From positions 1-64,000 of the forward strand of contig NZ_JAAOEN010000001.1 in assembly GCF_011320225.1 (NCBI RefSeq): a stretch of DNA of 64,000 nucleotides. The letters run 5' to 3'. Every line of letters begins with the position of its first letter. Within the stretch, counting starts at the first letter, position 1. The stretch comes from Phytoactinopolyspora limicola (lineage in GTDB: Bacteria > Actinomycetota > Actinomycetes > Jiangellales > Jiangellaceae). The notes below the pieces were generated by a model, which saw only the letters and a program-made list of their open reading frames with translations, was not told where the DNA came from and ran no database searches. Below are positions 1 through 64,000 of this stretch, in pieces. The translations under genes were made by a program, and so were the position numbers.

Positions 1-75
1 GCTACCAACCCAGCGCCCAACCCCGCTACGACCTACGCGGCCACCGCGAACCCCAACCCACATGACACACTCAAA

Positions 76-123
76 CCGTCAGCGATGTCCCGAGACACAC
101 CCGTCAGCGATGTCCCGAGACAC
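76..123. repeat. Two tandem copies of a 23-bp repeat
   Basis: The unit CCGTCAGCGATGTCCCGAGA plus CAC occurs at 76-98 and again, identical, at 101-123, a 25-bp period. Function is unknown. It may be a remnant of an IS element end, but no transposase is present in the window. Confidence 0.7.
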
Positions 124-148
124 CACAGCTACCGCACACGTTTGCGAC

Positions 149-273
149 GCATCTGATCGCTGAGGCGTCCGCGTCGTGGGATGCGATCAGATGCATGCCG
201 CCGCTCATCGCCCTGCGATGTCACCGACGTTTGTGCGCCTGATCGTCGCCATAGAAACGATCAGGCGCACAAA
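149..273. repeat. Two palindromes of the GATCAG-TGCAC family
   Basis: GCATCTGATCGC (149-160) pairs with GCGATCAGATGC (183-194). A second stem has 17-nt perfect arms (230-246 and 257-273; core TGCGCCTGATC/GATCAGGCGCA) around a 10-nt loop. A half-site GGAGATCAGGTGCACA follows at about 275-290. The same words build the large inverted repeat at 29,068-29,594, so this is a dispersed intergenic repeat family. It lies downstream of clpB and could act as a terminator, but no T-tract is present. Confidence 0.75.
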
Positions 274-344
274 CGGAGATCAGGTGCACAACAGGTCAGT
301 CGTGCCAGCCGCCGTTGTCGTCACTGTTGCGCTGGGGTGAGTGG

Positions 345-2927
345 TCAGGCGCGACGCACGCTGAGCTGATCAGCGCCCTCGTCAAGGTCGACGGTGACGG
401 TGTCGCCGTCGCGGATATCGCCGGCCAGTATGGCGCGGGCTAGTTGATCTCCGATGGCGGTCTGCACCAGCCGCCGCAATGGCCGCGCACCATACACGGG
501 GTCGTAGCCGGTCAGCGCCAGCCACTCTTTGGCGCCGTCGCTGACGTCGAGCACCAGACGACGGTCGGCCAGCCGCTCCGCGAGGCGTTCCACCTGAAGG
601 TCGACGATACGTGAGAGTTCGTCCGTACCCAGCGGCTGGAACATGACGATGTCGTCCAGGCGGTTCAGGAACTCAGGTTTGAACGAACTCCGCACCACCT
701 CCATCACGGCCTTCTCCTTCGCCGGCTCATCCAGAGCCGGGTCGGCGAGGAACATCGAGCCGAGGTTGGAGGTGAGGATCAGAATGGTGTTGCGGAAGTC
801 GACCGTGCGGCCCTGACCGTCGGTCAACCGTCCGTCGTCGAACACCTGCAGCAGGATGTCGAAGACCTCCGGGTGGGCTTTCTCGACCTCGTCGAGCAGC
901 ACCACCGAGTACGGGCGGCGGCGCACCGACTCGGTCAGCTGGCCACCTTCCTCGTAGCCGACGTAGCCGGGTGGTGCCCCCACGAGCCGGGCTACGCTGT
1001 GTTTTTCGGAGTATTCGCTCATGTCGATGCGGACCATGGCCCGCTCGTCGTCGAACAGGAAGTCGGCCAACGCCTTGGCTAGTTCGGTCTTGCCGACGCC
1101 CGTCGGCCCCAGGAACAGGAAAGTACCGGTAGGGCGGTCGGGGTCGGACACGCCCGCGCGCGCCCGGCGGACGGCGTCGGATACGGCGGCGACCGGTTTG
1201 TGCTGACCGACCACCCGCGCGCCGAGTTCGTCCTCCATCCGCAGCAGCTTGCCGGTCTCTCCCTCCAGCAGCCGGCCGGCGGGAATACCCGTCCAGGCGG
1301 CGACGACGTCGGCGACGTCGTCCGGGCCGACCTCATCTTTGACCATCGTCTCAGCCGTAGGGCTCTCGACTACCTCGGACGCGGCCAGCTCTTTCTCGAG
1401 TTCCGGGATGCGGCCATACAGCAGTTCGCTGGCGCCGGCGAGGTCGCCGTCGCGCTGGGCCCGCTCGGCCTGGCCCCGTAGCTCGTCGATCTGCTCTTTT
1501 AGCGCACCGACCCGGTTGAGGCTGGTCTTCTCCTGCTCCCACCGGGCCTCAAGCCCACGCAGCTCTTCCTCGCGATCGGCCAGTTCGGCGCGGAGCACGG
1601 CCAGACGTTCCCGCGACGCTTCGTCCTGCTCCTTCTCGAGCGCCAGCTCTTCCATCTTGAGCCGGTCGACCTGCCGGCGCAGAGTATCGATCTCGACGGG
1701 CGAGGAGTCGATCTCCATACGCAGCCGCGACGCGGCTTCGTCGACGAGGTCGATGGCCTTGTCCGGCAGTTGGCGGCCGGTGATGTAGCGGTGTGACAAC
1801 GATGCCGCCGCTACCAGCGCCGCGTCGGAGATCTGAACCTTGTGGTGCGCCTCGTAGCGCTCCTTGAGCCCACGGAGGATGGCGATGCTGTCCTCGACAC
1901 TGGGCTCACCAACGTAGACCTGCTGGAATCGGCGTTCTAGGGCTGGGTCCTTCTCGATCCGCTCACGGTATTCGTCGAGTGTGGTGGCACCCACCATCCG
2001 CAGCTCGCCCCGGGCCAGCATCGGCTTGAGCATGTTGCCGGCATCCATCGCGGAATCTCCGCTGGCTCCGGCACCAACCACGGTGTGCAACTCGTCGATG
2101 AACGTGACGACCTGTCCGTCGCTGGCTTTGATCTCGTCGAGCACGGCCTTGAGCCGCTCCTCGAACTCGCCACGGTACTTGGCACCGGCGAGCATCGCGC
2201 CGATATCAAGGGCGACGAGGCGTTTGCCTCGCAACGACTCAGGGACGTCGCCGGCGACGATCCGCTGCGCCAGGCCCTCGACGACCGCGGTTTTGCCGAC
2301 CCCCGGCTCGCCGATGAGAACGGGGTTGTTCTTGGTACGCCGCGACAGCACCTGCACAACCCGTCGGATCTCCGAATCACGCCCGATGACTGGATCGATC
2401 TTGCTCTCGCGGGCGCGTTCAGTGAGGTCGACGCCGTACTTGTTGAGTGCGTCGTAGGTGCCTTCGGGGTCCGGACTGGTGACGCGCCCTGAGCCGCGGA
2501 CGTCGGTGAAAGCGGCGCGGATCTTCTCGGCGGTGACGCCGTGCTGAGCGAGAAGGTCTTTGACCGGGGACTCCACATGCGCGAGCCCCACCAGCAGATG
2601 CTCCGTGGAGATGTACTGGTCGTCGAGCTCACGCGCGACCTCACCCGCATGGGATAGGACCGAGTACGTGGGACGCGCGAGGTTGGGGGCGGCCACGGTG
2701 GAGCCGGCCGCCGATGGCAGTGCCGCGAAGGCCGCGTCGACATCGCGGCGGACAGCTGCGACGTCGGCGCCAGCGGCCTCCAGAAGCGGACTGGTGAGCC
2801 CATCTGCCTGGATGAGCAGCGACCGCAACAGGTGGATCGGCTCTACCGCAGGATTACCCGAGGTAGCGGCGGTCCGCACCGCTACCGACAGTGCCTCCTG
2901 CGCTTTGGTGGTCAGCTGGTCGTTCAT
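345..2927 (-). CDS. clpB: ATP-dependent disaggregase ClpB
   Basis: Hsp100 AAA+ chaperone that extracts polypeptides from aggregates together with DnaK/DnaJ/GrpE in the cytosol. About 860 residues, the normal family length. In order: N-terminal Clp repeats (~1-145), first AAA+ domain with Walker [14 protein letters not shown], the long coiled-coil middle domain that distinguishes ClpB from ClpA/ClpC (~400-530), second AAA+ domain with Walker [15 protein letters not shown] and Walker [12 protein letters not shown], and the D2-small domain. The ATG at 2927 is preferred over 2948 because GGAG sits 6 nt before it and [10 protein letters not shown] matches the usual ClpB start. A HAIR operator lies 60-80 bp upstream, and hspR is in this window, so heat-shock repression by HspR is expected. 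Confidence 0.97.
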
Positions 2928-2987
2928 CAGTCTCCAGTGTCTCCTCAATGCTTGCTCGGGGTTGCCGCTTCATACAACGACGCCAAA

Positions 2988-3008
2988 GTTGAGTCTATTC
3001 CACTCAAC
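2988..3008. promoter_or_regulatory. HAIR operator (HspR box) upstream of clpB
   Basis: GTTGAGT (2988-2994), 7-nt spacer, ACTCAAC (3002-3008). This matches the HspR-associated inverted repeat CTTGAGT-N7-ACTCAAG except at the two outer positions. Position and orientation fit repression of clpB by the HspR encoded at 8413-8817. Confidence 0.9.
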
Positions 3009-3071
3009 CTCAATGCGAAAGCGGCCGCCCGTGTCGGCGTACACCGATCAGCGACCTGACGGAGCACACCG

Positions 3072-3509
3072 TCAGAGCAGCCAGACGCCGTCGCGCATCA
3101 GCGTCCGGCCGGACAGTTCGTTCGACTCACGCCAGGCTTGAATCCGATCCGGCACGAGACGGAAGTAGGCGTAGTCCTTCGTCTCATCGCGTGGATCCCA
3201 GCCGAGTTGGGCGAATGCGTCTTTCGACGCGTCGTCGTCGATCGATTCCGCCGCCGCGTCGATGACGACGACGTCTCGCAACTCTCCGAGCCCCACCCGA
3301 ACTCGGCCACCTTGATCAAAGTTGCGCGCGGTGACGCTGTTCGGAGGTATGGAAACGATCATCCCGACACCATCCCAGCGGAACGAGAGCGGCACCATGT
3401 GAGCATCACCCCTGGAATCCGCGGTGGCGACCCAGGCATCCACGTCGGATTCCAGCCGGCCCAACGTGTCTCGCTTCCGTTCCTGCGGGCTCCGTGCAGG
3501 TTCCACCAT
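3072..3509 (-). CDS. Pyridoxamine 5'-phosphate oxidase-like flavin/F420-binding split-barrel protein
   Basis: 145 residues. The N-terminal half (DAWVATADSRGDAHMVPLSF) is the typical first two strands of the FMN-binding split barrel found in the pyridoxamine-phosphate-oxidase and F420-dependent reductase superfamily. The central VRVGLGELRDVVVIDA strand and C-terminal YFRLVPDRIQAW fit the same fold. Substrate and cofactor (FMN or F420) cannot be assigned. The start ATG has AAGGAG 4 nt upstream. It is monocistronic and divergent from the peptidase gene at 3783. Confidence 0.8.
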   Translation of the reverse strand: MVEPARSPQERKRDTLGRLESDVDAWVATADSRGDAHMVPLSFRWDGVGMIVSIPPNSVTARNFDQGGRVRVGLGELRDVVVIDAAAESIDDDASKDAFAQLGWDPRDETKDYAYFRLVPDRIQAWRESNELSGRTLMRDGVWLL

Positions 3510-3782
3510 TGCTCTCCTTCATCTGTCGTCCGCCTCCACCGTGTGCTCGGCCGCAGAGCAGACCAGCCTTGTCGCGAGTCAGGCTAGCCGAGCCCGCCAC
3601 CTCGTTACCTGACCGAACGGCTACCCCGAACCATCGGGCTTAGCGCTCCGCGTGGACGACCGGATCGATTTCGAGCACGAACCCCTTACGCTCGCATCGA
3701 TCCGGGAATACGGTTAGTCGATCATGCTTCTTCCGTGATCTCCGTCACGGGGTGGGCGACACTATGCGACAAGGAGGTCGCC

Positions 3783-5432
3783 ATGACTGTTCGCGCGACA
3801 CGACGCACCCGTACCCGGGTTGCGGCACTCGCGGCCGTCACCGGATTAGGGCTCGCCATGGTAGCGCCGGTGTCAGCACCTGGCTCCGGCACGACCGCAA
3901 CGGCAACGCCGTCGGACACTCGGTGCGAGGTCCGCAAGAATCTCACGTACCGCATGCTGCTCGAATGCGTCACACTCGACGGCGTCCGGTCCCATCTTCA
4001 ACAGTTCCAGAAGATCGCCGACAACAACGACGATCCGTACTACCCGGGTTCCCGCGCCGCCGGCACCAAGGGATACGCGGACAGCGCCGCGTACGTCGCT
4101 GGATTGCTGGAAGATGCCGGCTACGACGTGACACTCGACGAGTTCGAGTTCCAGTTCGCATTCCCGGCCGTTCTCGAACAGCTCACTCCAGTACAGGGCG
4201 AGTACGACACTGGTCCGTTCACCAACAGTGGGGCCGGCGACGTCACCGGGCCGGTGATCCCGGTGAACCTCGCGCTCGACCCACCTCGCGACTCGACCAG
4301 CGGCTGTGAACCGTCCGATTTCGACGGACTCGACTTCAGCGGACCCAACGATGTCGCCCTCGTCCAACGTGGGACCTGCCCCTTCGCAGATAAGGCACGC
4401 AATGCCCAGGACGCCGGCGCCGAAGCCGTCGTCATCTTCAATCAGGGCGACGACCCCACCCGAGAGGGCCTGATCGTGGGCACACTCGGCGATGATTCCG
4501 GAGTCGTGATCCCCGTGGTCGGAGCCAGCTTCGCCGACGGTGTCGCGCTGGCCCAGGCCGGCTCGACCGCTCGGGTGCATGTGATCGAGCCCGAAACGCG
4601 CACCGACGTCAACGTCATCGCCGAACTGCCCGGCAGGAACAACAACAATGTCGTCATGGCCGGCGCCCACCTCGATAGCGTCGCCGCTGGGGCGGGCATC
4701 AACGACAACGGCTCCGGATCAGCGGCCATCCTCGAGACGGCGCTCATGATGGCCAACATCAAGCCCCAAAATACGCTGCGTTTCGCCTGGTGGGGCGCGG
4801 AGGAGCTCGGCCTCATCGGCTCGAACGCATATGTCGAAGGGCTACCAGCCGACGAGTTGGACCGGATCGCGCTCTACCTCAACTACGACATGGTCGCCTC
4901 ACCCAACCACGTGTTCATGGTCTACGACGCCGACGAATCCACCTTCGACGCACCGGTTCCCGTGCCGCCCGGGTCCACCGCGATCGAGAATCTGTACGAG
5001 TCGTACTACACCTGGATCGGCGAGCCGTACGACGACGCCGAATTCTCCGGACGCAGTGACTACCAGGCGTTCATCAACAACGGCATCCCGTCCGGCGGCC
5101 TGTTCACCGGGGCCGAAGGGGTCAAAACTCCACAGCAGGAGGCGATCTGGGGCGGCACTGCCGGCGAGCAGTTCGATCAGTGCTACCACGAGGCCTGCGA
5201 CACGATCGACAACCTTGACCTGCATGCGTTGGAGGTCAACAGCGACCTGATCGCGTTCGCGCAGCTGACATTCGCCTACTCGACCGAGTCGGTGAACGGC
5301 GTTCGCGGCATGCGGGTGCCAGGACGCCCGATCGACCTGCCCGAGCCGGCCGGTCCGGAGGGCACGTTCGGCAGCGGTGTCGCCGCTCTCCACGCCAACG
5401 CAGAGCTGAATCGCGGCGGTGCCGTGGAGTAG
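3783..5432 (+). CDS. Secreted M28-family zinc aminopeptidase with PA domain
   Basis: Extracellular di-zinc aminopeptidase of the M28 family (Streptomyces griseus aminopeptidase-like). 549 residues. The N-terminus has an Arg-rich n-region and a hydrophobic core (AALAAVTGLGLAMVAPVSA), a signal peptide. A PA domain occupies ~150-265 (VALVQRGTCPFADKA). The peptidase domain has HLDSV (His about 296), INDNGSG (Asp about 308), AEELG (Glu about 340-341) and a late YHEACDTIDN His. These are the expected zinc ligands and general base. The ATG at 3783 has AAGGAGG at ideal spacing, so the in-frame GTG at 3735 is rejected. Single gene. Confidence 0.93.
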   Translation: MTVRATRRTRTRVAALAAVTGLGLAMVAPVSAPGSGTTATATPSDTRCEVRKNLTYRMLLECVTLDGVRSHLQQFQKIADNNDDPYYPGSRAAGTKGYADSAAYVAGLLEDAGYDVTLDEFEFQFAFPAVLEQLTPVQGEYDTGPFTNSGAGDVTGPVIPVNLALDPPRDSTSGCEPSDFDGLDFSGPNDVALVQRGTCPFADKARNAQDAGAEAVVIFNQGDDPTREGLIVGTLGDDSGVVIPVVGASFADGVALAQAGSTARVHVIEPETRTDVNVIAELPGRNNNNVVMAGAHLDSVAAGAGINDNGSGSAAILETALMMANIKPQNTLRFAWWGAEELGLIGSNAYVEGLPADELDRIALYLNYDMVASPNHVFMVYDADESTFDAPVPVPPGSTAIENLYESYYTWIGEPYDDAEFSGRSDYQAFINNGIPSGGLFTGAEGVKTPQQEAIWGGTAGEQFDQCYHEACDTIDNLDLHALEVNSDLIAFAQLTFAYSTESVNGVRGMRVPGRPIDLPEPAGPEGTFGSGVAALHANAELNRGGAVE

Positions 5433-5504
5433 TCGCAACTGGGCACGAGTCCCAGTTCCGGTACGGATCGGGACTCGTGCCCAGGCCGAACCTCGGGAGA
5501 GAGC

Positions 5505-6224
5505 GTGAACCTGCTCCTACTGTCCAACTCAACCGCGCCCGGCCGGCGCTACCTCGAACACGCACACGACGTGCTGGCCGAGACACTCAACGGAGTTAGC
5601 ACAGTAACGTTCGTACCATTCGCGCTAGCTGACCATGATGGCTACACAGAGATGTTCTCCAGCGCGTTGAAGCCGCTCGGTATGGACGTCGTCGGCGCCC
5701 ATACCGCAGATCCGGCCGCGCTGGTGGCCGAAGCCGAAGCGGTGTTCGTCGGAGGTGGCAACACGTTCCGGCTGGTTTCAGCATTGCACCGGCACGGCTT
5801 GATAACGCGGATTCGCGACCGGGTAGACAGGGGCATGCCGTACGTCGGCTCCAGCGCGGGCACCAACATTGCGGCACCAACGTTGCGGACCACCAATGAC
5901 ATGCCCATTGTGCAGCCACCGAACTTTGACACTCTCGGCCTCGTCCCCTTCCAGATCAACCCGCACTACGTCGACCCCGTCCCGGGAGACACCCATATGG
6001 GTGAGACTCGCGAAGGGCGCCTTATCGAGTTCTTGGAGGAGAACGACGTGCCGGTGGTCGCCCTGCGCGAAGGTACCTGGCTTCGCCGTGGCGGCGGCAC
6101 GCTGACCCTAGCCGGCGGCGAGAGTGGCGGGCGGCTGTTCGAACGTGGGGTCAACCCAGCCGAAATCGCCAGCGGCGCAGACCTGAGCCGGCTGCTAGCG
6201 ATGACACCGCGCTTCGACGCGTGA
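5505..6224 (+). CDS. pepE: Peptidase E (alpha-aspartyl dipeptidase, S51)
   Basis: Cytosolic serine peptidase that cleaves Asp-X dipeptides; Ser-His-Glu triad in a class I glutamine-amidotransferase-like fold. 239 residues, normal length. GGGNTFRLV is the conserved glycine-rich segment. SSAGTN (about 116-121) is the nucleophile elbow, with the second Ser the likely nucleophile. FQINPHYVDP supplies the conserved His region. GTG start with GGGAGAG upstream. It follows the M28 peptidase by 72 bp in the same direction, suggesting a shared role in peptide turnover. Confidence 0.92.
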   Translation: MNLLLLSNSTAPGRRYLEHAHDVLAETLNGVSTVTFVPFALADHDGYTEMFSSALKPLGMDVVGAHTADPAALVAEAEAVFVGGGNTFRLVSALHRHGLITRIRDRVDRGMPYVGSSAGTNIAAPTLRTTNDMPIVQPPNFDTLGLVPFQINPHYVDPVPGDTHMGETREGRLIEFLEENDVPVVALREGTWLRRGGGTLTLAGGESGGRLFERGVNPAEIASGADLSRLLAMTPRFDA

Positions 6225-6311
6225 AGCCCGGATTTCCCTGGCCAGATAGCCTGGCGGTGCCACAACAATCTGCCGTGGCGGTGCCGCACCGCTTGGTAGC
6301 CATAACCGGAG

Positions 6312-7151
6312 ATGCTGTTGAACTCGCAGCCGTTGGACACCGTGAAGGTCGCTGTACGCGACACGTTCGCCGCCGGCACCGGCCGGGGATCGTCCCTCAT
6401 CGTCGTGCCATCCAGCCCAGAATCGAGTGAACCTAGCGCCGCGGGCATCGCGACCATAACCGACCTCTTATTCGACCTCAACACGCGACGGCTGGCGATG
6501 TGGTCGACCTTCTCGGTGGGTGCTTCGGCCGAAGCACCCACCGACGAGAGCACTGTCAGCTCGGTGGTGCCGTCGGTCATCGCCGGCACCACCATCTACA
6601 CCGATGGACCGGAGGAAGAAGACGGGTGGATCGCCGTGCCCGGAAGCGGCCTGGCTGCGAGCCCCTTGGCTCCGCTCTTCTGGCTGCTGGGAGCCGTGGA
6701 TGCGGGGCCGGCCGACGGGCCGGCCGATGATCTGGACTCCGGTGATGAATCTGTGCAGTCTTCGACGACGTGGCTGCGGGTAGACGTCCTACCGGAGCTG
6801 GCTGTCGAAAACGCGCCCGCCCCTGATCGAGATCCCGTCGCCGCGTCGTTCACCGAAGCGGGGATCGACCTGTCTGACTCTCGGCTCGGGATGCGGCTCG
6901 CGCTTGGGGCAACTGGGCTTATCCGCACTGTCAGCACGCTCATCCCCACGCTGCCAGACCCATTCAGCCCGATCTCGTCCGACTCGGAACTGCCTACCTC
7001 GCTCACGACCATGCGGCTAGCTCTGTCGGAGCTTGGTTCTCCGGTGTCGATCGAGATGCCAGCAAACGCGATGCACTCGACGGTAGAAGAATTCGTCCGC
7101 AACGCGGTGGGTGACGTGGATGCCGAGCGCTTCCGTCGCTGGTTCTCGTGA
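6312..7151 (+). CDS. Hypothetical protein
   Basis: 279 codons with high GC at third positions and no firm family match. The middle part (ITDLLFDLNTRRLAMWSTF, then a strand with TTIYTDG and GWIAVP) loosely resembles the beta-rich LppX/LprG-type fold, but there is no signal peptide or lipobox. Acidic and Ser-rich. The ATG at 6312 has GGAG too close to be a good ribosome site, so the start is uncertain. The opposite strand also has a long open frame (6596-7402) but its composition (Ser/Arg-rich) looks like a shadow. Convergent with the TetR gene. Confidence 0.45.
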   Translation: MLLNSQPLDTVKVAVRDTFAAGTGRGSSLIVVPSSPESSEPSAAGIATITDLLFDLNTRRLAMWSTFSVGASAEAPTDESTVSSVVPSVIAGTTIYTDGPEEEDGWIAVPGSGLAASPLAPLFWLLGAVDAGPADGPADDLDSGDESVQSSTTWLRVDVLPELAVENAPAPDRDPVAASFTEAGIDLSDSRLGMRLALGATGLIRTVSTLIPTLPDPFSPISSDSELPTSLTTMRLALSELGSPVSIEMPANAMHSTVEEFVRNAVGDVDAERFRRWFS

Positions 7152-7236
7152 TGCGGCTCCACCTCGGAGCGTCCCGCCGAACGTGGCCCTAGGGGCACCG
7201 TTGCAGGACGCTGGGTGAACCCGCGCAGCGCGCAAC

Positions 7237-7875
7237 TCACCTCGGCGCCGAGCGTTGCGAGTCTGCCGCACGGCCGGCCGCGCAGGCCCAACCCGCAACA
7301 TTGGCCCGCACGGCGGACTCGAACACCTCGGCCGGCGGGCCAGCCTGCGGAGGCATGAATTGCCCGAGTTCCAACGTGACCAAACCATGGACGTTGGCCC
7401 ACAGCGCCGTGGCGATCAACGGTGGCGCGGGGGATACGGGGAACCGGCCTTCCGACACGGCCCGCTGCACAGCGGCCAGCAACGGGTCGAAGGTGCGTGC
7501 ACCTAGGCTCACTGTTTCCGGATCCAGATCGGCGGGCCGGACCTCGTCACCGAACATGATCCGATAACCGTGCGGGTCAGCCACCGCGACCTCTCGGTAG
7601 GCCAGACCGAGCCGGACGATGTCGTCGAGCGGATCGGCGCTGGGCGCGACATTGTCGAGAGCTTCACCGAGCTGGGCGAACACCTTCTTGTACAGGGCGG
7701 CCAGGAGCCCCGGCTTTCCGCCGAAGAGAGAGTAGACGGCGGTGGTCGACGTCTTGGCGGCCTTGGCCAGGGAGCGCAGGCTGAGCGCTCGCACCCCTTC
7801 TGACGAAACGGTCTCCGCCGCGCGTTCGAGTAGCCTGCCGGCGACCGCCTCGTCGTGAATGCGTGGTCGCCCCAT
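7237..7875 (-). CDS. TetR-family transcriptional regulator
   Basis: 212 residues. N-terminal HTH (~10-55): SLRSLAKAAKTSTTAVYSLF is the typical TetR helix 2-3 region followed by GGKPGLLAAL. The C-terminal ligand domain (ALWANVHGLVTLELG) is of the WHG/TetR_C_33 type. It is divergent from the small membrane-protein gene at 7974, and an imperfect palindrome lies in the shared promoter region, so autoregulation plus repression of that neighbour is likely. Ligand unknown. Confidence 0.9.
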   Translation of the reverse strand: MGRPRIHDEAVAGRLLERAAETVSSEGVRALSLRSLAKAAKTSTTAVYSLFGGKPGLLAALYKKVFAQLGEALDNVAPSADPLDDIVRLGLAYREVAVADPHGYRIMFGDEVRPADLDPETVSLGARTFDPLLAAVQRAVSEGRFPVSPAPPLIATALWANVHGLVTLELGQFMPPQAGPPAEVFESAVRANVAGWACAAGRAADSQRSAPR

Positions 7876-7910
7876 CGCCGCCCCTTACGTTGTCGTCCGC
7901 ATCGTGCTCC

Positions 7911-7953
7911 TTGACAAGATTAACCTAACGCTGTTTTATAACGGTGTTGGTAA
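7911..7953 (+). promoter_or_regulatory. Candidate promoter and TetR operator
   Basis: TTGACA at 7911-7916 resembles a -35 box, with TTTTATAAC around 7934-7942 as the -10 region. The span 7919-7953 forms an imperfect palindrome (TTAACCTAACGCTG facing CGGTGTTGGTAAA) that overlaps the promoter, as expected for a TetR operator between divergent genes. This is inference from position and symmetry. Confidence 0.5.
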
Positions 7954-7973
7954 ACCACAATCGGGGAGTTGTC

Positions 7974-8384
7974 ATGCTGGAACTCAGCTCGGAGGCCACC
8001 CGCCTGATCGGCATCCTCCTGCTGGCACTCGTCACGGTGGAGTCCGGCGGCTGGTATCTCACCCGGATCATCCGCGGAAAGACGCCCGCCACGGACTTTC
8101 AACGCGCCTTCGCCCGGGCTGGTCACGGGCACGCCGGGATGTTCGTCACCCTAGGGATCGTGGCCGCGATCCTCACCGACGCCACCGACCTGGATGGTGC
8201 CGCCGCGTGGCTAGCCCGCAGCGGTGTCGCCATCGCCGCCATCCTGATGCCCGCCGGGTTCTTCTTCTCGTCGATGGGAGCGGGGCGCACCAAGCCAAAC
8301 GGGCTGATCGTTCTCGTGTGGACCGGCGCGATCGTGCTGGCCGCGGCTTTGATCACACTCGGCGTGGGCCTTCTCACGGCGTGA
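7974..8384 (+). CDS. Small four-helix membrane protein
   Basis: 136 residues with four hydrophobic segments (ATRLIGILLLALVTVE, AGMFVTLGIVAAILT, SGVAIAAILMPAGFFF, LIVLVWTGAIVLAAALITLG). No known catalytic motif. The ATG at 7974 is preceded by GGGGAG at 5 nt, so an upstream in-frame start at 7944 is rejected. It is controlled, by position, by the divergent TetR regulator. It is probably a transporter accessory or stress-related membrane protein; function is not assigned. Confidence 0.75.
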   Translation: MLELSSEATRLIGILLLALVTVESGGWYLTRIIRGKTPATDFQRAFARAGHGHAGMFVTLGIVAAILTDATDLDGAAAWLARSGVAIAAILMPAGFFFSSMGAGRTKPNGLIVLVWTGAIVLAAALITLGVGLLTA

Positions 8385-8412
8385 CGTACCAGCCACGTCG
8401 TCGGAACGAGGA

Positions 8413-8817
8413 CTAGGGACGAGAACGATAGATGGCGAGTGTGGTGCCGCCGAAGGCCGGCGCCGGAAGATACTCGGACTGCCGGGCACGCTCCAACAAC
8501 GCTTCCAACTGCGCCCTGAGGTGCTCTACCTCAGCTTCGAGTTCGAGGATGCGTTTGATCCCGACGAGGTTGACACCCTCCTCCTGAGATAGGCGCTGGA
8601 CCTCGCGGAGCTGCTCGACATCTCGCAGCGAATACCGCCGGCCTCCACCACCGGTGCGCCTTGGCGAGACCAAGCCGAGTCGGTCGTACTGGCGCAGCGT
8701 CTGCGGATGCATACCGGCCATCTCGGCCGCGACCGAAATGACGTAGAGGGGTTCGTCGTCACTGACTCTCCGGGCAGCGCCCGACATCGCCACGACGAAT
8801 CGAGTTCGTGCGTCCAT
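8413..8817 (-). CDS. hspR: Heat-shock repressor HspR (MerR family)
   Basis: 134-residue MerR-type repressor that binds HAIR operators with DnaK as corepressor. HTH at ~28-80: SVAAEMAGMHPQTLRQYDRL, then GGRRYSLRDVEQL, the HspR signature; a coiled coil follows (ILELEAEVEHLRAQLEALL). The ATG has GGAGG 6 nt upstream inside the dnaJ stop region, so it is translationally coupled to dnaJ. It is the last gene of dnaK-grpE-dnaJ-hspR, the classical actinobacterial order, and gives autoregulation through the two HAIRs upstream of dnaK. Confidence 0.96.
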   Translation of the reverse strand: MDARTRFVVAMSGAARRVSDDEPLYVISVAAEMAGMHPQTLRQYDRLGLVSPRRTGGGGRRYSLRDVEQLREVQRLSQEEGVNLVGIKRILELEAEVEHLRAQLEALLERARQSEYLPAPAFGGTTLAIYRSRP

Positions 8818-8818
8818 G

Positions 8819-9976
8819 TCAACCTCCTTCCGCCGCCTTACGCATCAGCTCAGCCCGGATGTCTTCACCCGAGGTCTCGCTCTGGTAGTCCTCCAGCGCC
8901 TTGCGGGCCGATTCGGTGACCTTGTCCGGCACTGTCACCTCGACCGTGACGAGGAGATCACCTTTCGTTCCGTCGCGACGGGTGGCACCCCGGCCGCGGA
9001 CCCGGAACGTCTGCCCGTTGGGTGTACCCGGGGGCAGCTTGAGGGTGACCGGAGCGCCGTTCAACGTGGGCACCTTGACCTCTGCCCCCAGGGTAGCCTC
9101 CGGGAAGGTGACCGGAACAGCAACCGTGAGGTGCTCGCTTTTACGTCCGAACACGGGGTGTTGACCGACGTGCACTGTCACGTAGAGGTCGCCCGGCCGG
9201 CCCCCGCGTTCCCCGGGGGCTCCTTTGCCGCGCAGCCGGATCCGCTGGCCGTCGACAACGCCGGCGGGGATCCGCACGTGCATCACCTTGCTGGTAGTGC
9301 CGCGCCCGGACCCTTTGCAAACCGGACAGGGGTCGTCCACCAACAGGCCCCGACCCTTGCAGTCGCGGCACGGCTCGGCCATGCCGAACCCACCGGAGTC
9401 GGTACTGGTGAACCCGGTTCCGGTGCACGCCGGGCAGACTCTGGGCACGGTGCCGGCCCGGGCACCGGTACCCGCACACGACGTACACGCCGACGCGCTG
9501 GTCATCCGCAGCGGCACCGTTTTGCCGTGAACCGCCTCGGCGAAACCGATGGAGACGTCGGTCTCGACATCCGAGCCCCGCCGGGCGCCAGCCCCACGAG
9601 ATCGGGAACGCTGACCGAACAGACCACCGAAGACGTCTCCCAGACCGCCCTCGCCGGATGATCCGCTACCGGAGAAGATGTCGCCGAGGTCGAAGTTGAA
9701 ACCTCCACCGTCGCCCCCGCCGGGCATCCGGACACCGCCGCCAAAGAGCGTGCGTGCTTCGTCGTACTGCTTGCGCTTCTCCGGGTCGGACAGGACCGAG
9801 TACGCCTCCGAGACGTCTTTGAACCGGTTCTCGGCGTTCTTGTCGTCCTTGTTGCGGTCAGGGTGCAGCTCGCGGGCTAGGTTGCGATAGGCCTTCTTCA
9901 CCTCCGCGGCGTCAGCGTCTTTCGACACGCCGAGGATCTTGTAGTAGTCCTTCTCGAGCCAGTCCTTGGTGCTCAC
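8819..9976 (-). CDS. dnaJ: Chaperone protein DnaJ
   Basis: Hsp40 co-chaperone that delivers substrates to DnaK and stimulates its ATPase. 385 residues. J-domain at ~8-75 with HPD (ELHPDRNKDD). A Gly-rich linker (GGGVRMPGGGDGGG) follows. Four zinc-binding CXXCXGXG repeats are visible (CTSCAGTGA, CPACTGTG, CRDCKGRG, CPVCKGSG), then the C-terminal substrate-binding domains. Between grpE and hspR in the heat-shock operon. Confidence 0.97.
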   Translation of the reverse strand: MSTKDWLEKDYYKILGVSKDADAAEVKKAYRNLARELHPDRNKDDKNAENRFKDVSEAYSVLSDPEKRKQYDEARTLFGGGVRMPGGGDGGGFNFDLGDIFSGSGSSGEGGLGDVFGGLFGQRSRSRGAGARRGSDVETDVSIGFAEAVHGKTVPLRMTSASACTSCAGTGARAGTVPRVCPACTGTGFTSTDSGGFGMAEPCRDCKGRGLLVDDPCPVCKGSGRGTTSKVMHVRIPAGVVDGQRIRLRGKGAPGERGGRPGDLYVTVHVGQHPVFGRKSEHLTVAVPVTFPEATLGAEVKVPTLNGAPVTLKLPPGTPNGQTFRVRGRGATRRDGTKGDLLVTVEVTVPDKVTESARKALEDYQSETSGEDIRAELMRKAAEGG

Positions 9977-10011
9977 GCGCTGCTCCCCTCCCTCCTACTG
10001 ATTACGTCGAC

Positions 10012-10773
10012 CTAATTGTCTCCGTTGTCCGGCCGATCGGCATCCTCACGCGCCTCCGCGTCAGTATCCAGTCCGACGTCGGCCTGGTCCGGACCAGGCA
10101 TCGCATCGGCCGCCGAGGCGGTCCCCGCCGCCGGCAGCGCTTCGGTCGGATCGGCGACGGCCACCCGCGCCGGGCGGACGATCCGGTCGCCGACACGGTA
10201 TCCGGGCTGCAGGACCTGGGTGCACGTGGTAACGGTGACCTCGTCGGAGTACCCGTGCATCAGCGCCTCGTGGATGGTGGGGTCGAACTCGTCGCCCACC
10301 TCGCCGAACCGCTCAAGTCCAGCCTTGGCGACCGCCGCCTCCAACGCCTCACCCACCGATCTGAACGCACCGTTCAGATCACCGTGCTCGCGGGCGCGGC
10401 CGATGTCGTCAAGGACACCGAGAAAGCCGGACAGCACGTCGACCTTGACTGCCTCACGAACCGCCTCGCGGTCTCGCTCAACACGGCGACGATAGTTCGT
10501 GTACTCCGCCTGCAGCCGTTTGAGATCGTCCAACCGTTCGGCGGCCTCGGCCAAGGCCTGTGTCAGCGCCTCGGCCGCACCATCGGCCGCGACACCATCG
10601 GCCGCGACACCTTCGGCCGCCACCGCGTCGGAATCGTCCGACGGTGGTGGACCGCCCGCGCCGGCTGTGGGCTCCGGCTGCTCCCGCCGCAGGCCCGTCT
10701 CCGGATCGATCCGCCGACGGTCACGAACCACCGGTGTCTCACCTTCCTCCGGAACGTGCTGCTCGTCGGTCAC
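10012..10773 (-). CDS. grpE: Nucleotide exchange factor GrpE
   Basis: 253 residues, acidic and longer than E. coli GrpE (197) because of an Ala/Pro-rich N-terminal extension that contains short repeats of AADG. The conserved core has a long coiled coil ([20 protein letters not shown]) and the C-terminal beta domain (EEVTVTTC-type strand; [19 protein letters not shown]). GTG start overlaps the dnaK stop (GTGA), showing translational coupling. It promotes ADP release from DnaK and acts as a thermosensor. Confidence 0.95.
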
Positions 10774-12641
10774 TTGTCGTCCTTGTCCTCGTCCACGATC
10801 TCAGCCTCGACGACGTCTTCTTCGCCGGCAGCCTCGGCCTGCGCGTCGTCTTCAGCGCCGGCCTGCGCACCGGCGTCACCCGTCGGCGGCTGCGCCGTGG
10901 CGTAAATGGCAGCGCCGAGTGCTTGGAAGGCCGTCTGCAGCCGTTCCGAGCTGGATTTGATGGCTGCCTCGTCGGTGCCTTCGAGCGCCTTCTTGGCTTC
11001 TTCCAGTGCGGAGTTGACGTCGTCGCGGACCTCGGTGGACAACGATTCGACCTTTTCCGTGTTGTCCGCGAGGAACTTCTCCGTCTGGTACACCAGCGAT
11101 TCGGCCTGGTTGCGGTTCTCCGCGGCCTCCCGGCGCTGGCGATCCTCCTCGGCGTACTGCTCGGCGTCCTTGACCATCCGGTCGATGTCTTCCTTCCCCA
11201 ACGCGGATCCGCCGGTGATGGTCATCGACTGCTCCTTGCCGGTGCCGAGGTCCTTCGCCGAGACGTGAACGATACCGTTCGCGTCGATGTCGAAGGTGAC
11301 CTCGATCTGCGGCATTCCACGGGGGGCCGGCGGCAGACCGGTGAGGTCGAAGGTGCCCAGCTTCTTGTTGTAGGCCGCGATCTCTCGCTCACCTTGGTAG
11401 ACCTGAATACCCACGGTGGGCTGGTTGTCTTCGGCCGTGGTGAAGATCTCCGACCGTTTGGTGGGGATCGTGGTGTTCCGCTCGATGAGCTTGGTCATGA
11501 CGCCACCCTTGGTCTCGATGCCCAGGGACAGCGGTGTGACGTCGAGCAGGAGCACGTCCTTGACCTCGCCACGCAACACACCAGCCTGAAGGCTAGCGCC
11601 CACCGCGACGACTTCGTCCGGGTTGACACCCTTGTGTGGCTCCTTGCCACCGGCCAACTCCTTGACCAGGTTAGCCACGGCTGGCATCCGGGTAGAGCCA
11701 CCGACGAGCACCACGTGGTCGATCTGGTCGACCGAGATGCCGGCATCGCGGATAACCGCCTCGAACGGCGCCTTGGTGCGATCCAACAGATCGCTGGTCA
11801 TCTGCTCGAACTGGGCCCGGGTGATGCTCTCATCAACATGCACCGGGTTCTTCTCGGCATCCTGCGCGATGTACGGCAGCGAGATGGATGTCTGAGTGCT
11901 GGACGACAGCTCGATCTTCGCCCGCTCGGCCGCCTCGCGGACGCGCTGCATGGCGATCTTGTCCTTGGAGAGATCAAGCCCGTAGGACGACTTGATCTTC
12001 TCCACCAGCCAGTCGACGATCTTCTGATCCCAGTCGTCACCACCGAGGTGGTTGTCGCCACTCGTGGCCTTGACCTCGACCACACCCTCGCCGATCTCCA
12101 GCAGCGAGACGTCGAACGTGCCGCCCCCGAGGTCGAAGACGAGGATGGTGTGATCGTGCTCACCCCGCTCGAGTCCGTAGGCGAGCGCGGCAGCGGTCGG
12201 CTCGTTGACGATGCGCAACACGTTGAGGCCGGCGACCTCACCGGCTTCCTTGGTGGCCTGACGCTGGGCGTCACTGAAGTAGGCCGGGGTGGTGATGACA
12301 GCGTCGGTGATGGTTTCACCGAGGTAGGCCTCGGCGTCACGCTTCAACTTCTGCAGCACGAAGGCCGAGATCTGCTGCGGGTTGAACGTCTTGTCGTCGA
12401 TCTCGGTCTTCCAGTCGGTGCCCATGTGCCGCTTGACCGACCGGATGGTGCGTTCGACGTTGGTCACCGCCTGGCGCTTGGCGACCTCGCCGACCAGGAC
12501 CTCGCCGTTCTTCGCGAACGCGACCACCGACGGCGTGGTCCGCGCACCCTCGGCATTGGCGATGACCGTTGGTTCGCCGCCCTCCAGGACAGCGACGACG
12601 GAGTTAGTGGTACCGAGGTCAATGCCGACAGCTCGTGCCAT
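10770..12641 (-). CDS. dnaK: Molecular chaperone DnaK (Hsp70)
   Basis: 623 residues, normal length. The actin-like ATPase domain starts with [15 protein letters not shown] and contains [17 protein letters not shown] and [12 protein letters not shown]. The substrate-binding domain follows [16 protein letters not shown], and the C-terminal lid ends in [13 protein letters not shown]. The ATG at 12641 has GGAGG 7 nt upstream (TTGGAGGAAACGCC), so the longer reading frame is rejected. First gene of the HspR-regulated operon; DnaK also serves as HspR corepressor in related bacteria. Confidence 0.98.
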
Positions 12642-12680
12642 GGCGTTTCCTCCAACATCTCGTATCGAGTGCACTCTACT

Positions 12681-12701
12681 GTTGAGTCAGTCAGACTCAA
12701 G
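12681..12701. promoter_or_regulatory. HAIR operator 1 upstream of dnaK
   Basis: GTTGAGT (12681-12687), 7-nt spacer CAGTCAG, ACTCAAG (12695-12701). Near-consensus HspR-associated inverted repeat, 40-60 bp before the dnaK start. Confidence 0.92.
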
Positions 12702-12733
12702 TATGTATCCACTCAGGTGCTTGTCAAATCTTC

Positions 12734-12754
12734 CTTGAGCCTATACGACTCAAC
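12734..12754. promoter_or_regulatory. HAIR operator 2 upstream of dnaK
   Basis: CTTGAGC (12734-12740), 7-nt spacer CTATACG, ACTCAAC (12748-12754). This second HspR box is centred 53 bp from the first, about five helical turns, so the two dimers could bind the same face of DNA. Confidence 0.9.
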
Positions 12755-12847
12755 TTCTTCCAACCGGTCCAACGTACGATTCTGCTGGCATGTTCCCGAA
12801 CCTCGATGAAGGTTGCCATCCGACCGGCACCACGTATGGTGGGGCCT

Positions 12848-12967
12848 ATGCATGAGACCGACGACACCCCGCGCCGAACGGATCCCCGGAAGCGGCTCGT
12901 CGCCGTTGTTCTGGTGGCGTGCCTCGTGCTGACCATGGCACCGTTCCTGGCCTCGATGATCTTCTGA
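12848..12967 (+). CDS. 39-residue single-pass membrane protein
   Basis: ATG at 12848 to TGA at 12965-12967. It has a charged N-terminus (HETDDTPRRTDPRKR) followed by one hydrophobic helix (LVAVVLVACLVLTMAPFLA). Third positions are G/C rich as in neighbours. It is divergent from dnaK and followed after 17 bp by the acyltransferase-like gene, so the two may be one unit. No known function. Confidence 0.55.
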   Translation: MHETDDTPRRTDPRKRLVAVVLVACLVLTMAPFLASMIF

Positions 12968-12984
12968 CGGCAGCACCGCCGCCG

Positions 12985-14142
12985 ATGCCTGCACACGCGA
13001 AGCGGGCCGGCCGTCGGCTCCAAGGTGTCGATGCCGCCCGTGGTGTGGCGCTGATCGGCATGATTGCGGTACACATCACGCCGTCCATCGGCGACGACGG
13101 TCAGTCCACCCTGGCGCACCTACTCGCCAGCGGACGAGCCTCAGCGCTGTTCGCGCTCCTCGCCGGTGTGGGGCTCGCGCTGGCCAGCGGGGGTACGATC
13201 CCGCCACGAGGAGCGCGGTTGCGCCAAGCGTTCGCCGGCACTGCCACTCGGGCCGCCCTGCTGATCACGGTCGGGATGATCCTGGGGCAGCTCGACTCCG
13301 GCGTGGCCGTGATCCTGGTCTACTACGGGCTCTTCTTCATCCTCGCACTACCGTTCCTGGGCCTGCGCGCACGGACGTTGCTGCCGCTGGCAGCCACCTG
13401 GGCCGTCCTCGCCCCGTTGATCAGCCACCTCCTGCGGATCGACGCACCACGGTCGGCTCCCGGCGACCCTACGGTGGAGTCGCTGGCCGAACCCGCGGAC
13501 CTGCTCCGCCAGCTGATCTTGACCGGGTACTACCCGGCCCTGCCGTGGATGGCATATCTGCTGGCCGGGATCGGACTCGGCCGGCTGGCCCTGGCCTCGG
13601 CGACCGTCGCCTGGCGGCTGCTCGTCGGCGGCGCCGCACTCGCCACGATCTGCTCGTTGCTCTCGTGGCTACTGCTCCGGCAGGGTGTCCTGGAACGGCT
13701 CATCGATGCTGGAACCGGGGCACACCCCACCAGCCGCCCCTTCACCGACGGACCCCTCACGACATCCTTCTACGGCACCACCCCGACCACGAGCTGGTGG
13801 TGGCTGACCGTGGCGTCGCCACACTCGTCGACCCCGTTCGATCTGCTACACACGATCGGCACCGCGGCCGCCGTGCTTGGTCTCATGCTGCTCCTCGGTC
13901 ACCGACTGCCGACGGCGCTGACGCCACTCGCCGACGTCGGAAGCATGACGTTCACTCTTTACACCCTGCACGTCGTGCTACTCGCGACGATCCTGCCCCG
14001 CGACCACGAGCACGCGCTGCTCTGGCACGTCGTGATCGTGGTGGGGGTGGCGGTGCCGTGGCGCCGCTTCATCGGCCGCGGACCGCTGGAAGCGGCGGCG
14101 GCAGCTGGTGCCAAAGCAGCTCAGGCGAGTCTCAAGGCCTAG
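12985..14142 (+). CDS. DUF418 / heparan N-acetyltransferase-like multispanning membrane protein
   Basis: About 385 residues with some ten hydrophobic helices. The N-terminal GVDAARGVALIGMIAVHI and the later FDLLHTIGTAAAVLGLMLLL with MTFTLYTLHVVLL are typical of the DUF1624/DUF418 acyltransferase-like family in actinobacteria. It probably transfers or transports an acyl group at the membrane; the substrate is unknown. The start at ATG 12985 lacks a clear ribosome site, consistent with coupling to the small gene just upstream. Confidence 0.8.
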   Translation: MPAHAKRAGRRLQGVDAARGVALIGMIAVHITPSIGDDGQSTLAHLLASGRASALFALLAGVGLALASGGTIPPRGARLRQAFAGTATRAALLITVGMILGQLDSGVAVILVYYGLFFILALPFLGLRARTLLPLAATWAVLAPLISHLLRIDAPRSAPGDPTVESLAEPADLLRQLILTGYYPALPWMAYLLAGIGLGRLALASATVAWRLLVGGAALATICSLLSWLLLRQGVLERLIDAGTGAHPTSRPFTDGPLTTSFYGTTPTTSWWWLTVASPHSSTPFDLLHTIGTAAAVLGLMLLLGHRLPTALTPLADVGSMTFTLYTLHVVLLATILPRDHEHALLWHVVIVVGVAVPWRRFIGRGPLEAAAAAGAKAAQASLKA

Positions 14143-14184
14143 CGGCCACGCCCGTTGCGACACCGCCCCATTCCGTGCGACGGG

Positions 14185-14688
14185 CTAGTCCTCCGACGGC
14201 GACCGCGAGCCCAGCTCGCCATCCAGGCGCAGCAGACCGGGGCCGTCGTCACCGATCATGTGCAACCGGCCGAGGATCTCCGAGACCGTAGCCTCTTCCT
14301 CGATCTGCTCCTCGATGAACCAGCTGAGCAGCGGCAGGCTGTCGATGTCGCCCTCGGCCTGCGCCAATCGGTACAGCGCGCGGATCGACTCCGAGACCTT
14401 CTGCTCATGGGCCAGCGCCGCCTCGAAGGCCGCCTTGACCTCATCTCCCGGGTCGGCTGGCGCGGAGATGTCGCCGATCTGTGGCCGGTTGCCCCGGTCG
14501 GTGACATGGGCGACGAACTTGGCCGCGTGATCGCGCTCCTCGTCGGATTGGATCCGCATCCACGAGGCCATACCGGGCAGGTCCGCGTCGTCGAGAGCGA
14601 TAGCCAGCTGCAGGTACGCGATAGACGACTCGAGCTCCAGGGTGATCTGCTCCGAGAACGCCTTGGCAAGGGTGTCATTCAGCTTCAT
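14185..14688 (-). CDS. Ferritin (iron storage)
   Basis: 167 residues. Four-helix-bundle ferritin: MKLNDTLAKAFSEQITLELE carries the first ligand Glu, with SDEERDHAAKF providing the ExxH di-iron pair and EEQIEEEATVSEIL a later Glu motif. Length and order match bacterial nonheme ferritins (FtnA/BfrB) rather than bacterioferritin, because no haem Met is evident. Stores iron and limits Fenton chemistry. The ATG at 14688 starts the conserved sequence. Confidence 0.93.
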   Translation of the reverse strand: MKLNDTLAKAFSEQITLELESSIAYLQLAIALDDADLPGMASWMRIQSDEERDHAAKFVAHVTDRGNRPQIGDISAPADPGDEVKAAFEAALAHEQKVSESIRALYRLAQAEGDIDSLPLLSWFIEEQIEEEATVSEILGRLHMIGDDGPGLLRLDGELGSRSPSED

Positions 14689-14775
14689 GTCAACGACGTT
14701 AACGCAGCTCAGAGGAGATTTCCACGAAGCGATGCCTGCCCTTGCCAAGGTGTGCCGTACCTATCTTCGGCCGCC

Positions 14776-15483
14776 TCAGCGCGACGTCTTCAGCTCCTTG
14801 GCAGCTTCGGCGACATCTTTGGCGGTATCGATCGCTCGCCAATACCCCTCGATCGGGAACCCGGCGAGCCGACGCTGCTTGGCCAGCAAGGGAAACGTCG
14901 ATCGCTCGTGATCGCCTATGTCAGGTAGCAGACCCAGCATCTCCGGCGCGAACACGTACACGCCGCCGTTGACGGGATAGGGCGACGGGGGCGCCTCCAC
15001 GAAGTCGATCACCCGGCCGAACTCGTCCAGGTCCACCACCCCCCACGGGATCCGCGGCCGAGCCAGTCCGATGGTGGCCACGGCGTCGCGCTCGACGTGA
15101 TAAGCGACCATGGCGCGCAGGTCGAATCGGGTCCAGATGTCGCCGTTGAGCGCGAACCACGACGCCTCCCGGTCCGGCAACTGCTGACCGGCGAACTTCA
15201 GGCCGCCGCCGCGACCGAGCGGTTCCCCCTCGACCACCGTGTTCACTCGTACCGGCTGGTCGGTCGACTCGAGGTGAGCCGCCAGGGTGTCGCTCAGATG
15301 TCCGGCGGAGACCACGACCTCGGTGACTCCGGCCTCGGCCAGCCACGCGATCTGATGGTCGATGATGCATCTGCCGTCGATCTCCACCATCGCCTTGGGA
15401 ACCGTGTCGGTCAGCGGCCGAAGCCGCGAACCCTTACCACCGGCGAGGATCACCGCCTGCCGGACCACCCCTTCACTGCCCAT
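14776..15483 (-). CDS. Sugar-phosphate nucleotidyltransferase (GT-A fold)
   Basis: 235 residues. The N-terminal AVILAGGKGSRLRPLT and VPKAM are the nucleotide-binding signature of the glucose-1-phosphate thymidylyl/uridylyl or mannose-1-phosphate guanylyl transferase family. The acid FALNGDIWTRFDL gives the metal-binding Asp. It makes an NDP-sugar for wall or exopolysaccharide synthesis, but the exact sugar and base cannot be fixed. No C-terminal left-handed beta-helix is present. Divergent from the lactonase at 15571. Confidence 0.87.
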   Translation of the reverse strand: MGSEGVVRQAVILAGGKGSRLRPLTDTVPKAMVEIDGRCIIDHQIAWLAEAGVTEVVVSAGHLSDTLAAHLESTDQPVRVNTVVEGEPLGRGGGLKFAGQQLPDREASWFALNGDIWTRFDLRAMVAYHVERDAVATIGLARPRIPWGVVDLDEFGRVIDFVEAPPSPYPVNGGVYVFAPEMLGLLPDIGDHERSTFPLLAKQRRLAGFPIEGYWRAIDTAKDVAEAAKELKTSR

Positions 15484-15570
15484 GGCTGCCGACCCTATCG
15501 TCCGCCGCCGACGATTGGACCGGGACGGTCGTCGGCGGCGCAGGACACTAGCTCCGGCAGGATGGTGCGT

Positions 15571-16596
15571 ATGCGTCTATACCTCGGAGCGTCCACCACA
15601 GGAAACGGCACACCGGCGAAAGGCATCACGGTCCTCGATGTCGACGGCGCGTCGTTCACCGTCGTCGACACCGTAGAGGCCCCGAATCCGATGTACCTCG
15701 CGCTCTCCGACGACGGCCGGACCCTTTATTCGCTCGCCGAGACCGATACCGGTCAGGTCATGGCGTGGCGAGTCGACGGCGGCGGGCTCCAGCCGCTGGG
15801 CCACACCCAACCCGCCGGTGGATCGGGCCCGTGCCACCTCTCGGTCCATCCGAGCGGCCGTCATCTGCTGACCGCCTGCTACGGCTCCGGCACTCTCGCC
15901 GTCCACCCGATCCGCTCCGACGGCTCCCTCGGCGCCCCGTCGGACATCGTCCAGCACACCGGATCCGGTCCAGACACCAAGCGGCAACAGGTGCCGCACG
16001 CACACATGATCGTCACCGACCCGGCTGCCGGCCCGGCCCGCGGACACGTGCTCGCCGTCGACCTCGGTACCGACACCGTGTATCGCTACCACCTCGATCA
16101 AACCACCGGCACGCTGCGCCTGGCCGATGAGCTCCGCACGCCGCCCGGCGCCGGCCCCCGTCACCTCGTGGTCCAGGATCGGTTCGGCTACGTCGCCAAC
16201 GAACTCGACTCGACGGTTACGGTTCTCGACCTCGACGCCGGGTCACCTCTCCACACGGTCTCGACCCGCCCGCCTGGAGCCACCGCGACGAGCCACCCCT
16301 CCGCCATCCGACTGTCCGCCGACGGCCGGCACCTCTATGTGGCCAACCGCTTCGTGGACGAGATCGCGGTCCTCGCCGTCGACGGATCCGAGCTGACCTT
16401 ACGTACAACGGTTCCCTGCGACGGCGCTCACCCACGCGACATGGTGCTCACACCGGACGGCGGCTACCTCTACTCGGCCAATCAGTTCGACGACACCATC
16501 ACCACGTTCCAGATCGATCAGGAGACCGGCATCCCGACCCGGATCGGCACCGCCTTTCAGGTACCGAGCCCGGCCTGCATGGTCTGGGCGCGCTGA
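15571..16596 (+). CDS. Lactonase family protein (6-phosphogluconolactonase-like, seven-bladed propeller)
   Basis: 341 residues of the YbhE/Pgl type beta-propeller family (not the SOL/DevB type). Repeated blades are visible (YLALSDDGRTLYSLAE, HLSVHPSGRHLLTACYGSG, IRLSADGRHLYVANR, DMVLTPDGGYLYSANQ), each with the DGR-hairpin. It may hydrolyse 6-phosphogluconolactone or another sugar lactone in the cytosol. ATG 15571 is preferred, with 15562 as an in-frame alternative. Confidence 0.85.
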   Translation: MRLYLGASTTGNGTPAKGITVLDVDGASFTVVDTVEAPNPMYLALSDDGRTLYSLAETDTGQVMAWRVDGGGLQPLGHTQPAGGSGPCHLSVHPSGRHLLTACYGSGTLAVHPIRSDGSLGAPSDIVQHTGSGPDTKRQQVPHAHMIVTDPAAGPARGHVLAVDLGTDTVYRYHLDQTTGTLRLADELRTPPGAGPRHLVVQDRFGYVANELDSTVTVLDLDAGSPLHTVSTRPPGATATSHPSAIRLSADGRHLYVANRFVDEIAVLAVDGSELTLRTTVPCDGAHPRDMVLTPDGGYLYSANQFDDTITTFQIDQETGIPTRIGTAFQVPSPACMVWAR

Positions 16597-16637
16597 CGGC
16601 ACGGACCGCATACCTAGTGTCAACGCCACCACCTCGG

Positions 16638-19460
16638 TCATCCCGAGTTGGCGAAATCGAACCTGGCGAGTTCCATCCGCTTGGTGACACCAAGCTTGGG
16701 ATAAGCCTTGTAAAGGTGATAGCCGACCGTCCGCGGACTGATGGACATTCGCACCGCGATGTCCTGATTACTCAGCCCGGCGGCCGCTAGCTGGGCAACC
16801 TGGAGTTCCTGGGTGGTCAGTGCTCGCAATACGCTGCCCGACCCGTTTCCGCGCGGCCACGACTCACCTGCCGCCCGCAACTCCGAGCGCGCACGATCCG
16901 CCCACGGCGCGGCGCCGGCAGCCTCGAATCCCGCCAAGGCGGAACGGAGCTGCTCGCGCGCGTCGGTGCGCCGGCGGTGTCGCCGCAACCACTCGCCGTA
17001 CAACAGTTCCGTCCGGGCACGCTCGAACGGCCGGCCAGGCCCACGTCCATGCCACCGCACCGCCTCCGCATACAGGTCACCCGCCGCGTCGTCGTTCATC
17101 AGCGCGCGACACCGCAGCGCTACGGCCGCCGCCCAGGCCGCACCACCGTGGTCGGTGTACGCGGTGAGCTTTGCCAGCGCGAGCCGTGCTTGATCGTGCC
17201 GGTCAGTTCTGACCCACACCTCGATCATGTCCGCTAGAAACTCCGGCCTGACGATGGTTGGCCCGAACGGACCTGCACCGTCCTCGCTGACGCGGCAGGC
17301 CGCTATCTCCGCCCGCCCCAGTCCGAGGTCCAGGAGCGTCCACGAGGCGGCAGCCCATTCGTAGGTTGCTCTGCTACCCGCCCCGGCGGGGTCGGTGGTC
17401 AGCATCTGGCATCGTGCTTCGTCGCCCTCCATCGCTGCGATCCTGGAAACCACCGCCTTGGCCTGGGCGGCCAACCGGACGGCGCCCGTGGCTGTGGACA
17501 TCTCGATGGCCTGCTCTGCCGCCGCCAACGCCTCGGGGTGGGTACCAAGAAACAGGTGAGCCTGGGCGATCAGATGGAGGGCTTGTGGAAGGAGGTCGGC
17601 GCGGCCCTGAGTTCGACACGAGTCGACCAGCCGCAGCCCGAGATCGCGGGCGCTCACGTCGTCTCCCACCAGCAGGGCTGCCTCGATGGCCCGCAGCTGG
17701 ACCATGGGAGCAATCCCCGTCCGGTCGGTCCGCGCCATGGACACCATCCGGCGGAACCATCGCCATCCTTCCGCGTCGTTCTCCGCCACACCGGCGAAGC
17801 CGCGTACACCAGCCGCGCAGATGTCGACGGCGGCGGATCTGTCCAACTTCTTCACATTGACCGCGGCCAGGGCTACCGCCTCGCGATAGTCGCTGGCCCA
17901 GGCCTGCCGCGCCGCGGTCAGCAGCAGCGTCGCCGACCTGGCCGGGTCTGCGTCCGCGACCGGCCCAGCGCCTTGCAAGAGGATCCAGGCAGCATCCCGG
18001 AGCGATCCGCGCTCCGCCTCGATGTCGGCCCGGACGGCCGCCAGCCGGGCTTGCGCACCAACGTCGTCGATCATCGGCAGTGCGTCGTCGGCCAACGCGG
18101 CCGCGCGGCACATGTCACCCGAGTAGGCGGCTGCCGTCGCGGCGGCGGTGAGCCGGCGACCACGGCTGGATCGACGGGGGCTAAGCTCGGCGGCCCGCTG
18201 ATGGGCGGCCACCGCGCAACGCCATCCCCCGCGAGCGGCCGCTTGCTCCGCCAGCTGGTCGAGATCACCGGCCAGACCCTCATCCGCGCCGGCCGCGGCG
18301 GCCGTTCGGTGCCAGACCGACCCGGGGTTGTCCCCGAAGTCCTCCATGACCTCAGCTAATGCCACATGTGCCTGAATTCGGCGGCTGATCGTCGCCTCGT
18401 GATATACCGCCTGGCGGATCAACGGATGCGAGAAGGTGATCCGATCGCCGTCGACCCGGACCAGCCGGTCACGTTCGGCCGCGGCCACGTCGTCGACCCC
18501 GGCGGAGAGGCGGGTCGCCGCACCCACCACCTTCGTGAGTTCACCCCGCCCGTCGACGGCGACGACCTGCAGTAGCACTCTGGTCGATTCCGGCAATTGG
18601 TTGATCCGCGCTGTGAACAGGGCGTACGAACTGGCACGGACGTTCAACGAGCCCAGGCCCAACACCACCGGGGGAAGCTGTCCTGCCAGCTGCCGGCTCG
18701 TCAACGCTCCGGCTAGCTCGGTGAGAGCCAGCGGGTTACCCGCCGCCTCGTCCACGACCCGCCGACATGTGTAGGGGTTCACCTCACCCCACTGGTCAGC
18801 AAGAAGTTGGTAGGAGGCGTCCTGATCGAGTGCTCGAAGCAGCAGTTCCGGCAGCCCATGACCGCTGAGGACCTGATCATGACCGGCACCCAGCGGATCG
18901 GCAGCGAAGATCATCCCCACGTGCTCATCGTGGAGCCGGCGCGCGACGAACAACAAGGTGTCAGCCGACTGCCTGTCCAGGCTGTGTGCATCGTCGACCA
19001 CACACAACAGCGGCTGATGAGCGCCGAGCTGAGCCAACAACATCAAGGTCGCGATGCCAACCACCCGACGGTCCGGCACCATGCTGCCGGTGAGTCCGAA
19101 CGCACCGCGCAGCGCTGCGGCGTGCGGCGCGTCGAGTGACTCCACACCGCCGAGCACTGGGCGCAGCAGGCGGTGTAGCGCCGCATACGGCACGTGGGCT
19201 TCCGCGGGTACACCCCGGATGACCAGCACACGCAGGTCGCCCGCGGACCGCACCGCCTGCTCGAGCAACGCGCTCTTGCCCATACCTATGTCGCCCCGGA
19301 CGACCATGGCGGTGCCAGAGGCCGACCTCGCGGCCGCGAGGAGGGTCCCTATCTCGGCCTGCTCGGCCGCCCGTCCATGAAGCACCACGATCCCAGTGTC
19401 GGCAGGCTGCTGACATGCCGGTAGACACGAATGTCGTGTGCTGGCCATGACGAACATCAC
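16638..19460 (-). CDS. LAL-type LuxR-family ATP-binding transcriptional regulator
   Basis: About 940 residues: large ATP-binding regulator of the LuxR family (MalT-like). The N-terminal AAA domain has Walker A GDIGMGKSALLEQ and Walker B LLCVVDDAHSLD. A long TPR-like helical region fills the centre. The C-terminal LuxR HTH (LTTQELQVAQLAAAGLSNQD, then TVGYHLYKAYPKLGV) occupies the last ~60 residues. Such proteins usually activate secondary-metabolite or catabolic genes. It is divergent from the histidine kinase at 19583, with a 16-bp perfect palindrome between them. Confidence 0.93.
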   Translation of the reverse strand: MMFVMASTRHSCLPACQQPADTGIVVLHGRAAEQAEIGTLLAAARSASGTAMVVRGDIGMGKSALLEQAVRSAGDLRVLVIRGVPAEAHVPYAALHRLLRPVLGGVESLDAPHAAALRGAFGLTGSMVPDRRVVGIATLMLLAQLGAHQPLLCVVDDAHSLDRQSADTLLFVARRLHDEHVGMIFAADPLGAGHDQVLSGHGLPELLLRALDQDASYQLLADQWGEVNPYTCRRVVDEAAGNPLALTELAGALTSRQLAGQLPPVVLGLGSLNVRASSYALFTARINQLPESTRVLLQVVAVDGRGELTKVVGAATRLSAGVDDVAAAERDRLVRVDGDRITFSHPLIRQAVYHEATISRRIQAHVALAEVMEDFGDNPGSVWHRTAAAAGADEGLAGDLDQLAEQAAARGGWRCAVAAHQRAAELSPRRSSRGRRLTAAATAAAYSGDMCRAAALADDALPMIDDVGAQARLAAVRADIEAERGSLRDAAWILLQGAGPVADADPARSATLLLTAARQAWASDYREAVALAAVNVKKLDRSAAVDICAAGVRGFAGVAENDAEGWRWFRRMVSMARTDRTGIAPMVQLRAIEAALLVGDDVSARDLGLRLVDSCRTQGRADLLPQALHLIAQAHLFLGTHPEALAAAEQAIEMSTATGAVRLAAQAKAVVSRIAAMEGDEARCQMLTTDPAGAGSRATYEWAAASWTLLDLGLGRAEIAACRVSEDGAGPFGPTIVRPEFLADMIEVWVRTDRHDQARLALAKLTAYTDHGGAAWAAAVALRCRALMNDDAAGDLYAEAVRWHGRGPGRPFERARTELLYGEWLRRHRRRTDAREQLRSALAGFEAAGAAPWADRARSELRAAGESWPRGNGSGSVLRALTTQELQVAQLAAAGLSNQDIAVRMSISPRTVGYHLYKAYPKLGVTKRMELARFDFANSG

Positions 19461-19507
19461 GGCTCGAGCGTCGATAGGTGCGGGCTATGCTCTGGACCAG
19501 AGTTCTA

Positions 19508-19523
19508 AGAACCGCGCGGTTCT
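19508..19523. promoter_or_regulatory. 16-bp perfect palindrome between divergent regulators
   Basis: AGAACCGCGCGGTTCT at 19508-19523, flanked by GTTCTA repeats on both sides (GTTCTAAG at 19502-19509 and GTTCTAAG at 19519-19526). It lies between the start regions of the LAL regulator and the kinase gene and may be an operator for either. Confidence 0.55.
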
Positions 19524-19582
19524 AAGGAAGGACCTCTTCCCTGAGCGGATACGTCAACCCACGTCTCGCCGTCGCGCTGCCG

Positions 19583-21541
19583 TTGGCATATCTGGGCTGC
19601 CTCTTCTGGTGCCGGGCCGGCTACCTGATCAGCGCACCCGGGAGCCATCCGGATCACCACACGTCGACGCCACCCATCCTTGGCCTCCCTCTGCTGGCCG
19701 CGCTGATCGCTGTCCAGGTGGCGGTGACGTTCGCGCCAGACCGACGCCGCTGGGCGTGGTGGCTGCTCCCGGCTCAGGCCCTGATCTGTGCGATTGGGTA
19801 CAGCGTGATCGGCGTCAGCTGGGCGGTCGGCCTCGGACTACTCGCGGGCACGATCCTTCTTCTCGGACGAGGTATCTGGCCCTGGGTGGGCTACACGAGC
19901 GTCGCCGGCATCGCCGCGGCCGCCATGGCAATGTCCGGCGTGACGGACGCGCCGTTCATCCTCTATCAGGTTGGCGTCGTCCTGGCCAACGGCTTGATCA
20001 TCTTCGTCATCACCCGGCTGGCCGACCTCGCTCGGCAGACCCATGCGGCCCGTTCCAAGGTGTCCCGGCTAGCCCGGGTCGCCGAGCGGCGGCGCACCGC
20101 GCAGGGCCTGCGTGCCAACCTCGGGACCACTCTCTCCACCATCATTTACGACGCCCGCCGCGCGGCAGCGCACCCGACCGGCAAGGCCGACCCGGCGCGC
20201 CCGGAACTCCTGCGCAAGATCGTGCTGACCGCCCGATCCGCAGCCCGTCAAGCACGTGTTCTCACCGCTGCCGACAACTCTGGCCGGGTGGGCGACGAGC
20301 CCACCCGCGTGGGGCCGTCCGAGGTGGTCGACACCCGATTGACTACTGGTCTCCTCCTGGTCTTGATGGTCAATCACGTGATCAGCACCGGGCAGAATCT
20401 GGAGATCACACACCCGGAGGAATGGCACGTGACGGTCGTCGCGGCCGCGATCGTCGCCTGCGTGCTCGTCTGTGTTCTCCACCTGTACCACGCACCACCG
20501 GCCGGTGGTCTGCGCCGCCGTCGGTGGTGGGCATGGTCTTTGGCCGCCCAAGGGGCGCTCGTCGCAGTACTCATCGTCGTGTTTCACTTCCCAGCGACGC
20601 ACATGATCCCGTTCTTCGCGGGTTCGGCGCTGTTGCTGTTACCTCCGCGTCTTTCTTTTCCGCTCCTCGGCTGCGTAGTCGTCTGCATCATGACCATCCC
20701 AGCGCCGTCCGACCTGGCGATCGTCGAGCGCCTTGCGATGACGTCGTACATCCTGTCCATCAGCTTGGTCGTCTTCGCGGCCAGCCGGTTGACCGACCTC
20801 ACCCGACAGCTCGAAGCCACGAACTCGGAGCTCGTCGCCAGGATCGCCGACGCGGAGCGGTTGCGGATCGCACGCGACGTCCATGACCTCATCTGTTCCA
20901 ATCTCCACGCGATCGCCCTCAAAGGGGAGGTGGCGCTCAGGGTTCCGCCGGCGCAGACGGCCCACGGCACCAACCACCTCGACGAGCTACTGAGCATCGC
21001 CCGGCGCACCCTGGGCGATCTCCGGTCGGTGGCCGCTGGTCCGCTGAGCGCGACGCTGGCCCAAGAAGTCGACAGCGCTAAGTCTCTACTGGCCGCAGCA
21101 GGCATCGACACCAATATCGAACTGACTCTGGTGCGCCCGCGCCCTGAGATCGACCACCTTCTGGGCGTCACCCTCCGCGAGGCCGTCACCAACGTCATCC
21201 GCCATTCCGCCGCACGCACCTGCAGCATCTCCACGTCCATCGCCGCGGGGATGATCTCGCTGCGAGTGGTCAACGACGGCGCTATCGAGCACGCTCATGG
21301 CACCGACACCGGCACCGGCACCAACACCGGCAGCGGCCTCGCCAACCTGTCGGCCCGGGCGGCCTCCGCCGGCGGCCGCCTCACCAGCGGCATGGACGGC
21401 TACGGTCGGTTCGTCGTCTCCGTCACCGTCCCAATGGTCCATGGTCGCAAGCACACCGCCACCAGCGTCGTGCCCCATCCCCGCCACGTCATGCACGGCG
21501 TGCGCAGCAGCCCAGATCAAGACCCGAGCCCAGTCACGTGA
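19583..21541 (+). CDS. Two-component sensor histidine kinase with duplicated sensor module (DesK/NarL-type)
   Basis: 652 residues from TTG 19583; an in-frame CTG at 19541, 9-14 nt after AAGGAAGGA, may be the true start. Two multispanning membrane units are present (about 20-150 and 250-400), each followed by a histidine-kinase-3-like dimerisation segment. The first (RVAERRRTAQGLRANLGTTL) lacks the phospho-His; the second (ERLRIARDVHDLICSNLHAI) has the DVHD motif. The C-terminal HATPase contains REAVTNVIRH and GSGLANLSARA. It looks like an internal duplication with a degenerate first half. The partner regulator is at 22705. Confidence 0.9.
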   Translation: MAYLGCLFWCRAGYLISAPGSHPDHHTSTPPILGLPLLAALIAVQVAVTFAPDRRRWAWWLLPAQALICAIGYSVIGVSWAVGLGLLAGTILLLGRGIWPWVGYTSVAGIAAAAMAMSGVTDAPFILYQVGVVLANGLIIFVITRLADLARQTHAARSKVSRLARVAERRRTAQGLRANLGTTLSTIIYDARRAAAHPTGKADPARPELLRKIVLTARSAARQARVLTAADNSGRVGDEPTRVGPSEVVDTRLTTGLLLVLMVNHVISTGQNLEITHPEEWHVTVVAAAIVACVLVCVLHLYHAPPAGGLRRRRWWAWSLAAQGALVAVLIVVFHFPATHMIPFFAGSALLLLPPRLSFPLLGCVVVCIMTIPAPSDLAIVERLAMTSYILSISLVVFAASRLTDLTRQLEATNSELVARIADAERLRIARDVHDLICSNLHAIALKGEVALRVPPAQTAHGTNHLDELLSIARRTLGDLRSVAAGPLSATLAQEVDSAKSLLAAAGIDTNIELTLVRPRPEIDHLLGVTLREAVTNVIRHSAARTCSISTSIAAGMISLRVVNDGAIEHAHGTDTGTGTNTGSGLANLSARAASAGGRLTSGMDGYGRFVVSVTVPMVHGRKHTATSVVPHPRHVMHGVRSSPDQDPSPVT

Positions 21542-21607
21542 CGGATTCGGCCCGGGCGGCGCGACCCTACGGTCGACGCACTGGATCGGACCACGATGGG
21601 AGCGGAC

Positions 21608-22519
21608 ATGCGAGTTCTGGTTGCCGGAGCGACGGGCGTCATCGGCCGACAACTGGTTCCACTCCTCGAAGACGCCGGCCATGACGTGGTGGCTCTGTCC
21701 CGGACCTCACCCAACTCGGCCACCCGGCACGACGTGGTCGTCGCCGACGCGCTGGACCGTGACGCAACCTCGTCAGCGGTCGACAAAGCCGCTCCCGACG
21801 CGGTGATTCACCTGCTCACGGCCATACCGAAGAGGATCAACCCAAAACGGCTGGCGACGCAGTTCGCCGGCACGAACCAGCTACGCACCATCGGCACCAG
21901 GAACCTGTTCGACGCCGCCCGGGCCGCGCGAGCCAGCCGGATCATCGCGCAAGGCCTGGCCTACGGGTATCAGCCTGCCGGTGCGGGGCTTGCGGACGAG
22001 GACACCCCGTTCTGGACCGACGGCCCCAAGCAATTCCGGCCGGTCGCCGCGGCACTCGTCGAGCACGAGCGGCTCACCCAGGAGGCTGGCGGACTGGTGC
22101 TGCGCTTCGGGCATTTGTATGGGCCGGGCAGCATCTACGCACCGGACGGCGATTTCACCCACCAAGTCCGCTCCGGCAAGGTGCCACTCGTCGCAGGTGG
22201 AGAGTCGGTCTTCTCCTTCACGCACGCGTTCGACGCGGCCAGTGCCATCGTGGCCGCACTCGACAGTCCGACGACGGGTGCCCTCAACATCGTCGACAAC
22301 AACCCGACCCCGATGCGAGCCTGGCTGCCGGAGATGGCGGAGCTGCTGCACGCACCCGCGCCCAAGAAGGTGCCCGCCTGGCTGGCCCGTGCCGCGGTCG
22401 GAAGTTGGGGTGTCGCGTTCATGTCGAGCCTGCGGGGCGCCAACAACTCTCGCGCCCTCTCGCGGCTGGACTGGACGCCGACCTATCCTTCGTGGCAGCA
22501 AGGGTTCAACCCGGGCTGA
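21608..22519 (+). CDS. NAD-dependent epimerase/dehydratase (SDR family)
   Basis: 303 residues of the extended SDR family. VLVAGATGVIGRQLVPLLED is the Rossmann glycine motif; later GHLYGPGSIYAP and DAASAIVAALD are typical for atypical-extended SDRs. The usual YxxxK pair is not obvious (LAYGYQPAG sits where SYVYG is expected), so catalysis is uncertain. ATG 21608 has GGGAG 6 nt upstream. It sits between the sensor kinase and its response regulator; a regulatory link is possible. Confidence 0.85.
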   Translation: MRVLVAGATGVIGRQLVPLLEDAGHDVVALSRTSPNSATRHDVVVADALDRDATSSAVDKAAPDAVIHLLTAIPKRINPKRLATQFAGTNQLRTIGTRNLFDAARAARASRIIAQGLAYGYQPAGAGLADEDTPFWTDGPKQFRPVAAALVEHERLTQEAGGLVLRFGHLYGPGSIYAPDGDFTHQVRSGKVPLVAGGESVFSFTHAFDAASAIVAALDSPTTGALNIVDNNPTPMRAWLPEMAELLHAPAPKKVPAWLARAAVGSWGVAFMSSLRGANNSRALSRLDWTPTYPSWQQGFNPG

Positions 22520-22704
22520 ACCGGCCACGTGTGCGGTGGACGTTACACCATGAGTTCCACCTTTGGGTGATGACCACCACACGTCGTCGCGGTATCTTCA
22601 CACCACGACTCATCCGTGTGGAGAAGGGGAACGTCATCACGGTCACGCCGAGCTTCCGTCGACCGTCGTCACCACGCGACCGGTCACGGAAAGCGCAGAC
22701 AACA

Positions 22705-23322
22705 GTGCAAGAGACCACCATCAAGGTCCTGATCGCCGAGGACATGCACATGATCCGCGGCGCCCTGGTCGCCCTCCTCCGCACCGAAGCCGATTTCGAG
22801 GTCGTGGCGGAGGTCGACCGTGGCGACGAAGTGGAGCAAGCAGCACTGCGCGCCCAGCCCGACGTGGCGCTCCTCGACATCGACCTGCCCGTACAGGACG
22901 GCCTGTCCGCCGCGGAATCGTTAGCTCAGAGCTTGCCGTCCTGCCGGGTGGTGATCCTGACCGGCCTCAGCCAGCCGAGCCATTTGCTCCGGGCGCTTCA
23001 GGCCGGTATCCACGGCTTCCTGATGAAAGACGCACCGGCGGACACACTGGCGCGCACCATCCGGCGGGTGCGGAGTGGCGAGCGCGTCATCGATCCAGAT
23101 CTGCTGTCCCTCGCCCTCCAGACTGGTGCCAGTCCGTTGACCAGTCGGGAGGCGGACGTGCTCAGGATGGCCACGTCGGGGTCCACCACCGAGGAGATAG
23201 CCGTCGATCTCTCGTTGTCGCCGGCGACAGTCCGCAACTACATGTCGAGCGCTATCAGCAAGCTCGGCGGACGCAACCGGATCGACGCGATCCGGATCGC
23301 CACCGACGCCGGCTGGTTGTGA
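22705..23322 (+). CDS. NarL/FixJ-family response regulator
   Basis: About 205 residues from GTG 22705; longer in-frame starts give a low-complexity tail. Receiver domain: KVLIAEDMHMIRGAL contains the acidic pair, VALLDIDLPVQDG the phosphoacceptor Asp, LTGLSQPSHLLRAL and GFLMKDA the Thr/Lys switch. The LuxR HTH (LTSREADVLRMATSGSTTEE, then TVRNYMSSAISKLGG) is C-terminal. Most likely partner of the DesK-type kinase at 19583. Confidence 0.93.
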   Translation: MQETTIKVLIAEDMHMIRGALVALLRTEADFEVVAEVDRGDEVEQAALRAQPDVALLDIDLPVQDGLSAAESLAQSLPSCRVVILTGLSQPSHLLRALQAGIHGFLMKDAPADTLARTIRRVRSGERVIDPDLLSLALQTGASPLTSREADVLRMATSGSTTEEIAVDLSLSPATVRNYMSSAISKLGGRNRIDAIRIATDAGWL

Positions 23323-23390
23323 GCCCGCAAGAATCGCGAGTTCGGCCACCACGAGGTGGGCTACGGCGCGGGGCACCACCTCGGGGTGAT

Positions 23391-23999
23391 TCAGTTCCGG
23401 CCCTGAACGAGTGCTCGCGCCATGGCGGCGACCCTGGCTCCTTGGTAGCGGACCGTCCGGAGGTGAACCTCGGTCGGGGCTCCTTCGGCGCTGATATGGG
23501 CCGTGCCATAGGGGTTGCCAAGCTCGAACTGCACCGGATCGGTATAGCCGGGTGGAACGATCACGCCACCCCAGTGGTAGACCACGTTGTACAGCGAGAG
23601 CAGCGTACTCTCCTGGCCTCCATGCTGCGTGTACGTCGACGTGAACGCCGAGTAGACCTTGTCGGCCAACAGACCCTTCTCCCAGATCGGCCCCGTTGTG
23701 TCGATGAACTGCTTGAGCTGGCTGGCCATCGCCCCGTAGCGGGTAGGAGTTCCAAAGAGGACCGCGTCGGCCCAGATCAGATCGTTGACACCGGCTTCTT
23801 GGATGTGCCGCGTCGCGTCCGCGTGCCCAGCCCACTCAGGTTTGGCGGCGACGACCTCGGACGGTGCCAGTTCTGCCACCCGGCGCAGCCGGACCTCGGC
23901 ACCTTCCTTTTCGGCGCCCTCGGCGGCACCGTTCGCGAGCGCATATACGTTCCCAGTAGAGCTGTAGTAGATAACCGCGACCTTCACTGCCTGCGTCAT
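23391..23999 (-). CDS. wrbA: NAD(P)H:quinone oxidoreductase WrbA (flavodoxin-like)
   Basis: 202 residues. VIYYSSTGNVYALANGA is the FMN-phosphate loop of WrbA, and FGTPTRYGAMASQLKQF plus STYTQHGGQESTLL are its characteristic isoalloxazine-contacting segments. Tetrameric FMN enzyme that reduces quinones by two electrons, protecting from redox cycling. The ATG at 23999 begins the conserved sequence. Confidence 0.95.
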   Translation of the reverse strand: MTQAVKVAVIYYSSTGNVYALANGAAEGAEKEGAEVRLRRVAELAPSEVVAAKPEWAGHADATRHIQEAGVNDLIWADAVLFGTPTRYGAMASQLKQFIDTTGPIWEKGLLADKVYSAFTSTYTQHGGQESTLLSLYNVVYHWGGVIVPPGYTDPVQFELGNPYGTAHISAEGAPTEVHLRTVRYQGARVAAMARALVQGRN

Positions 24000-24205
24000 G
24001 GATGTTCCTTCTCTCGAAGAGACTCGACATACATGACGGTAGGGCTGGTGACCGGGCCGGCGAATCCGTCGGCTGACTGTATTCACGTCTCTCCACCGCT
24101 GCGGACAGACCGGCGGCGCCCTGTCCCGACGCGTCGGATAACGTATCAGCGCCCGGCGCTGACGGCCGGCACCTATTCGGATCATCGAAAGGCGACGAAC
24201 GAGAC

Positions 24206-24526
24206 ATGACCACCTGGGCGTACATCTACGAGCACCCCGAAACCGACCCGATCGACGACCGTACGGTCATCGATCGGGCCGGTCAGCGGACGCTGCTGGT
24301 ACCCGTGCCCGACCCTTCGGCTGCACCTGAGGTAGCCCTACGGCTCGTCGGCGAAGGCGTCGAACTGATCGAACTGTGCGGAGGTTTCAGCCTGCTCGAT
24401 GCCGCCCGAGTAGTCGAAGCCGTCGGCGACCACGTGCCGGTCGGCCACGTCACGTTCGCCGTCGACGCGGTGCCGGGCGTGGCAGCGTACGCGGCGAAGT
24501 TCGAGGCCGAGCAGCACACCAACTGA
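24206..24526 (+). CDS. DUF6506 family protein
   Basis: 106 residues. The segment [20 protein letters not shown] followed by HVPVGHVTF is characteristic of the DUF6506 family. No catalytic role is known. ATG start, standalone, ending immediately before the aberrant homopolymer stretch. Confidence 0.7.
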
Positions 24527-26558
24527 CGTCGCCGGTACGTCGCCCAGCCGGGGGGGGGGGGGGGCCCCACCCCCCCATTGCCCCCCGCCCACAAAAAACG
24601 CGGCCGCGGGGGAACCCCCAAGGTCCGGAGCTGATCAGGTTCATCACGGTCGGGTCGGCCAACGTGGTGACGTCGCCCATCTCCCGGTTCTCGGCGACGT
24701 CGCGGAGCAGCCTCCGCATGATCTTCCCCGAGCGGGTCTTCGGCAACTCGGCGACCACCAGGATCTGCCGTGGTTTCGCGATCGGGCCGATCTCCTTGGC
24801 CACGTGGTTACGCAGCTCAACAGCGATGTCCGCACCTCCATCACCCGCGTCGGCGCGCAGGATCACAAAGGCCACGATGCCCTGGCCGGTCGTCGGGTCG
24901 GATGCACCGACCACCGCCGCTTCGGCCACCTTCGGATGCGACACCAGCGCGGACTCCACCTCCGTCGTGGAGATGCGGTGCCCGGAGACGTTCATGACGT
25001 CGTCCACCCGGCCGAGCAGCCAGATGTCACCGTCGTCGTCCTTCTTTGCGCCGTCACCAGCGAAGTACCGACCCGCGAACCGGGACCAGTAGGTGTCGAT
25101 GAAGCGTTGGTCGTCGCCCCAGATAGTGCGGAGCATCGACGGCCATGGCTCGGTGAGCACCAGGTATCCACCGTGCCCATCGGGCACGATCTCGCCCGCA
25201 TCGTCGACCACGTCCGCCGCGATCCCCGGCAACGGCACCTGGGCCGATCCGGGCTTGGCCGCGGTGACACCCGGCAGCGGGCTGATCATGATGGACCCGG
25301 TCTCCGTCTGCCACCAAGTGTCGACCACCGGTGTGCGGTCGCCGCCGATGACCCGGCGATACCACACCCATGCCTCCGGGTTGATCGGCTCGCCGACGCT
25401 ACCCAACAGCCGCAGCGAGGAGAGATTCCGCCGGGCCGGGATCTCCTCACCCTGTTTCATGAAGGTGCGGATAGCCGTCGGTGCGGTGTAAAGGATGGTC
25501 ACGCCGTACTTCTCGACGATGTCCCACCACCGCCCGGGCTCGGGGAAGTCAGGGGTGCCCTCGTACATGACCTGGGTGGCACCGTTGGCCAGCGGACCGT
25601 AGACGATGTAGCTGTGCCCGGTCACCCAGCCGACGTCGGCGGTGCACCAATACACATCGGTCTCCGCCTTGAGATCGAAGACGTTGCGGTGGGTGTAAGC
25701 ACACTGGAGCAGGTATCCGCCGGAGGTGTGTTTGATGCCCTTCGGTTTTCCAGTAGTTCCCGAGGTGTACAAGATGTACAGCGGATCTTCGGCGTCATGC
25801 GCCTCTGGGGTGTGATCGACCGGCTGCGAGGTGACGATGTCATGCCACCAGACGTCGCGGCTGCTATTCCAGTCGACGTCCTGCTCGGTGCGGCGAACGA
25901 CGAGCACCTTCTCGACCGAAGGGGCCGCGGCCACCGCTTCGTCGACGGCCGGCTTCAACGACGCCGGCTTACCTCGGCGGTAGCCACCGTCGGCGGTGAT
26001 AACGAGCTTGGCCTGGGCGTCCTCGATCCGACTGCGGAGTGCTTCAGCGGAGAAACCACCAAAGACCACGGAGTGGATCGCACCGATCCGAGCACACGCC
26101 AGCATCGCGACAGCGACCTCAGGGATCATCGGCATGTAGATAGCCACGCGGTCGCCATGCCCGACCCCGAGCGAGATGAGCGCGTTGGCAGCTTGACTGA
26201 CCTCACGCTGCAAGTCCGCATACGTCAGACTCCGCGAGTCCCCCGGCTCACCCTCCCAGTGAATAGCGACGCGATCACCGTTGCCGGCCTCCACGTGCCG
26301 GTCGACGCAGTTATACGCAACGTTCAGGCGGCCACCGACGAACCACTTGGCGAAGGGTGGATTGCTCCAGTCCAGCACCTGGTCCCACTCGGTGTCCCAC
26401 GTCAGCAGCTCTCGAGCCTGCCGGTCCCAGAATGCCAGCCGATCCGCCGCGGCTTCCTCGTAGAGGCCGGCGGTGGCGTTGGCCTGGGCCGCGAACTCCT
26501 CCGCTGGCGGGAAACGGCGATCTTCATGCAGCAGATTGGAGAGAGCGTCGCTGGTCAC
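24450..26558 (-). CDS. acsA: Acetyl-CoA synthetase (3' end corrupted)
   Basis: AMP-forming acetate:CoA ligase, cytosolic, acetate to acetyl-CoA via acetyl-AMP. The first ~644 residues match the full family length: [15 protein letters not shown] (P-loop), [24 protein letters not shown], and GKIMRRLLR with the Lys that is regulated by acetylation (PKTRSGK). The native end is around TVMNLISSG (about 24,625). The remaining ~58 residues are read from the homopolymer stretch and are Pro/Arg/Trp-rich, so the true stop is lost. Start ATG 26558. Confidence 0.93.
24550..24604. other. Homopolymer-rich stretch, probable sequencing or assembly fault
   Basis: G15 (24550-24564), then C4-A-C7, later C6 and A6 within 55 bases. 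Nothing like it occurs elsewhere in the window. It lies exactly where the end of acs should be, and the acs frame reads through it into a Pro/Arg-rich tail with no family similarity. It probably marks a low-quality join or small gap. Confidence 0.6.
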
Positions 26559-26802
26559 CTTTGTCTGCTCCTCACATCTCGTACCTGAGTGGCCCCGTGG
26601 CCTAGTGTCGCGGCCCGGATGTCCGCGCCACTAGCTCACCATGCACCTGTGCCCACGGCAAGACCCGTCCCTCACCTCGGACGCACGAGGAACGAGACGA
26701 GCCAGGGCAGCGGTGAAGCGGGACCATTTTGTCATCTGATCGTCTCAGTTCCACGTTGTGAGACGGCACCCACCCTCCACCAACCTGGGCGGGCGACAAG
26801 GG

Positions 26803-27555
26803 TCACCGGACCACCGGCGCCCGGAAGCAGTAGGTGACATAAGGCAACACAACACCGTCGGCCGTCGCCTGCCGGGCATAGACCGCCCGGACGGCATCCA
26901 GCAGCGGCGCGCGCTCCTCCGGAGACTGAATCGCCACATACGAGCGCGACGTCACCAGGTCGAGCAGGCCCTGTCCGCCGAGCTGCTGGGAGTGCTGGAA
27001 AGTAGCTGACTCGACCGGACCGAACCACTCGCTGGCACCCAACGCCGTCCCCTCCGTCACATCGGTGTAATCGATGCGCTGCGGCTCCTCCGGGTTGATC
27101 ATGGTCCACAGCTCGTCAACCCAGGGCACCGAGGCGTCGCGGAAATTCCAGACCAGCGCCAGCCACCCGCCGGGTTTGAGGACCCGGGCGATTTCGGGCA
27201 ACGCGACATCGTGGTCGAACCAATGGAACGCCTGCGCCACCACGACGACGTCGACATCGGCATCGGGCACCGGGATCGCCTCGGCCGTACCGACCTTCAC
27301 ATCAGCGCTCGGCGACGCAGCGGACAGATGCGCCAACATCGGCTCCGACGGGTCGACGGCAACGACGTCGTGCCCCGCGTCCAACAACGTCCGAGTCAGC
27401 TTGCCCGTACCGGCCCCTAGATCGAGAACACGTGCCGGACGTTCACCGACCAGCCATCGCACAGCCTCGAGCGGATATCCGGGGCGGGATCTCTCATAGA
27501 CATCGGCCACCGAGCCGAACGAGGAAGCCAACTGCCGATGATGATCGTCTCTCAC
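26803..27555 (-). CDS. Class I SAM-dependent methyltransferase
   Basis: About 250 residues from GTG 27555 (an in-frame start at 27648 adds 31 poorly conserved residues). VLDLGAGTGKLTRTLL is motif I (SAM binding), VVAVDPSEPML motif II, and VVVVAQAFHWFDHDVAL with EIARVLKPGGWLALVWN are motifs typical of Methyltransf_11 proteins. The substrate is unknown. Upstream 26559-26802 between it and acs holds no recognisable gene. Confidence 0.87.
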   Translation of the reverse strand: MRDDHHRQLASSFGSVADVYERSRPGYPLEAVRWLVGERPARVLDLGAGTGKLTRTLLDAGHDVVAVDPSEPMLAHLSAASPSADVKVGTAEAIPVPDADVDVVVVAQAFHWFDHDVALPEIARVLKPGGWLALVWNFRDASVPWVDELWTMINPEEPQRIDYTDVTEGTALGASEWFGPVESATFQHSQQLGGQGLLDLVTSRSYVAIQSPEERAPLLDAVRAVYARQATADGVVLPYVTYCFRAPVVR

Positions 27556-27658
27556 GCCACCAGACGATACCGTGCGCTCCACGTCGCTCGGGGTGTTCGG
27601 TGCCAACGACGTTGATCGCCACTGTCGAACCGGCACTCTAGAAGGCACACTGGGCCCT

Positions 27659-28711
27659 ATGAGGCGTCCGGGGTACCGTCGCCGCGGCAGGTCGACAGCA
27701 TCGTCGGCAGGCGCCGCTAGCGAGACCGGCGCTCGCGGAGACGACGACGCTCACCTCCCGCCGCTGCGGCTGAACATCGAGGATGCCCCGTCCGGCGACC
27801 TTCACCACACCGGCCACGTCGCCGGGTCACGGTCCTGGCAACGGTGGATCGGACTCGGCGTAGCGCTCGCCATCGGGGCCGCCATCGGCGTGGTCGGAAC
27901 CAATGCCCGCCATGACGCCCTCCAGCAGTCCCGGATCGAGCTCGTGGGCGGGGCCCTAGACGTCCAGTTCCCCCCGCAGGATCCCGGCGACGGCGGGCCG
28001 TTGCGAGCGTTGTATCAGGTGTTCAACGCCAGCCAACGCGAGATCGAGATCGTCTCGGTGGACGTCGCCGGCTGGGAGCAAGTCAATGACCCAGCTCCCA
28101 GAACAGCTCAACCAGGCACTTGGATCACCATCAGCTCGCACATCATGCCGGACTGCACCGAGTTGTTGGACGACCAGGCAGCCAGCACCTTGAGCGCCAG
28201 CGCCCAGGTACGAAGCGGTTCAACGTCGACGACCACCCCCGTCGAGTTTCCCTACGCCTATGACTGGCGGCACTTTGTATGGGACTCGGTCTGCACACCC
28301 CGCGATTACGAACATCCAGACCTGTACATAGACGACGTCGTCGTACTTGAACTCGACGTAGAGAACGCGACGCTGTGGGTCGAGCTTCATATGGACGGTC
28401 ACCACTTTTCCGAGTTCTCGGCGACCCACGCCACCGAGATCCACCGGATTGGAGCAGTCGTCCCAGGGTTCGAGGTGTCCGCACCGGACCTACCCGTCGC
28501 CGTACCCATAGGCGAGTCCACTCAAGGGCAACTCGTCACCGAATGGACACTCGTCGACTGCGCCGAGTTCGAGACGTTGACGGAAGCGCAGTTGGGTTTC
28601 CATGTCCGAGCCCAATCCGGCGGGTCCGCGACCCGCCTACAAAACCTCGGGGTCCCGGAGCGGATCCTCATCCAGATCGGTCGGCTGGGCGCTGAGGTCT
28701 GCGGGCCCTGA
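27659..28711 (+). CDS. Hypothetical membrane-anchored protein
   Basis: 350 residues. An Arg-rich cytoplasmic N-terminus of ~60 residues is followed by one transmembrane helix (IGLGVALAIGAAIGVVGTNA) and a large extracytoplasmic part of beta-rich sequence with three Cys pairs in two similar halves (PDCTELL, VDCAEFET). The two halves look like a repeated fold, perhaps immunoglobulin-like. Divergent from the methyltransferase. No family recognised. Confidence 0.7.
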   Translation: MRRPGYRRRGRSTASSAGAASETGARGDDDAHLPPLRLNIEDAPSGDLHHTGHVAGSRSWQRWIGLGVALAIGAAIGVVGTNARHDALQQSRIELVGGALDVQFPPQDPGDGGPLRALYQVFNASQREIEIVSVDVAGWEQVNDPAPRTAQPGTWITISSHIMPDCTELLDDQAASTLSASAQVRSGSTSTTTPVEFPYAYDWRHFVWDSVCTPRDYEHPDLYIDDVVVLELDVENATLWVELHMDGHHFSEFSATHATEIHRIGAVVPGFEVSAPDLPVAVPIGESTQGQLVTEWTLVDCAEFETLTEAQLGFHVRAQSGGSATRLQNLGVPERILIQIGRLGAEVCGP

Positions 28712-29003
28712 GGCCTGCGGGCCATCAGGCTCCGGATGCTGGGCTTCGGGTCCAACGGCCCGGCGGACGTCGGTCAGCCCCGGCGAGCTCTCGCCCGCTT
28801 GGCGCCGAGTGTAAAGATCTACGCGTTCTCCTTGGCCTAACCTGCGGGTATCGGATATCAAGGAGGTAGCGGACCGGATAGGTCCACAGCACGGCCGGCG
28901 GGTACCCACGCGGCGATCAGCCCATGTACGGGCAGTCGTTCCGGGCCAGCCGAGGCGACAGACGTGAATGCACGCTTGGTAGCCCGACCGGCACGTGTCA
29001 GCG

Positions 29004-29027
29004 GCGGCGCTCCTTACGGGGCGCCGC
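29004..29027 (+). terminator. GC-rich hairpin after the membrane-protein gene
   Basis: GCGGCGCTCC (29004-29013), loop TTAC, GGGGCGCCGC (29018-29027): a 10-bp stem with one mismatch (T opposite G), no T-tract. It is the most likely transcription stop for the gene ending at 28711. The rest of 28712-29067 shows nothing else apart from a short duplicated CTGCGGGCC just after the stop. Confidence 0.45.
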
Positions 29028-29067
29028 TCGCATGTGGCGACTGTGTGTCCGCTCCCTCCCACCCCGT

Positions 29068-29594
29068 GTGTGCACCTGATCTCCGTTTTGTCACCTGATC
29101 TTTTTCTGTGGGGCGATCAGGTGTGCCAACGGCGGACGACGGCGCGGTGTGGTGCATCTGATCGCGTCCCGTGATGTGGACGCGTGGCGATCAGATGCAC
29201 GATCGGCGTTTTTGGGGCGGGTTGTGCATCTGATCGGCAGCAGGTGTCCGGTCAGCGGATCGGTGGCGGGTCTGGCGAGTCGGGTTCGGCGAGTGGGTCG
29301 GTCATTGGAGGTCCGGTGGGCGGGCCCAGTCACCCCGGGGGTCCGGCCGGGGATGTTGCGCTCGTGTTGTTGGTGGTGGGGAGACTCGTCGTTGTTCGCA
29401 TCCCGCGCGGTCGTCATCGGGCGTGACGATCAGATGCATCAACTGACCGGCAGGCCGCGGTGACGCATCTGATCGCCGCGCGTCCGCATGGTGGAGGCGA
29501 TCAGATGCACCACACCGCGCCGTCGTCCGCCGTTGGCACACCTGATCGCCCCACAGAAAAAGATCAGGTGACAAAACGGAGATCAGGTGCACAC
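29068..29594. repeat. Large inverted-repeat element with 98-bp perfect arms
   Basis: Left arm 29068-29165 is the exact reverse complement of right arm 29497-29594, separated by 331 bp. Each arm contains nested copies of GATCAGGTG and GATCAGATGCAC. The space between has further copies that pair locally: 29152-29165 with 29187-29200 (14-nt perfect arms) and 29465-29476 with 29497-29508. It sits between two convergent genes. No transposase or credible coding frame is present. Candidates are a MITE-like or REP/BIME-type element; related palindromes occur at 149-290. Confidence 0.85.
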
Positions 29595-29635
29595 GGGGGG
29601 TTAGGCTCGCGTGTGTGCTGCCAGCTCGCCGGTGA

Positions 29636-30394
29636 TCAGGCGTCGGTGATCTCTTCCGCCAGGGAGAGTCCCACGTCGGCACCCCGGGCATAAGCCTCGG
29701 CACAGTGCCGCACCCATGCCCCGACGCCGTCCGGCGTGCCCGACCGGTAGGCCTCAAGCAGCGGCAGGTAGGCCAACACCAACGCCTGGTGTCCAGCTTC
29801 GGGGACGCTGACCGCCTTCGTATCGACCCCTCTCGCCACCAGGATCACCCGTTCCGCTGCCCGCGCGACGATCCCATCAGCCACGCCGAACACGCCGACG
29901 GCCACCAACTCGGCGTGGACGATCGCCGCGACCACTACCCCGGGGGCGTCCGTCCGTGCGGTGGATAGGCGCAGGATCTGATCGAGCCGGGCGGTGTCGG
30001 CATCCGGGCGTGGCCGGCCGAGCCGATCGGCGTCGGCGACCAGGTCGCGCGCGGCCAACACGTGCAGCCGCGCCAGCGCCTGATGTGGCGAGTGTTCCCA
30101 GAGCCGGGCCAACTCGGGGACATCCGCTACAGCTCGCAGCGCACCTTGCACGCGGGCGTCGCTGACATCGTCGACGTCGGCACCATCGAGTCCGGCCGAG
30201 GCACGAGCGCCACGAACCGCCGATTCCGCTGCCAGGCGGGCTGCCTGGCGACGCATCACCCGGTGCCGGAGCAACGCGTCGATCGCGTCACGAGCATGGG
30301 CGGCAGCCGTCCCGACTCCGTCGAGGGCAGCGACGCGTGCGAGGGGATCGTCCACGGCCACCGAGCTTATGGGGTCACATCCGGCGCGACGCAC
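29636..30394 (-). CDS. Fic-like actinobacterial protein, core motif degenerate
   Basis: About 240-252 residues, almost entirely helical. Sequences of this type sit near acs in many actinobacteria and are often labelled oxidoreductase without support. The segment VHAELVAVGVFGVADGIVAR resembles the Fic core HPFxxGNGR in spacing, but the His-Pro-Phe and GNGR residues are replaced, so AMP transfer is doubtful. The start is ambiguous (30394, or GTG 30358). It precedes nothing in its own operon and follows DUF1707/PadR. Confidence 0.55.
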   Translation of the reverse strand: MRRAGCDPISSVAVDDPLARVAALDGVGTAAAHARDAIDALLRHRVMRRQAARLAAESAVRGARASAGLDGADVDDVSDARVQGALRAVADVPELARLWEHSPHQALARLHVLAARDLVADADRLGRPRPDADTARLDQILRLSTARTDAPGVVVAAIVHAELVAVGVFGVADGIVARAAERVILVARGVDTKAVSVPEAGHQALVLAYLPLLEAYRSGTPDGVGAWVRHCAEAYARGADVGLSLAEEITDA

Positions 30395-30406
30395 CGGGCT
30401 CGGATG

Positions 30407-30847
30407 TCAGGCGTGATGATGGCCATGACGGTGGATGTGTCGGTGCCGGTGGCCGAATCCACCACAGGCGAGGAACCAGAACGCGATCAAGGCCAACCAT
30501 GGCGCACCCTGCAAAGCCACGAAGGCCACCGCCAGGAAGCCGATGACCAGCACCGGGGCGGACCAGCGCGGCCGCGCTGAGCGAGGACGGGTGCGGGCCG
30601 GGGCCACCCGACCGGAGGCGGTGCGCTCGGTACGACCCGATGTACCGGCCGGCGCAACTGGATGAGTGCTCGGCAAGTCCGCGAAAGCGGGTTGCAGGTC
30701 GGTGCCGAAGCGCGCCTTCCAGATCGTTTCCAGTCGGTCGTCGTACTCGGCTTTGGTCAGCCGCCCCGCCGCATAGTGCTCGCCGAGGGCGGCAGCTGCT
30801 GTGTCGCGTTCGGCGTCACCGATGCGCAGCGAACCCTCGGATGCCAT
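30407..30847 (-). CDS. DUF1707 (SHOCT-like) domain membrane protein
   Basis: 146 residues. The first 60 (RIGDAERDTAAAALGEHYAA, then GRLTKAEYDDRLETIWKAR) are the DUF1707 domain, common in actinobacteria and thought to be a small membrane-tethered signalling module. A linker follows, then two hydrophobic helices (VLVIGFLAVAFVALQG and LALIAFWFLACGG) and a His-rich tail (HRHRHIHRHGHHH) that may bind metal. The start codon overlaps the padR stop by one base (TGATG), so translation is coupled to padR. Confidence 0.85.
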   Translation of the reverse strand: MASEGSLRIGDAERDTAAAALGEHYAAGRLTKAEYDDRLETIWKARFGTDLQPAFADLPSTHPVAPAGTSGRTERTASGRVAPARTRPRSARPRWSAPVLVIGFLAVAFVALQGAPWLALIAFWFLACGGFGHRHRHIHRHGHHHA

Positions 30848-31449
30848 CACCGCCCACCTCCGTCGGCGTCCTCGTCGGTATCGTCGCCGTCGGCCAGAAT
30901 GCCGTACAGACGGCGCCGCATGTCGGCGAGCACCTCGCGGGCGCGCGCCTGCTGATCGGTGCTCCCGGTGGCCATGATCTGCCACATGGCGGCAGCCGCT
31001 TGCGCGATGAGTGGCTGGAGATCATGCTCGTCTTGGTCGTCGGCCTGGCTGAAGACCTTCCAGGGCGCGGCGATCTCGTCTGGGTGAGACTCGACGTAAG
31101 CCCGGCCTTCGTCGGTGAGCTCGAATGCGCGTCGTCCGGCGTGTTCGGCCGCCCGCACCAAGCCCTCATCCTCCAGCTGTTGCAGCGTCGGATAGATGGA
31201 ACCAGGGCTCGGTTTCCAGGCGCCTCGGCTGCGTTCAGCGATCTCTTGGATGATCTGGTAGCCGTTCATCGCCTGCTCGGCCAGCACGCTGAGGATGGCC
31301 GCCCGGATGTCGCCGCGCCGGGCTTTGGGGCCGCGGCCGTAGCCGCGGGGCCCTCGCCCATGGCCGGCCCAGGGCGGCGGGGACCCGAAGACGGCCCAGG
31401 GCCCGAAGCCGCCGAACCTGGCGTCACCCTTACCCGACATCATCGACAT
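30847..31449 (-). CDS. PadR-family transcriptional regulator
   Basis: About 200 residues. A Gly/Pro/Arg-rich N-terminal tail is followed by the winged helix: AILSVLAEQAMNGYQIIQEI, then PSPGSIYPTLQQLEDEGLV and RAFELTDEGRAYV. A C-terminal dimerisation helix pair (LQPLIAQAAAAMWQIM) closes the protein. ATG 31449 has GGAG 5 nt upstream. A perfect 11-nt-arm palindrome lies about 110 bp upstream, in the promoter region, so autorepression and co-control of DUF1707 is likely. Confidence 0.92.
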   Translation of the reverse strand: MSMMSGKGDARFGGFGPWAVFGSPPPWAGHGRGPRGYGRGPKARRGDIRAAILSVLAEQAMNGYQIIQEIAERSRGAWKPSPGSIYPTLQQLEDEGLVRAAEHAGRRAFELTDEGRAYVESHPDEIAAPWKVFSQADDQDEHDLQPLIAQAAAAMWQIMATGSTDQQARAREVLADMRRRLYGILADGDDTDEDADGGGR

Positions 31450-31557
31450 CCACTCTCCAACCGGGCCGCCGCACGACCCATGTTTGCCCCATGTCCGTGG
31501 CCCTCGGGCCGAGTACGTAGCACGAGTCATCATTCTCTCCCGCCTTACAACTCAAGC

Positions 31558-31588
31558 TGTCGCGATATTTAGACGATATATCGCGACA
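31558..31588. promoter_or_regulatory. PadR operator palindrome
   Basis: TGTCGCGATAT (31558-31568), 9-nt spacer, ATATCGCGACA (31578-31588). A perfect inverted repeat of the TGTCGCGATATATCGCGACA type found before PadR-like regulators in actinobacteria, in the shared upstream region of padR (minus) and the MBL gene (plus). Confidence 0.75.
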
Positions 31589-31682
31589 GCTCTTCCGACA
31601 AGCTTGGCCGGGACCAGAGCTCAGCCACCAGAGGGTCTGGCGTACCAGACAACGCCTACCTCGTGACCAGTCACAATGGGGC

Positions 31683-32510
31683 ATGGTTCAGTTGATTCTG
31701 CTCGGCACCGGGACACCGATGCCGGACCCCACCCGATGCGGGTCAGGTACGGCAGTGACCAGGGGCGGCGCATGGGTTCTCGTCGACTGTGGTCGCGGGG
31801 TGACCCAGCGGGCCCTACAAGCCGGATTGGACCTTCCATCGCTCCACGCGGTCTTGATCACGCACCATCACAGCGATCACGTGAGCGATCTCGCCACCTT
31901 GGCCATCACACGTTGGGTGGCCGGCGCCCCCAATCCGCTCACGGTCGTCGCTGCGAACGGTCCGTCGGCACGCTACGCGACGAGTTGCCTCGATTCCTTC
32001 GAGGACCAGGCGTTCCATGCTCAAGTCGGACCATCGTCGCCGAAGCGGCCGGCGATAACGGTCAACACATTCCGCGCCGACAGCTCGCCGGAGGTGGTAT
32101 GGCATGACGCCGGCTGGCTGGTGAGCGCGGCACTCGTCGACCACCATCCGATCGAAGCTGCCGTCGGCTATCGGATCGAGGCCGACGGACGTAGCGTCGT
32201 CGTCAGCGGCGACACCGCGGTCTGCGACGGCATCGCCGGGCTGGCGGCCGGTACCGACGTGCTGGTGCACGAAGCTTTGCGCAGCGACCTCGTCCCCGCG
32301 CGGTCGCTGGAGTGGAACGCAAGCGCGGGATCAGTTGGTGAACTCGCCCATGAACTCAGCTTGAACGATGTGATCTTGACTCATCTGTTGCCGGCGCCAC
32401 ACTCCGTCGCGGACGAGCAGGCTTTCGTCGACGAAGCGCGTGCCAGCGGCTATCGGGGCCGCCTCGTCATCGCCCACGACCTGATGGTGTACGGCATCAC
32501 CCGAGGCTGA
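31683..32510 (+). CDS. MBL-fold metallo-hydrolase (RNase Z/arylsulfatase-like)
   Basis: 275 residues. LLGTGTPMPDPTRCGSG is the N-terminal strand typical of RNase Z-type and AtsA-type proteins. ITHHHSDHVSDL is the zinc-binding HxHxDH. VVVSGDTAVCDGIAGLA supplies the bridging Asp, and LTHLLPAP the C-terminal His. There is no flexible exosite arm, so it is a general MBL hydrolase rather than tRNase Z. Substrate unknown. Confidence 0.88.
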   Translation: MVQLILLGTGTPMPDPTRCGSGTAVTRGGAWVLVDCGRGVTQRALQAGLDLPSLHAVLITHHHSDHVSDLATLAITRWVAGAPNPLTVVAANGPSARYATSCLDSFEDQAFHAQVGPSSPKRPAITVNTFRADSSPEVVWHDAGWLVSAALVDHHPIEAAVGYRIEADGRSVVVSGDTAVCDGIAGLAAGTDVLVHEALRSDLVPARSLEWNASAGSVGELAHELSLNDVILTHLLPAPHSVADEQAFVDEARASGYRGRLVIAHDLMVYGITRG

Positions 32511-32534
32511 CTCCCCAGGGCGCCGCCCACCCGG

Positions 32535-33356
32535 TCAACGACCACGGCGGCGCACGGCGTACCACGCCAGGCCAGCGGCGGCCGCTCCAGCACCGATAGC
32601 CGCGGCCGCGATGGCCGGTTTCGGCGCTTCACGAATCGAAGAACCACGTTGCCGCAGCGCAACCGGCTTGGAGAACATCAAGACCGGCCAACCGCGCTCC
32701 GCCGCGATCTTCCGCAAGGCTCGGTCCGGGTTAACCACGTACGGGTGGCCGACCGCCTCCAGCATGGGGAGATCGGTGACGGAATCGGAGTAGGCATAGC
32801 TGCGGGTGAGGTCGTAGCCGTCGTCTGCGGCCATCTTCCGGATCGCCTCAGCTTTGTTCTCCGCATATGCGTAGAAGTCGATCTCGCCGGTGAACTTGCC
32901 GTCCTCGACGGCCATCTGGGTGGCGACGATCCGGTCCGCGCCGAGCATCTCGCCGATCGGCTCGACGACCTCGGTTCCGCTGGACGACACCACGACGACG
33001 TCACGCCGGGCCAGGTGATGCTCCTCGACAAGCGTGATGGCTTCGTCATACACGATCGGGTCGACGATGGTGTGCAGCGTCTCGGCGACGATGTCTTTGA
33101 CGGTCTGCACGTCCCAGCCGGTCACGAGACCGGATAGGTACTCGCGCATGCGCTCCATTTGGTCGTGATCGGCGCCGCCGACGAGGTAGACGAACTGAGC
33201 GTAAGCACTCCGCAACACCGCGCGGCGGTTGATCAGCCCGCCCTGGTAGAAACTTCTAGAGAAGGCCAGCGTGCTCGACTTGGCGATGACGGTCTTGTCA
33301 AGGTCGAAGAACGCAGCGGTTCGCCGGGCCGATTGGTCCGTACCGGTTTGGGTCAT
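32535..33356 (-). CDS. HAD-superfamily subfamily IB hydrolase
   Basis: About 273 residues. AAFFDLDKTVIAKSS holds the DxDxT nucleophile loop, VVVSSSGTEVVEP motif II and YAYSDSVTDLPMLEAVG motif III/IV with the metal-binding Asp pair. The C-terminus has a hydrophobic helix (AAAAIGAGAAAAGLAWYAV) and an Arg tail, suggesting membrane attachment. A homologous HAD-IB gene commonly neighbours ssd-tadA in actinobacteria, as here. Phosphatase, possibly for serine phosphate or a lipid phosphate. Confidence 0.9.
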   Translation of the reverse strand: MTQTGTDQSARRTAAFFDLDKTVIAKSSTLAFSRSFYQGGLINRRAVLRSAYAQFVYLVGGADHDQMERMREYLSGLVTGWDVQTVKDIVAETLHTIVDPIVYDEAITLVEEHHLARRDVVVVSSSGTEVVEPIGEMLGADRIVATQMAVEDGKFTGEIDFYAYAENKAEAIRKMAADDGYDLTRSYAYSDSVTDLPMLEAVGHPYVVNPDRALRKIAAERGWPVLMFSKPVALRQRGSSIREAPKPAIAAAAIGAGAAAAGLAWYAVRRRGR

Positions 33357-33767
33357 GTGAGGTGATCCACTTCGGGCTGAGTGGGCTTCGTTGTCCACAA
33401 CATCGAGCATATGGGTTCACCCGGTTCGGCACGACGCGGCGTGACTCTTGCCACGAATTCAACACCAAGAATCTATGGGGTTCGGTGTTTCGGCGCCGTC
33501 GGTATGGGGCAGGATGGCCCCGGCGGCACCCCCTCGCCGCCGCGACTCGGTCCACCCCCCTGACCGAGTCCGCGCGGCCCCCGTCCTCCCACCCGGCGGG
33601 GGCCGCGCCCTTACGTGCGCGCCCACGGCAATGCCCGCACACGGGTCTATCCACAGTCCACGTCCCTCCGGACGTTGGTTATCCACAAGCCGCAATCTGG
33701 GTCTGGCGGGACGGTCATGCCGCTGGCCATCGTGGATACCGTTCCCATTCCCGATCCGGAGGTGTCC
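33357..33767. other. Intergenic region between hydrolase and ssd: DnaA-box-like words and a strong hairpin
   Basis: No coding gene is convincing. TTGTCCACA (33391-33399, inside the palindrome GTTGTCCACAAC), TATCCACA (33648-33655) and TTATCCACA (33679-33687) resemble DnaA boxes. A hairpin GCGCGGCCCCC (33572-33582)/GGGGGCCGCGC (33598-33608) with an 11-bp perfect stem precedes them. GGAGG at 33758-33762 is the ribosome site of the next gene. dnaA/dnaN are not nearby, so this is not a proven origin. Confidence 0.5.
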
Positions 33768-34889
33768 GTGATCCACCTACCAAGCCAGGGTCCGCGGCCG
33801 AAGCGTGCCGTGTCACCGGCGAGGCCCCGACCGCTGCTGATCACCGCGGACGACGACCTTCTCGATGATCTACTGAGGCTGGCCGCGGCGGCCGGCGCAG
33901 AGGTCGACGTCGCGTCGGACCCGAGTACGGCCAGATCGGCCTGGCCAACCGCTCCCGTCGTCATCATCGGCGACGACCAAGCGGAGGGCCTCACCCGCCT
34001 CACCCCCACCCGCCGGCACGACGTGTATCTCATCGGCCGGACCGCCGACGACCCCGCTGTCTGGCGGCGCGGGGTAGCACTCGGAGCGGAACGTGTCCTG
34101 CATTTCCCGGCCGACGAACCATGGCTGACCGACCGGCTGGCCGACGCCACCGAAGGCGAGACCGCCAACGCGTGCGTCGTCGGCGTCGTCGGTGGTCGTG
34201 GCGGCGCCGGCGCCTCGGTGCTGGCCACGGCCTTGTCCGTCACCGGCTGCCGGCGCGGTCTCGCGGTCATGCTGATCGACCTCGACCCTTTGGGAGGAGG
34301 GCTCGACCTCGTGCTCGGCGCCGAGGATGCCTCCGGTGTCCGGTGGCCGGACCTGGTGGGCAGCCGGGGCCGGCTCAGCGCCCGCGCCCTACAGACCGAA
34401 CTGCCGGGCCGGCACGGGCTCACTGTGCTGTCGTGGGACCGTGGCGACCTCCTCGCTGTGCCCGCGGAGTCCGCACGGGTCGTGCTCGCCGCGGCCCGGC
34501 GCGGATGCGACCTCGTGGTCCTCGATCTCCCCCGCACCCTCGACCACACCACCGAAGAAGCACTATCCGTATGCTCCACCGTCGTGCTCGTCGTCCCTGC
34601 CGAGGTCCGAGCCGTCGCGGCCGCGTCCCGGGTAGCGGCCGCCCTGACTACGGTCGCCCATGACGTTCGGGTTGTCAGCCGAGGCCCCTCGCACGCCGGC
34701 CTGGACGGTTCAGACGTCGCTACCGCGCTTGGGTTGCCACTTGCGCTGCACATGGGGGCCGAACGACGGCTTACCGAACAACTCGACCGCGGGGAGACAC
34801 CCGGTCTTCGCGAACGCAGCCCGCTCGGCATGGCATGCGGCCAACTCCTGGACATGCTCCTCAACGATCATCCGGCCAGCGCGGCATGA
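33768..34889 (+). CDS. Ssd/CpaE-like P-loop ATPase (septum-site determining / pilus-localisation protein)
   Basis: 373 residues. A receiver-like N-terminal region (LLITADDDLLDDLLRLAAAA) is followed by a ParA/MinD-type domain: VVGGRGGAGASVLATAL is a deviant Walker A with Gly-Ala where MinD has Lys-Gly, VMLIDLDPLGGGLDLVLG the switch region. Family members position Tad pilus or division proteins. GTG 33768 has GGAGG 5 nt upstream. The stop overlaps the tadA start (ATGA), the standard ssd-tadA arrangement. Confidence 0.88.
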   Translation: MIHLPSQGPRPKRAVSPARPRPLLITADDDLLDDLLRLAAAAGAEVDVASDPSTARSAWPTAPVVIIGDDQAEGLTRLTPTRRHDVYLIGRTADDPAVWRRGVALGAERVLHFPADEPWLTDRLADATEGETANACVVGVVGGRGGAGASVLATALSVTGCRRGLAVMLIDLDPLGGGLDLVLGAEDASGVRWPDLVGSRGRLSARALQTELPGRHGLTVLSWDRGDLLAVPAESARVVLAAARRGCDLVVLDLPRTLDHTTEEALSVCSTVVLVVPAEVRAVAAASRVAAALTTVAHDVRVVSRGPSHAGLDGSDVATALGLPLALHMGAERRLTEQLDRGETPGLRERSPLGMACGQLLDMLLNDHPASAA

Positions 34890-35752
34890 CCGTTCACACA
34901 TTGGTGCCCGAGCGACTTCTCGATCAGGTGCGGGCGCGCCTGGCGGCGTCCGCGGAAGAGGTCACTCCCGCACGGGTAGCGGCCGCCCTGCGCACCGCCG
35001 GGGCCACTCTCGGCGACGCCGCGGTGCTGGAGGTGACCGACTCGCTGCGGGCCGAGATTTCCGGTGCCGGGCCCCTGGAGCCGTTCCTACACGACAGCAG
35101 TGTCACCGACGTTCTGGTCAACGGCACGGAGGGAACGTGGGTCGACCGCGGACACGGCCCGGAGCGGGTGTCCGTACGCTTTCGTGATCCGCCCGCCGTC
35201 CGCCGCCTGGCCCAGCGGCTCGCCGCGGCTGCCGGGCGGCGCTTGGACGACGCGGTGCCGTTCGTCGACGCTCGCCTACCCAGCGGGGTGCGGCTCCACG
35301 CCGTGTTGCCGCCCATCGCTCCTCATGGTCCCCTGATCTCGCTGCGCGTTCCGGCGCGGATCACCTTCGGCCTGGACGAACTCGTCACCCGCGGCAGCGT
35401 TCCGGGCGAGCTCGCGCCCTGGCTGCGGGCGATCGTCCAGGCCCGGCTGGCGTTCCTCGTCACAGGCGGGACGGGCACCGGCAAGACAACCGTTCTGCAG
35501 AGCCTGTTGTCGCAGGCCGATCACCGCGAGCGCATCGTGCTGGTCGAAGACTCCGGCGAGTTGCGGCCCGACCATCCACACGTGGTCCGGTTGGAAGGCC
35601 GGTCGGCCAACGTCGAAGGCGCCGGACACGTCGGGCTGGACGACCTCGTCCGGCAGGCACTACGGATGCGTCCGGACCGCCTGGTGGTCGGTGAGGTCCG
35701 CGGCCAGGAGATGGTCTCCCCCAATGTCAAGATGGCACCTACACTACTGTGA
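34886..35752 (+). pseudogene. tadA: Tad/Flp pilus assembly ATPase TadA, 5' part, disrupted by prophage
   Basis: VirB11/CpaF-type secretion ATPase that powers Flp pilin assembly. About 274 native residues remain of an expected ~380-400: N-terminal domain (SVTDVLVNGTEGTWVDRG), Walker A (LVTGGTGTGKTTVLQ), acidic VLVEDSGELR, and DRLVVGEVRG, the start of the Walker B/Asp box. After GEVRGQE the sequence turns into phage-derived MVSPNVKMAPTLL and stops. The HAN box (His box) and C-terminus are missing, so the product is inactive. The rest should lie beyond attR, outside the window. Confidence 0.92.
35695..35750. other. attL junction of the prophage (core not resolved)
   Basis: tadA homology ends around 35,705-35,712 (after GTCCGCGGCCAGGAG) and the integrase reading frame begins at 35749. 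Serine-integrase att cores are only 2-3 bp, so the exact crossover must be found by comparison with attR or an empty tadA. Everything to the right is phage-type. Confidence 0.75.
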
Positions 35753-37230
35753 GTGACGTCCGGTCCGACGACCCGAGGGAACCTGCGCCGATGCCGCCAC
35801 GAGCCGCCGCGATCTACTGTCGCCTTTCCTACGCTCCCGACGGATCCCTCGAAAAGGTGGAGCGACAAGAGGCGGACTGCCGGGAACTCGCGGCGCGCCT
35901 CGGCTGGCCCGTCGCGGACATCTACCCCGACAATTCACGCTCCGCCTGGCAGCGGAACCGGAAGCGGCCGCAGTGGGAACGCATGCTAGCCGACATTGAA
36001 GCCGGGAGGATCGACGGCATCATCGTCTACCACGGCGACCGGCTCATCAGGCAACCATGGGACCTAGAGCTGCTGCTCAAGCTGGCCGATGATCGACGCC
36101 TGCCGCTGACATCGGTAACCGGCACCCGCGACCTGAACTCAGAGGACGACCGGTTCATTCTCCGCATCGAAGCCGCCCAGGCTTGCCGATCCTCAGCCGA
36201 CACCTCCCGCCGAGTAAAGCGCGGTTGGGCTGCCCGAGCACAGCGCGGTGAGCCCATCGGCGGCGGCAAACGCCCGTTTGGGTGGGGCGTGCCGTCCGGC
36301 AAGACCGGCAAGACCGGCAAGCCGATCTATGACACGACGCAACAGGTCCCCGGCGAGGCCTCGGTACTCCGCGAGGCGGCGGATCGGCTCATGGCCGGGC
36401 AGTCCCAGGGCGGAATCGTGGCCTGGATGAACGAGGTTTCGCGGACCTCACAGGGCGCACTCTGGACGCCGAAGTCCTTGAAGAACCTCATGCAGTCGCC
36501 GCGGATCGCGGGGCTCATTGAACACGGCGGGCAGCTGCACGAGGCGGCCTGGGAACCCTTGCTCAGCGTCGAGGAGTGGGAGGACGTCAAGGCGATCCTC
36601 CGGCGTTCCGCGGCCGAGCACGGGTACGCCGGCCGCGAACGGAGGTACCTTTTATCGGGAGTCGCTGAATGCTCCCGTTGCGGCGGGAAGCTGCGAACCA
36701 AGCCGTCTGGCGGACGCAACCGTGTGACGTCCAGGCTTTACCACTGCACGAACCGGGACTGCCCAGGACGTGTGTCCCGCAATGTCGACAGGCTCGACGC
36801 CTACGTCTCCGGCCGGGTGCTCCGCCGGCTCAACGAACCCGGCTTCGTTGAGGCGTTGCATGCCGACGATGAGCAGCCCGGAGTCGGCGCCGAAATCGCT
36901 ACGCTGGAGCGTCGCAAGAACGAAGCGCTCGCGACGCTGCGATCGCTCGCTGATCATCCAGACGTTAGCGCCGAGGTCGTCGCCGCGTCCCTTGAGTCAT
37001 TCGATCGCAGGATTCGCGAGCTACGCGCGCGCCTCGTGTCCACGACGCGGCAACGATTGCTCGCACGGATGTCCGGGATTACCCGCGACCAGTGGGACGC
37101 TGAGCCGATCGATGTGCGTGCTGAGACTGTCCGTGCTCTGTTTCGAGTGATCGTGTTGCCTGCGACGTGGCGCGGGCCGGGGTTCGATCCGGCAAGCGTT
37201 CGGATGATCCGTTTGTCCAACGGCGCCTAG
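35749..37230 (+). CDS. Large serine integrase
   Basis: 493 residues. N-terminal resolvase catalytic domain (~15-165): AIYCRLSYAPDG contains the nucleophile Ser, and IDGIIVYHGDRLIRQPWDLE the conserved DR-L motif. Recombinase domain (~180-290; RRVKRGWAARA, KRPFGWGVP). Zinc ribbon CSRCGGKL plus CTNRDCPG, then a coiled-coil C-terminus (LERRKNEALATL). Unidirectional attP x attB recombination; attB is inside tadA. Start GTG 35749, overlapping the chimeric tadA stop; ATG 35791 (GAGGG upstream) is an alternative that matches the usual family start better. Its excision partner is the Gp3-like protein at 41824. Confidence 0.96.
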   Translation: MSDVRSDDPREPAPMPPRAAAIYCRLSYAPDGSLEKVERQEADCRELAARLGWPVADIYPDNSRSAWQRNRKRPQWERMLADIEAGRIDGIIVYHGDRLIRQPWDLELLLKLADDRRLPLTSVTGTRDLNSEDDRFILRIEAAQACRSSADTSRRVKRGWAARAQRGEPIGGGKRPFGWGVPSGKTGKTGKPIYDTTQQVPGEASVLREAADRLMAGQSQGGIVAWMNEVSRTSQGALWTPKSLKNLMQSPRIAGLIEHGGQLHEAAWEPLLSVEEWEDVKAILRRSAAEHGYAGRERRYLLSGVAECSRCGGKLRTKPSGGRNRVTSRLYHCTNRDCPGRVSRNVDRLDAYVSGRVLRRLNEPGFVEALHADDEQPGVGAEIATLERRKNEALATLRSLADHPDVSAEVVAASLESFDRRIRELRARLVSTTRQRLLARMSGITRDQWDAEPIDVRAETVRALFRVIVLPATWRGPGFDPASVRMIRLSNGA

Positions 37231-38069
37231 GTGAACCATCCGTCAGGGTTACGTAGGCACCGCAGGATGTGAATAGCGCGCTCCAGGTCGAGGCATTCGG
37301 TCCAGCGGCGATCCTGGTCAACCTCGATTGGCGGTGCGCACACGGTGCCGCTCACGCCGACCCGCTCGGGAAGTGGCGTACATGCCGGCTCTGGTGTTGA
37401 CTCCGGTGTGCGTGTCGGGTTGAGCGTTCCTGGTGGGGCGGTTGTCGGTTCAGGTTTGTCGGTCGGTGTTGGGGTTATGGGTGGCGGGGTGAGCTGGTAG
37501 TCGCGTTCGGGAATGCGCCATGTCGGCGTTTCGGTCGGTTCCGGGGTGGCGTCGGCATCGGGGGGCGATGCCGACACCACCAGCTCGCTCTCGCGCGGTT
37601 CGGTGGGAACTGTCACGGTCGCCGTTGGCCGTGGTTGGTCGTCGCGGGTTGGCGCTTGCGTGGGTGCCAGCGTCACGGTCGTCGTGATCGCCGGGGTTGG
37701 TGCGGGTGGTGCAGGTGCGAGCCGCTGTTCGGTGGTGGGGGTCGGGGCTGCGATCATCACGACCGGCTGAGCGTGCGTCGGAGCGCCGACGCTGGGGTTG
37801 GTCGCTACTTGGGTAGTACCGGCTGCGACGAGGGTCAATGATGCGGCGACGGCCGTCCGTGCGGTGTGGTCGCGGATCTGGTCGACCATCCAGCCCAGTA
37901 CGGCTAGAAGTATGGCCTTGCTGGTGAGGTTGACTCTGCGGATCCATTCCCGGCGTTCCCACCACGGCAAATCTTCCGCCGCTTTTTGCATCGCCAGGTC
38001 TAGTTCGTTTCGGTCTTCGGTGGTTTTCCTCGGTCTGGGTATTTTCTGGGGATCTCCGCCCTTTTGCAT
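37227..38069 (-). CDS. Pro/Thr-rich single-pass membrane protein of the lysogeny module
   Basis: 280 residues. Charged N-terminus (LPWWERREWIRRVNL), one transmembrane helix (about 60-85; VLGWMVDQIRD then AASLTLVAAGTTQVA), a ~150-residue Pro/Thr/Glu stalk with repeats like TPTPTDKPEPTTAPP, and a C-terminal domain with Cys pairs (CTPLP, TVCAPP, ECLDLERAIHILRCL). It faces the integrase, and both genes end on the same CTAG tetranucleotide. It is expressed from the lysogen side, so superinfection exclusion or lysogenic conversion is plausible; function unproven. Confidence 0.65.
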   Translation of the reverse strand: MQKGGDPQKIPRPRKTTEDRNELDLAMQKAAEDLPWWERREWIRRVNLTSKAILLAVLGWMVDQIRDHTARTAVAASLTLVAAGTTQVATNPSVGAPTHAQPVVMIAAPTPTTEQRLAPAPPAPTPAITTTVTLAPTQAPTRDDQPRPTATVTVPTEPRESELVVSASPPDADATPEPTETPTWRIPERDYQLTPPPITPTPTDKPEPTTAPPGTLNPTRTPESTPEPACTPLPERVGVSGTVCAPPIEVDQDRRWTECLDLERAIHILRCLRNPDGWFT

Positions 38070-38166
38070 GGGCGGTACGTTTCACCTGACGAAGATCGAA
38101 ATCAAGAGTTCAATTAGTGGCCGAAACATGATCGTTACCGAAGTCGTGACATGAGTGACCTATGTG

Positions 38167-38685
38167 CTAGGAGCTGACCGGGGGCGCGTGCTGTTCGTCG
38201 CCCGGTTCCGCGTCGATGCGAGCCTCCGCCGCAGCCGCCTGCGCTTGGCGAGCCTCCAAGAGCGCGTCTAGCCGCTCCCCTGGTCGTGCCGTTCGACCGC
38301 CCTCTTGGTCACTCGACTGGCCGTCGCTGTACCGCTGCCGACGGACCCGTAGGAAATCGATCAGGTCCCGGCGCAGATCTTCTGGCCAGCCGCGCCGCTC
38401 CCCCAGGCTCCAGATCGCTTGTTCGTCCGGGTCGTCGCTGATGCGCGACGTCGGCTCGGCCGGCAGGAGATCCAAGGCCCGGAGGATGTCCTCGGGCGCG
38501 GCATTCGTTGCGTCGATGAAGGCGCGGATTTGACCAATGCGTGGCTCGGCCCCGCGCTTCTCCCATCGCGAGATCGTGCGCTCGCCGATGCCGCTCGCGA
38601 GCGCCAAGTCTTCTTGCGTCCAGCCGCGGCGGGTGCGCGCATCTACTACCACACGAGCGAATGCCGGTCTGGGTTCATCGGCCAT
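38167..38685 (-). CDS. Phage immunity repressor (XRE-type HTH)
   Basis: About 172 residues from ATG 38685. HTH at ~8-62: RGWTQEDLALASGIGERTIS followed by WEKRGAEP. The rest is charged and helical with Gln/Ala-rich segments, possibly a dimerisation coiled coil. Divergent from the Cro-like gene at 38894 and separated by the six-operator array at 38698-38936, so it is the lysogeny repressor by position. Confidence 0.82.
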   Translation of the reverse strand: MADEPRPAFARVVVDARTRRGWTQEDLALASGIGERTISRWEKRGAEPRIGQIRAFIDATNAAPEDILRALDLLPAEPTSRISDDPDEQAIWSLGERRGWPEDLRRDLIDFLRVRRQRYSDGQSSDQEGGRTARPGERLDALLEARQAQAAAAEARIDAEPGDEQHAPPVSS

Positions 38686-38697
38686 ATCGGCACCATA

Positions 38698-38936
38698 TGC
38701 CACTCGTGGCAGTCCGTCAGCCGCCATACGTGGCAGTGAATACCGCCTGTGGCGCCGAGGTTTGCCGGGTGGACGCCGGTCACGTGGACCCCTAGATACT
38801 GCCATGCATGGCAGGTTAGCCGTTGTCAGCCTGCAACGACAAGTGGCCGCGAAACGTTTGACACGCCATTAATGGCGGACTACCGTGACTGCCATGCATG
38901 GCACTCCGGCCAGTCCCGAAACTGCCACCGATGACA
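38698..38936. promoter_or_regulatory. Six-operator array of the lysogeny switch
   Basis: Related 14-bp palindromes: TGCCACTCGTGGCA (38698-38711), CGCCATACGTGGCA (38722-38735), TGCCATGCATGGCA (38800-38813), CGCCATTAATGGCG (38864-38877), TGCCATGCATGGCA (38890-38903) and TGCCACCGATGACA (38923-38936, degenerate). Consensus YGCCAYNNRTGGCR. They lie between repressor and Cro-like genes and overlap the rightward promoter. Likely binding sites of the repressor at 38167. Confidence 0.85.
38858..38886 (+). promoter_or_regulatory. Rightward early promoter candidate
   Basis: TTGACA at 38858-38863 and TACCGT at 38881-38886, spacer 17 nt. Operator 38864-38877 lies between the boxes and another covers the expected start point, so repressor binding would block it. 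Predicted transcription would begin at about 38,893, just before ATG 38894, implying a leaderless message for the Cro-like protein. Confidence 0.65.
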
Positions 38937-39160
38937 GGTTAGTCCTGCGGCGCGATGTCTTCGACCGGCTCACCGCCAAGGCAGAAGCGGTCACCGTCGC
39001 GCAACAGGCAGCCCTCACCGGGGTCCCAGAACGCACGCTCTACCGCATTCGCCGCGGCGACGCGCCAGGGCTGACCTCCGCGATGCGGATTTCCGACGCC
39101 CTCGGAGTGCCGCTCAACGTGCTCTTCAAGCGCATCCCCGCGGACGGGCGCACCCAATGA
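38894..39160 (+). CDS. Cro-like / HTH early regulator
   Basis: About 88 residues from ATG 38894 (GTG 38885 also possible). HTH: AVTVAQQAALTGVPERTLYR, then IRRGDAPGLTSAMRISDALG. The C-terminus PLNVLFKRIP matches XRE proteins. First gene of the rightward operon and overlapped by an operator at its start. Likely antagonises the repressor. Confidence 0.75.
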   Translation: MHGTPASPETATDDRLVLRRDVFDRLTAKAEAVTVAQQAALTGVPERTLYRIRRGDAPGLTSAMRISDALGVPLNVLFKRIPADGRTQ

Positions 39161-39429
39161 ACAACCCACGACCCCACGAGCGGCCCCCAGACAACCGCCC
39201 ACCAGACAACCGCCCACCAGACAACCGGCCCCCATCAAACCCACCCCAGAGGGCCACCGGAGGTGAACCCATGACGCTCTGCCGCACCCCCGAGGACGCA
39301 TTTCGAGCCGGATGGGACGACGGAGCCTCCGACACGCCACTCACCGACCAAGAGATCAATCGACTCGTCGCATTACACGGTCGATTCCTCCGCGCCACAC
39401 CCGCCACCCCACAGGCCATCGCGTCATGA
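39157..39429 (+). CDS. Small hypothetical phage protein with PDNRP repeat
   Basis: 90 residues from ATG 39157, which overlaps the previous stop (ATGA). ATG 39271 has a much better ribosome site (GGAGGTG, 6 nt) and would give 52 residues (TLCRTPEDAFRAGWDDGASD). Both starts are possible. The N-terminal extension is encoded by three 15-bp tandem repeats. The DAFRAGWDDGASD segment is typical of small acidic phage proteins. Confidence 0.6.
   Translation: MNNPRPHERPPDNRPPDNRPPDNRPPSNPPQRATGGEPMTLCRTPEDAFRAGWDDGASDTPLTDQEINRLVALHGRFLRATPATPQAIAS
39187..39231. repeat. 15-bp tandem repeat, three copies
   Basis: CCAGACAACCGCCCA at 39187-39201 and 39202-39216, and CCAGACAACCGGCCC at 39217-39231, coding PDNRP three times. 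Simple coding repeat; the period and length do not suit CRISPR. Confidence 0.8.
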
Positions 39430-39620
39430 CGCCACCAATCACAAACAACAACCCCCACTACCAACACCGCGCCGGCCGACACATGGACACGCAAGGCCCC
39501 TACGCCGCTCCCCGAGCTGCCGTGTTCGCCGCAGTGCTGTTCGTCGTGTGTGTCGTGCTGCTCATCGGATGCCAGCTCGGAATGGGGGTGACACCAACCC
39601 CACCCCCACCCAGCCCATAA
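39426..39620 (+). CDS. Small membrane protein
   Basis: 64 residues; ATG overlaps the previous stop. One hydrophobic helix (AAVFAAVLFVVCVVLLIGCQ) and a Pro-rich tail (TPTPPPPSP). Could be a lipoprotein-like or membrane anchor; no family recognised. Confidence 0.6.
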   Translation: MTPPITNNNPHYQHRAGRHMDTQGPYAAPRAAVFAAVLFVVCVVLLIGCQLGMGVTPTPPPPSP

Positions 39621-39684
39621 ACAGCCGCGAGGCCCCCACCGCCTGGAGAGCAAGGGGAGCCTCACGAACCGAAAGGACAGTCTA

Positions 39685-40050
39685 ATGCTCATTCACGACG
39701 TCACCCGCGTAGCCGCCAGCGTCCTCGACGCGATCCACCACGCCGGCCTCCCCGAACCAGAATTCGTCGGCATCACAACAGCGACGGTCGCCGAGGTCCC
39801 CATTCTCGACCGGCCCCCCAGGGTCACCCTCGACTACGGCAACGACCGTCGTGCCGTGGACCGCATCGCGAACGAGCTGTTCGACGGCGTGAGTGTTCAC
39901 CAGTCAGCGGACTATGCCACCGCGAGCACCGAGTGGGCATCCGGAATCGTCGTCGCGGCGTCCGCCCGCCCCGACCACGCCCGTGTCTGGGGCGATCAGC
40001 AGGTCGTCGACAAGCCGGCAGTCCTGGACCCGGCGGGAACGGCGGCCTGA
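39685..40050 (+). CDS. Hypothetical phage protein
   Basis: 121 residues, ATG with GAAAGGACAG 4 nt upstream. It has alternating helix/strand character with a DVTRVAASVLDAIHHAGLP start and a C-terminal Ala/Asp-rich tail. No known domain. It begins a new ribosome-bound block after 65 bases of leader. Confidence 0.6.
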   Translation: MLIHDVTRVAASVLDAIHHAGLPEPEFVGITTATVAEVPILDRPPRVTLDYGNDRRAVDRIANELFDGVSVHQSADYATASTEWASGIVVAASARPDHARVWGDQQVVDKPAVLDPAGTAA

Positions 40051-40051
40051 C

Positions 40052-40282
40052 ATGGGTGCGCTGGCGTTGATCGAGGTCACCGGGCCGTCGTGTGATCAGG
40101 ACGAGCACGACGAGTGCCGCGGGTCGTGGGAGACCTGGTACGGCGAGGAAGTCGAGTGCGTGTGCGACTGCCACGACACCGATCCGTGTGACGAGTGCGA
40201 GGGCACTGGTCAGCTCGGCCGCAGTGTCCGCGGGCACGTGCTGTTCGACGTGTGCGGCACCTGCAACGGGCAAGGGAGGTGA
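40052..40282 (+). CDS. Zinc-finger small protein (DnaJ-like CxxCxGxG)
   Basis: 76 residues with CDQDEHDEC, CVCDCH, CDECEGTGQ and CGTCNGQGR, the last two being CXXCXGXG repeats as in the DnaJ zinc domain. Probably a zinc-binding accessory protein; common in actinophage early regions. ATG lies two bases after the previous stop. Confidence 0.65.
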   Translation: MGALALIEVTGPSCDQDEHDECRGSWETWYGEEVECVCDCHDTDPCDECEGTGQLGRSVRGHVLFDVCGTCNGQGR

Positions 40283-40287
40283 CCGGC

Positions 40288-40803
40288 GTGATCACCGACA
40301 AGATGCCTGAGCGCAAGAGGTTCCTGGCTATCTACTACTACCTGCACCAGGCCGAGATGTGGATCGACCGGAACCAGGTACGCCACGACATCAGCGAGAT
40401 GTCGGTCCGGTACAAAGCGAACTGCATCGCCTGGGCCGAACGCCGCGCGAAGCGGTGGGCCGGCATGTACGAGTGGGGTGCATCCATCTGGCTTGGAACC
40501 CAAGAAGCCCACATGACCGAATCCACGGTGGACCACTTCGAGCGGCAGATGCACGAGGAAGACCAGCGCCGCGACGCTGACCCGGTCACGTGGCTTCGGT
40601 CCACTCCCCTGATCGCCCGGCTTATCGCTGACGTCGAGGCCGGACGCGGCGGCACCGACGGAGACGAGCCCCGAGACGAGACAGACCCGAGGTGCCCGGC
40701 CTCGTGCGTCTGCCGCCGGACCCCCTGCGCGGAATGCGACCACGAGGGATGCGGGTGGTGCCCAGAGTGCCACCCCGAGGTTCCGGAATGGACGACGTCA
40801 TGA
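40288..40803 (+). CDS. Hypothetical phage protein with C-terminal Cys-rich cluster
   Basis: 171 residues from GTG 40288, GGGAGGTG 5-6 nt upstream. The N-terminal half is helical (RFLAIYYYLHQAEMWIDRNQ). The C-terminus has CPASCVCRRTPCAECDHEGC, a zinc-binding pattern. No family name recognised. Confidence 0.65.
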   Translation: MITDKMPERKRFLAIYYYLHQAEMWIDRNQVRHDISEMSVRYKANCIAWAERRAKRWAGMYEWGASIWLGTQEAHMTESTVDHFERQMHEEDQRRDADPVTWLRSTPLIARLIADVEAGRGGTDGDEPRDETDPRCPASCVCRRTPCAECDHEGCGWCPECHPEVPEWTTS

Positions 40804-40928
40804 GCGCCCTCACCAGCCCCATGTGGATCAGCGGCCTGCCCGTGATGATCGGCGCCGCGGCGGCACTGGTCGCCCAGGCGCGACGCCCCAAACGCGGCCG
40901 CCACCGCACACGTCGAGGAGGCCACTAA
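40800..40928 (+). CDS. 42-residue membrane protein
   Basis: ATG overlaps the previous stop. One hydrophobic helix (WISGLPVMIGAAAALVAQA) and an Arg-rich tail (RRPKRGRHRTRRGG). Small phage membrane protein of unknown role. Confidence 0.5.
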   Translation: MSALTSPMWISGLPVMIGAAAALVAQARRPKRGRHRTRRGGH

Positions 40929-41824
40929 TGGGTGCTCCGAAGTTCGCCATCGCGACCGACAAGGGCCGCTACTACGACATCCCCACCCGCGGCGAACGGT
41001 ACATCTCCGTCACCAACGCCCTCAACCAGTGGCACATCGAGGGCCTCGCGCCCGCCGCCGCGAAGGAAACCGCCGCGTTCTTCGCGCGCAACCTGCCCCG
41101 CGCAGTCGCGCTGTCCCGCGATCCGGCCCGGTTCGAGGAGTTCATCGCGGAGGCCAAGGCCCACTACAAGACCCTGTGGGAGCGCCGCGCCGATATCGGC
41201 ACCCGCGTTCACGACCGCGCTGAGGCGCACGTCCTCGGCACACCGATGCCCGCGGACGACGAGGCCGAGCCGTTTGTCGAGCAGTACCTGACGTTTTTCG
41301 ACGAGTTCAACGTCGACATCGACCGTGACATCGACGCCGTCGAGATCACGGTGGTCAACCACACCCACCGCTACGCCGGCACCGCCGACCTCTGGATCAA
41401 CCTTGAGTTTCCCGAGGGCACCGGGCGTCCTCATCCCAAACACAAAGGGCGCCGGGCGGTAGCGCAGGAAACGCCGTCCGGGCTGTGGCTGGTCGACATC
41501 AAGACGTCGATGACCAAGCCCGCCTATCAGATCTACCGCGACATGATTCTCCAGCTCGCCGGGCTGCGGTTCGCGGAGTTCGCGCAGCTCCGCGACGGAA
41601 CCGAGGTCGACGTCCCGCCCGCGTTCGTCGGCGCCGCCATCTTGAACCTTCGGCAGACCGAGTATGCGTTCGTGCCGCTGTCCCCGCTCGTGGAGCGGGA
41701 CGCGTTCGAGGCGTTCTGCCGCATGGTCCGGCTCGCGTATTTCGCGCATGAGCTGGACCTGATCCCGTACAAGCCGATCGCCCCGCCCGTAACGCGGCGG
41801 GGCGCGTTGAGGAAGGCAAGCTGA
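40928..41824 (+). CDS. RecB/Cas4-like PD-(D/E)XK nuclease
   Basis: 298 residues. GTADLWINLEF (catalytic Asp), WLVDIKTSMTK (D-x-K) and ILQLAGLRFAEFA (Gln-rich motif III) are the RecB-type nuclease signature. Phage exonuclease for homologous recombination or replication, operating with an annealing protein. It directly precedes the Gp3-like gene (1-base overlap). Confidence 0.85.
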   Translation: MGAPKFAIATDKGRYYDIPTRGERYISVTNALNQWHIEGLAPAAAKETAAFFARNLPRAVALSRDPARFEEFIAEAKAHYKTLWERRADIGTRVHDRAEAHVLGTPMPADDEAEPFVEQYLTFFDEFNVDIDRDIDAVEITVVNHTHRYAGTADLWINLEFPEGTGRPHPKHKGRRAVAQETPSGLWLVDIKTSMTKPAYQIYRDMILQLAGLRFAEFAQLRDGTEVDVPPAFVGAAILNLRQTEYAFVPLSPLVERDAFEAFCRMVRLAYFAHELDLIPYKPIAPPVTRRGALRKAS

Positions 41825-43053
41825 TGGGTAGCCGGATCATCGACCGCCAGCGGCAGATGGCCGAGCAGGGCCGGCTGCGGCTCGGCGAGACAGTCGCCGC
41901 GAAGAACGGCAAGAAGCGGCCCGCCGCGTCCCAGACGTGGATCGTTACGTCGCACTCGGAGGAACACGTCCGGGTCGCGGCCGAGCAGTGGGGCGGCACA
42001 CCGGAACGCTGGAAGCCGCTAGGGCACGGCGCCGAGCAGTGGCGGGTCAAGACCGAAGCGTCCAAGATCGACGCGATCCTCCCGCCTGGTGACCCGCTCT
42101 CGCAGGCGTACGAGCTGTGGAAAGGCAGCGGATGCCAGCGCAGGTGCAATGGCGCCACCGAGCAGCTGTCCGGGTCGCCGTGCATCTGCCTGGCCGAGTT
42201 CGGTGACTACTGGTACGAGCAGCCCCAGGGCGACGTCTGCGAGAACAAGTCCCGGCTCAAGGTGCTACTGCCGGAGATGCCCGGCCTCGGTGTGTGGCGG
42301 ATGGAGACCGGGTCGCACTACGCCATGGACGAGATCGCCGGGATCGTCGACTCGATCCGCGAGGCGGTCGGTGACCGGCAGCTCGTGCCGATCCAGCTGT
42401 CGATCGTGCCGCGGTCGCGGACGGTGGACGGGAAGACGAAGCACTGGTTGATGCCGTGGGTCGACCTGCGGGGTGTGACCACGGGTGAGCTGCTGGCGGG
42501 CTACATGGAGCGCACCGCGCTCGGCGCGGCCCCACATGCGCGGGCGGCGATCTCGGGTCCGGAGCGTGCCGCGATCGAACCCGCCGCCCCTGCGGCGGTG
42601 CCGGACTACCTCGCCGAGGCCAAAGCCGCAAAGACCCTCGCCGAGGTCCGCAAGATCTGGAACCGCGCAGCAGAGGCCGGGCACCTCACCGACGAACTCC
42701 AAGCCCAGCTCATCCCGATCGGCAACGCCCTGGACAACGCCCAACAGGCTCCCGGTGCGGGCACCGGGGAAGACACCACCACCAGCCCCCCTGGCGGTGG
42801 TGCGCCCGCACCGGTCGAGAACGGCGACGGGGCAGCACCTCCGCCCGCTGCCCCGTCGCCCACCCCCAACCCGCAGGCCGGGCAGGAGGACGCCATCTGG
42901 CTGCAAATCCTCACCGTCGCCGGCCAGATCGGCATGAGCACGGCCGACGTCGAGGACGGCTTCGCCGCCTGGAACGGCCAAGGCGTCATGGCTGTATCGG
43001 CCACGGCCGAGCAGCTCGCCGGCTACCTGGAACACCTGCGGGGCCACCAGTGA
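41824..43053 (+). CDS. Gp3-like recombination directionality factor (RDF)
   Basis: 409 residues. Residues ~1-230 match the phiC31 gp3-like family: SRIIDRQRQMAEQGRLRLGE, AELWKG-like YELWKGSGCQRRCNGATEQ, LPEMPGLGVWRMETG and QLVPIQLSIVPRSR. This family contains the RDF that makes serine integrase excise attL x attR. The C-terminal 180 residues are extra: Ala/Pro-rich linker, then a helical region (ILTVAGQIGMSTADVEDGFA). That tail is not in phiC31 gp3 (about 244 residues). Alternative role: recombination annealing accessory. Confidence 0.72.
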   Translation: MGSRIIDRQRQMAEQGRLRLGETVAAKNGKKRPAASQTWIVTSHSEEHVRVAAEQWGGTPERWKPLGHGAEQWRVKTEASKIDAILPPGDPLSQAYELWKGSGCQRRCNGATEQLSGSPCICLAEFGDYWYEQPQGDVCENKSRLKVLLPEMPGLGVWRMETGSHYAMDEIAGIVDSIREAVGDRQLVPIQLSIVPRSRTVDGKTKHWLMPWVDLRGVTTGELLAGYMERTALGAAPHARAAISGPERAAIEPAAPAAVPDYLAEAKAAKTLAEVRKIWNRAAEAGHLTDELQAQLIPIGNALDNAQQAPGAGTGEDTTTSPPGGGAPAPVENGDGAAPPPAAPSPTPNPQAGQEDAIWLQILTVAGQIGMSTADVEDGFAAWNGQGVMAVSATAEQLAGYLEHLRGHQ

Positions 43054-43232
43054 CCGGCCGTGGCTGCTGCTGCCAGTGGGGCGCAGCAAGAGGCAACCGA
43101 GGTCAGGGACCCAGCAATGAGTGGCCCGAATTCGACTGCGTCGACTGCCCTCGCCACGGCGGAGCCCCGCACAACAACCGATGCAAACGACACCGACGCC
43201 AACTGGAGAGGGAAGCCGATGAACTGGACTAA
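43050..43232 (+). CDS. Small Cys-rich phage protein
   Basis: 60 residues; GTG overlaps the previous stop. CCCQWG and CVDCPRHGG are possible zinc ligands, with a basic tail (RCKRHRRQLEREADELD). It overlaps the next gene by 14 bases. Coding status is moderate. Confidence 0.5.
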   Translation: MTGRGCCCQWGAARGNRGQGPSNEWPEFDCVDCPRHGGAPHNNRCKRHRRQLEREADELD

Positions 43233-43965
43233 CGGGCCGATGCTCCCGTTCGATTCGGAGACAACCGGAGTAGACGTTGAGACCGACCGCATCGTCACCG
43301 CGAGCGTCATCAACATACCCGGCACAACCGGGAACTTCCGCGGCGTCCCGACCACGGAGTCGTACCTGATCAACCCCGGTGTCGAGATCCCCGAGGCGGC
43401 CTCCGAGGTCCACGGGATCAGCACGGAGTACGCCGCCACGCACGGCAAGCCGCCGCCCGAGGTCCTCGACCTGATCGCCGCCGACCTTGCCCTGGCGGTA
43501 CGTCGCGGCATCCCCATCGTCGGCATGAACATGCCATTCGATCTCACCATCCTCGACCGTGATTGCCGCCGCCACGGCGTCCCCACCGTGACCGAACGCC
43601 TCGACGGGGCACCACTGGCACCAGTGATCGACGTCCGTGTGCTCGACAAGTTCGTCGACCCGTACCGGAAGGGCAGCCGCAAGCTGACCGACCTCTGCGA
43701 GCACTACAACGTCCGCATCGACGGAGCCCACGACGCGTCGTTTGATGCGATCGCCGCCGCGCGAGTGGCCTGGCGCATCGCCCAGCAGTACCCCGAGGTC
43801 GGGACGATGCCGCTCTCGGAGCTGCACGCCCATCAGATCGACTGGCACGCCGATCAGGCCGCCTCGTTGGAGCGGTACTTCCGCCGCATCGGCAAGGACG
43901 ACCCCGAGGTCGATCGGGCATGGCCGATCCGCCCCGCCAACGAACAACGACAGATCGAGGTCTGA
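43219..43965 (+). CDS. DnaQ-like 3'-5' exonuclease (DEDDh)
   Basis: 248 residues, ATG 43219 with AGGGAAG upstream. LPFDSETTGVDVETDRIV contains D-E of motif I; GMNMPFDLTIL motif II; HDASFDAIAAARV the HD of motif III. Proofreading or DNA degradation exonuclease. Next to SSB and the RecB-like nuclease, forming a recombination-replication cluster. Confidence 0.85.
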   Translation: MNWTNGPMLPFDSETTGVDVETDRIVTASVINIPGTTGNFRGVPTTESYLINPGVEIPEAASEVHGISTEYAATHGKPPPEVLDLIAADLALAVRRGIPIVGMNMPFDLTILDRDCRRHGVPTVTERLDGAPLAPVIDVRVLDKFVDPYRKGSRKLTDLCEHYNVRIDGAHDASFDAIAAARVAWRIAQQYPEVGTMPLSELHAHQIDWHADQAASLERYFRRIGKDDPEVDRAWPIRPANEQRQIEV

Positions 43966-43967
43966 GC

Positions 43968-44447
43968 ATGGCCGTCGGAGACATGACCACCACCATCGTC
44001 GGCAACGTCGGCGGAGACCCGGAACTCCGGTTCACCCCGACCGGTGCGGCGGTGTGCAACGCGTCGGTGGCGGTAACACCGCGGACGTTTAATCGCCTCA
44101 CCCAGGCATGGGAGGACGGCGAAACCACCTGGGTCCGGCTCAACATCTGGCGCGAGTTGGCCGAGCATGTGGCCGAGTCCATCGAGAAGGGCATGCGGGT
44201 CATCGTCACCGGTCGGATCTCCAATCGCCGGTGGGAGAACAACGAGGGCGAGACCCGTTACTCGCTGGAGATGAACGTCGACGCGATCGGCCCCGACTTG
44301 CGGTACGCCACGGCGAAGGTCACGAAAGCCCAGCGGCGTGATCAGCCGCCGCCCCCGGCTGATCCGTGGACACCGCAGTCGGCCGCGGGGCGGGGCGCTG
44401 ATCCATGGAGTCCGCCGGCTGGCCAGCCGGACGAGCCGCCCTACTAG
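43968..44447 (+). CDS. ssb: Single-stranded DNA-binding protein
   Basis: 159 residues. OB fold: TTTIVGNVGGDPELRFTPTG, VRLNIWRELAEHVAESIEKG and MRVIVTGRISNRRWENNEG are SSB hallmarks. The C-terminal tail is short and Pro-rich and ends in DEPPY rather than the canonical DDDIPF, so partner contacts through the tip may differ. ATG 43968. Confidence 0.95.
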   Translation: MAVGDMTTTIVGNVGGDPELRFTPTGAAVCNASVAVTPRTFNRLTQAWEDGETTWVRLNIWRELAEHVAESIEKGMRVIVTGRISNRRWENNEGETRYSLEMNVDAIGPDLRYATAKVTKAQRRDQPPPPADPWTPQSAAGRGADPWSPPAGQPDEPPY

Positions 44448-44508
44448 TGCCTCCGGGTGGACCCGCGGCCGGCCTACTGAACCCCTCGAAACGCCCGGAC
44501 CAATCCAC

Positions 44509-44613
44509 GGGGATGCCCCGCGCATGACGGGGGCGGGACATCCCCGGAGACCGAAGCAAGGCCAGTGCCCCTTCGCGGGAGCCGCACCAACAGCAGGACC
44601 GCGAAAGGGGCAC
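44509..44613. terminator. Two hairpins in the 190-bp gap after ssb
   Basis: Stem 1: 44509-44520 with 44534-44545 (12-nt arms, one mismatch; GGGGATGCCCCG facing CGGGACATCCCC). Stem 2: GTGCCCCTTCGCGG (44565-44578) with 44599-44613 (one bulge). No T-tract. They may end or attenuate transcription, or act as RNA elements, before the gene at 44638. Confidence 0.5.
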
Positions 44614-44637
44614 CGACACCGAAAGGAAACCACACCG

Positions 44638-44817
44638 ATGAGTGAACGAACAGGCCCTACCCGAGACATGCTGGCGATGCTTCGCGCTCTACAGCCCGAT
44701 GTCTCGTCGGGCAAGCATGTCTACGCCGGCACCGTCCCTGAGTCCACCGTTCGGCGCCGGCGCGCCGCGAACAAGGTTGCTCGACGGTCGCGTCAGGTCA
44801 ACCGGAAGAGGCGGTGA
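44638..44817 (+). CDS. Small basic phage protein
   Basis: 59 residues. ATG with GAAAGGAAAC upstream. The C-terminal third is strongly basic (RRRRAANKVARRSRQVNRKR), suggesting nucleic-acid binding. No family recognised. Confidence 0.6.
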   Translation: MSERTGPTRDMLAMLRALQPDVSSGKHVYAGTVPESTVRRRRAANKVARRSRQVNRKRR

Positions 44818-45032
44818 CCCAGATGGCGCAGTTGAACGGTCCACGCCACTACGAAGAGGCTGAGCGCCGGATCGATGCGAGCGACTACCAGTGGCAGGAC
44901 TCCCACGATCTGCACTCCGCCCTCGGGGCGGTTCGGGAAGCGCTGGTCGCCCAGGCACACGCGACGTTGGCGTTGGTCTCGGCCACCCTCGATGCCGCCT
45001 ACGAGAAATCGGGGCGAGGTGATTGGCGGTGA
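44814..45032 (+). CDS. Small helical phage protein
   Basis: 72 residues from GTG 44814 (overlapping the previous stop); ATG 44823 is an alternative. Single long amphipathic helix region (ALVAQAHATLALVSATLDAA). No family recognised. Confidence 0.6.
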   Translation: MTQMAQLNGPRHYEEAERRIDASDYQWQDSHDLHSALGAVREALVAQAHATLALVSATLDAAYEKSGRGDWR

Positions 45033-46246
45033 AGATCGTCAAGCTGACCAGCGAAAACTATAAAAGGCTGCGCGCCGTCGAGATCACACCCGACGGCAAC
45101 GTCGTCACCATCTCCGGCCGCAACGCTCAAGGAAAATCCAGCGTGCTCGACAGCATCTGGGCAGCCCTCGGCGGGAAGCCCGGCAACAAGACCACCCGGC
45201 CCGTGCGGGACGGCGAGGACTCGGCCCGAGTGGTCGTGGAGCTCGACGACATCCGGGTCACTCGCGAGTGGGTCGCCGGGTCGAAAACCAGCACATTGCG
45301 GGTGGAGAACGCCGACGGCACCACCGCCCACAAGAGCCCACAGCAGCTCCTCGACTCCCTCGTTGGGCGCCTGTCGTTCGACCCCCTGGAGTTCGCGCAC
45401 GCCAAGGAGAAGGACCAGCTTGCCACGCTGCTGTCGGTGGTTGAGCTGCCGTTCGATCCGGCTGACCTCGACGCGCAGCGTAAGGGCGAGTACGACGAGC
45501 GCACCATCGTCGGCCGCGAGGTCCGCCAGCTCGAAGGGCAGCTCGACGGCATGCCCACCCCGGCGAAAGACCTTCCCGACGAGGAGGTCTCGGCGTCCGA
45601 GCTGATCGCCCGCATCCAGGCGGCGCGCCAGGAAGCGGCCAAGGCTGACTCGGTCCGGGCCAGGGTCAAGGAATACAGGCATCTCGTCGCGGATCTCGAA
45701 CAGCGGCTCCGTGATGCGCAGGTCGGCCTGCGTGAGGTTCAGAAGCTGGAGGCCGAGCTACCCGACCCGGTCGACGTGGAACCGCTGGAGGACCAGCTCG
45801 CCACAGTCGAGGAGACCAACGCGGCGGTACGCGCGGCGGCTGAGCGGCGAGCGGTGTCGCAGCGGCTCCAGGATGCCCGTGCGCGGTATGAGGGGCACTC
45901 GGACAACATCGCCGCGATCGACCGGGCGAAAGAGGACGGTCTCGCCGCGGCGAAGCTCCCGATCGATGGTCTCGGGTTCGACGCCGACGGGGTGACGTAC
46001 CTGGGAGTGCCGTTCAAGCAGGCCTCGGCGGCGGAGCAGCTGCGCGTCAGCCTGGCGATGGCGATGGCACTCAACCCGCAGATCAGGGTTATTCGGATCA
46101 CCGACGGGTCGCTGTTGGACTCGGACAACCTCCAGTTGATCGAGGCGATGGCGGCCGAGCGCGATTTCCAGGTGTGGGTTGAGCGGGTCGATGAGTCGGG
46201 CCGGGTCGGTGTGGTCATCGATGACGGACAGGTGGTCTCGGCATGA
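45029..46246 (+). CDS. SMC/RecF-like AAA ATPase
   Basis: 405 residues from GTG 45029. Walker A GRNAQGKSSVLD; central coiled coil (AADLEQRLRDAQVGLREVQK-type heptads); ABC signature-like ASAAEQLRVSLAMA; Walker B-like IRVIRITDGSLLD. A Rad50/SbcC/RecF-type ATPase with a short coiled coil that may pair with the phage exonucleases. Common in Streptomyces phages as an AAA_23-type protein. Confidence 0.85.
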   Translation: MKIVKLTSENYKRLRAVEITPDGNVVTISGRNAQGKSSVLDSIWAALGGKPGNKTTRPVRDGEDSARVVVELDDIRVTREWVAGSKTSTLRVENADGTTAHKSPQQLLDSLVGRLSFDPLEFAHAKEKDQLATLLSVVELPFDPADLDAQRKGEYDERTIVGREVRQLEGQLDGMPTPAKDLPDEEVSASELIARIQAARQEAAKADSVRARVKEYRHLVADLEQRLRDAQVGLREVQKLEAELPDPVDVEPLEDQLATVEETNAAVRAAAERRAVSQRLQDARARYEGHSDNIAAIDRAKEDGLAAAKLPIDGLGFDADGVTYLGVPFKQASAAEQLRVSLAMAMALNPQIRVIRITDGSLLDSDNLQLIEAMAAERDFQVWVERVDESGRVGVVIDDGQVVSA

Positions 46247-46578
46247 CGGACACCATCCTGATCTACGGCGCGTCCGACGACCTTGTCGAGGTTCAGGGCT
46301 GCCGTGGCGCCGAGGAGTTCAGCCACTACGACCAGGGTCCGTGGCGGGCTGATCTGATCGCCCCGAACGGGGAGCAGATGCGGGTTCACGTGCTGTTCGA
46401 CGGCTGCTGGCACGTCGCGGTCGGCCAGGTCGACGAAGACGTTCCGTTGCCGCAGTGGCCGCTGCGGTTCGAGCAAGGCCAGCGCGGCGACGGGTCGCCT
46501 GGGTACAGCGTCGTGTTGTGTGTGGACGCTCCGGACGGTACGCGCTTGACGAACGTGTCCGGGGGTGGTTCGTCGTGA
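46243..46578 (+). CDS. Hypothetical phage protein
   Basis: 111 residues; ATG overlaps the previous stop. Beta-rich with Gly-rich loops; no family recognised. It precedes the BldC-like gene with a GTGA overlap. Confidence 0.65.
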   Translation: MTDTILIYGASDDLVEVQGCRGAEEFSHYDQGPWRADLIAPNGEQMRVHVLFDGCWHVAVGQVDEDVPLPQWPLRFEQGQRGDGSPGYSVVLCVDAPDGTRLTNVSGGGSS

Positions 46579-46769
46579 CCCGCGAGGAGTACGAAGAGCT
46601 GCTCACCACCGGCGAAGTCGCGCGCCTTTTTCGGGTGGACGTGAGGACGGTGACCAAGTGGGCGAAGACGGGCAAGCTGACGTCGATCCGGACGCCGGGC
46701 GGGCATCGTCGGTTCCGTAAAGCCGAGGTCATGCGGCTGCGCAACGGCGAGGGCGGTGAGTCCCAGTGA
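46575..46769 (+). CDS. BldC/MerR-like DNA-binding protein
   Basis: 64 residues: LLTTGEVARLFRVDVRTVTK, WAKTGKLTSIRTPGGHRRFR is the BldC-type winged HTH with the GGHRRF wing. Phage regulator or excisionase-like protein. GTG start overlaps the previous stop. Confidence 0.9.
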   Translation: MTREEYEELLTTGEVARLFRVDVRTVTKWAKTGKLTSIRTPGGHRRFRKAEVMRLRNGEGGESQ

Positions 46770-46963
46770 CTGCCCCCGAGGGTTTCTACTCGCCGCGTCA
46801 CGCCGGTCGCCGGATGGTCGACGTTGATCCCGGCCGGCACCGCCGCCGCCACCGCAACCACCAGTGCACAACGTGTGCGGCGTGCGTCGATGCGGAGTTC
46901 TACACGATGTTCGCGCGTCACGTTCGCACCGTTCCGGCCCTCACGAGGGGAGGTGCCCGCTGA
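46766..46963 (+). CDS. Small Cys/His-rich phage protein
   Basis: 65 residues with HRRRHRNHQCTTCAACVDAE, a CxxCxxC cluster. GTG overlaps the BldC-like gene stop. Possibly zinc-binding. Confidence 0.55.
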   Translation: MTAPEGFYSPRHAGRRMVDVDPGRHRRRHRNHQCTTCAACVDAEFYTMFARHVRTVPALTRGGAR

Positions 46964-47589
46964 TGGATATGCGTTTTCGCCCCATCACCTGGACCGGGCC
47001 CAAGACACCGATCGAGGATCGTCGCTCCCGCCACACCTTTAAGGCCACGTGGGGCGACACCCTGAACCTGCTCAACCGGGAGCTGTACTACCTCGACGCC
47101 GAGCGGGCCGTCATCGAGGCCGACTTCACCAAGCGTGACATCCGTCTCGACGGTATGCCACGTTCCCATGCTCGCCAGCCGGTGTTTCCTGGCGTGCGGC
47201 TGTCGTTCGAGTCGCGTCACGGGCCCCTCAGCTACGCGACGGATTCTTGCGAGTACTGGCAGCACAACATCCGCAGCATTGCGCTTGGCCTGGAGGCGTT
47301 GCGCGCGGTCGACCGGTACGGGATCACACGCTCGGCCGAGCAGTACCGCGGTTGGCTCGCGATCGAGGCTGCCCCTGGGGGTGTGGCCTCGGTCCAGGAC
47401 GCATTCCGAGTGCTTAGCGAGCTGGCTGGCTGGGAAACCCCGCCGGACTTGGCTGATCCGTCGGTGGTGCGGGTGGTCTACCGAATCGCTGTTCAACGAC
47501 ACCACCCCGACCGGGGCGGCGACGCCGCCAGTTTCCACCGTGTTCAGGCGGCGGCCGAGTTCCTGCGGGAAGCGGGGTGGCAGCTGTGA
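46963..47589 (+). CDS. J-domain protein
   Basis: 208 residues from ATG 46963. The C-terminal 60 residues contain YRIAVQRHHPDRGGDAASFH, with the HPD tripeptide required for Hsp70 stimulation. The N-terminal 140 residues are phage-specific. It may recruit host DnaK, whose operon is at 10-12.6 kb of this window, for replication-complex remodelling, as lambda P/DnaJ does. Next to the BldC-like regulator. Confidence 0.85.
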   Translation: MDMRFRPITWTGPKTPIEDRRSRHTFKATWGDTLNLLNRELYYLDAERAVIEADFTKRDIRLDGMPRSHARQPVFPGVRLSFESRHGPLSYATDSCEYWQHNIRSIALGLEALRAVDRYGITRSAEQYRGWLAIEAAPGGVASVQDAFRVLSELAGWETPPDLADPSVVRVVYRIAVQRHHPDRGGDAASFHRVQAAAEFLREAGWQL

Positions 47590-47867
47590 CGCATCTGATC
47601 GCGATCTGGCTTGTCCTCGTCGTTGCGGCGGGGGTGCTGCTGATCAGCGGCGGGTGGCGTAACCGGCCGTTGCTTCGTCAGTTGGATCTCGCCGATACCG
47701 ACCCGTTGACCGAGCGGCCGTTCGAGGAGCAGCCCCGTCGGGAGCTGGATCGGCCGTGGCGATTCGGCTACTTGGGCGGCTGGGTGCCGGTTCCGCCGTG
47801 GAAACGCGGCGAGCAGGACCGGTTGCGCCGCGCCTACGACTCTGCGAATGGAAGGAACCCCTTATGA
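47586..47867 (+). CDS. Small membrane protein
   Basis: 93 residues from GTG 47586 overlapping the previous stop. N-terminal helix (LIAIWLVLVVAAGVLLISGG), then a soluble Arg/Pro-rich part with RPWRFGYLGGWVPVPPW. Membrane-anchored phage protein of unknown role. Confidence 0.6.
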   Translation: MTHLIAIWLVLVVAAGVLLISGGWRNRPLLRQLDLADTDPLTERPFEEQPRRELDRPWRFGYLGGWVPVPPWKRGEQDRLRRAYDSANGRNPL

Positions 47868-48223
47868 GCGGCGAAAATATAGGCGACATCGCTCGTCTGA
47901 TCGACGGAGCAACGGTGTCGGTCGATGTGTCGACCGACGATGCGACGGCTGGTGATCGGGTCTTCGGCCGTGTCTACTCGGCGCAACGCGAGGACGACGG
48001 GTCTCTGACGATTCTGGCTGAGGTCATCGAGGACAACCGTGAGCCGGGCGTGTCGGCCGAGCTTCGGGCCAGGGTTCTCGCGGATGCGCGTGCCGCGTTG
48101 GCGGCCGAGTTGTCCACCTTCGGTCGGAAGTGTGGCGGGACAAAGGCGTGGTGGGTGTATGACGTGTTCCTGCCGCGTTTGATCGGGGACGCGCGTCGTG
48201 GCGGTGTGTCCGATGGCGAGTGA
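47864..48223 (+). CDS. Hypothetical phage protein
   Basis: 119 residues; ATG overlaps the previous stop. Acidic N-terminus and a central Asp/Ala region (ELRARVLADARAALAAELST). No family recognised. Confidence 0.6.
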   Translation: MSGENIGDIARLIDGATVSVDVSTDDATAGDRVFGRVYSAQREDDGSLTILAEVIEDNREPGVSAELRARVLADARAALAAELSTFGRKCGGTKAWWVYDVFLPRLIGDARRGGVSDGE

Positions 48224-48548
48224 GGAAACCATCCGCGAGGCAGCACGGGTGTTGGCCGATTCGGAGGCCGCCGAACGCGGGGCACTCCCCTATTCCGACA
48301 TTTCGTGGGCTGGCGCGTGTCACAGGTGGCTGCCGAGGGCGCGTGCGCTTGACGCTGCTGGCCTGCTGCCCCAAGAGATGACCGAGGAGTGGGCCACGAA
48401 GGGTCGCTACACCCTCGTGCCGCAGCCCGACGAGGAGACGGCTCGCTACCTGGCCGCTGAGATCAACGCGGATCCGCACCCGGACGTGACCGGTGTCGTG
48501 GTCGTCCGCCGCTTGGTGACCGAGTGGGAAGAGGTACCCGATGCGTAG
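48213..48548 (+). CDS. Hypothetical phage protein
   Basis: About 111 residues from ATG 48213 (in-frame starts 48198 or 48207 also possible). DISWAGACHRWLPRARALDA is helical. The C-terminal TGVVVVRRLVTEWEEVPDA precedes a GAGGTACCCGATG start of the next gene. No family recognised. Confidence 0.55.
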   Translation: MASEETIREAARVLADSEAAERGALPYSDISWAGACHRWLPRARALDAAGLLPQEMTEEWATKGRYTLVPQPDEETARYLAAEINADPHPDVTGVVVVRRLVTEWEEVPDA

Positions 48549-48687
48549 GTGTCAGATTGATCCCCACTGCGATCGGCCTGCCGAGTTCTCGGTGGACTTC
48601 TGGCCGTCGAGTTCCACGGCTAGCGATGTTCCCTGCTGTCGGCGGTGTGCCGAGAAGAACGGGATTGAGGTACCCGATGGCGAGTGA
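48541..48687 (+). CDS. 48-residue zinc-finger protein
   Basis: ATG 48541, GAGGTACCC 6 nt upstream. RRCQIDPHCDRPAEF and CCRRCAEKNG give four or more Cys in a CxxxxC/CxxC layout, zinc-binding. It overlaps both neighbours. Confidence 0.6.
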   Translation: MRRCQIDPHCDRPAEFSVDFWPSSSTASDVPCCRRCAEKNGIEVPDGE

Positions 48688-48931
48688 GGAGAAACGCCGC
48701 TGGTTCGTCCCACCTCTGGGGTGGCCGTTCGCTCCCCGCGTCGTGGTGTACCGACCTGCCGATCGGCAGCGTCGGCTCGTGGTGCTGAACCGCTACCCCA
48801 GGCAAGTGATCGGAATCGGCGTGCGGCTGCCAAGCATCAACGACCACATCGGGTTCGGTCCCAACGTGCGCATCCCCATTCATCTGTCGTTGTCGATCGT
48901 GTGGTCGAAGCCCGCGAGGTGGTGGAGATGA
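48677..48931 (+). CDS. Hypothetical phage protein
   Basis: 84 residues; ATG 48677 preceded by GAGGTACCC, the same cassette as the previous start. Basic, with repeated hydrophobic strands (VVVYRPADRQRRLVVLNRY). No family recognised. Confidence 0.55.
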   Translation: MASEEKRRWFVPPLGWPFAPRVVVYRPADRQRRLVVLNRYPRQVIGIGVRLPSINDHIGFGPNVRIPIHLSLSIVWSKPARWWR

Positions 48932-49449
48932 GCGACCGGCCAAACTGGCGTCTCCTCGATGACGGCTCGGCGCTCATCCCCGGCCGCTACGGACACCCCG
49001 GCGTTCGGCTGGAGTCGTCGCAGATCAACGAGATCAAGATCTCCGTCGTCGACATGACCCGCACGGCGGCGATCGTGTGGGTCAACCAAGACGACCTCTA
49101 CGAAGCCGTCGTCGCTGTCCACCCAGATGAGCCCGACAAGGCCGAGCTGTGGGATGAGGGATTCGAGGCCGGCGCTACGTGGCGGCCCAGTGGCCCATCG
49201 GGCGTCCCGAATGACCCGCCGGCTAACCCGTACCGCCGGGCGGTGGAGCCGTCGTCTGCAACTCCAACTGATCTGCAAGTCGCTCCAGGTCTTGGAGATG
49301 AGCCTGTCGGCATGACCGACGATCACCTGGCGCACATCAAGTGGCGGATCGTCGCGCTTGAGCTCCTGAAAGAGGTCAACGGATTACGTGACGAGGTTGA
49401 GGCGCAGCGGAGGTCGTTACGCCGCGCCCTCAACGGGGGTGGTCAGTGA
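48928..49449 (+). CDS. Hypothetical phage protein with coiled-coil C-terminus
   Basis: 173 residues; ATG 48928, GGTGG upstream. The N-terminal 100 residues are beta-rich (LLDDGSALIPGRYG). The C-terminus is helical and charged (ALELLKEVNGLRDEVEAQRR). No family recognised. Confidence 0.6.
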   Translation: MSDRPNWRLLDDGSALIPGRYGHPGVRLESSQINEIKISVVDMTRTAAIVWVNQDDLYEAVVAVHPDEPDKAELWDEGFEAGATWRPSGPSGVPNDPPANPYRRAVEPSSATPTDLQVAPGLGDEPVGMTDDHLAHIKWRIVALELLKEVNGLRDEVEAQRRSLRRALNGGGQ

Positions 49450-49841
49450 TGGCCTCCGTGTCGATCTTCGACATCACCGAGGACATGCTCCCGCCGCCAC
49501 CAACGCCTGCCCCTCGCACACCAGGGACCAACGGCGGCTTCGGCTACGGCCGGCCGAGGTTCACGCAGGAAGACATCCGCGCCATCCTCGCCGCATACAA
49601 CGCCGGCCAGACCCTGGTGAGCATCGCCCGCCGGTACGGCTGCTCGACAGGAGCGATCCGCTACCAGCTCAAACGACACGGCGCGGAAGGCCACAGGGCC
49701 ATCGACCAACACGGCCGAGCCACAGGTGCCGACGACCTGGTGCGCCGCTGCTCCCGCTGCGGGATCGTCACGACCGAACCAGAGATGTGCAGGGACTGCG
49801 TGGACGTCCTCGCCCTCGACGGGGGTGACACCGATGCCTGA
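49449..49841 (+). CDS. HTH plus zinc-ribbon phage protein
   Basis: 130 residues. HTH-like segment FTQEDIRAILAAYNAGQTLV then SIARRYGCSTGAIRYQLKRH, and a C-terminal zinc ribbon (CSRCGIVTTEPEMCRDCVD). DNA-binding early protein, perhaps a late regulator. Start ATG 49449, with GTG 49446 possible. Confidence 0.75.
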   Translation: MASVSIFDITEDMLPPPPTPAPRTPGTNGGFGYGRPRFTQEDIRAILAAYNAGQTLVSIARRYGCSTGAIRYQLKRHGAEGHRAIDQHGRATGADDLVRRCSRCGIVTTEPEMCRDCVDVLALDGGDTDA

Positions 49842-50184
49842 CCAGACGTGCGCCTCCTGCCGCCGCACCATGACACCCCGCCACCGCCACCAGGCCAACA
49901 CCGGGATCATGCCGCACTACGCACGCGGACTCTGCGGCACCTGCTACCACCGCGAAAAACGCGCCGGACGCCTCGACCAGTGGCCAACCCGCAGCGTCCT
50001 ATTCGAGGTTTACGTCGCCGACCTCGAATGGCTCGTCCAGACCGGCGAGTCACCCGAGCAATGGCCGACCCGGCTCGGCACGACCGCGGCCGCGCTAGCG
50101 AAAGCGCTCTACCGGCACGGCCGGCCCGACCTCGCCCGCAAGGTAGACCGGATCGCCAAACGCGAACGCGGAGCACGCCGATGA
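49834..50184 (+). CDS. Zinc-ribbon plus HTH phage protein
   Basis: 116 residues. CASCRRTMTPRH and RGLCGTCYHREKRAG are zinc ligands; GTTAAALAKALYRHGRPDLA is an HTH-like helix pair. Order is reversed relative to the previous gene. DNA-binding accessory protein. Confidence 0.65.
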   Translation: MPDQTCASCRRTMTPRHRHQANTGIMPHYARGLCGTCYHREKRAGRLDQWPTRSVLFEVYVADLEWLVQTGESPEQWPTRLGTTAAALAKALYRHGRPDLARKVDRIAKRERGARR

Positions 50185-50339
50185 GCAACGACCCCTCCGA
50201 CCACCAGCCCAACCCCGACGGCGTCGACCAGCTCCTCGGCCTCGACGAATACCGCACCAAAGCCACCGAACAACAACGCCGTCACCAGGCACGCATACGC
50301 CAACACTCCAGCGACCGCGGAGGCGACCCCAGGCCATGA
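50181..50339 (+). CDS. Small hydrophilic phage protein
   Basis: 52 residues; ATG overlaps the previous stop. Charged, with a Gln/Arg-rich helix (ATEQQRRHQARIRQHSSDRG). Unknown. Confidence 0.5.
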   Translation: MSNDPSDHQPNPDGVDQLLGLDEYRTKATEQQRRHQARIRQHSSDRGGDPRP

Positions 50340-50467
50340 CCACCACCGAAGCCATCAGCCTCGCCGGACTTGCAGCGCTCGGCCTACTCCTCGCCGCGGC
50401 CCGCCGATGGCCACCCCGCCACACCGACGCCCCCGACCACGAGCCACCCGAGGAGGACACACCATGA
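50336..50467 (+). CDS. 43-residue membrane protein
   Basis: ATG 50336 to TGA 50465-50467. One helix (AISLAGLAALGLLLAAARRW) and an acidic tail (PDHEPPEEDTP). ATGA overlap with both the previous and the next gene. Confidence 0.5.
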   Translation: MTTTEAISLAGLAALGLLLAAARRWPPRHTDAPDHEPPEEDTP

Positions 50468-51048
50468 TCGCCGTGGGACTCGACCTATCCCTCGTATCCA
50501 CCGGCGTCGGCTTCGTCTACAACAGCCAGGCCGAAACCACCCGCTTCCGCACCAAGTCACCCACCACGCCACGCCATCCGCGCACCGGGAAACCAACCCC
50601 GCCAACCCTCACTCAACGGCATCGACGGCTCGACGACCTCGTCGCCCAGCTAACTCTCACCGTCTCCAACGTCGGTGCAGACCTTGTCGTAGTCGAAGGA
50701 CCTTCCTTCGGCCAAGGACGCCAGGCCGGCGAACACGACCGAACTGGTCTGTGGTGGCTCGTCATATCCCAACTCCTCCACTGGGATCACCCAGTGGCAG
50801 AGGTCCCGCCCGCCACTGTGAAGAAGTACGCCACTGGGAAAGGCAACACCAGCAAAGACGAGGTTCTCGCCGCCGTGATCCGCCGGTACCCGAACGTCGA
50901 AGTCAGAGGGAACGACGAGGCAGACGCGCTCGTGCTCGCCGCCATGGGAGCCCGCCGTCTTGGTGAGCCGATCGACGAGCTGCCGAAGGTGAACCTCACG
51001 GCCATGGACGCCGTCGTCTGGCCCGAGCCCGCGGCGGTGCCGGCATGA
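50464..51048 (+). CDS. RuvC-like Holliday-junction resolvase
   Basis: 194 residues. MIAVGLDLSLVSTGVGF gives the first catalytic Asp, LVVVEGPSFGQGRQAGEHDR the Glu, and GNDEADALVLAAMGAR the Asp-rich third motif, all of the RNase H fold. Resolves branched DNA during phage replication or packaging. Confidence 0.88.
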   Translation: MIAVGLDLSLVSTGVGFVYNSQAETTRFRTKSPTTPRHPRTGKPTPPTLTQRHRRLDDLVAQLTLTVSNVGADLVVVEGPSFGQGRQAGEHDRTGLWWLVISQLLHWDHPVAEVPPATVKKYATGKGNTSKDEVLAAVIRRYPNVEVRGNDEADALVLAAMGARRLGEPIDELPKVNLTAMDAVVWPEPAAVPA

Positions 51049-51848
51049 GCGAATTCGTCACCAACACCGCCGGACTCTACATCCCCGCCAACGCCATCCC
51101 GGACCCGAAACCCGTGGCCATCGACCTCTTCGCAGGAGCCGGCGGCTTCTCCCTCGGATTCCACCAAGCCGGATGGCACGTAGCCGCGGCCGTGGAGAAC
51201 GACCTACATGCCACCGCCAGCTACCTGCTAAATCTCGGTGGACCCGACACCATGATCCACACCGGGCCCGGAATCCACCTCGGCCACGGCAAGAAGACCA
51301 CCGAGTGGACCCACCAACGCGCCCGTGACACCTTCCCCTCGGCTGGCACCGGCTGGATCTTCACCCAGCCCGATCAACACCCCGTCGAACACTTCTGGCA
51401 CTGCAACATCCAAGACGTCACCGGCGCCGAGATCCTCACCTGGCTCGGCATGAACCGCGGCGACGTCGGCTGCATCATGGGCGGCCCACCATGCCAAGGG
51501 TTCAGCAAGGCCAACCCCAACCGTTCCCCCCGTGACACCCGCAACACGCTGGTCTTCCAGTTCGCACGCCTCGTTCTTGAGGTCTCGCCCAAGACCATGG
51601 TCATGGAGAACGTCCCCGACATGCTCAACATGGTCACCGCCGAGGGCGTCCCGGTCGTCGACGCGCTCGCCCGCGTCCTCGCCGACGGAGGCTTCTCCAC
51701 CTTCGACGCGCTGAGGCGAAGCATCACCGCCATGGGCGACGCCGGCGGGGCTGTCCGGAAGGCGACCAAGCCCCGGCCGAGTACGAGTGAGCAAGACCCG
51801 CATGAGCAGGCGGCACTCTTCGACACAGCGCTCGGGAGTGTCGCATGA
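51045..51848 (+). CDS. C5-cytosine DNA methyltransferase-like, shortened C-terminus
   Basis: 267 residues versus 320-420 in the family. Motif I IDLFAGAGGFSLGFHQAGW, motif IV CIMGGPPCQGFSKANP with the catalytic Cys, motif VI TMVMENVPDML. Between I and IV sits a ~60-residue insertion (GPGIHLGHGKKTTEWTHQRA etc.). Motif VIII QRR, motif IX and the target-recognition domain, normally after VI, are missing; the tail is a short low-complexity sequence. It may be active with recognition in the insertion, or may be inactive. Confidence 0.85.
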   Translation: MSEFVTNTAGLYIPANAIPDPKPVAIDLFAGAGGFSLGFHQAGWHVAAAVENDLHATASYLLNLGGPDTMIHTGPGIHLGHGKKTTEWTHQRARDTFPSAGTGWIFTQPDQHPVEHFWHCNIQDVTGAEILTWLGMNRGDVGCIMGGPPCQGFSKANPNRSPRDTRNTLVFQFARLVLEVSPKTMVMENVPDMLNMVTAEGVPVVDALARVLADGGFSTFDALRRSITAMGDAGGAVRKATKPRPSTSEQDPHEQAALFDTALGSVA

Positions 51849-52051
51849 GCACGACACACGCCTGCCCCGGCGGCTGCGGCCGCAACGTCCCACACCACCA
51901 CCTCGCCTGCCGCTCCTGCTGGTACCGACTCCCGACCAAACTCCGAACGAGCATCAGCGTGACCTACCGCCGCGACCGCGGCGCACACGCCGCCGCCCTG
52001 GTCAACGCCATCAGGTGGTACGCCGAGCACCCCCGAGGGGGCACACGATGA
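51845..52051 (+). CDS. Small zinc-finger phage protein
   Basis: 68 residues. CPGGCGRNVPHHHLACRSCW contains a CxxxC and CxxC cluster; basic C-terminus. Follows the methyltransferase with an ATGA overlap. Confidence 0.6.
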   Translation: MSTTHACPGGCGRNVPHHHLACRSCWYRLPTKLRTSISVTYRRDRGAHAAALVNAIRWYAEHPRGGTR

Positions 52052-52266
52052 GCGTTCACATCCGCCACGTCGTCACCGCCCACCAAGTCGCCGACGCCGT
52101 CGTCACCACCCCAGACGGCCGCAACCACCGCATCGGACACCACCCCGCCGACGGATGGCGCTGCTACACCTGCGACACCCGCAACTGCCGCCAGGTCGCC
52201 ACCATTCGCGACCTCATCCCCGACATGACAACGACGCCAGCCGCGCGCAAAGGCAAAGCCCCATGA
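52048..52266 (+). CDS. Small phage protein
   Basis: 72 residues. DGWRCYTCDTRNCRQ is a possible zinc site. ATG overlaps the previous stop (GATG..TGA). No family recognised. Confidence 0.55.
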   Translation: MSVHIRHVVTAHQVADAVVTTPDGRNHRIGHHPADGWRCYTCDTRNCRQVATIRDLIPDMTTTPAARKGKAP

Positions 52267-52469
52267 GCCGCACCCCACCTGAACTCCTTTGCCCCACCTG
52301 CGGCAAAGGCACCTACCAGTCGTTCACCCGCGCCAAGAAGGGCGCCCGTACACAACGCCGACTCCGCGACATGCGCCTGCGCCCCTACCGCTGCCCCGAC
52401 CGACACGGATGGCACCTCACCAGCGAACCCACACCCAAACGACCCAAGAAGGAGATCAACGCGCAATGA
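52263..52469 (+). CDS. Small zinc-ribbon phage protein
   Basis: 68 residues. LLCPTCGKGTYQSFTRAKKG then YRCPDRHGWHL resembles a zinc-ribbon; C-terminus basic (TPKRPKKEINAQ). ATG overlaps the previous stop. Confidence 0.6.
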   Translation: MSRTPPELLCPTCGKGTYQSFTRAKKGARTQRRLRDMRLRPYRCPDRHGWHLTSEPTPKRPKKEINAQ

Positions 52470-52837
52470 CCAACAGCGGTACCACCGACCCCGACACACT
52501 CGACGGCACCTTCGCCGAATGGCTCCTCACCCAATCCGCCGGACGCACCCACGAAGAACTCTCCGACGGCCTCCGCGACCTCATCGCCCGCGTCAAAGAC
52601 ACCGGCAAGAAAGGCTCCATCGTCCTCACCGTCAAAGTCGGCCTACTCGACAAGAACCCCGACGGTCCCCTCGTCGTCAACGACGAAATCAAACTCAACC
52701 TCCCCGAACACGACCGCAAAGCGTCGCTGTACTACGCCGACGAGCACAACAACCTCAGCCGCAACGACCCCAACCAGCTCACCCTCGACGTCCGCGACAC
52801 CCCCGAACACCACCGGGACATCCGGGACCCCCGATGA
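52466..52837 (+). CDS. Hypothetical phage protein upstream of DUF2303
   Basis: 123 residues; DEIKLNLPEHDRKASLYYAD and VLTVKVGLLDKNPDGPLVV are beta-rich. This protein often precedes DUF2303 in actinophages and may be its partner. ATG overlaps the previous stop. Confidence 0.65.
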   Translation: MTNSGTTDPDTLDGTFAEWLLTQSAGRTHEELSDGLRDLIARVKDTGKKGSIVLTVKVGLLDKNPDGPLVVNDEIKLNLPEHDRKASLYYADEHNNLSRNDPNQLTLDVRDTPEHHRDIRDPR

Positions 52838-53736
52838 ACCGACAAAGGAGCACACCCGCCGCCATGACGTACCAGACCACCGCGCTCACCGCCGGCGCCA
52901 ACGAAACCCAAGCCGCCATCGACGCCGGAACCGCCATCGCCAAACCCGCACCCCTCGACGATGAAGGCCGCTTCTACAGCACCGTCGTCCCCGCCGGCGC
53001 CGCACAGAAAACCATCGACCTCGAGGACCTCTACGACAAGCGCCGCGACCGGCCCCGCCGCAAAACCGGCGTCGTCCGGCACGACACCGCCACCTCGTTC
53101 ATCCACTACGTCGACAAGCACGGCCTCCCCGAAACCGAGACCTGGGCCGACCTCAACACCTCCACCATCACCGCCGTCATCAACGCCCACGACGGCATCA
53201 ACGACCGCGGCGACACCGAAGGCCCAGCCGGCTGGGGAGACCACCGCGCCATCCTCCAACTCCAAAAGACCCCCGCCTGGACCACCTGGCTAGCCAACGA
53301 CAAGAAACCCATGAACCAGGCCACCTTCGCCGAGTTCATCGAAGACAACCAGGTCCACATCCAAGAACCAGCAGCAGCCACCATGCTGGAAATCGCCCAA
53401 AGCATCCAGGCCGCCACCAGCGTCACCTTCGAGTCCGGAACCCGCCTCTCCACCGGCGAGGTTCACCTCGTCTACCGCGAAGACACCGACGCCAAAGCCG
53501 GCCGCAAAGGCGACCTCACCATCCCTCAGCAGTTCACCGTTCTCCTCCAGCCCTACCAAGGCACACCCCACTACCGCGTCCCCGCCCGGTTCCGCTACCG
53601 CCTCAACAACGGCGACCTCCTCATGTCCTACGCCCTCGACCGCCCCGAAGACGTCCTCGAACTCGCGTTCAACGAAACCGTCGCCCAGATCGCCGAAGAA
53701 ACCGAACGGACGGTGATGCACGGCAAACCCGCCTAA
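52834..53736 (+). CDS. DUF2303 family protein
   Basis: 300 residues from ATG 52834 (ATGA overlap), 290 from ATG 52864. The core (TATSFIHYVDKHGLPETETW, FAEFIEDNQVHI, FRYRLNNGDLLMSYALDRPE) is the DUF2303 signature, common in tailed phages, probably a replication or recombination accessory. The downstream hairpin at 53758-53786 suggests transcript end. Confidence 0.85.
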   Translation: MNRQRSTPAAMTYQTTALTAGANETQAAIDAGTAIAKPAPLDDEGRFYSTVVPAGAAQKTIDLEDLYDKRRDRPRRKTGVVRHDTATSFIHYVDKHGLPETETWADLNTSTITAVINAHDGINDRGDTEGPAGWGDHRAILQLQKTPAWTTWLANDKKPMNQATFAEFIEDNQVHIQEPAAATMLEIAQSIQAATSVTFESGTRLSTGEVHLVYREDTDAKAGRKGDLTIPQQFTVLLQPYQGTPHYRVPARFRYRLNNGDLLMSYALDRPEDVLELAFNETVAQIAEETERTVMHGKPA

Positions 53737-53757
53737 CCCGAACCCCGCAGCACACGA

Positions 53758-53786
53758 CCCCGCCCGGCCACACGCGCCGGGCGGGG
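53758..53786 (+). terminator. GC-rich 11-bp perfect hairpin
   Basis: CCCCGCCCGGC (53758-53768), 7-nt loop, GCCGGGCGGGG (53776-53786), no T-tract. It lies in the 82-bp gap between DUF2303 and the helicase gene, the main break in the operon here. Terminator or attenuator. Confidence 0.6.
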
Positions 53787-53818
53787 CACACTCACACCCC
53801 ACCGAAGGAGGACGGCGC

Positions 53819-55237
53819 GTGGCCAACCCCCAAGCCACCACACCAGAAACGCCGCCACACGACGCCACCGCCGAAGCAGCCATTCTCGGCGCTATCCTCC
53901 GCACCGCTCAACACGACACCAACCACGCCGCCGAACTCACCAAAACCGCCCCCGACCCCAGCGACTACTACCGCCCAGCCCACGAAACCCTCGCCGGCCA
54001 CCTCACCCACGCCGCAGCAAACGGCCGCGGCCTCGACCCCGCCGCCATCCTCGCCCGCCTCGCCGACGCCGGACACCTCAAACCCGGATGGCTCGACGGC
54101 GCCACCCTGCATACCCTTATCGAACACGCCCCACCCCCCACCGCCGTTCCCTGGCACACCGACCGCGTCCAACGCCTCGCCCGCCGACGCCGCACGATCA
54201 GCGCCACCCAACGCGCCGCCCAACGGCTTACCCACAACGCCGACGACGATGGCCTCGACGCCCTCGTCGACGCCATGGACGTGCTCGAAACCGCCATCCA
54301 AGACGAAGTCCACGGCACACGAGCGAACACCCTCACCGTCGAACACATCGACCAAGTCCTCGCCGGAGACGACGAAGAAGAACACTACGACTGGGTCATC
54401 CCCGGTCTCCTCGAACACCAAGACCGGCTCATCGTCACCGGTCCCGAAGGTGGCGGCAAAAGCACTCTCCTGCGCCAGCTCGCATTCCAGGCCGCCATGG
54501 GCCTGCACCCCTTCACCGGCGAGATCATCCCACCCCAGCGCATCCTGTACGTCGACTGCGAAAACACCCGCCGCCAATTCCGACGCAAAGCACGCCCACT
54601 CCGCGTCCAAGCCGGAAACACCCTCACCCCCGAACACCTCCACATGTCCTTCCGCACCGAAGGACTCGACCTCACCCAGCCCACAGACGTCGACTGGCTC
54701 GAACGCCACGTCGCCGCCACCCGCCCAGACATCCTCATCACCGGCCCCATCTACAAACTCGCCAACGGCGACCCCACCGAAGAAAAATCCGCCAAACCCG
54801 TCGCCATGGCACTCGACCGAATCCGCGCCCACCACAACACCGCCGTCATCCTCGAAGCCCACTCCGCGAAAGCCCTCGGCGGCTCCAAGAAACGTGCCCA
54901 CGAACCCTACGGCTGGTCCGGCTGGCTCCGCTGGCCCGAATTCGGAATATGGCTCGACAAAGACGGAGACATAGAACACTGGCGCGGAATGCGAGACGAA
55001 CGAGAATGGCCCACAATGCTACAACGCGGCGGAGAATGGCCATGGACAAAAGCGACATCAGAAAACGCCCACCGGTGGGCAAAAATACGCGAATGCATAA
55101 GGAACGCCGGAGAAATACTCAGCCAACGAGAAATAGCCAAACAAACCGGAATCCCACAACCCAGCGTCAGCCGCGCACTCGCCGAGTACGGCATGCAGTA
55201 CGAAGCACTCAAGTACGAGATGGAGACCACCCCATGA
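53819..55237 (+). CDS. DnaB/RepA-type replicative helicase
   Basis: 472 residues; GTG 53819 with AAGGAGG upstream. N-terminal DnaB_N-like helical domain (~15-115; AEAAILGAILRTAQHDTN), then an AAA_25/RecA-like ATPase: Walker A GPEGGGKSTLLRQLAFQAAM (about 208-216), Walker B ILYVDCEN, ILITGPIYKLANG. The C-terminal segment has a winged-helix-like motif (SQREIAKQTGIPQPSVSRA) that could bind origin DNA. Directly followed by the iteron array, so it is probably the phage replication initiator/helicase. Confidence 0.9.
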   Translation: MANPQATTPETPPHDATAEAAILGAILRTAQHDTNHAAELTKTAPDPSDYYRPAHETLAGHLTHAAANGRGLDPAAILARLADAGHLKPGWLDGATLHTLIEHAPPPTAVPWHTDRVQRLARRRRTISATQRAAQRLTHNADDDGLDALVDAMDVLETAIQDEVHGTRANTLTVEHIDQVLAGDDEEEHYDWVIPGLLEHQDRLIVTGPEGGGKSTLLRQLAFQAAMGLHPFTGEIIPPQRILYVDCENTRRQFRRKARPLRVQAGNTLTPEHLHMSFRTEGLDLTQPTDVDWLERHVAATRPDILITGPIYKLANGDPTEEKSAKPVAMALDRIRAHHNTAVILEAHSAKALGGSKKRAHEPYGWSGWLRWPEFGIWLDKDGDIEHWRGMRDEREWPTMLQRGGEWPWTKATSENAHRWAKIRECIRNAGEILSQREIAKQTGIPQPSVSRALAEYGMQYEALKYEMETTP

Positions 55238-55416
55238 CGTCCCCAAGCCCAGCACCACCCGTGAATCAAACCCCCGAAATTCACGTGATTCACCCTGATT
55301 CACACCCCCCTGAATCACCCTCCGACCTGCGCAAACGTCAAAGTGATTCACTGATTCACGCCAAAACGCGATTCAAGATCCATGATCATGCCCCTGACCA
55401 GCGCAAACGCCAGTGA
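55234..55416 (+). CDS. Short open frame overlapping the iterons
   Basis: 60 codons, ATG overlapping the helicase stop (ATGA). The product (PSPAPPVNQTPEIHVIHPDS..., ending DQRKRQ) has His/Asp repeats that mirror the TGATTCAC iterons, so it is more likely a by-product of the DNA repeats than a gene, although the start overlap is typical of this operon. Confidence 0.35.
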   Translation: MTSPSPAPPVNQTPEIHVIHPDSHPPESPSDLRKRQSDSLIHAKTRFKIHDHAPDQRKRQ

Positions 55417-55459
55417 TTCACGTGATTCCCCCTTACGGGGGTGACCGCGCCGTGAATCA
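55261..55459. repeat. TGATTCAC iteron array, candidate phage replication origin
   Basis: Exact TGATTCAC at 55286-55293, 55296-55303, 55344-55351, 55352-55359 and 55414-55421; its complement GTGAATCA at 55261-55268 and 55452-55459. Variants TGAATCAC 55311-55318 and TGATTCCC 55423-55430. Longer shared context GCGCAAACG upstream of two sites (55329 and 55401 region). Two sites (55344, 55352) are head to tail, 8 bp apart. It follows the replicative helicase gene by 24 bp, as expected for iterons of an initiator. Confidence 0.8.
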
Positions 55460-55525
55460 GCGCGCGGCGCCCACCCACTCGGGGCCAACCCGAACAAGCC
55501 AACCGAACCCCGACTGGAGGCCGAG

Positions 55526-56263
55526 ATGGGCGAGGACCACATGAAGCGAAGCCGCCCCTTGAAGTCGCCCGGCGGTGCACGCTGGTGTGAAAAGCACGGC
55601 CGGTATGAATGCACACGGAACTCGAAGCGGACGAAGACGACCTGCCATCAGGTGGCTATTCCAGGCACTGATGCGTGTAAACATCACGCTGGTGTTCCGT
55701 TGGAGGTTCAGCGCGCTAAGGGTGAAGCGATCACGGCGTGGTCTGCGCTCGGTGGGGAGCCGGAGATTTCTCACACTGAGGTTGTTTTGCGCATTCTGCA
55801 ATTGACGTGGTTGCGGGTGAATCTTTATGGGGATCTTTTACGGCAGCAGTTCGAGAACGATAAACGTGAATCCAGTTCCGGTGGTGATGGTGAGAACAAG
55901 CCGCACGGCGCCGATGTCCATGGGAATCCGGAGACCGGTGGCCTGATCGGGTTTTCCTATTCCGGTGTGAAGGACATTGGGATCTTCGCGTCCGGTGAGG
56001 CAATGCGGGGGTTGACTCGGCTTGAAGCGGACGAGCGTGACCGGGCGGTGAGGTTCGCGAAGGTTGCGCACGAGATGGGTGTCGCCGATGCCGTTATCGA
56101 CGTGATCCGGAAGCAGGCCGATCAGGTGCAGACGCTGTTGGTGGGTGTGGTGTCGCGGTTGGGGTTCGAGTGGGGGGATCCGACCGTGGTGGCGGCGGTC
56201 CAGGCTGCGCTCGGGGAACTCGACGCCGCCAACGGCGGCGACCCCGGCGGAGGCGCGTCGTGA
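55526..56263 (+). CDS. Phage protein with Cys/His-rich N-terminus, possible terminase small-subunit-like
   Basis: 245 residues; ATG with GGAGG 5 nt upstream. N-terminus WCEKHGRYECTRNSK and CHQVAIPGTDACKHHAGVP form a zinc-finger-like CxxHG/C..C..H cluster seen in actinophage terminase small subunit-like proteins. The rest is helical and acidic (LLVGVVSRLGFEWGDPTVV). Family assignment is uncertain. It is the first gene after the origin. Confidence 0.5.
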   Translation: MGEDHMKRSRPLKSPGGARWCEKHGRYECTRNSKRTKTTCHQVAIPGTDACKHHAGVPLEVQRAKGEAITAWSALGGEPEISHTEVVLRILQLTWLRVNLYGDLLRQQFENDKRESSSGGDGENKPHGADVHGNPETGGLIGFSYSGVKDIGIFASGEAMRGLTRLEADERDRAVRFAKVAHEMGVADAVIDVIRKQADQVQTLLVGVVSRLGFEWGDPTVVAAVQAALGELDAANGGDPGGGAS

Positions 56264-56342
56264 CGTCATCGACCCATGCCTATGTGCCCACCCGCGCGAC
56301 CCATCGCCTTGCACCGCACTCACCGACCCATGGAGGTTCGTC

Positions 56343-56558
56343 GTGACCATGCTCGATGACATCACCCGCGCCATGGACCAGATCCGCGCGGCGCGGCGGA
56401 CGATCTACTGCTCACCCGAGGTCGCGCCGCGGCTGCAAGCGGCCGTCGACGAACTCGCCGCCGGGCACCTGTTCACCGTCGAAGCTCATCCGTTCCTGCC
56501 CGACGGGCAGGCCTTTGTGGTCGACACTCAGGCACTCAGATTAGGAGAGACACCATGA
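56343..56558 (+). CDS. Small phage protein
   Basis: 71 residues from GTG 56343. Contains MDQIRAARRTIYCSPEVAPR; no family recognised. A further 28-codon frame (56260-56346) precedes it but is too short to support. Confidence 0.55.
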   Translation: MTMLDDITRAMDQIRAARRTIYCSPEVAPRLQAAVDELAAGHLFTVEAHPFLPDGQAFVVDTQALRLGETP

Positions 56559-56848
56559 CATCGACCAACGCCGTAGTCCACATCGCCGGACCCGAAACGC
56601 AAGTCGGGCCGCGCCTGCGGCAACGGTGCGCCTGGTGCGGCGCGTTGCTGCTCGACTACGACCTCGCCCACATCGCGGTCCCGGACGGTCAAGATCCCCG
56701 TCCGAGCACGTGGCCGGTTGGCGCGATGGTCAGCGTGCGTGACGTCTGCGACGGGGTGCGGGAGTCCTGGCAGGTCACCGCTGATCCCGGCTGTGGCCGG
56801 CTGCCGGACAACGCGTGCGGTGCGATCGACCCCGAGGTGACCCGGTGA
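56555..56848 (+). CDS. Zinc-binding phage protein
   Basis: 97 residues. PRLRQRCAWCGALLLDYDLA, and further Cys in RDVCDGV and GCGRLPDNACG, suggest a zinc ribbon. ATG overlaps the previous stop. Confidence 0.6.
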   Translation: MTSTNAVVHIAGPETQVGPRLRQRCAWCGALLLDYDLAHIAVPDGQDPRPSTWPVGAMVSVRDVCDGVRESWQVTADPGCGRLPDNACGAIDPEVTR

Positions 56849-57246
56849 CACGTAAACGTCAACGACGGCTGGCCACGCCGAACCTCACCGATGGACCAAT
56901 CCAGCCCCTAGCACGCCAGATCGTCCACTCGGCACACCAACTAGCACCATCGCCACCGCCGTACGCCAACTCGATCCACACCGGCCTCGACCCCCACGCC
57001 CCAATCCTCATGGACCACGGCAACGGCAAATCCAGCCTCATCGACCCCCTCGACAGCCACGACCGCCTCGCCCTCGACATCGCCCGCCTCGAACACGACA
57101 CCACCGGCGGATTCCCCGCCATCGCCCCACTCGGCGATGACCCCGACCACTGCGACGACTGCCACACCGCTGCCGAACGCCGCGCGCGGCGACACGGCCC
57201 GCAAGCCCTCGCCCGCTTTCTTCACCAGCTCCGCCAAGGACGCTGA
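56845..57246 (+). CDS. Hypothetical phage protein with Cys/His cluster
   Basis: 133 residues from GTG 56845 (GTGA overlap). C-terminus HCDDCHTAAERRARRHG. Basic N-terminus (RKRQRRL). No family recognised. Confidence 0.6.
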   Translation: MTRKRQRRLATPNLTDGPIQPLARQIVHSAHQLAPSPPPYANSIHTGLDPHAPILMDHGNGKSSLIDPLDSHDRLALDIARLEHDTTGGFPAIAPLGDDPDHCDDCHTAAERRARRHGPQALARFLHQLRQGR

Positions 57247-57335
57247 CGTCACGACGGCGACACCGTCGAGGAACGCGCCCTGTGCGACTGCTCGACACCA
57301 TCACCATGCCCAGCGATCACGGAGACACGAACCCG

Positions 57336-57893
57336 ATGACCGACATCCACGAGTACTTCGACCTCTCCTACGCCAACTACCTCGTCCTCCCCCGCACGCT
57401 GCTGCAATCCATGCCGGACACCTGGCAACACGCCTTCGTGACGCTCCTGGAGCAACACGACGCCGCTTTCGCACACACCGAGCGGGCCGAGGGCTACCAC
57501 GTCCAAACCGGCGCCTGGCACTACCCCGGCGACCTCAGCGAGACAGCCCTCACCGTGCTCGGCTACACCAACGACGACGAGACCGCGGTGTGGTACGACC
57601 CGGACGGGAACGAGATCGACAGCGCCAGGGCCTCCGTCTTCGTACCCTGCGACGACCCGGTGCCGCACTACGAACGCGGCCGGGCCCGCGTCGCCTTCAA
57701 CCCCGACGCCCTCGTGGTCCCCAACGATGCCGAGCCTGGAGTCTGGGTCGTCTGGTGTCACGGCGACTACGGCCCCGAACTCGACAGCATCCATGCCACC
57801 GAGCTCGCCGCGCTACGCCGCGCTAACGACGAGAGCTACCTCGCCGCCACGTTCATCACGTTCGGCTCCAACGTCCACGAGGTGCTGCGATGA
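57336..57893 (+). CDS. Hypothetical phage protein
   Basis: 185 residues from ATG 57336. IHEYFDLSYANYLVLPRTLL is characteristic of an actinophage protein family of unknown function. Acidic, beta-rich. It starts the block that leads into the CRISPR cassette. Confidence 0.6.
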   Translation: MTDIHEYFDLSYANYLVLPRTLLQSMPDTWQHAFVTLLEQHDAAFAHTERAEGYHVQTGAWHYPGDLSETALTVLGYTNDDETAVWYDPDGNEIDSARASVFVPCDDPVPHYERGRARVAFNPDALVVPNDAEPGVWVVWCHGDYGPELDSIHATELAALRRANDESYLAATFITFGSNVHEVLR

Positions 57894-58156
57894 CGGCGAC
57901 CATCCACGACCGGCCAGAGCCACCCCGCCGCAGGCTCCGCCTCCGACTCCGTCTCGAAGCAGACACCCTCGACGAGATCGAGCGTGCCCTGACCAACATC
58001 GGAATCGACCTCCTGAGTCAAGGCATCGAAACCCGCGAGGTCATCTCCGGCGGCTACGCATCCGGGTACGACCTGTCGCTTGGCTGCGACCCCGACATGG
58101 ACGGCGACCGCTACCGAGCCGAACTCGATGCATGGAGGGACATCCACCGTGCCTAA
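57890..58156 (+). CDS. Hypothetical phage protein next to the CRISPR cassette
   Basis: 88 residues; ATG 57890 overlaps the previous stop. Arg/Leu-rich N-terminus (RRRLRLRLRLEADTLDEIER). The start of the Cas6e-like gene overlaps its last 8 bases, showing that the cassette is co-transcribed with phage genes. Confidence 0.6.
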   Translation: MTATIHDRPEPPRRRLRLRLRLEADTLDEIERALTNIGIDLLSQGIETREVISGGYASGYDLSLGCDPDMDGDRYRAELDAWRDIHRA

Positions 58157-58691
58157 CACCATCCACCGCATCCACCTCACCCGCCACGGCACCCGACACA
58201 TGCGCGACCTCCAAGTCGCCCACGCCACCATCTCCGCCGCCACCAACGGCACCACCCAACGCCCCCTGTGGGCCATGCCAACCCGAGACCTGCTCATCGT
58301 GCAGGCCGACACCTGCGACCTGCCTCCCAACCTCATCCGCGAACACCACACCGGCACACGGCCGGCCAACGTCGAAGGCCGGATCCGACTAGCCATGGTG
58401 ATCAACCCAGTCGTCGACCGCGACGGAAAACGCACGGTCATCCCAATGAACGACATGGCCACCTGGCTGCACCAGCGGCTCTCGGACACCGCAGACCTAC
58501 ACGAGTTCGACGTCCAGGACCTCGGCCAGCGCGGCGGATGGCGCAACGGCCACCGAATCACCATCGCCTGGCGCGCCGTCGACGCCATCGTCACCGTCAC
58601 GAACCCGCAGCGGATGCGACACATCCTCGACAACGGCCTCGGGCGAGCCCGCGCCTACGGATGCGGCCTCGTCCTGGCAGGTGCGACATGA
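58149..58691 (+). CDS. cas6e: Cas6e/CasE-like CRISPR RNA endoribonuclease
   Basis: 180 residues from GTG 58149. RAMP-fold protein of the Cse3/CasE family: LGRARAYGCGLVLAG at the C-terminus is the glycine-rich loop (GIGRAKGYGCGL type). IRLAMVINPVVDRDGKR with VIPM matches the Cas6e central strand (RLRANP...), and AVDAIVTVTNPQRMRHIL the second ferredoxin half. His-25 (VAHATISAA) aligns with the catalytic His region LHAAV of Cas6e. It would process pre-crRNA. IV-B loci normally lack Cas6. Confidence 0.82.
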   Translation: MPNTIHRIHLTRHGTRHMRDLQVAHATISAATNGTTQRPLWAMPTRDLLIVQADTCDLPPNLIREHHTGTRPANVEGRIRLAMVINPVVDRDGKRTVIPMNDMATWLHQRLSDTADLHEFDVQDLGQRGGWRNGHRITIAWRAVDAIVTVTNPQRMRHILDNGLGRARAYGCGLVLAGAT

Positions 58692-59446
58692 CCACACCGA
58701 CGAGGATGGTGTGGGACCTGGCCGGCCGGCCCGAGCCGGTGGCCAACGTCGCCGCACTAATCACCGACACCGCCGGGACGTGCTGCGTGTGCGGACTGCC
58801 GTCCGACCACACGGCCGACACGAACCGGGCGCTCGGCGCGAACTTCACCGACAGGGCGATGTTCCGTGATCCGCGCTCCTCTCGGGTTTGCCCAGCCTGC
58901 TTGTGGTGCTGCTCCGGCAAGCCGCCGGCGACGCTGCGGATGTGGACCATCGTGGCCGTTCCCGGCTACGACCTGGCTCCCTCGCACGAGAAGTGTGCAC
59001 TCCCGGCCGGCCGCGGACTGCACCTGACTAATCGGGCCAACACCGCCGCAGTCTCGACCGTGCTGCGCTGGCCGCCTCCCGGCGAATGGGTCGTCACCGT
59101 GGCTGTCAGCGGGCAGAAACACGTTCTGCCCTACGGCACGGTGAACCGCGGCTGCGACCAGTGGACCGTGCGGCTGGAGGCCACCAACGTCACCAGCACC
59201 CCCGACGATTTCGCCCACGTGCTGCGCACCGCAGCTCGGCTGCGGGCCGCTGGGCACCGCGACGACGACATCCGCCGCGGCGCACCCACCATGTCGGCAC
59301 TCAAGGCGGACGCCGACGCCGACCATTGGCGCGGCTTGTTCCACGCCCTGGCCGACCACACCGGACACACACACTCGCCACTGCTCGACCTCGCGCTGTG
59401 GTGCATAACCAAGGAGACCATCCATGACCACGCAAACGCTGCCTGA
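58688..59446 (+). CDS. csf1: Csf1 (type IV large subunit)
   Basis: 252 residues. Zinc-finger core CCVCGLPSDHT and FTDRAMFRDPRSSRVCPACL, WCCSGKPPATLR is characteristic of Csf1, the Cas8-like large subunit of type IV systems. The C-terminus is helical (DHWRGLFHALADHTGHTHSP). ATG overlaps the cas6e stop and the cas11 start lies inside its end. Forms the tail of the effector complex. Confidence 0.85.
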   Translation: MTTPTRMVWDLAGRPEPVANVAALITDTAGTCCVCGLPSDHTADTNRALGANFTDRAMFRDPRSSRVCPACLWCCSGKPPATLRMWTIVAVPGYDLAPSHEKCALPAGRGLHLTNRANTAAVSTVLRWPPPGEWVVTVAVSGQKHVLPYGTVNRGCDQWTVRLEATNVTSTPDDFAHVLRTAARLRAAGHRDDDIRRGAPTMSALKADADADHWRGLFHALADHTGHTHSPLLDLALWCITKETIHDHANAA

Positions 59447-59780
59447 CCTGCGAGACGCCACCGTCGAGTGGCTGTCCGCCATCCTCGACAGCGCCTACGT
59501 CGATGTCATCGGCAAGGCCCACTGGTGGGACCGCGCCACCAGCGCTCTACTCACGGCCGCGACCGCCACCACCTACGGCGAGGCATGCTCCACCGCCGCG
59601 CGGAAGCTCCAGGTCGGCGTCCTGCGAGCCGACTCCTCGGCCACGCTCACCCGACTCGACGCCACCATAGGCCCGCGGCTCACCGAGTGGTGCGAAATCG
59701 TCACCACCGAGGCGCCCTACCTGGTCGCGCTCACCCGCATCCACCGCCAGAACCGCAAGAGCCAGGAGACAACCGCATGA
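59424..59780 (+). CDS. cas11: Cas11 (type IV small subunit)
   Basis: 118 residues, all helical, with no enzymatic motif (WLSAILDSAYVDVIGKAHWW; LVALTRIHRQNRKSQETT). Position between csf1 and csf2 and size fit the Cas11 small subunit of IV-B. It overlaps csf1 by 23 bases. Confidence 0.78.
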   Translation: MTTQTLPDLRDATVEWLSAILDSAYVDVIGKAHWWDRATSALLTAATATTYGEACSTAARKLQVGVLRADSSATLTRLDATIGPRLTEWCEIVTTEAPYLVALTRIHRQNRKSQETTA

Positions 59781-60631
59781 CGACCATCGACCTCACCCTC
59801 ACCCTCACCTCGCCGCTGCACCACGGATCCGGTTCGGCCGGGAACACGTCCCTGCTGCGGACCCAGGACATCGTCCTGCCGGACGGCAGGCAAGCCGCGG
59901 TGCCGTTCGTTTCCGGTAACTCGCTGCGGCACCAGCTCCGCGACGCGCTTGCCTGGCACACCGTCGCCACCCTCGCCGTCGAGCCCGGCAGCCTGTCCAA
60001 AGCCGCCGTAGACCTCCTCTGGTCAGGCGGTGCCATCACCTCCACCGGTTCCCAGGTCGACCTGGCCATGGCACGCCGCGTCGAGGAGACCTACCCGGCG
60101 CTCGGGCTGCTCGGATACGCCGCACAATCCGACATGACCGCCGGCACGCTGCGCGTATCCAACCTGCACCTGGTGTGCGCCGAGAACGCGTGGCGACTCC
60201 CGGACCGCCTCGCCGGACACAACCACGTCAGCCGCCCGGCCGGGATGTTCCGCGGGGAAGAATTCGGCACCCGCCACGACGTCGCCTCCACCCCAGTGGA
60301 CCGACTCGTGCAAACCGCCGGGGAGATCGTGCAGCCCGGCACTACGCAGATGATCTACGACCTACAGGTTCTCAAACCCGGCAGCGTGCTATGGGGCGAG
60401 ATCTCCCTGACGCCTGCCGCCACCGAGCAGCACGGCCGGCTGCTGTATGCGGCGATGGAGCTGCTCGCCGGGGACTGCACCATCGCGCTGGCCGCGAAGA
60501 CCGCCGTCGGATACGGCCGCGCCACAGTCGACGGGGTGCCCTACCTGGAGGGCGCACTTGACGAGTGGACGCAGCACCTCACCGACAACGCCGACGACGT
60601 GCTCCAGCTCATCAAAGACCTCACCAAATGA
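59777..60631 (+). CDS. csf2: Csf2 (Cas7 backbone subunit)
   Basis: 284 residues; RAMP protein. LTLTLTSPLHHGSGSAG is the typical Cas7/Csf2 first strand (IT.PLH.GSG), AVPFVSGNSLRHQLRDALA the SGNS-R-LR backbone motif, and AAKTAVGYGRATVDG the C-terminal Gly-rich loop. It builds the Csf2 filament along the RNA. No Asp in the thumb can be judged without alignment. Confidence 0.9.
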   Translation: MTTIDLTLTLTSPLHHGSGSAGNTSLLRTQDIVLPDGRQAAVPFVSGNSLRHQLRDALAWHTVATLAVEPGSLSKAAVDLLWSGGAITSTGSQVDLAMARRVEETYPALGLLGYAAQSDMTAGTLRVSNLHLVCAENAWRLPDRLAGHNHVSRPAGMFRGEEFGTRHDVASTPVDRLVQTAGEIVQPGTTQMIYDLQVLKPGSVLWGEISLTPAATEQHGRLLYAAMELLAGDCTIALAAKTAVGYGRATVDGVPYLEGALDEWTQHLTDNADDVLQLIKDLTK

Positions 60632-61260
60632 TCACCGTCGCCAGCGGCGGTGAACCGGTCGTCGTCACCGCCCGGCTCACCGAACCCATCGTCGACGCCG
60701 AACGGCACCCCATCATGCTCGACGGCCCCCTCGCGTGGGCCGCCGCTCAGCTCGGGATGGCGCCCGGCCCACTGACGCCCGAGCACGCACCCGACATGCC
60801 GCTGCCGCTGGCCCGGTGGGAGGACGGCGACGGCGTGTGGGGGTGGTGCGTCTCCGCCGCCATCTACACGCCGACCCGGCACACCGCGGTGCAGCTACGA
60901 CGCAAACCGGCGACCGCAGCCATGGCACGGTACGCACCCGACCGGCGGCACCACCTGGCCCTCGGCCCCCACAAGGCCCGCGACACCACCCTGCCCGCCG
61001 TGTGGGCCCGCTACCTCGTCTGGCACGCCCTCACCACCGACATCAACCAGCTCGCCGACCTGCTGAAGCCGGTCACCCACATCGGCAAAGCCCACGCCGC
61101 CGGATACGGACGGGTCACCACATGGACCGTCATGCCAGCCGACGCCCCCGACGCATGGATGGCGCGCCCCCTACCCGACCGCGCCGGGATCCTCCAGGGC
61201 GTCCGCGCCCCCTACTGGCACCCCACCCGTCGCCACCCATGCACCTGGAGGAACCCGTGA
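60628..61260 (+). CDS. csf3: Csf3 (Cas5 subunit)
   Basis: 210 residues; RAMP protein. HPIMLDGPLAWAAAQLG is characteristic of Csf3/type IV Cas5, with the G-rich loop HIGKAHAAGYGRV at about 150-163. It caps the 5' end of the crRNA. ATG overlaps the csf2 stop (ATGA). Confidence 0.88.
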   Translation: MITVASGGEPVVVTARLTEPIVDAERHPIMLDGPLAWAAAQLGMAPGPLTPEHAPDMPLPLARWEDGDGVWGWCVSAAIYTPTRHTAVQLRRKPATAAMARYAPDRRHHLALGPHKARDTTLPAVWARYLVWHALTTDINQLADLLKPVTHIGKAHAAGYGRVTTWTVMPADAPDAWMARPLPDRAGILQGVRAPYWHPTRRHPCTWRNP

Positions 61261-61580
61261 CAAACCCTCCCGTCAACCTCGGCGAGCACGGCGCCGCGTT
61301 CGCGGCCAACCTGCGGGCCATCCGCAAGGCGAGACACGTCACGCTGGACGAACTCGCCGCACAGATCCAAGACCGCGGCCACCGGCTCAACCGCGACCAG
61401 CTCATCCGCATCGAGGCCGGGCAACGACGCGCCAGCATCGACGACGCGTGTGAGATCGCCCGCGCCCTGGGGGTCAAGCTGATTCGGCTGGTGTCGCCAT
61501 CGCGGCTCCAACTTGTCCCGAACCGGCCACTTCATGGCGTCCTCGCCGATGCCCGCAATCCTCGAGATGAGGTGGTGTGA
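61257..61580 (+). CDS. XRE-family regulator inside the CRISPR cassette
   Basis: 107 residues; GTG overlaps the csf3 stop (GTGA). HTH: LRAIRKARHVTLDELAAQIQ, then RGHRLNRDQLIRIEAGQRRA and IDDACEIARALGV. May autoregulate the cassette or sense a phage state. Not usually part of minimal IV-B. Confidence 0.85.
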   Translation: MTNPPVNLGEHGAAFAANLRAIRKARHVTLDELAAQIQDRGHRLNRDQLIRIEAGQRRASIDDACEIARALGVKLIRLVSPSRLQLVPNRPLHGVLADARNPRDEVV

Positions 61581-61581
61581 C

Positions 61582-62334
61582 GTGCTCATCGACTCACCCC
61601 GCCTGACCGCCGCCGACCGGGCCGCGTGGGACCGGCTCGCCGCGTATGACGCGATACTCGCCCGCGATCCGGCACTGGCCCGGATGGCCGACCGTGCCCG
61701 TGGCGTCATCGCCGAGTTCGCCGCCGCTGGGCCGTGCTACGCGTCCACATCGTGGGGCAAAGACTCCACCGTCGCGGCGCACCTGCTCGCCACGTCAGGC
61801 GTTGACGTGCCGCTCGTGTGGGTGCGGGTCGACCAGTGGGAGAACCCCGACTGCCTCCTTGTCCGGGATGCGTTCCTGTCCCGGTACGACCACATCGACT
61901 ACCACGAGATCACCACCCCCGCGACGTCGCGCCGCTGGTGGGACCCAGACGACGGCACCCACACCGACACGTCCCGGACCCTCAAAGGCGGCTTCGCCGA
62001 GGCCTCCAGACGATTCGGAGCCCGCCACATCTCCGGCATCCGCGGCGAGGAGTCCCGCATCCGCCGGATCGTCCAGGCCCGCTGGGGCGACGCCGGACCA
62101 TCAGCATGCCGCCCCCTAGGCCGTTGGGACGCCACCCACGTGTTCGCCTGGCTGCACGCACACGACCTGCCCGTGCACCCCGCCTACGCCATGTCGATCG
62201 GCGGGGTGCTCGACAGGCGGTGGCTACGCGTCTCATCTATCGGCGGAGTCCGCGGCGCCGACAAGGGCCGCGCCGAGTGGGAGTGCCGCTACTACCCCGA
62301 CATCGTTCCTGCCCACGCCGGGGGGCACGCATGA
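61582..62334 (+). CDS. CysH-like PP-loop protein (IV-B accessory)
   Basis: 250 residues from GTG 61582 (ATG 61567 alternative). CYASTSWGKDSTVAAHLLA is the PP-loop (SxGxDS; here SWGKDS), GIRGEESRIRRI the conserved GIR..ES..R of PAPS reductases. CysH-like genes are a hallmark of type IV-B loci. The C-terminal Cys motifs (CC...CxxC, ECGIH) of assimilatory CysH are missing, so it is not a normal PAPS reductase; it may adenylate/thiolate a nucleic acid. Confidence 0.88.
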   Translation: MLIDSPRLTAADRAAWDRLAAYDAILARDPALARMADRARGVIAEFAAAGPCYASTSWGKDSTVAAHLLATSGVDVPLVWVRVDQWENPDCLLVRDAFLSRYDHIDYHEITTPATSRRWWDPDDGTHTDTSRTLKGGFAEASRRFGARHISGIRGEESRIRRIVQARWGDAGPSACRPLGRWDATHVFAWLHAHDLPVHPAYAMSIGGVLDRRWLRVSSIGGVRGADKGRAEWECRYYPDIVPAHAGGHA

Positions 62335-63278
62335 GAGGCCACCGCCAGGGCGAGCTCACCCACGGCGTCAACCCGGACGACTACCCCGACTACACCGTGC
62401 ACGGCGTCTACCCGTGGTCTGTGCTGCGCTCGGATTCCCGCGAGTGGCAGGACCGCAAACGCTGGTGGAAGGGTCGCGGCGTCCACGAGGAGAACGGCCG
62501 CGCTGACCATCTTCTCCTGGGGTCCGGCTCATCTGAACGGCACCGCAAGATCTCCAGAGGCACGTCCCGGTTCGACCCGTTCCTCGCCGAGCTGTGCTGC
62601 GAGTGGTACTCCCCACCCGGCGGCATGGTGCTGGATCCGTTCGCCGGCGGGTCATGCCGGGGCATTGTCGCTGCCGAGCTTGGCCGTCACTACACGGGTA
62701 TCGACCTGTCCACGGCTCAGGTCACAGCGAACCATGCGGCGAAAGAGGCCTGGGGGCCAACCGACGGGACCGTCACCTGGCAGACGGGTGACGGCGTCGC
62801 CGCGATCGGGGACATCGCAGACGGCTCCTACGACTACGTCCTGACCTGCCCGCCGTACCACTCAGCAGAGCGGTACTCGGGCGACCCACGCGACCTGTCG
62901 GCGATGTCGTGGGCCGACCATCTCGATGCAGTTGCCGAGACCGCACGGCAGCTGTTTCGAGTCCTCGCCGAGGACCGGTTCGCGACGTGGGTTACCGGCG
63001 ACCTCAGAGACACTTCCGGACACCTGCGTTGTCTGCCGGAGCACACCATCATGGCGCTGCGTGACGCCGGTTTCGGGGTGGTCAACGACCAGGTCCTCGT
63101 CACGCCAGCTGGGTCGATGTATCGCATGTTGCGCCGCTGGTGGACCAACACACGCTCGGCTGGCCGTGTGCATCAGCGTGTCATCACGGTCGTCAAAGGC
63201 GACCGGCGGTTAGCAGTCACCGCACAGAGCAGAGGGCTCCACCACATCGCCCCCATCGCCGCCCCGGAGGCCGAATGA
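62331..63278 (+). CDS. DNA (adenine/cytosine-N4) methyltransferase
   Basis: 315 residues; ATG overlaps the cysH stop. MVLDPFAGGSCRGIVAAELG is SAM motif I; YTGIDLS motif II; DYVLTCPPYHSAERY motif IV (CPPY). Order I then IV, with C-terminal TRD (MLRRWWTNTRSAGRVHQRV). Amino-methyltransferase of the gamma-type order. It may protect phage DNA or modify cassette targets; either is inference. Confidence 0.85.
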   Translation: MRGHRQGELTHGVNPDDYPDYTVHGVYPWSVLRSDSREWQDRKRWWKGRGVHEENGRADHLLLGSGSSERHRKISRGTSRFDPFLAELCCEWYSPPGGMVLDPFAGGSCRGIVAAELGRHYTGIDLSTAQVTANHAAKEAWGPTDGTVTWQTGDGVAAIGDIADGSYDYVLTCPPYHSAERYSGDPRDLSAMSWADHLDAVAETARQLFRVLAEDRFATWVTGDLRDTSGHLRCLPEHTIMALRDAGFGVVNDQVLVTPAGSMYRMLRRWWTNTRSAGRVHQRVITVVKGDRRLAVTAQSRGLHHIAPIAAPEAE

Positions 63279-64000
63279 CCAACCCCAACCCCGACGAACA
63301 CGCCCCACCCGAGTGCCACCGCCACGGCAACGATCGCGCCATCACCGACCAACACACACCCGACTGCGACAACCCCCACACCTGCACCGGCTGCCTGCCC
63401 TGCCCACAACGACACTGCACCGTCGACCAACGCCGCCATCTCCACCCCAAACACGACGGCCCCCGCACCTGCACCACTTGCCTCAACAGCACCCGCACCC
63501 AGCTCGGCTCACTGCGAGCTCTCGCGATCACCGCACAGCACGAAATCACCGCCAGCCGCTACCGCTCCCCCCAAGCACCCCGCACCGGCGGACGCTCCCC
63601 CGATACACCCACACCCGGCGGCGACGCCCTCGCCATGCTCACCGCCGGCCACAACGGCACCGTCGTGTACTCCCGCACCGGCAACCGCGACCACGCCGCC
63701 GACCACCAACCCGACGACCCCGACCCCGTCCTCGCGGTCCTCGCCTCGTGGGAGGACGACTGGCGCAAGACCCGCGGCGAACCCGCAGCCGGACCGCCCA
63801 GCTTCCACACCGTCCTCGCCTACCTCACCCGCCACCTCGACTGGGCCGCCCAACATCACGACGCGTTCCCCGATTTCTCGGCCGACGTCGCCCGGATCCG
63901 CCGCCGGCTGTTGTCCGTGGTGGGCGATTCTCCCGCGCCTGAGCGTGCCGCGTCGGCGTCCTGTACCGAATGTGGCAGCCGGTTGGTCGCCGAGATCCGT
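63275..64000 (+). CDS. Cys/His-rich phage protein, 3' end cut by window
   Basis: 242 codons visible, ATG overlapping the methyltransferase stop (ATGA), frame still open at 64000. Multiple Cys/His (CTGCLPCPQRHC, RTCTTCLNSTRTQLG) in the N-terminal 75 residues suggest zinc binding. The middle contains WEDDWRKTRGEP, HTVLAYLTRHLDWAAQHHD and ADVARIRRRL, typical of actinophage early/late-transition regulators. Ends with CTECGSRLVAE, another Cys pair. Confidence 0.7.
   Translation, partial: MTNPNPDEHAPPECHRHGNDRAITDQHTPDCDNPHTCTGCLPCPQRHCTVDQRRHLHPKHDGPRTCTTCLNSTRTQLGSLRALAITAQHEITASRYRSPQAPRTGGRSPDTPTPGGDALAMLTAGHNGTVVYSRTGNRDHAADHQPDDPDPVLAVLASWEDDWRKTRGEPAAGPPSFHTVLAYLTRHLDWAAQHHDAFPDFSADVARIRRRLLSVVGDSPAPERAASASCTECGSRLVAEIR

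Follow-up and report, generated by a model that had tools for sequence, protein, structure and literature searches.

Palindromic elements across the genome of Phytoactinopolyspora limicola and a nuclease-like gene as their candidate mobiliser

In the literature that we found, all REP-like palindromes whose partner is known go with a single type of enzyme, the RAYT. The RAYT gene is described as flanked by palindromes, the word of these palindromes as co-varying with the partner and their abundance as tied to it (PMC2817692), and in REPINs inverted REP doublets that form a hairpin are described as the unit (PMC3116915). For the CGTC-tagged palindrome families a dedicated transposase is not reported in the accessible part of PMC3733652, and the terms actino, Streptomyces, Frankia and Mycobacterium are absent from the main text of that article. 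The palindromic elements that we describe here, in Phytoactinopolyspora limicola and some of its relatives, resemble the REP/BIME and RAYT pairs (REPtrons) as portrayed in three articles (PMC2817692, PMC1525189, PMC3733652): they are high-copy alternating palindromes at gene ends, their partner is flanked by inverted copies, the word follows the partner, the abundance is tied to the partner and insertion sequences land within them. Nevertheless, the partner is AbiEi/DUF559-like and not a HUH Y1 transposase (PF01797 is absent from the family genomes searched), no GTAG tag was noticed by eye, and the elements are longer, with arms of ~130-190 nt that hold 5-6 sites. Unlike in REPINs, the doublets are stacked into arms and the arms are paired into inverted repeats of ~0.13-1.5 kb, which can enclose genes. 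The CGTC-tagged palindromes are likewise without a known transposase in the consulted part of their description, and their words differ from those found here (PMC3733652). In titles and first lines of abstracts, within openly accessible journal literature, we found no description of palindromes tied to AbiEi/DUF559 genes, and no paper of that literature combined the terms 'AbiEi' and 'DUF559'. We hypothesize, with a probability of about 0.6, that a selfish gene family has these palindromes as its cognate DNA, in a REP-RAYT-like arrangement run by an unrelated nuclease-like protein; if so, gene-plus-palindrome selfishness would have evolved at least twice.

The window analysed, a stretch of 64,000 nucleotides that starts with the first position of contig C1, carries a palindromic-element arm at its left edge (147-290, minus strand), in which terminal site, hairpin A and hairpin B follow each other in the minus-strand reading (one row of alignment A1). 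A preliminary description had reported two perfect palindromes and a half-site at 149-290, and these are present as claimed: five GATCAG sites make up two hairpins and a terminal half-site. Hairpin B (149-194) has arms of 12 nt (149-160/183-194, 100% complementary, 22 nt apart), hairpin A (228-275) has arms of 19 nt (228-246/257-275, 100% complementary, 10 nt apart), and the terminal site, GATCAGGTGCAC (278-289, plus strand), is exact and stands at a distance of 19 nt from the next one. On the minus strand, positions 259-284 form the tandem end motif CCTGATCNNCGNNNNNNNNCCTGATC. Within the arm, GATCAGRTGCAC is exact at 278-289 only, with one mismatch at 185, 233 and 259 and two at 147. Sites with at most one mismatch number 13 in the whole window, against 0.80 expected and with none of 100 shuffles reaching 13; four lie in 185-289, seven in 29,070-29,592 and two stand alone (4575 and 56120). 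No Rfam family matched within the window. On the right of the arm, a ClpB gene (345-2948, minus strand; Pfam Clp_N and ClpB_D2-small) has its stop codon ~55 nt away.

The second group of sites belongs to a complete two-armed element (29,061-29,601), whose outer arms (29,061-29,169/29,493-29,601) are 97% complementary. Its left arm (29,069-29,239, plus strand) holds sites at 29,070 (-), 29,152 (-), 29,189 (+) and 29,224 (-), its right arm (29,424-29,601, minus strand) holds sites at 29,428, 29,499 and 29,581 (all +), and both contain further GATCAG/CTGATC cores. The kinship of the words at the window's edge with this large inverted repeat, which had been proposed beforehand, is borne out: from position 290 inward, the order terminal site, hairpin A, hairpin B is the order found in the arms of 29,061-29,601, and the arms align. 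Seven other elements match most of the length of this element at 72-94%. An ORF of 252 aa with no Pfam match (29,636-30,394, minus strand) has its stop ~35 nt from the element's right end.

The second half of the 147-290 element lies outside the contig. The arm is adjoined, at 1-127, by an insertion-sequence-like repeat end with a 23-nt direct repeat (76-98/101-123), and it is likely that the assembly was interrupted at an insertion sequence residing in the element, which would account for the position of the arm at the contig's edge. The same 127-129 nt end also closes contigs C1 (right, L179) and C16 (right, L196) within elements; it contains two direct copies of TGTCTCGGGACATCGCTGACGG and is placed in the inter-hairpin linker of three different elements, always beside TGTGG. 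Contigs C2, C7 and C36 start, within elements or next to them, with a second, related end that is identical over 127 nt. The palindromic elements look like landing sites for these insertion sequences.

The suggestion that these words form a genome-wide family stands, as the copies far exceed chance. Exact GATCAGRTGCAC occurs 376 times in the 6.59-Mb genome (179+197), against two occurrences of the pattern read backwards, and with up to one mismatch the counts are 803 and 25, respectively. The end motif TGCACCTGATCTCCGTTTTG has 154 matches with at most two mismatches (control 0), which among the 100 matches listed are mostly arranged as a plus followed by a minus match ~0.13-1.5 kb apart; therefore, the genome holds about 80 elements. 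These are mostly inverted arm pairs, full arms consist of 5-6 alternating sites, and the centres differ in length and content. One of them (L143:762-829, in C1:372000-374200) contains another perfect palindrome, ACCTGCTGGCTCAGAATTGCGGAT, whose arms measure 24 nt and which bears no relation to the GATCAG words, and beside an element remnant at the start of C7 (L181, ~220-450) there are tandem-like repeats of CAGTAAGCGTCCTTGTGGTCGCTCTGGCGA and GTGGTCAAGACCGTGCCGCT.

The ~80 elements adjoin the 3' ends of genes. Among 24 sampled elements with usable flanks, 16 lie between convergent genes, eight between co-directional and none between divergent ones, as judged from the best-scoring ORF of a crude caller run with no threshold (with a threshold the counts are 5, 4 and 0, with 15 uncalled), which answers on the stop-codon side the question, raised in the preliminary description, of where the words lie relative to gene ends. 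At L188 (the end of a ROK gene) and at L169 (in G014, the end of a LuxR-type gene with a GerE domain) the neighbour's TGA stop codon falls within the first CTGATC, so that the element appears to supply the neighbouring gene's last codons. This placement behind stop codons is what would be expected if the elements were ordinary gene-end furniture, that is, bidirectional terminators or mRNA 3'-end hairpins maintained by the host and multiplied by recombination, with the AbiEi/DUF559 gene as one of many hosts. We consider this explanation unlikely in view of the distribution of the elements among genomes and of the flanks of distant partner genes, both described below.

The hairpins differ in how well their pairing is preserved. 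Covariation at the outer pairs 1, 4 and 5 of hairpin B exceeds that of all 1000 shuffles (76 units, several genomes), whereas hairpin A shows little covariation, confined to pair 4, for which 4 of 1000 shuffles reach the observed value (65 units), and falls below its shuffles when the units are left unoriented; the test ignores the relatedness of the copies. As hairpin A hardly covaries, we do not argue for a reading of the hairpins at the level of RNA only. Alignment A1 was drawn from 67 arms of 41 sources, a subset of the genome's elements; seven arms that had no second GATCAG at the set distance were removed first, and then 17 of the other 60 as near-duplicates. Likeness between the arms of a single element averages 0.797, against 0.703 for arms taken from different elements (25 elements), and reaches 0.95-0.98 in L185, L188, L157, L145 and L191. 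Arms may be exchanged between elements, since the own partner is the best match for just 14 of the 50 arms.

The distribution of the family is patchy. Exact GATCAGRTGCAC is present 0-19 times in each of 98 relatives, against 376 times here, and the tandem end motif CCTGATCNNCGNNNNNNNNCCTGATC, searched for in 22 family genomes (controls 0), occurs 179 times in P. limicola (G000), 29 times in G014, 24 in G011, 21 in G004 and 0-1 times in the other 18. The four array-rich genomes span three genera, and three of the four other species of the own genus (G001-G003) have 0-1 end motifs, which speaks against gene-end furniture kept by the host; a distribution this uneven is easier to reconcile with a selfish element than with a structure of the host. 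It also bears on the proposal, made in the preliminary description, that the words may be chromosomal sites for a nucleoid or regulatory protein. The strongly conserved core words, their alternating orientation and their regular spacing would agree with such sites; however, the copy number is patchy and species-specific, the words are organised in inverted-repeat elements of very different lengths, some of them with cargo genes, and binding sites would have no reason to track one nuclease-like gene. The proposal is not supported in that form, and we regard it as quite improbable, the best candidate partner being the palindrome-flanked nuclease-like gene described below.

Given an architecture closely like that of BIMEs and REPINs as described in PMC2817692 and PMC3116915, one also has to weigh the possibility that the elements form a classical REP/REPIN or MITE family which owes its movement to a known transposase (RAYT/Y1 or DDE) encoded elsewhere in the genome. 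We searched for one transposase family, Y1_Tnp (PF01797): neither this genome nor any of the 18 other family genomes covered matched it; of 31 genomes one matched (G030, outside the family), and the model was detected in 5 of 14 control genomes. On this PF01797 result we reject a RAYT/IS200-type partner. In addition, no transposase was recognised among the listed ORFs between the arms of L188, L189 and L191, some of which were scanned. That a known transposase is the driving enzyme seems to us quite improbable.

What the elements do track is a gene. The element at C7:70127-71596 (1.47 kb) encloses, at C7:70450-71379, an open ORF of 310 aa, the candidate partner gene, of which orthologues with 55-64% identity are present in seven family genomes (G004, G010, G018, G011, G015, G013 and G014). 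GATCAG/CTGATC arrays lie beside it in 8 of 8 cases, the own copy included, and in none of 21 other loci from the same search. Inverted palindromes flank the gene on both sides in four of the eight, namely G000, G004, G011 and G014, the very genomes in which arrays are spread genome-wide, and are found on the 3' side only in G010, G018, G015 and G013. Correspondingly, arrays are spread genome-wide in 4 of 8 genomes with the partner gene and in 0 of 14 genomes lacking it (Fisher p 0.0096). The four genomes with arrays on the 3' side only show no amplification (0-1 end motifs): they have palindromes adjoining the gene and at most one end motif elsewhere, an arrangement not expected of gene-end furniture. 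The reading frame is open in G000, G004 (where a slightly longer match contains one TGA), G010, G011 and G018; in the other three genomes, G014, G013 and G015, it appears to be disrupted or frame-shifted. Gene integrity and abundance do not coincide throughout, as G014 has its 29 end motifs though its gene is broken, and G010 and G018 have an open gene, yet no genome-wide arrays. Searches of plasmids and virus contigs found no partner gene. The palindromes have thereby led to something larger than first supposed, a repeat family for which a gene of a new type is the candidate mobiliser. The association of gene and palindromes is strong, and we hold it with high confidence; that the gene mobilises the palindromes is what we infer from it, and our confidence in the mechanism is moderate.

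The neighbours of the partner gene in P. limicola are a ROK gene and pcrA, the latter named by its Pfam domains UvrD_C and PcrA_UvrD_tudor; other neighbour genes are presumably sdhB and PadR. Where P. limicola has the 1.47-kb element between pcrA and ROK, G001, whose pcrA and ROK genes are 90% and 74% identical to those here, has at most 140 bp with neither array nor partner gene. As six further genomes (G010, G011, G013, G014, G015 and G018) also have the partner gene no more than 2 kb from pcrA, gain and loss at this junction are indistinguishable. In G004 the arms at the pcrA locus enclose a glyoxalase gene (Glyoxalase_7), and the partner gene is on another contig within arms of its own; in P. 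limicola a CsbD gene (PF05532) lies within another element. Inspection by eye revealed no target duplications, and the flanks are often C-rich outside both inverted ends.

Residues 40-183 of the 310-aa protein match a PADLOC AbiEi model (8.9e-19), and the protein itself has no Pfam match. AbiEi proteins are DNA-binding repressors. At E<=0.1, 9 of 16 aligned homologues match DUF559 and 8 of 16 match AbiEi_4; the best DUF559 match among the 16 is 1.8e-4, and the own protein has none. The proteins of L257, L244 and L224 exceed the curated DUF559 cut-off (best 4.5e-8). We take DUF559 to be Vsr-like and PD-(D/E)XK nuclease-like. The acidic residues D239, E250 and D265, as well as R268, are invariant in 16 of 16 homologues; EVDG or EIDG in the orthologue clade is replaced by EVHG or EIHG in the nearest relatives, including the G009 member, which has palindromes of its own. 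A profile search against the PDB gave a weak match to 3hrl, 'Endonuclease-like protein' (E 0.012), and two relatives had weak matches to MTES_1575 REase. The nuclease-like nature of the protein is thus a lead that comes from the DUF559 relatives and the weak 3hrl match. The likeness to Vsr-like or EDxHD homing endonucleases, which runs through DUF559, a relative of Vsr-like nucleases, and the weak MTES_1575 REase matches, is likewise only a lead, and the present system differs from such enzymes in that there is no intron or intein and the words lie both beside the gene and dispersed.

The AbiEi matches raise the alternative of a solitary defence or toxin-antitoxin gene, with the palindromes as operators or as scars of cassette gain and loss. 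The N-terminal region resembles the AbiE type IV toxin-antitoxin system in matching AbiEi models of PADLOC, and AbiEi proteins act as DNA-binding repressors. The protein departs from that system in its nuclease-like C-terminus and its palindromic flanks, and at the own locus, with ROK and pcrA as neighbours, neither a second gene within the element nor an AbiEii or toxin neighbour was recognised. Moreover, operators would not be expected at ~80 gene-less places, or on the 3' side only as in G010, G018, G013 and G015. We hold this alternative to be quite improbable.

Returning to the selfish gene family as the preferred reading, we propose the following scheme for the gene, which has an AbiEi-like N-terminal and a DUF559-related C-terminal region and sits amid arrays of the palindromic word that belongs to it. 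The N-terminal region would bind the cognate palindromes, the C-terminal region would nick or cut their hairpin form, and this nicking or cutting may lead to the arms being copied into new sites. Gene-less copies, that is, most of the ~80 elements, including 147-290 and 29,061-29,601, would be non-autonomous passengers, surviving where they presumably do least harm, namely downstream of stop codons and mainly at junctions of convergent genes. The arms can also take in other genes, such as the glyoxalase gene in G004 and the CsbD gene here, and insertion sequences appear to land in the elements.

If this is correct, a widespread family of so far unexplained actinomycete genes gains a role, many 'AbiEi' defence calls need review, and the clade-specific words allow a simple test of word-protein specificity. 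A wider reading seems to us evenly balanced between true and false: actinomycetes would possess a second, independently evolved class of palindrome-mobilising genes, in which the abundant AbiEi-DUF559 proteins are nicking enzymes of REP-like selfish elements, not defence or antitoxin proteins, each clade bears and disperses a hairpin word of its own, and the ~80 elements of P. limicola represent one burst.

More distant members of the family were collected as 30 loci from a family search and 30 from a class-wide search, in which 67 of 393 genomes matched. Distant AbiEi/DUF559 members have palindromes of different sequence in their flanks, often on both sides (CTCATGATC in G009, CTCAAGATC in G101, AGTCAGACG in G126, GGACCTGTC in G243, and TGATCATCAAGGATC and others in further distant members), and a clade of genus g3 has near-identical palindromes of 45-60 nt (e.g., CCATGATCATCAAGGATC...). 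The palindrome word thus changes with the partner clade. The prediction drawn from these words, that they recur genome-wide, held in three further genomes. A CTCAWGATC hairpin occurs 14 times in G009 (one beside the gene) and 22 times in G101 (three beside the gene), with a control of 0; elsewhere there was a single copy in G011 and one in G133, and 18 other genomes had none. The AGTCAGACG hairpin is present at seven places in G126, two of them beside the gene, and at two in G243; 18 other genomes lack it, and the control was again 0.

Comparison of the flanks points in the same direction. For all 41 + 13 homologue loci, the 13 being new loci from a different query, left and right flanks of 400 nt, cut at the ends of the protein match and not at verified gene ends, were compared by blastn (E<=1e-5). 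They match each other in 32 of 54 homologue loci, against 0 of 38 clpB genes and 0 of 20 random genes (one from each of 20 genomes of the homologue set), which gives a Fisher p of 7e-14 when kinship among the homologues is ignored; the loci are not independent, several coming from one clade. That distant members are flanked on both sides by unrelated words, with matching flanks in 0 of 58 controls, is a further argument against gene-end furniture. The flank word statistic skipped 2 of 41 and 2 of 15 loci because of short flanks or N. By the shared-word criterion alone, 25 of 39 and 9 of 13 homologue loci are positive, against 1 of 38 clpB and 3 of 20 random genes, and by the two-criterion test 16 of 39 and 3 of 13, against 0 of 38 and 0 of 20. 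Among the 22 of 54 homologue loci with no left/right blastn match, nine (L225, L231-L233, L235, L244, L256, L291 and L316) have palindromes that were noticed by eye, came out in the shuffle test or are confined to one flank, and there is no palindrome to show for the remaining 13; in L301 and L317 the matching flanks are long repeats and not clear palindromes. As a separate observation, a very long palindrome, TTTTTTCGATGATCATGAACACTTACCTGGCCA..., lies directly behind the pcrA stop codon at L268, in G005, a genome that has no GATCAG arrays, and this palindrome contains GATGATCATG, a word found near other DUF559-type genes.
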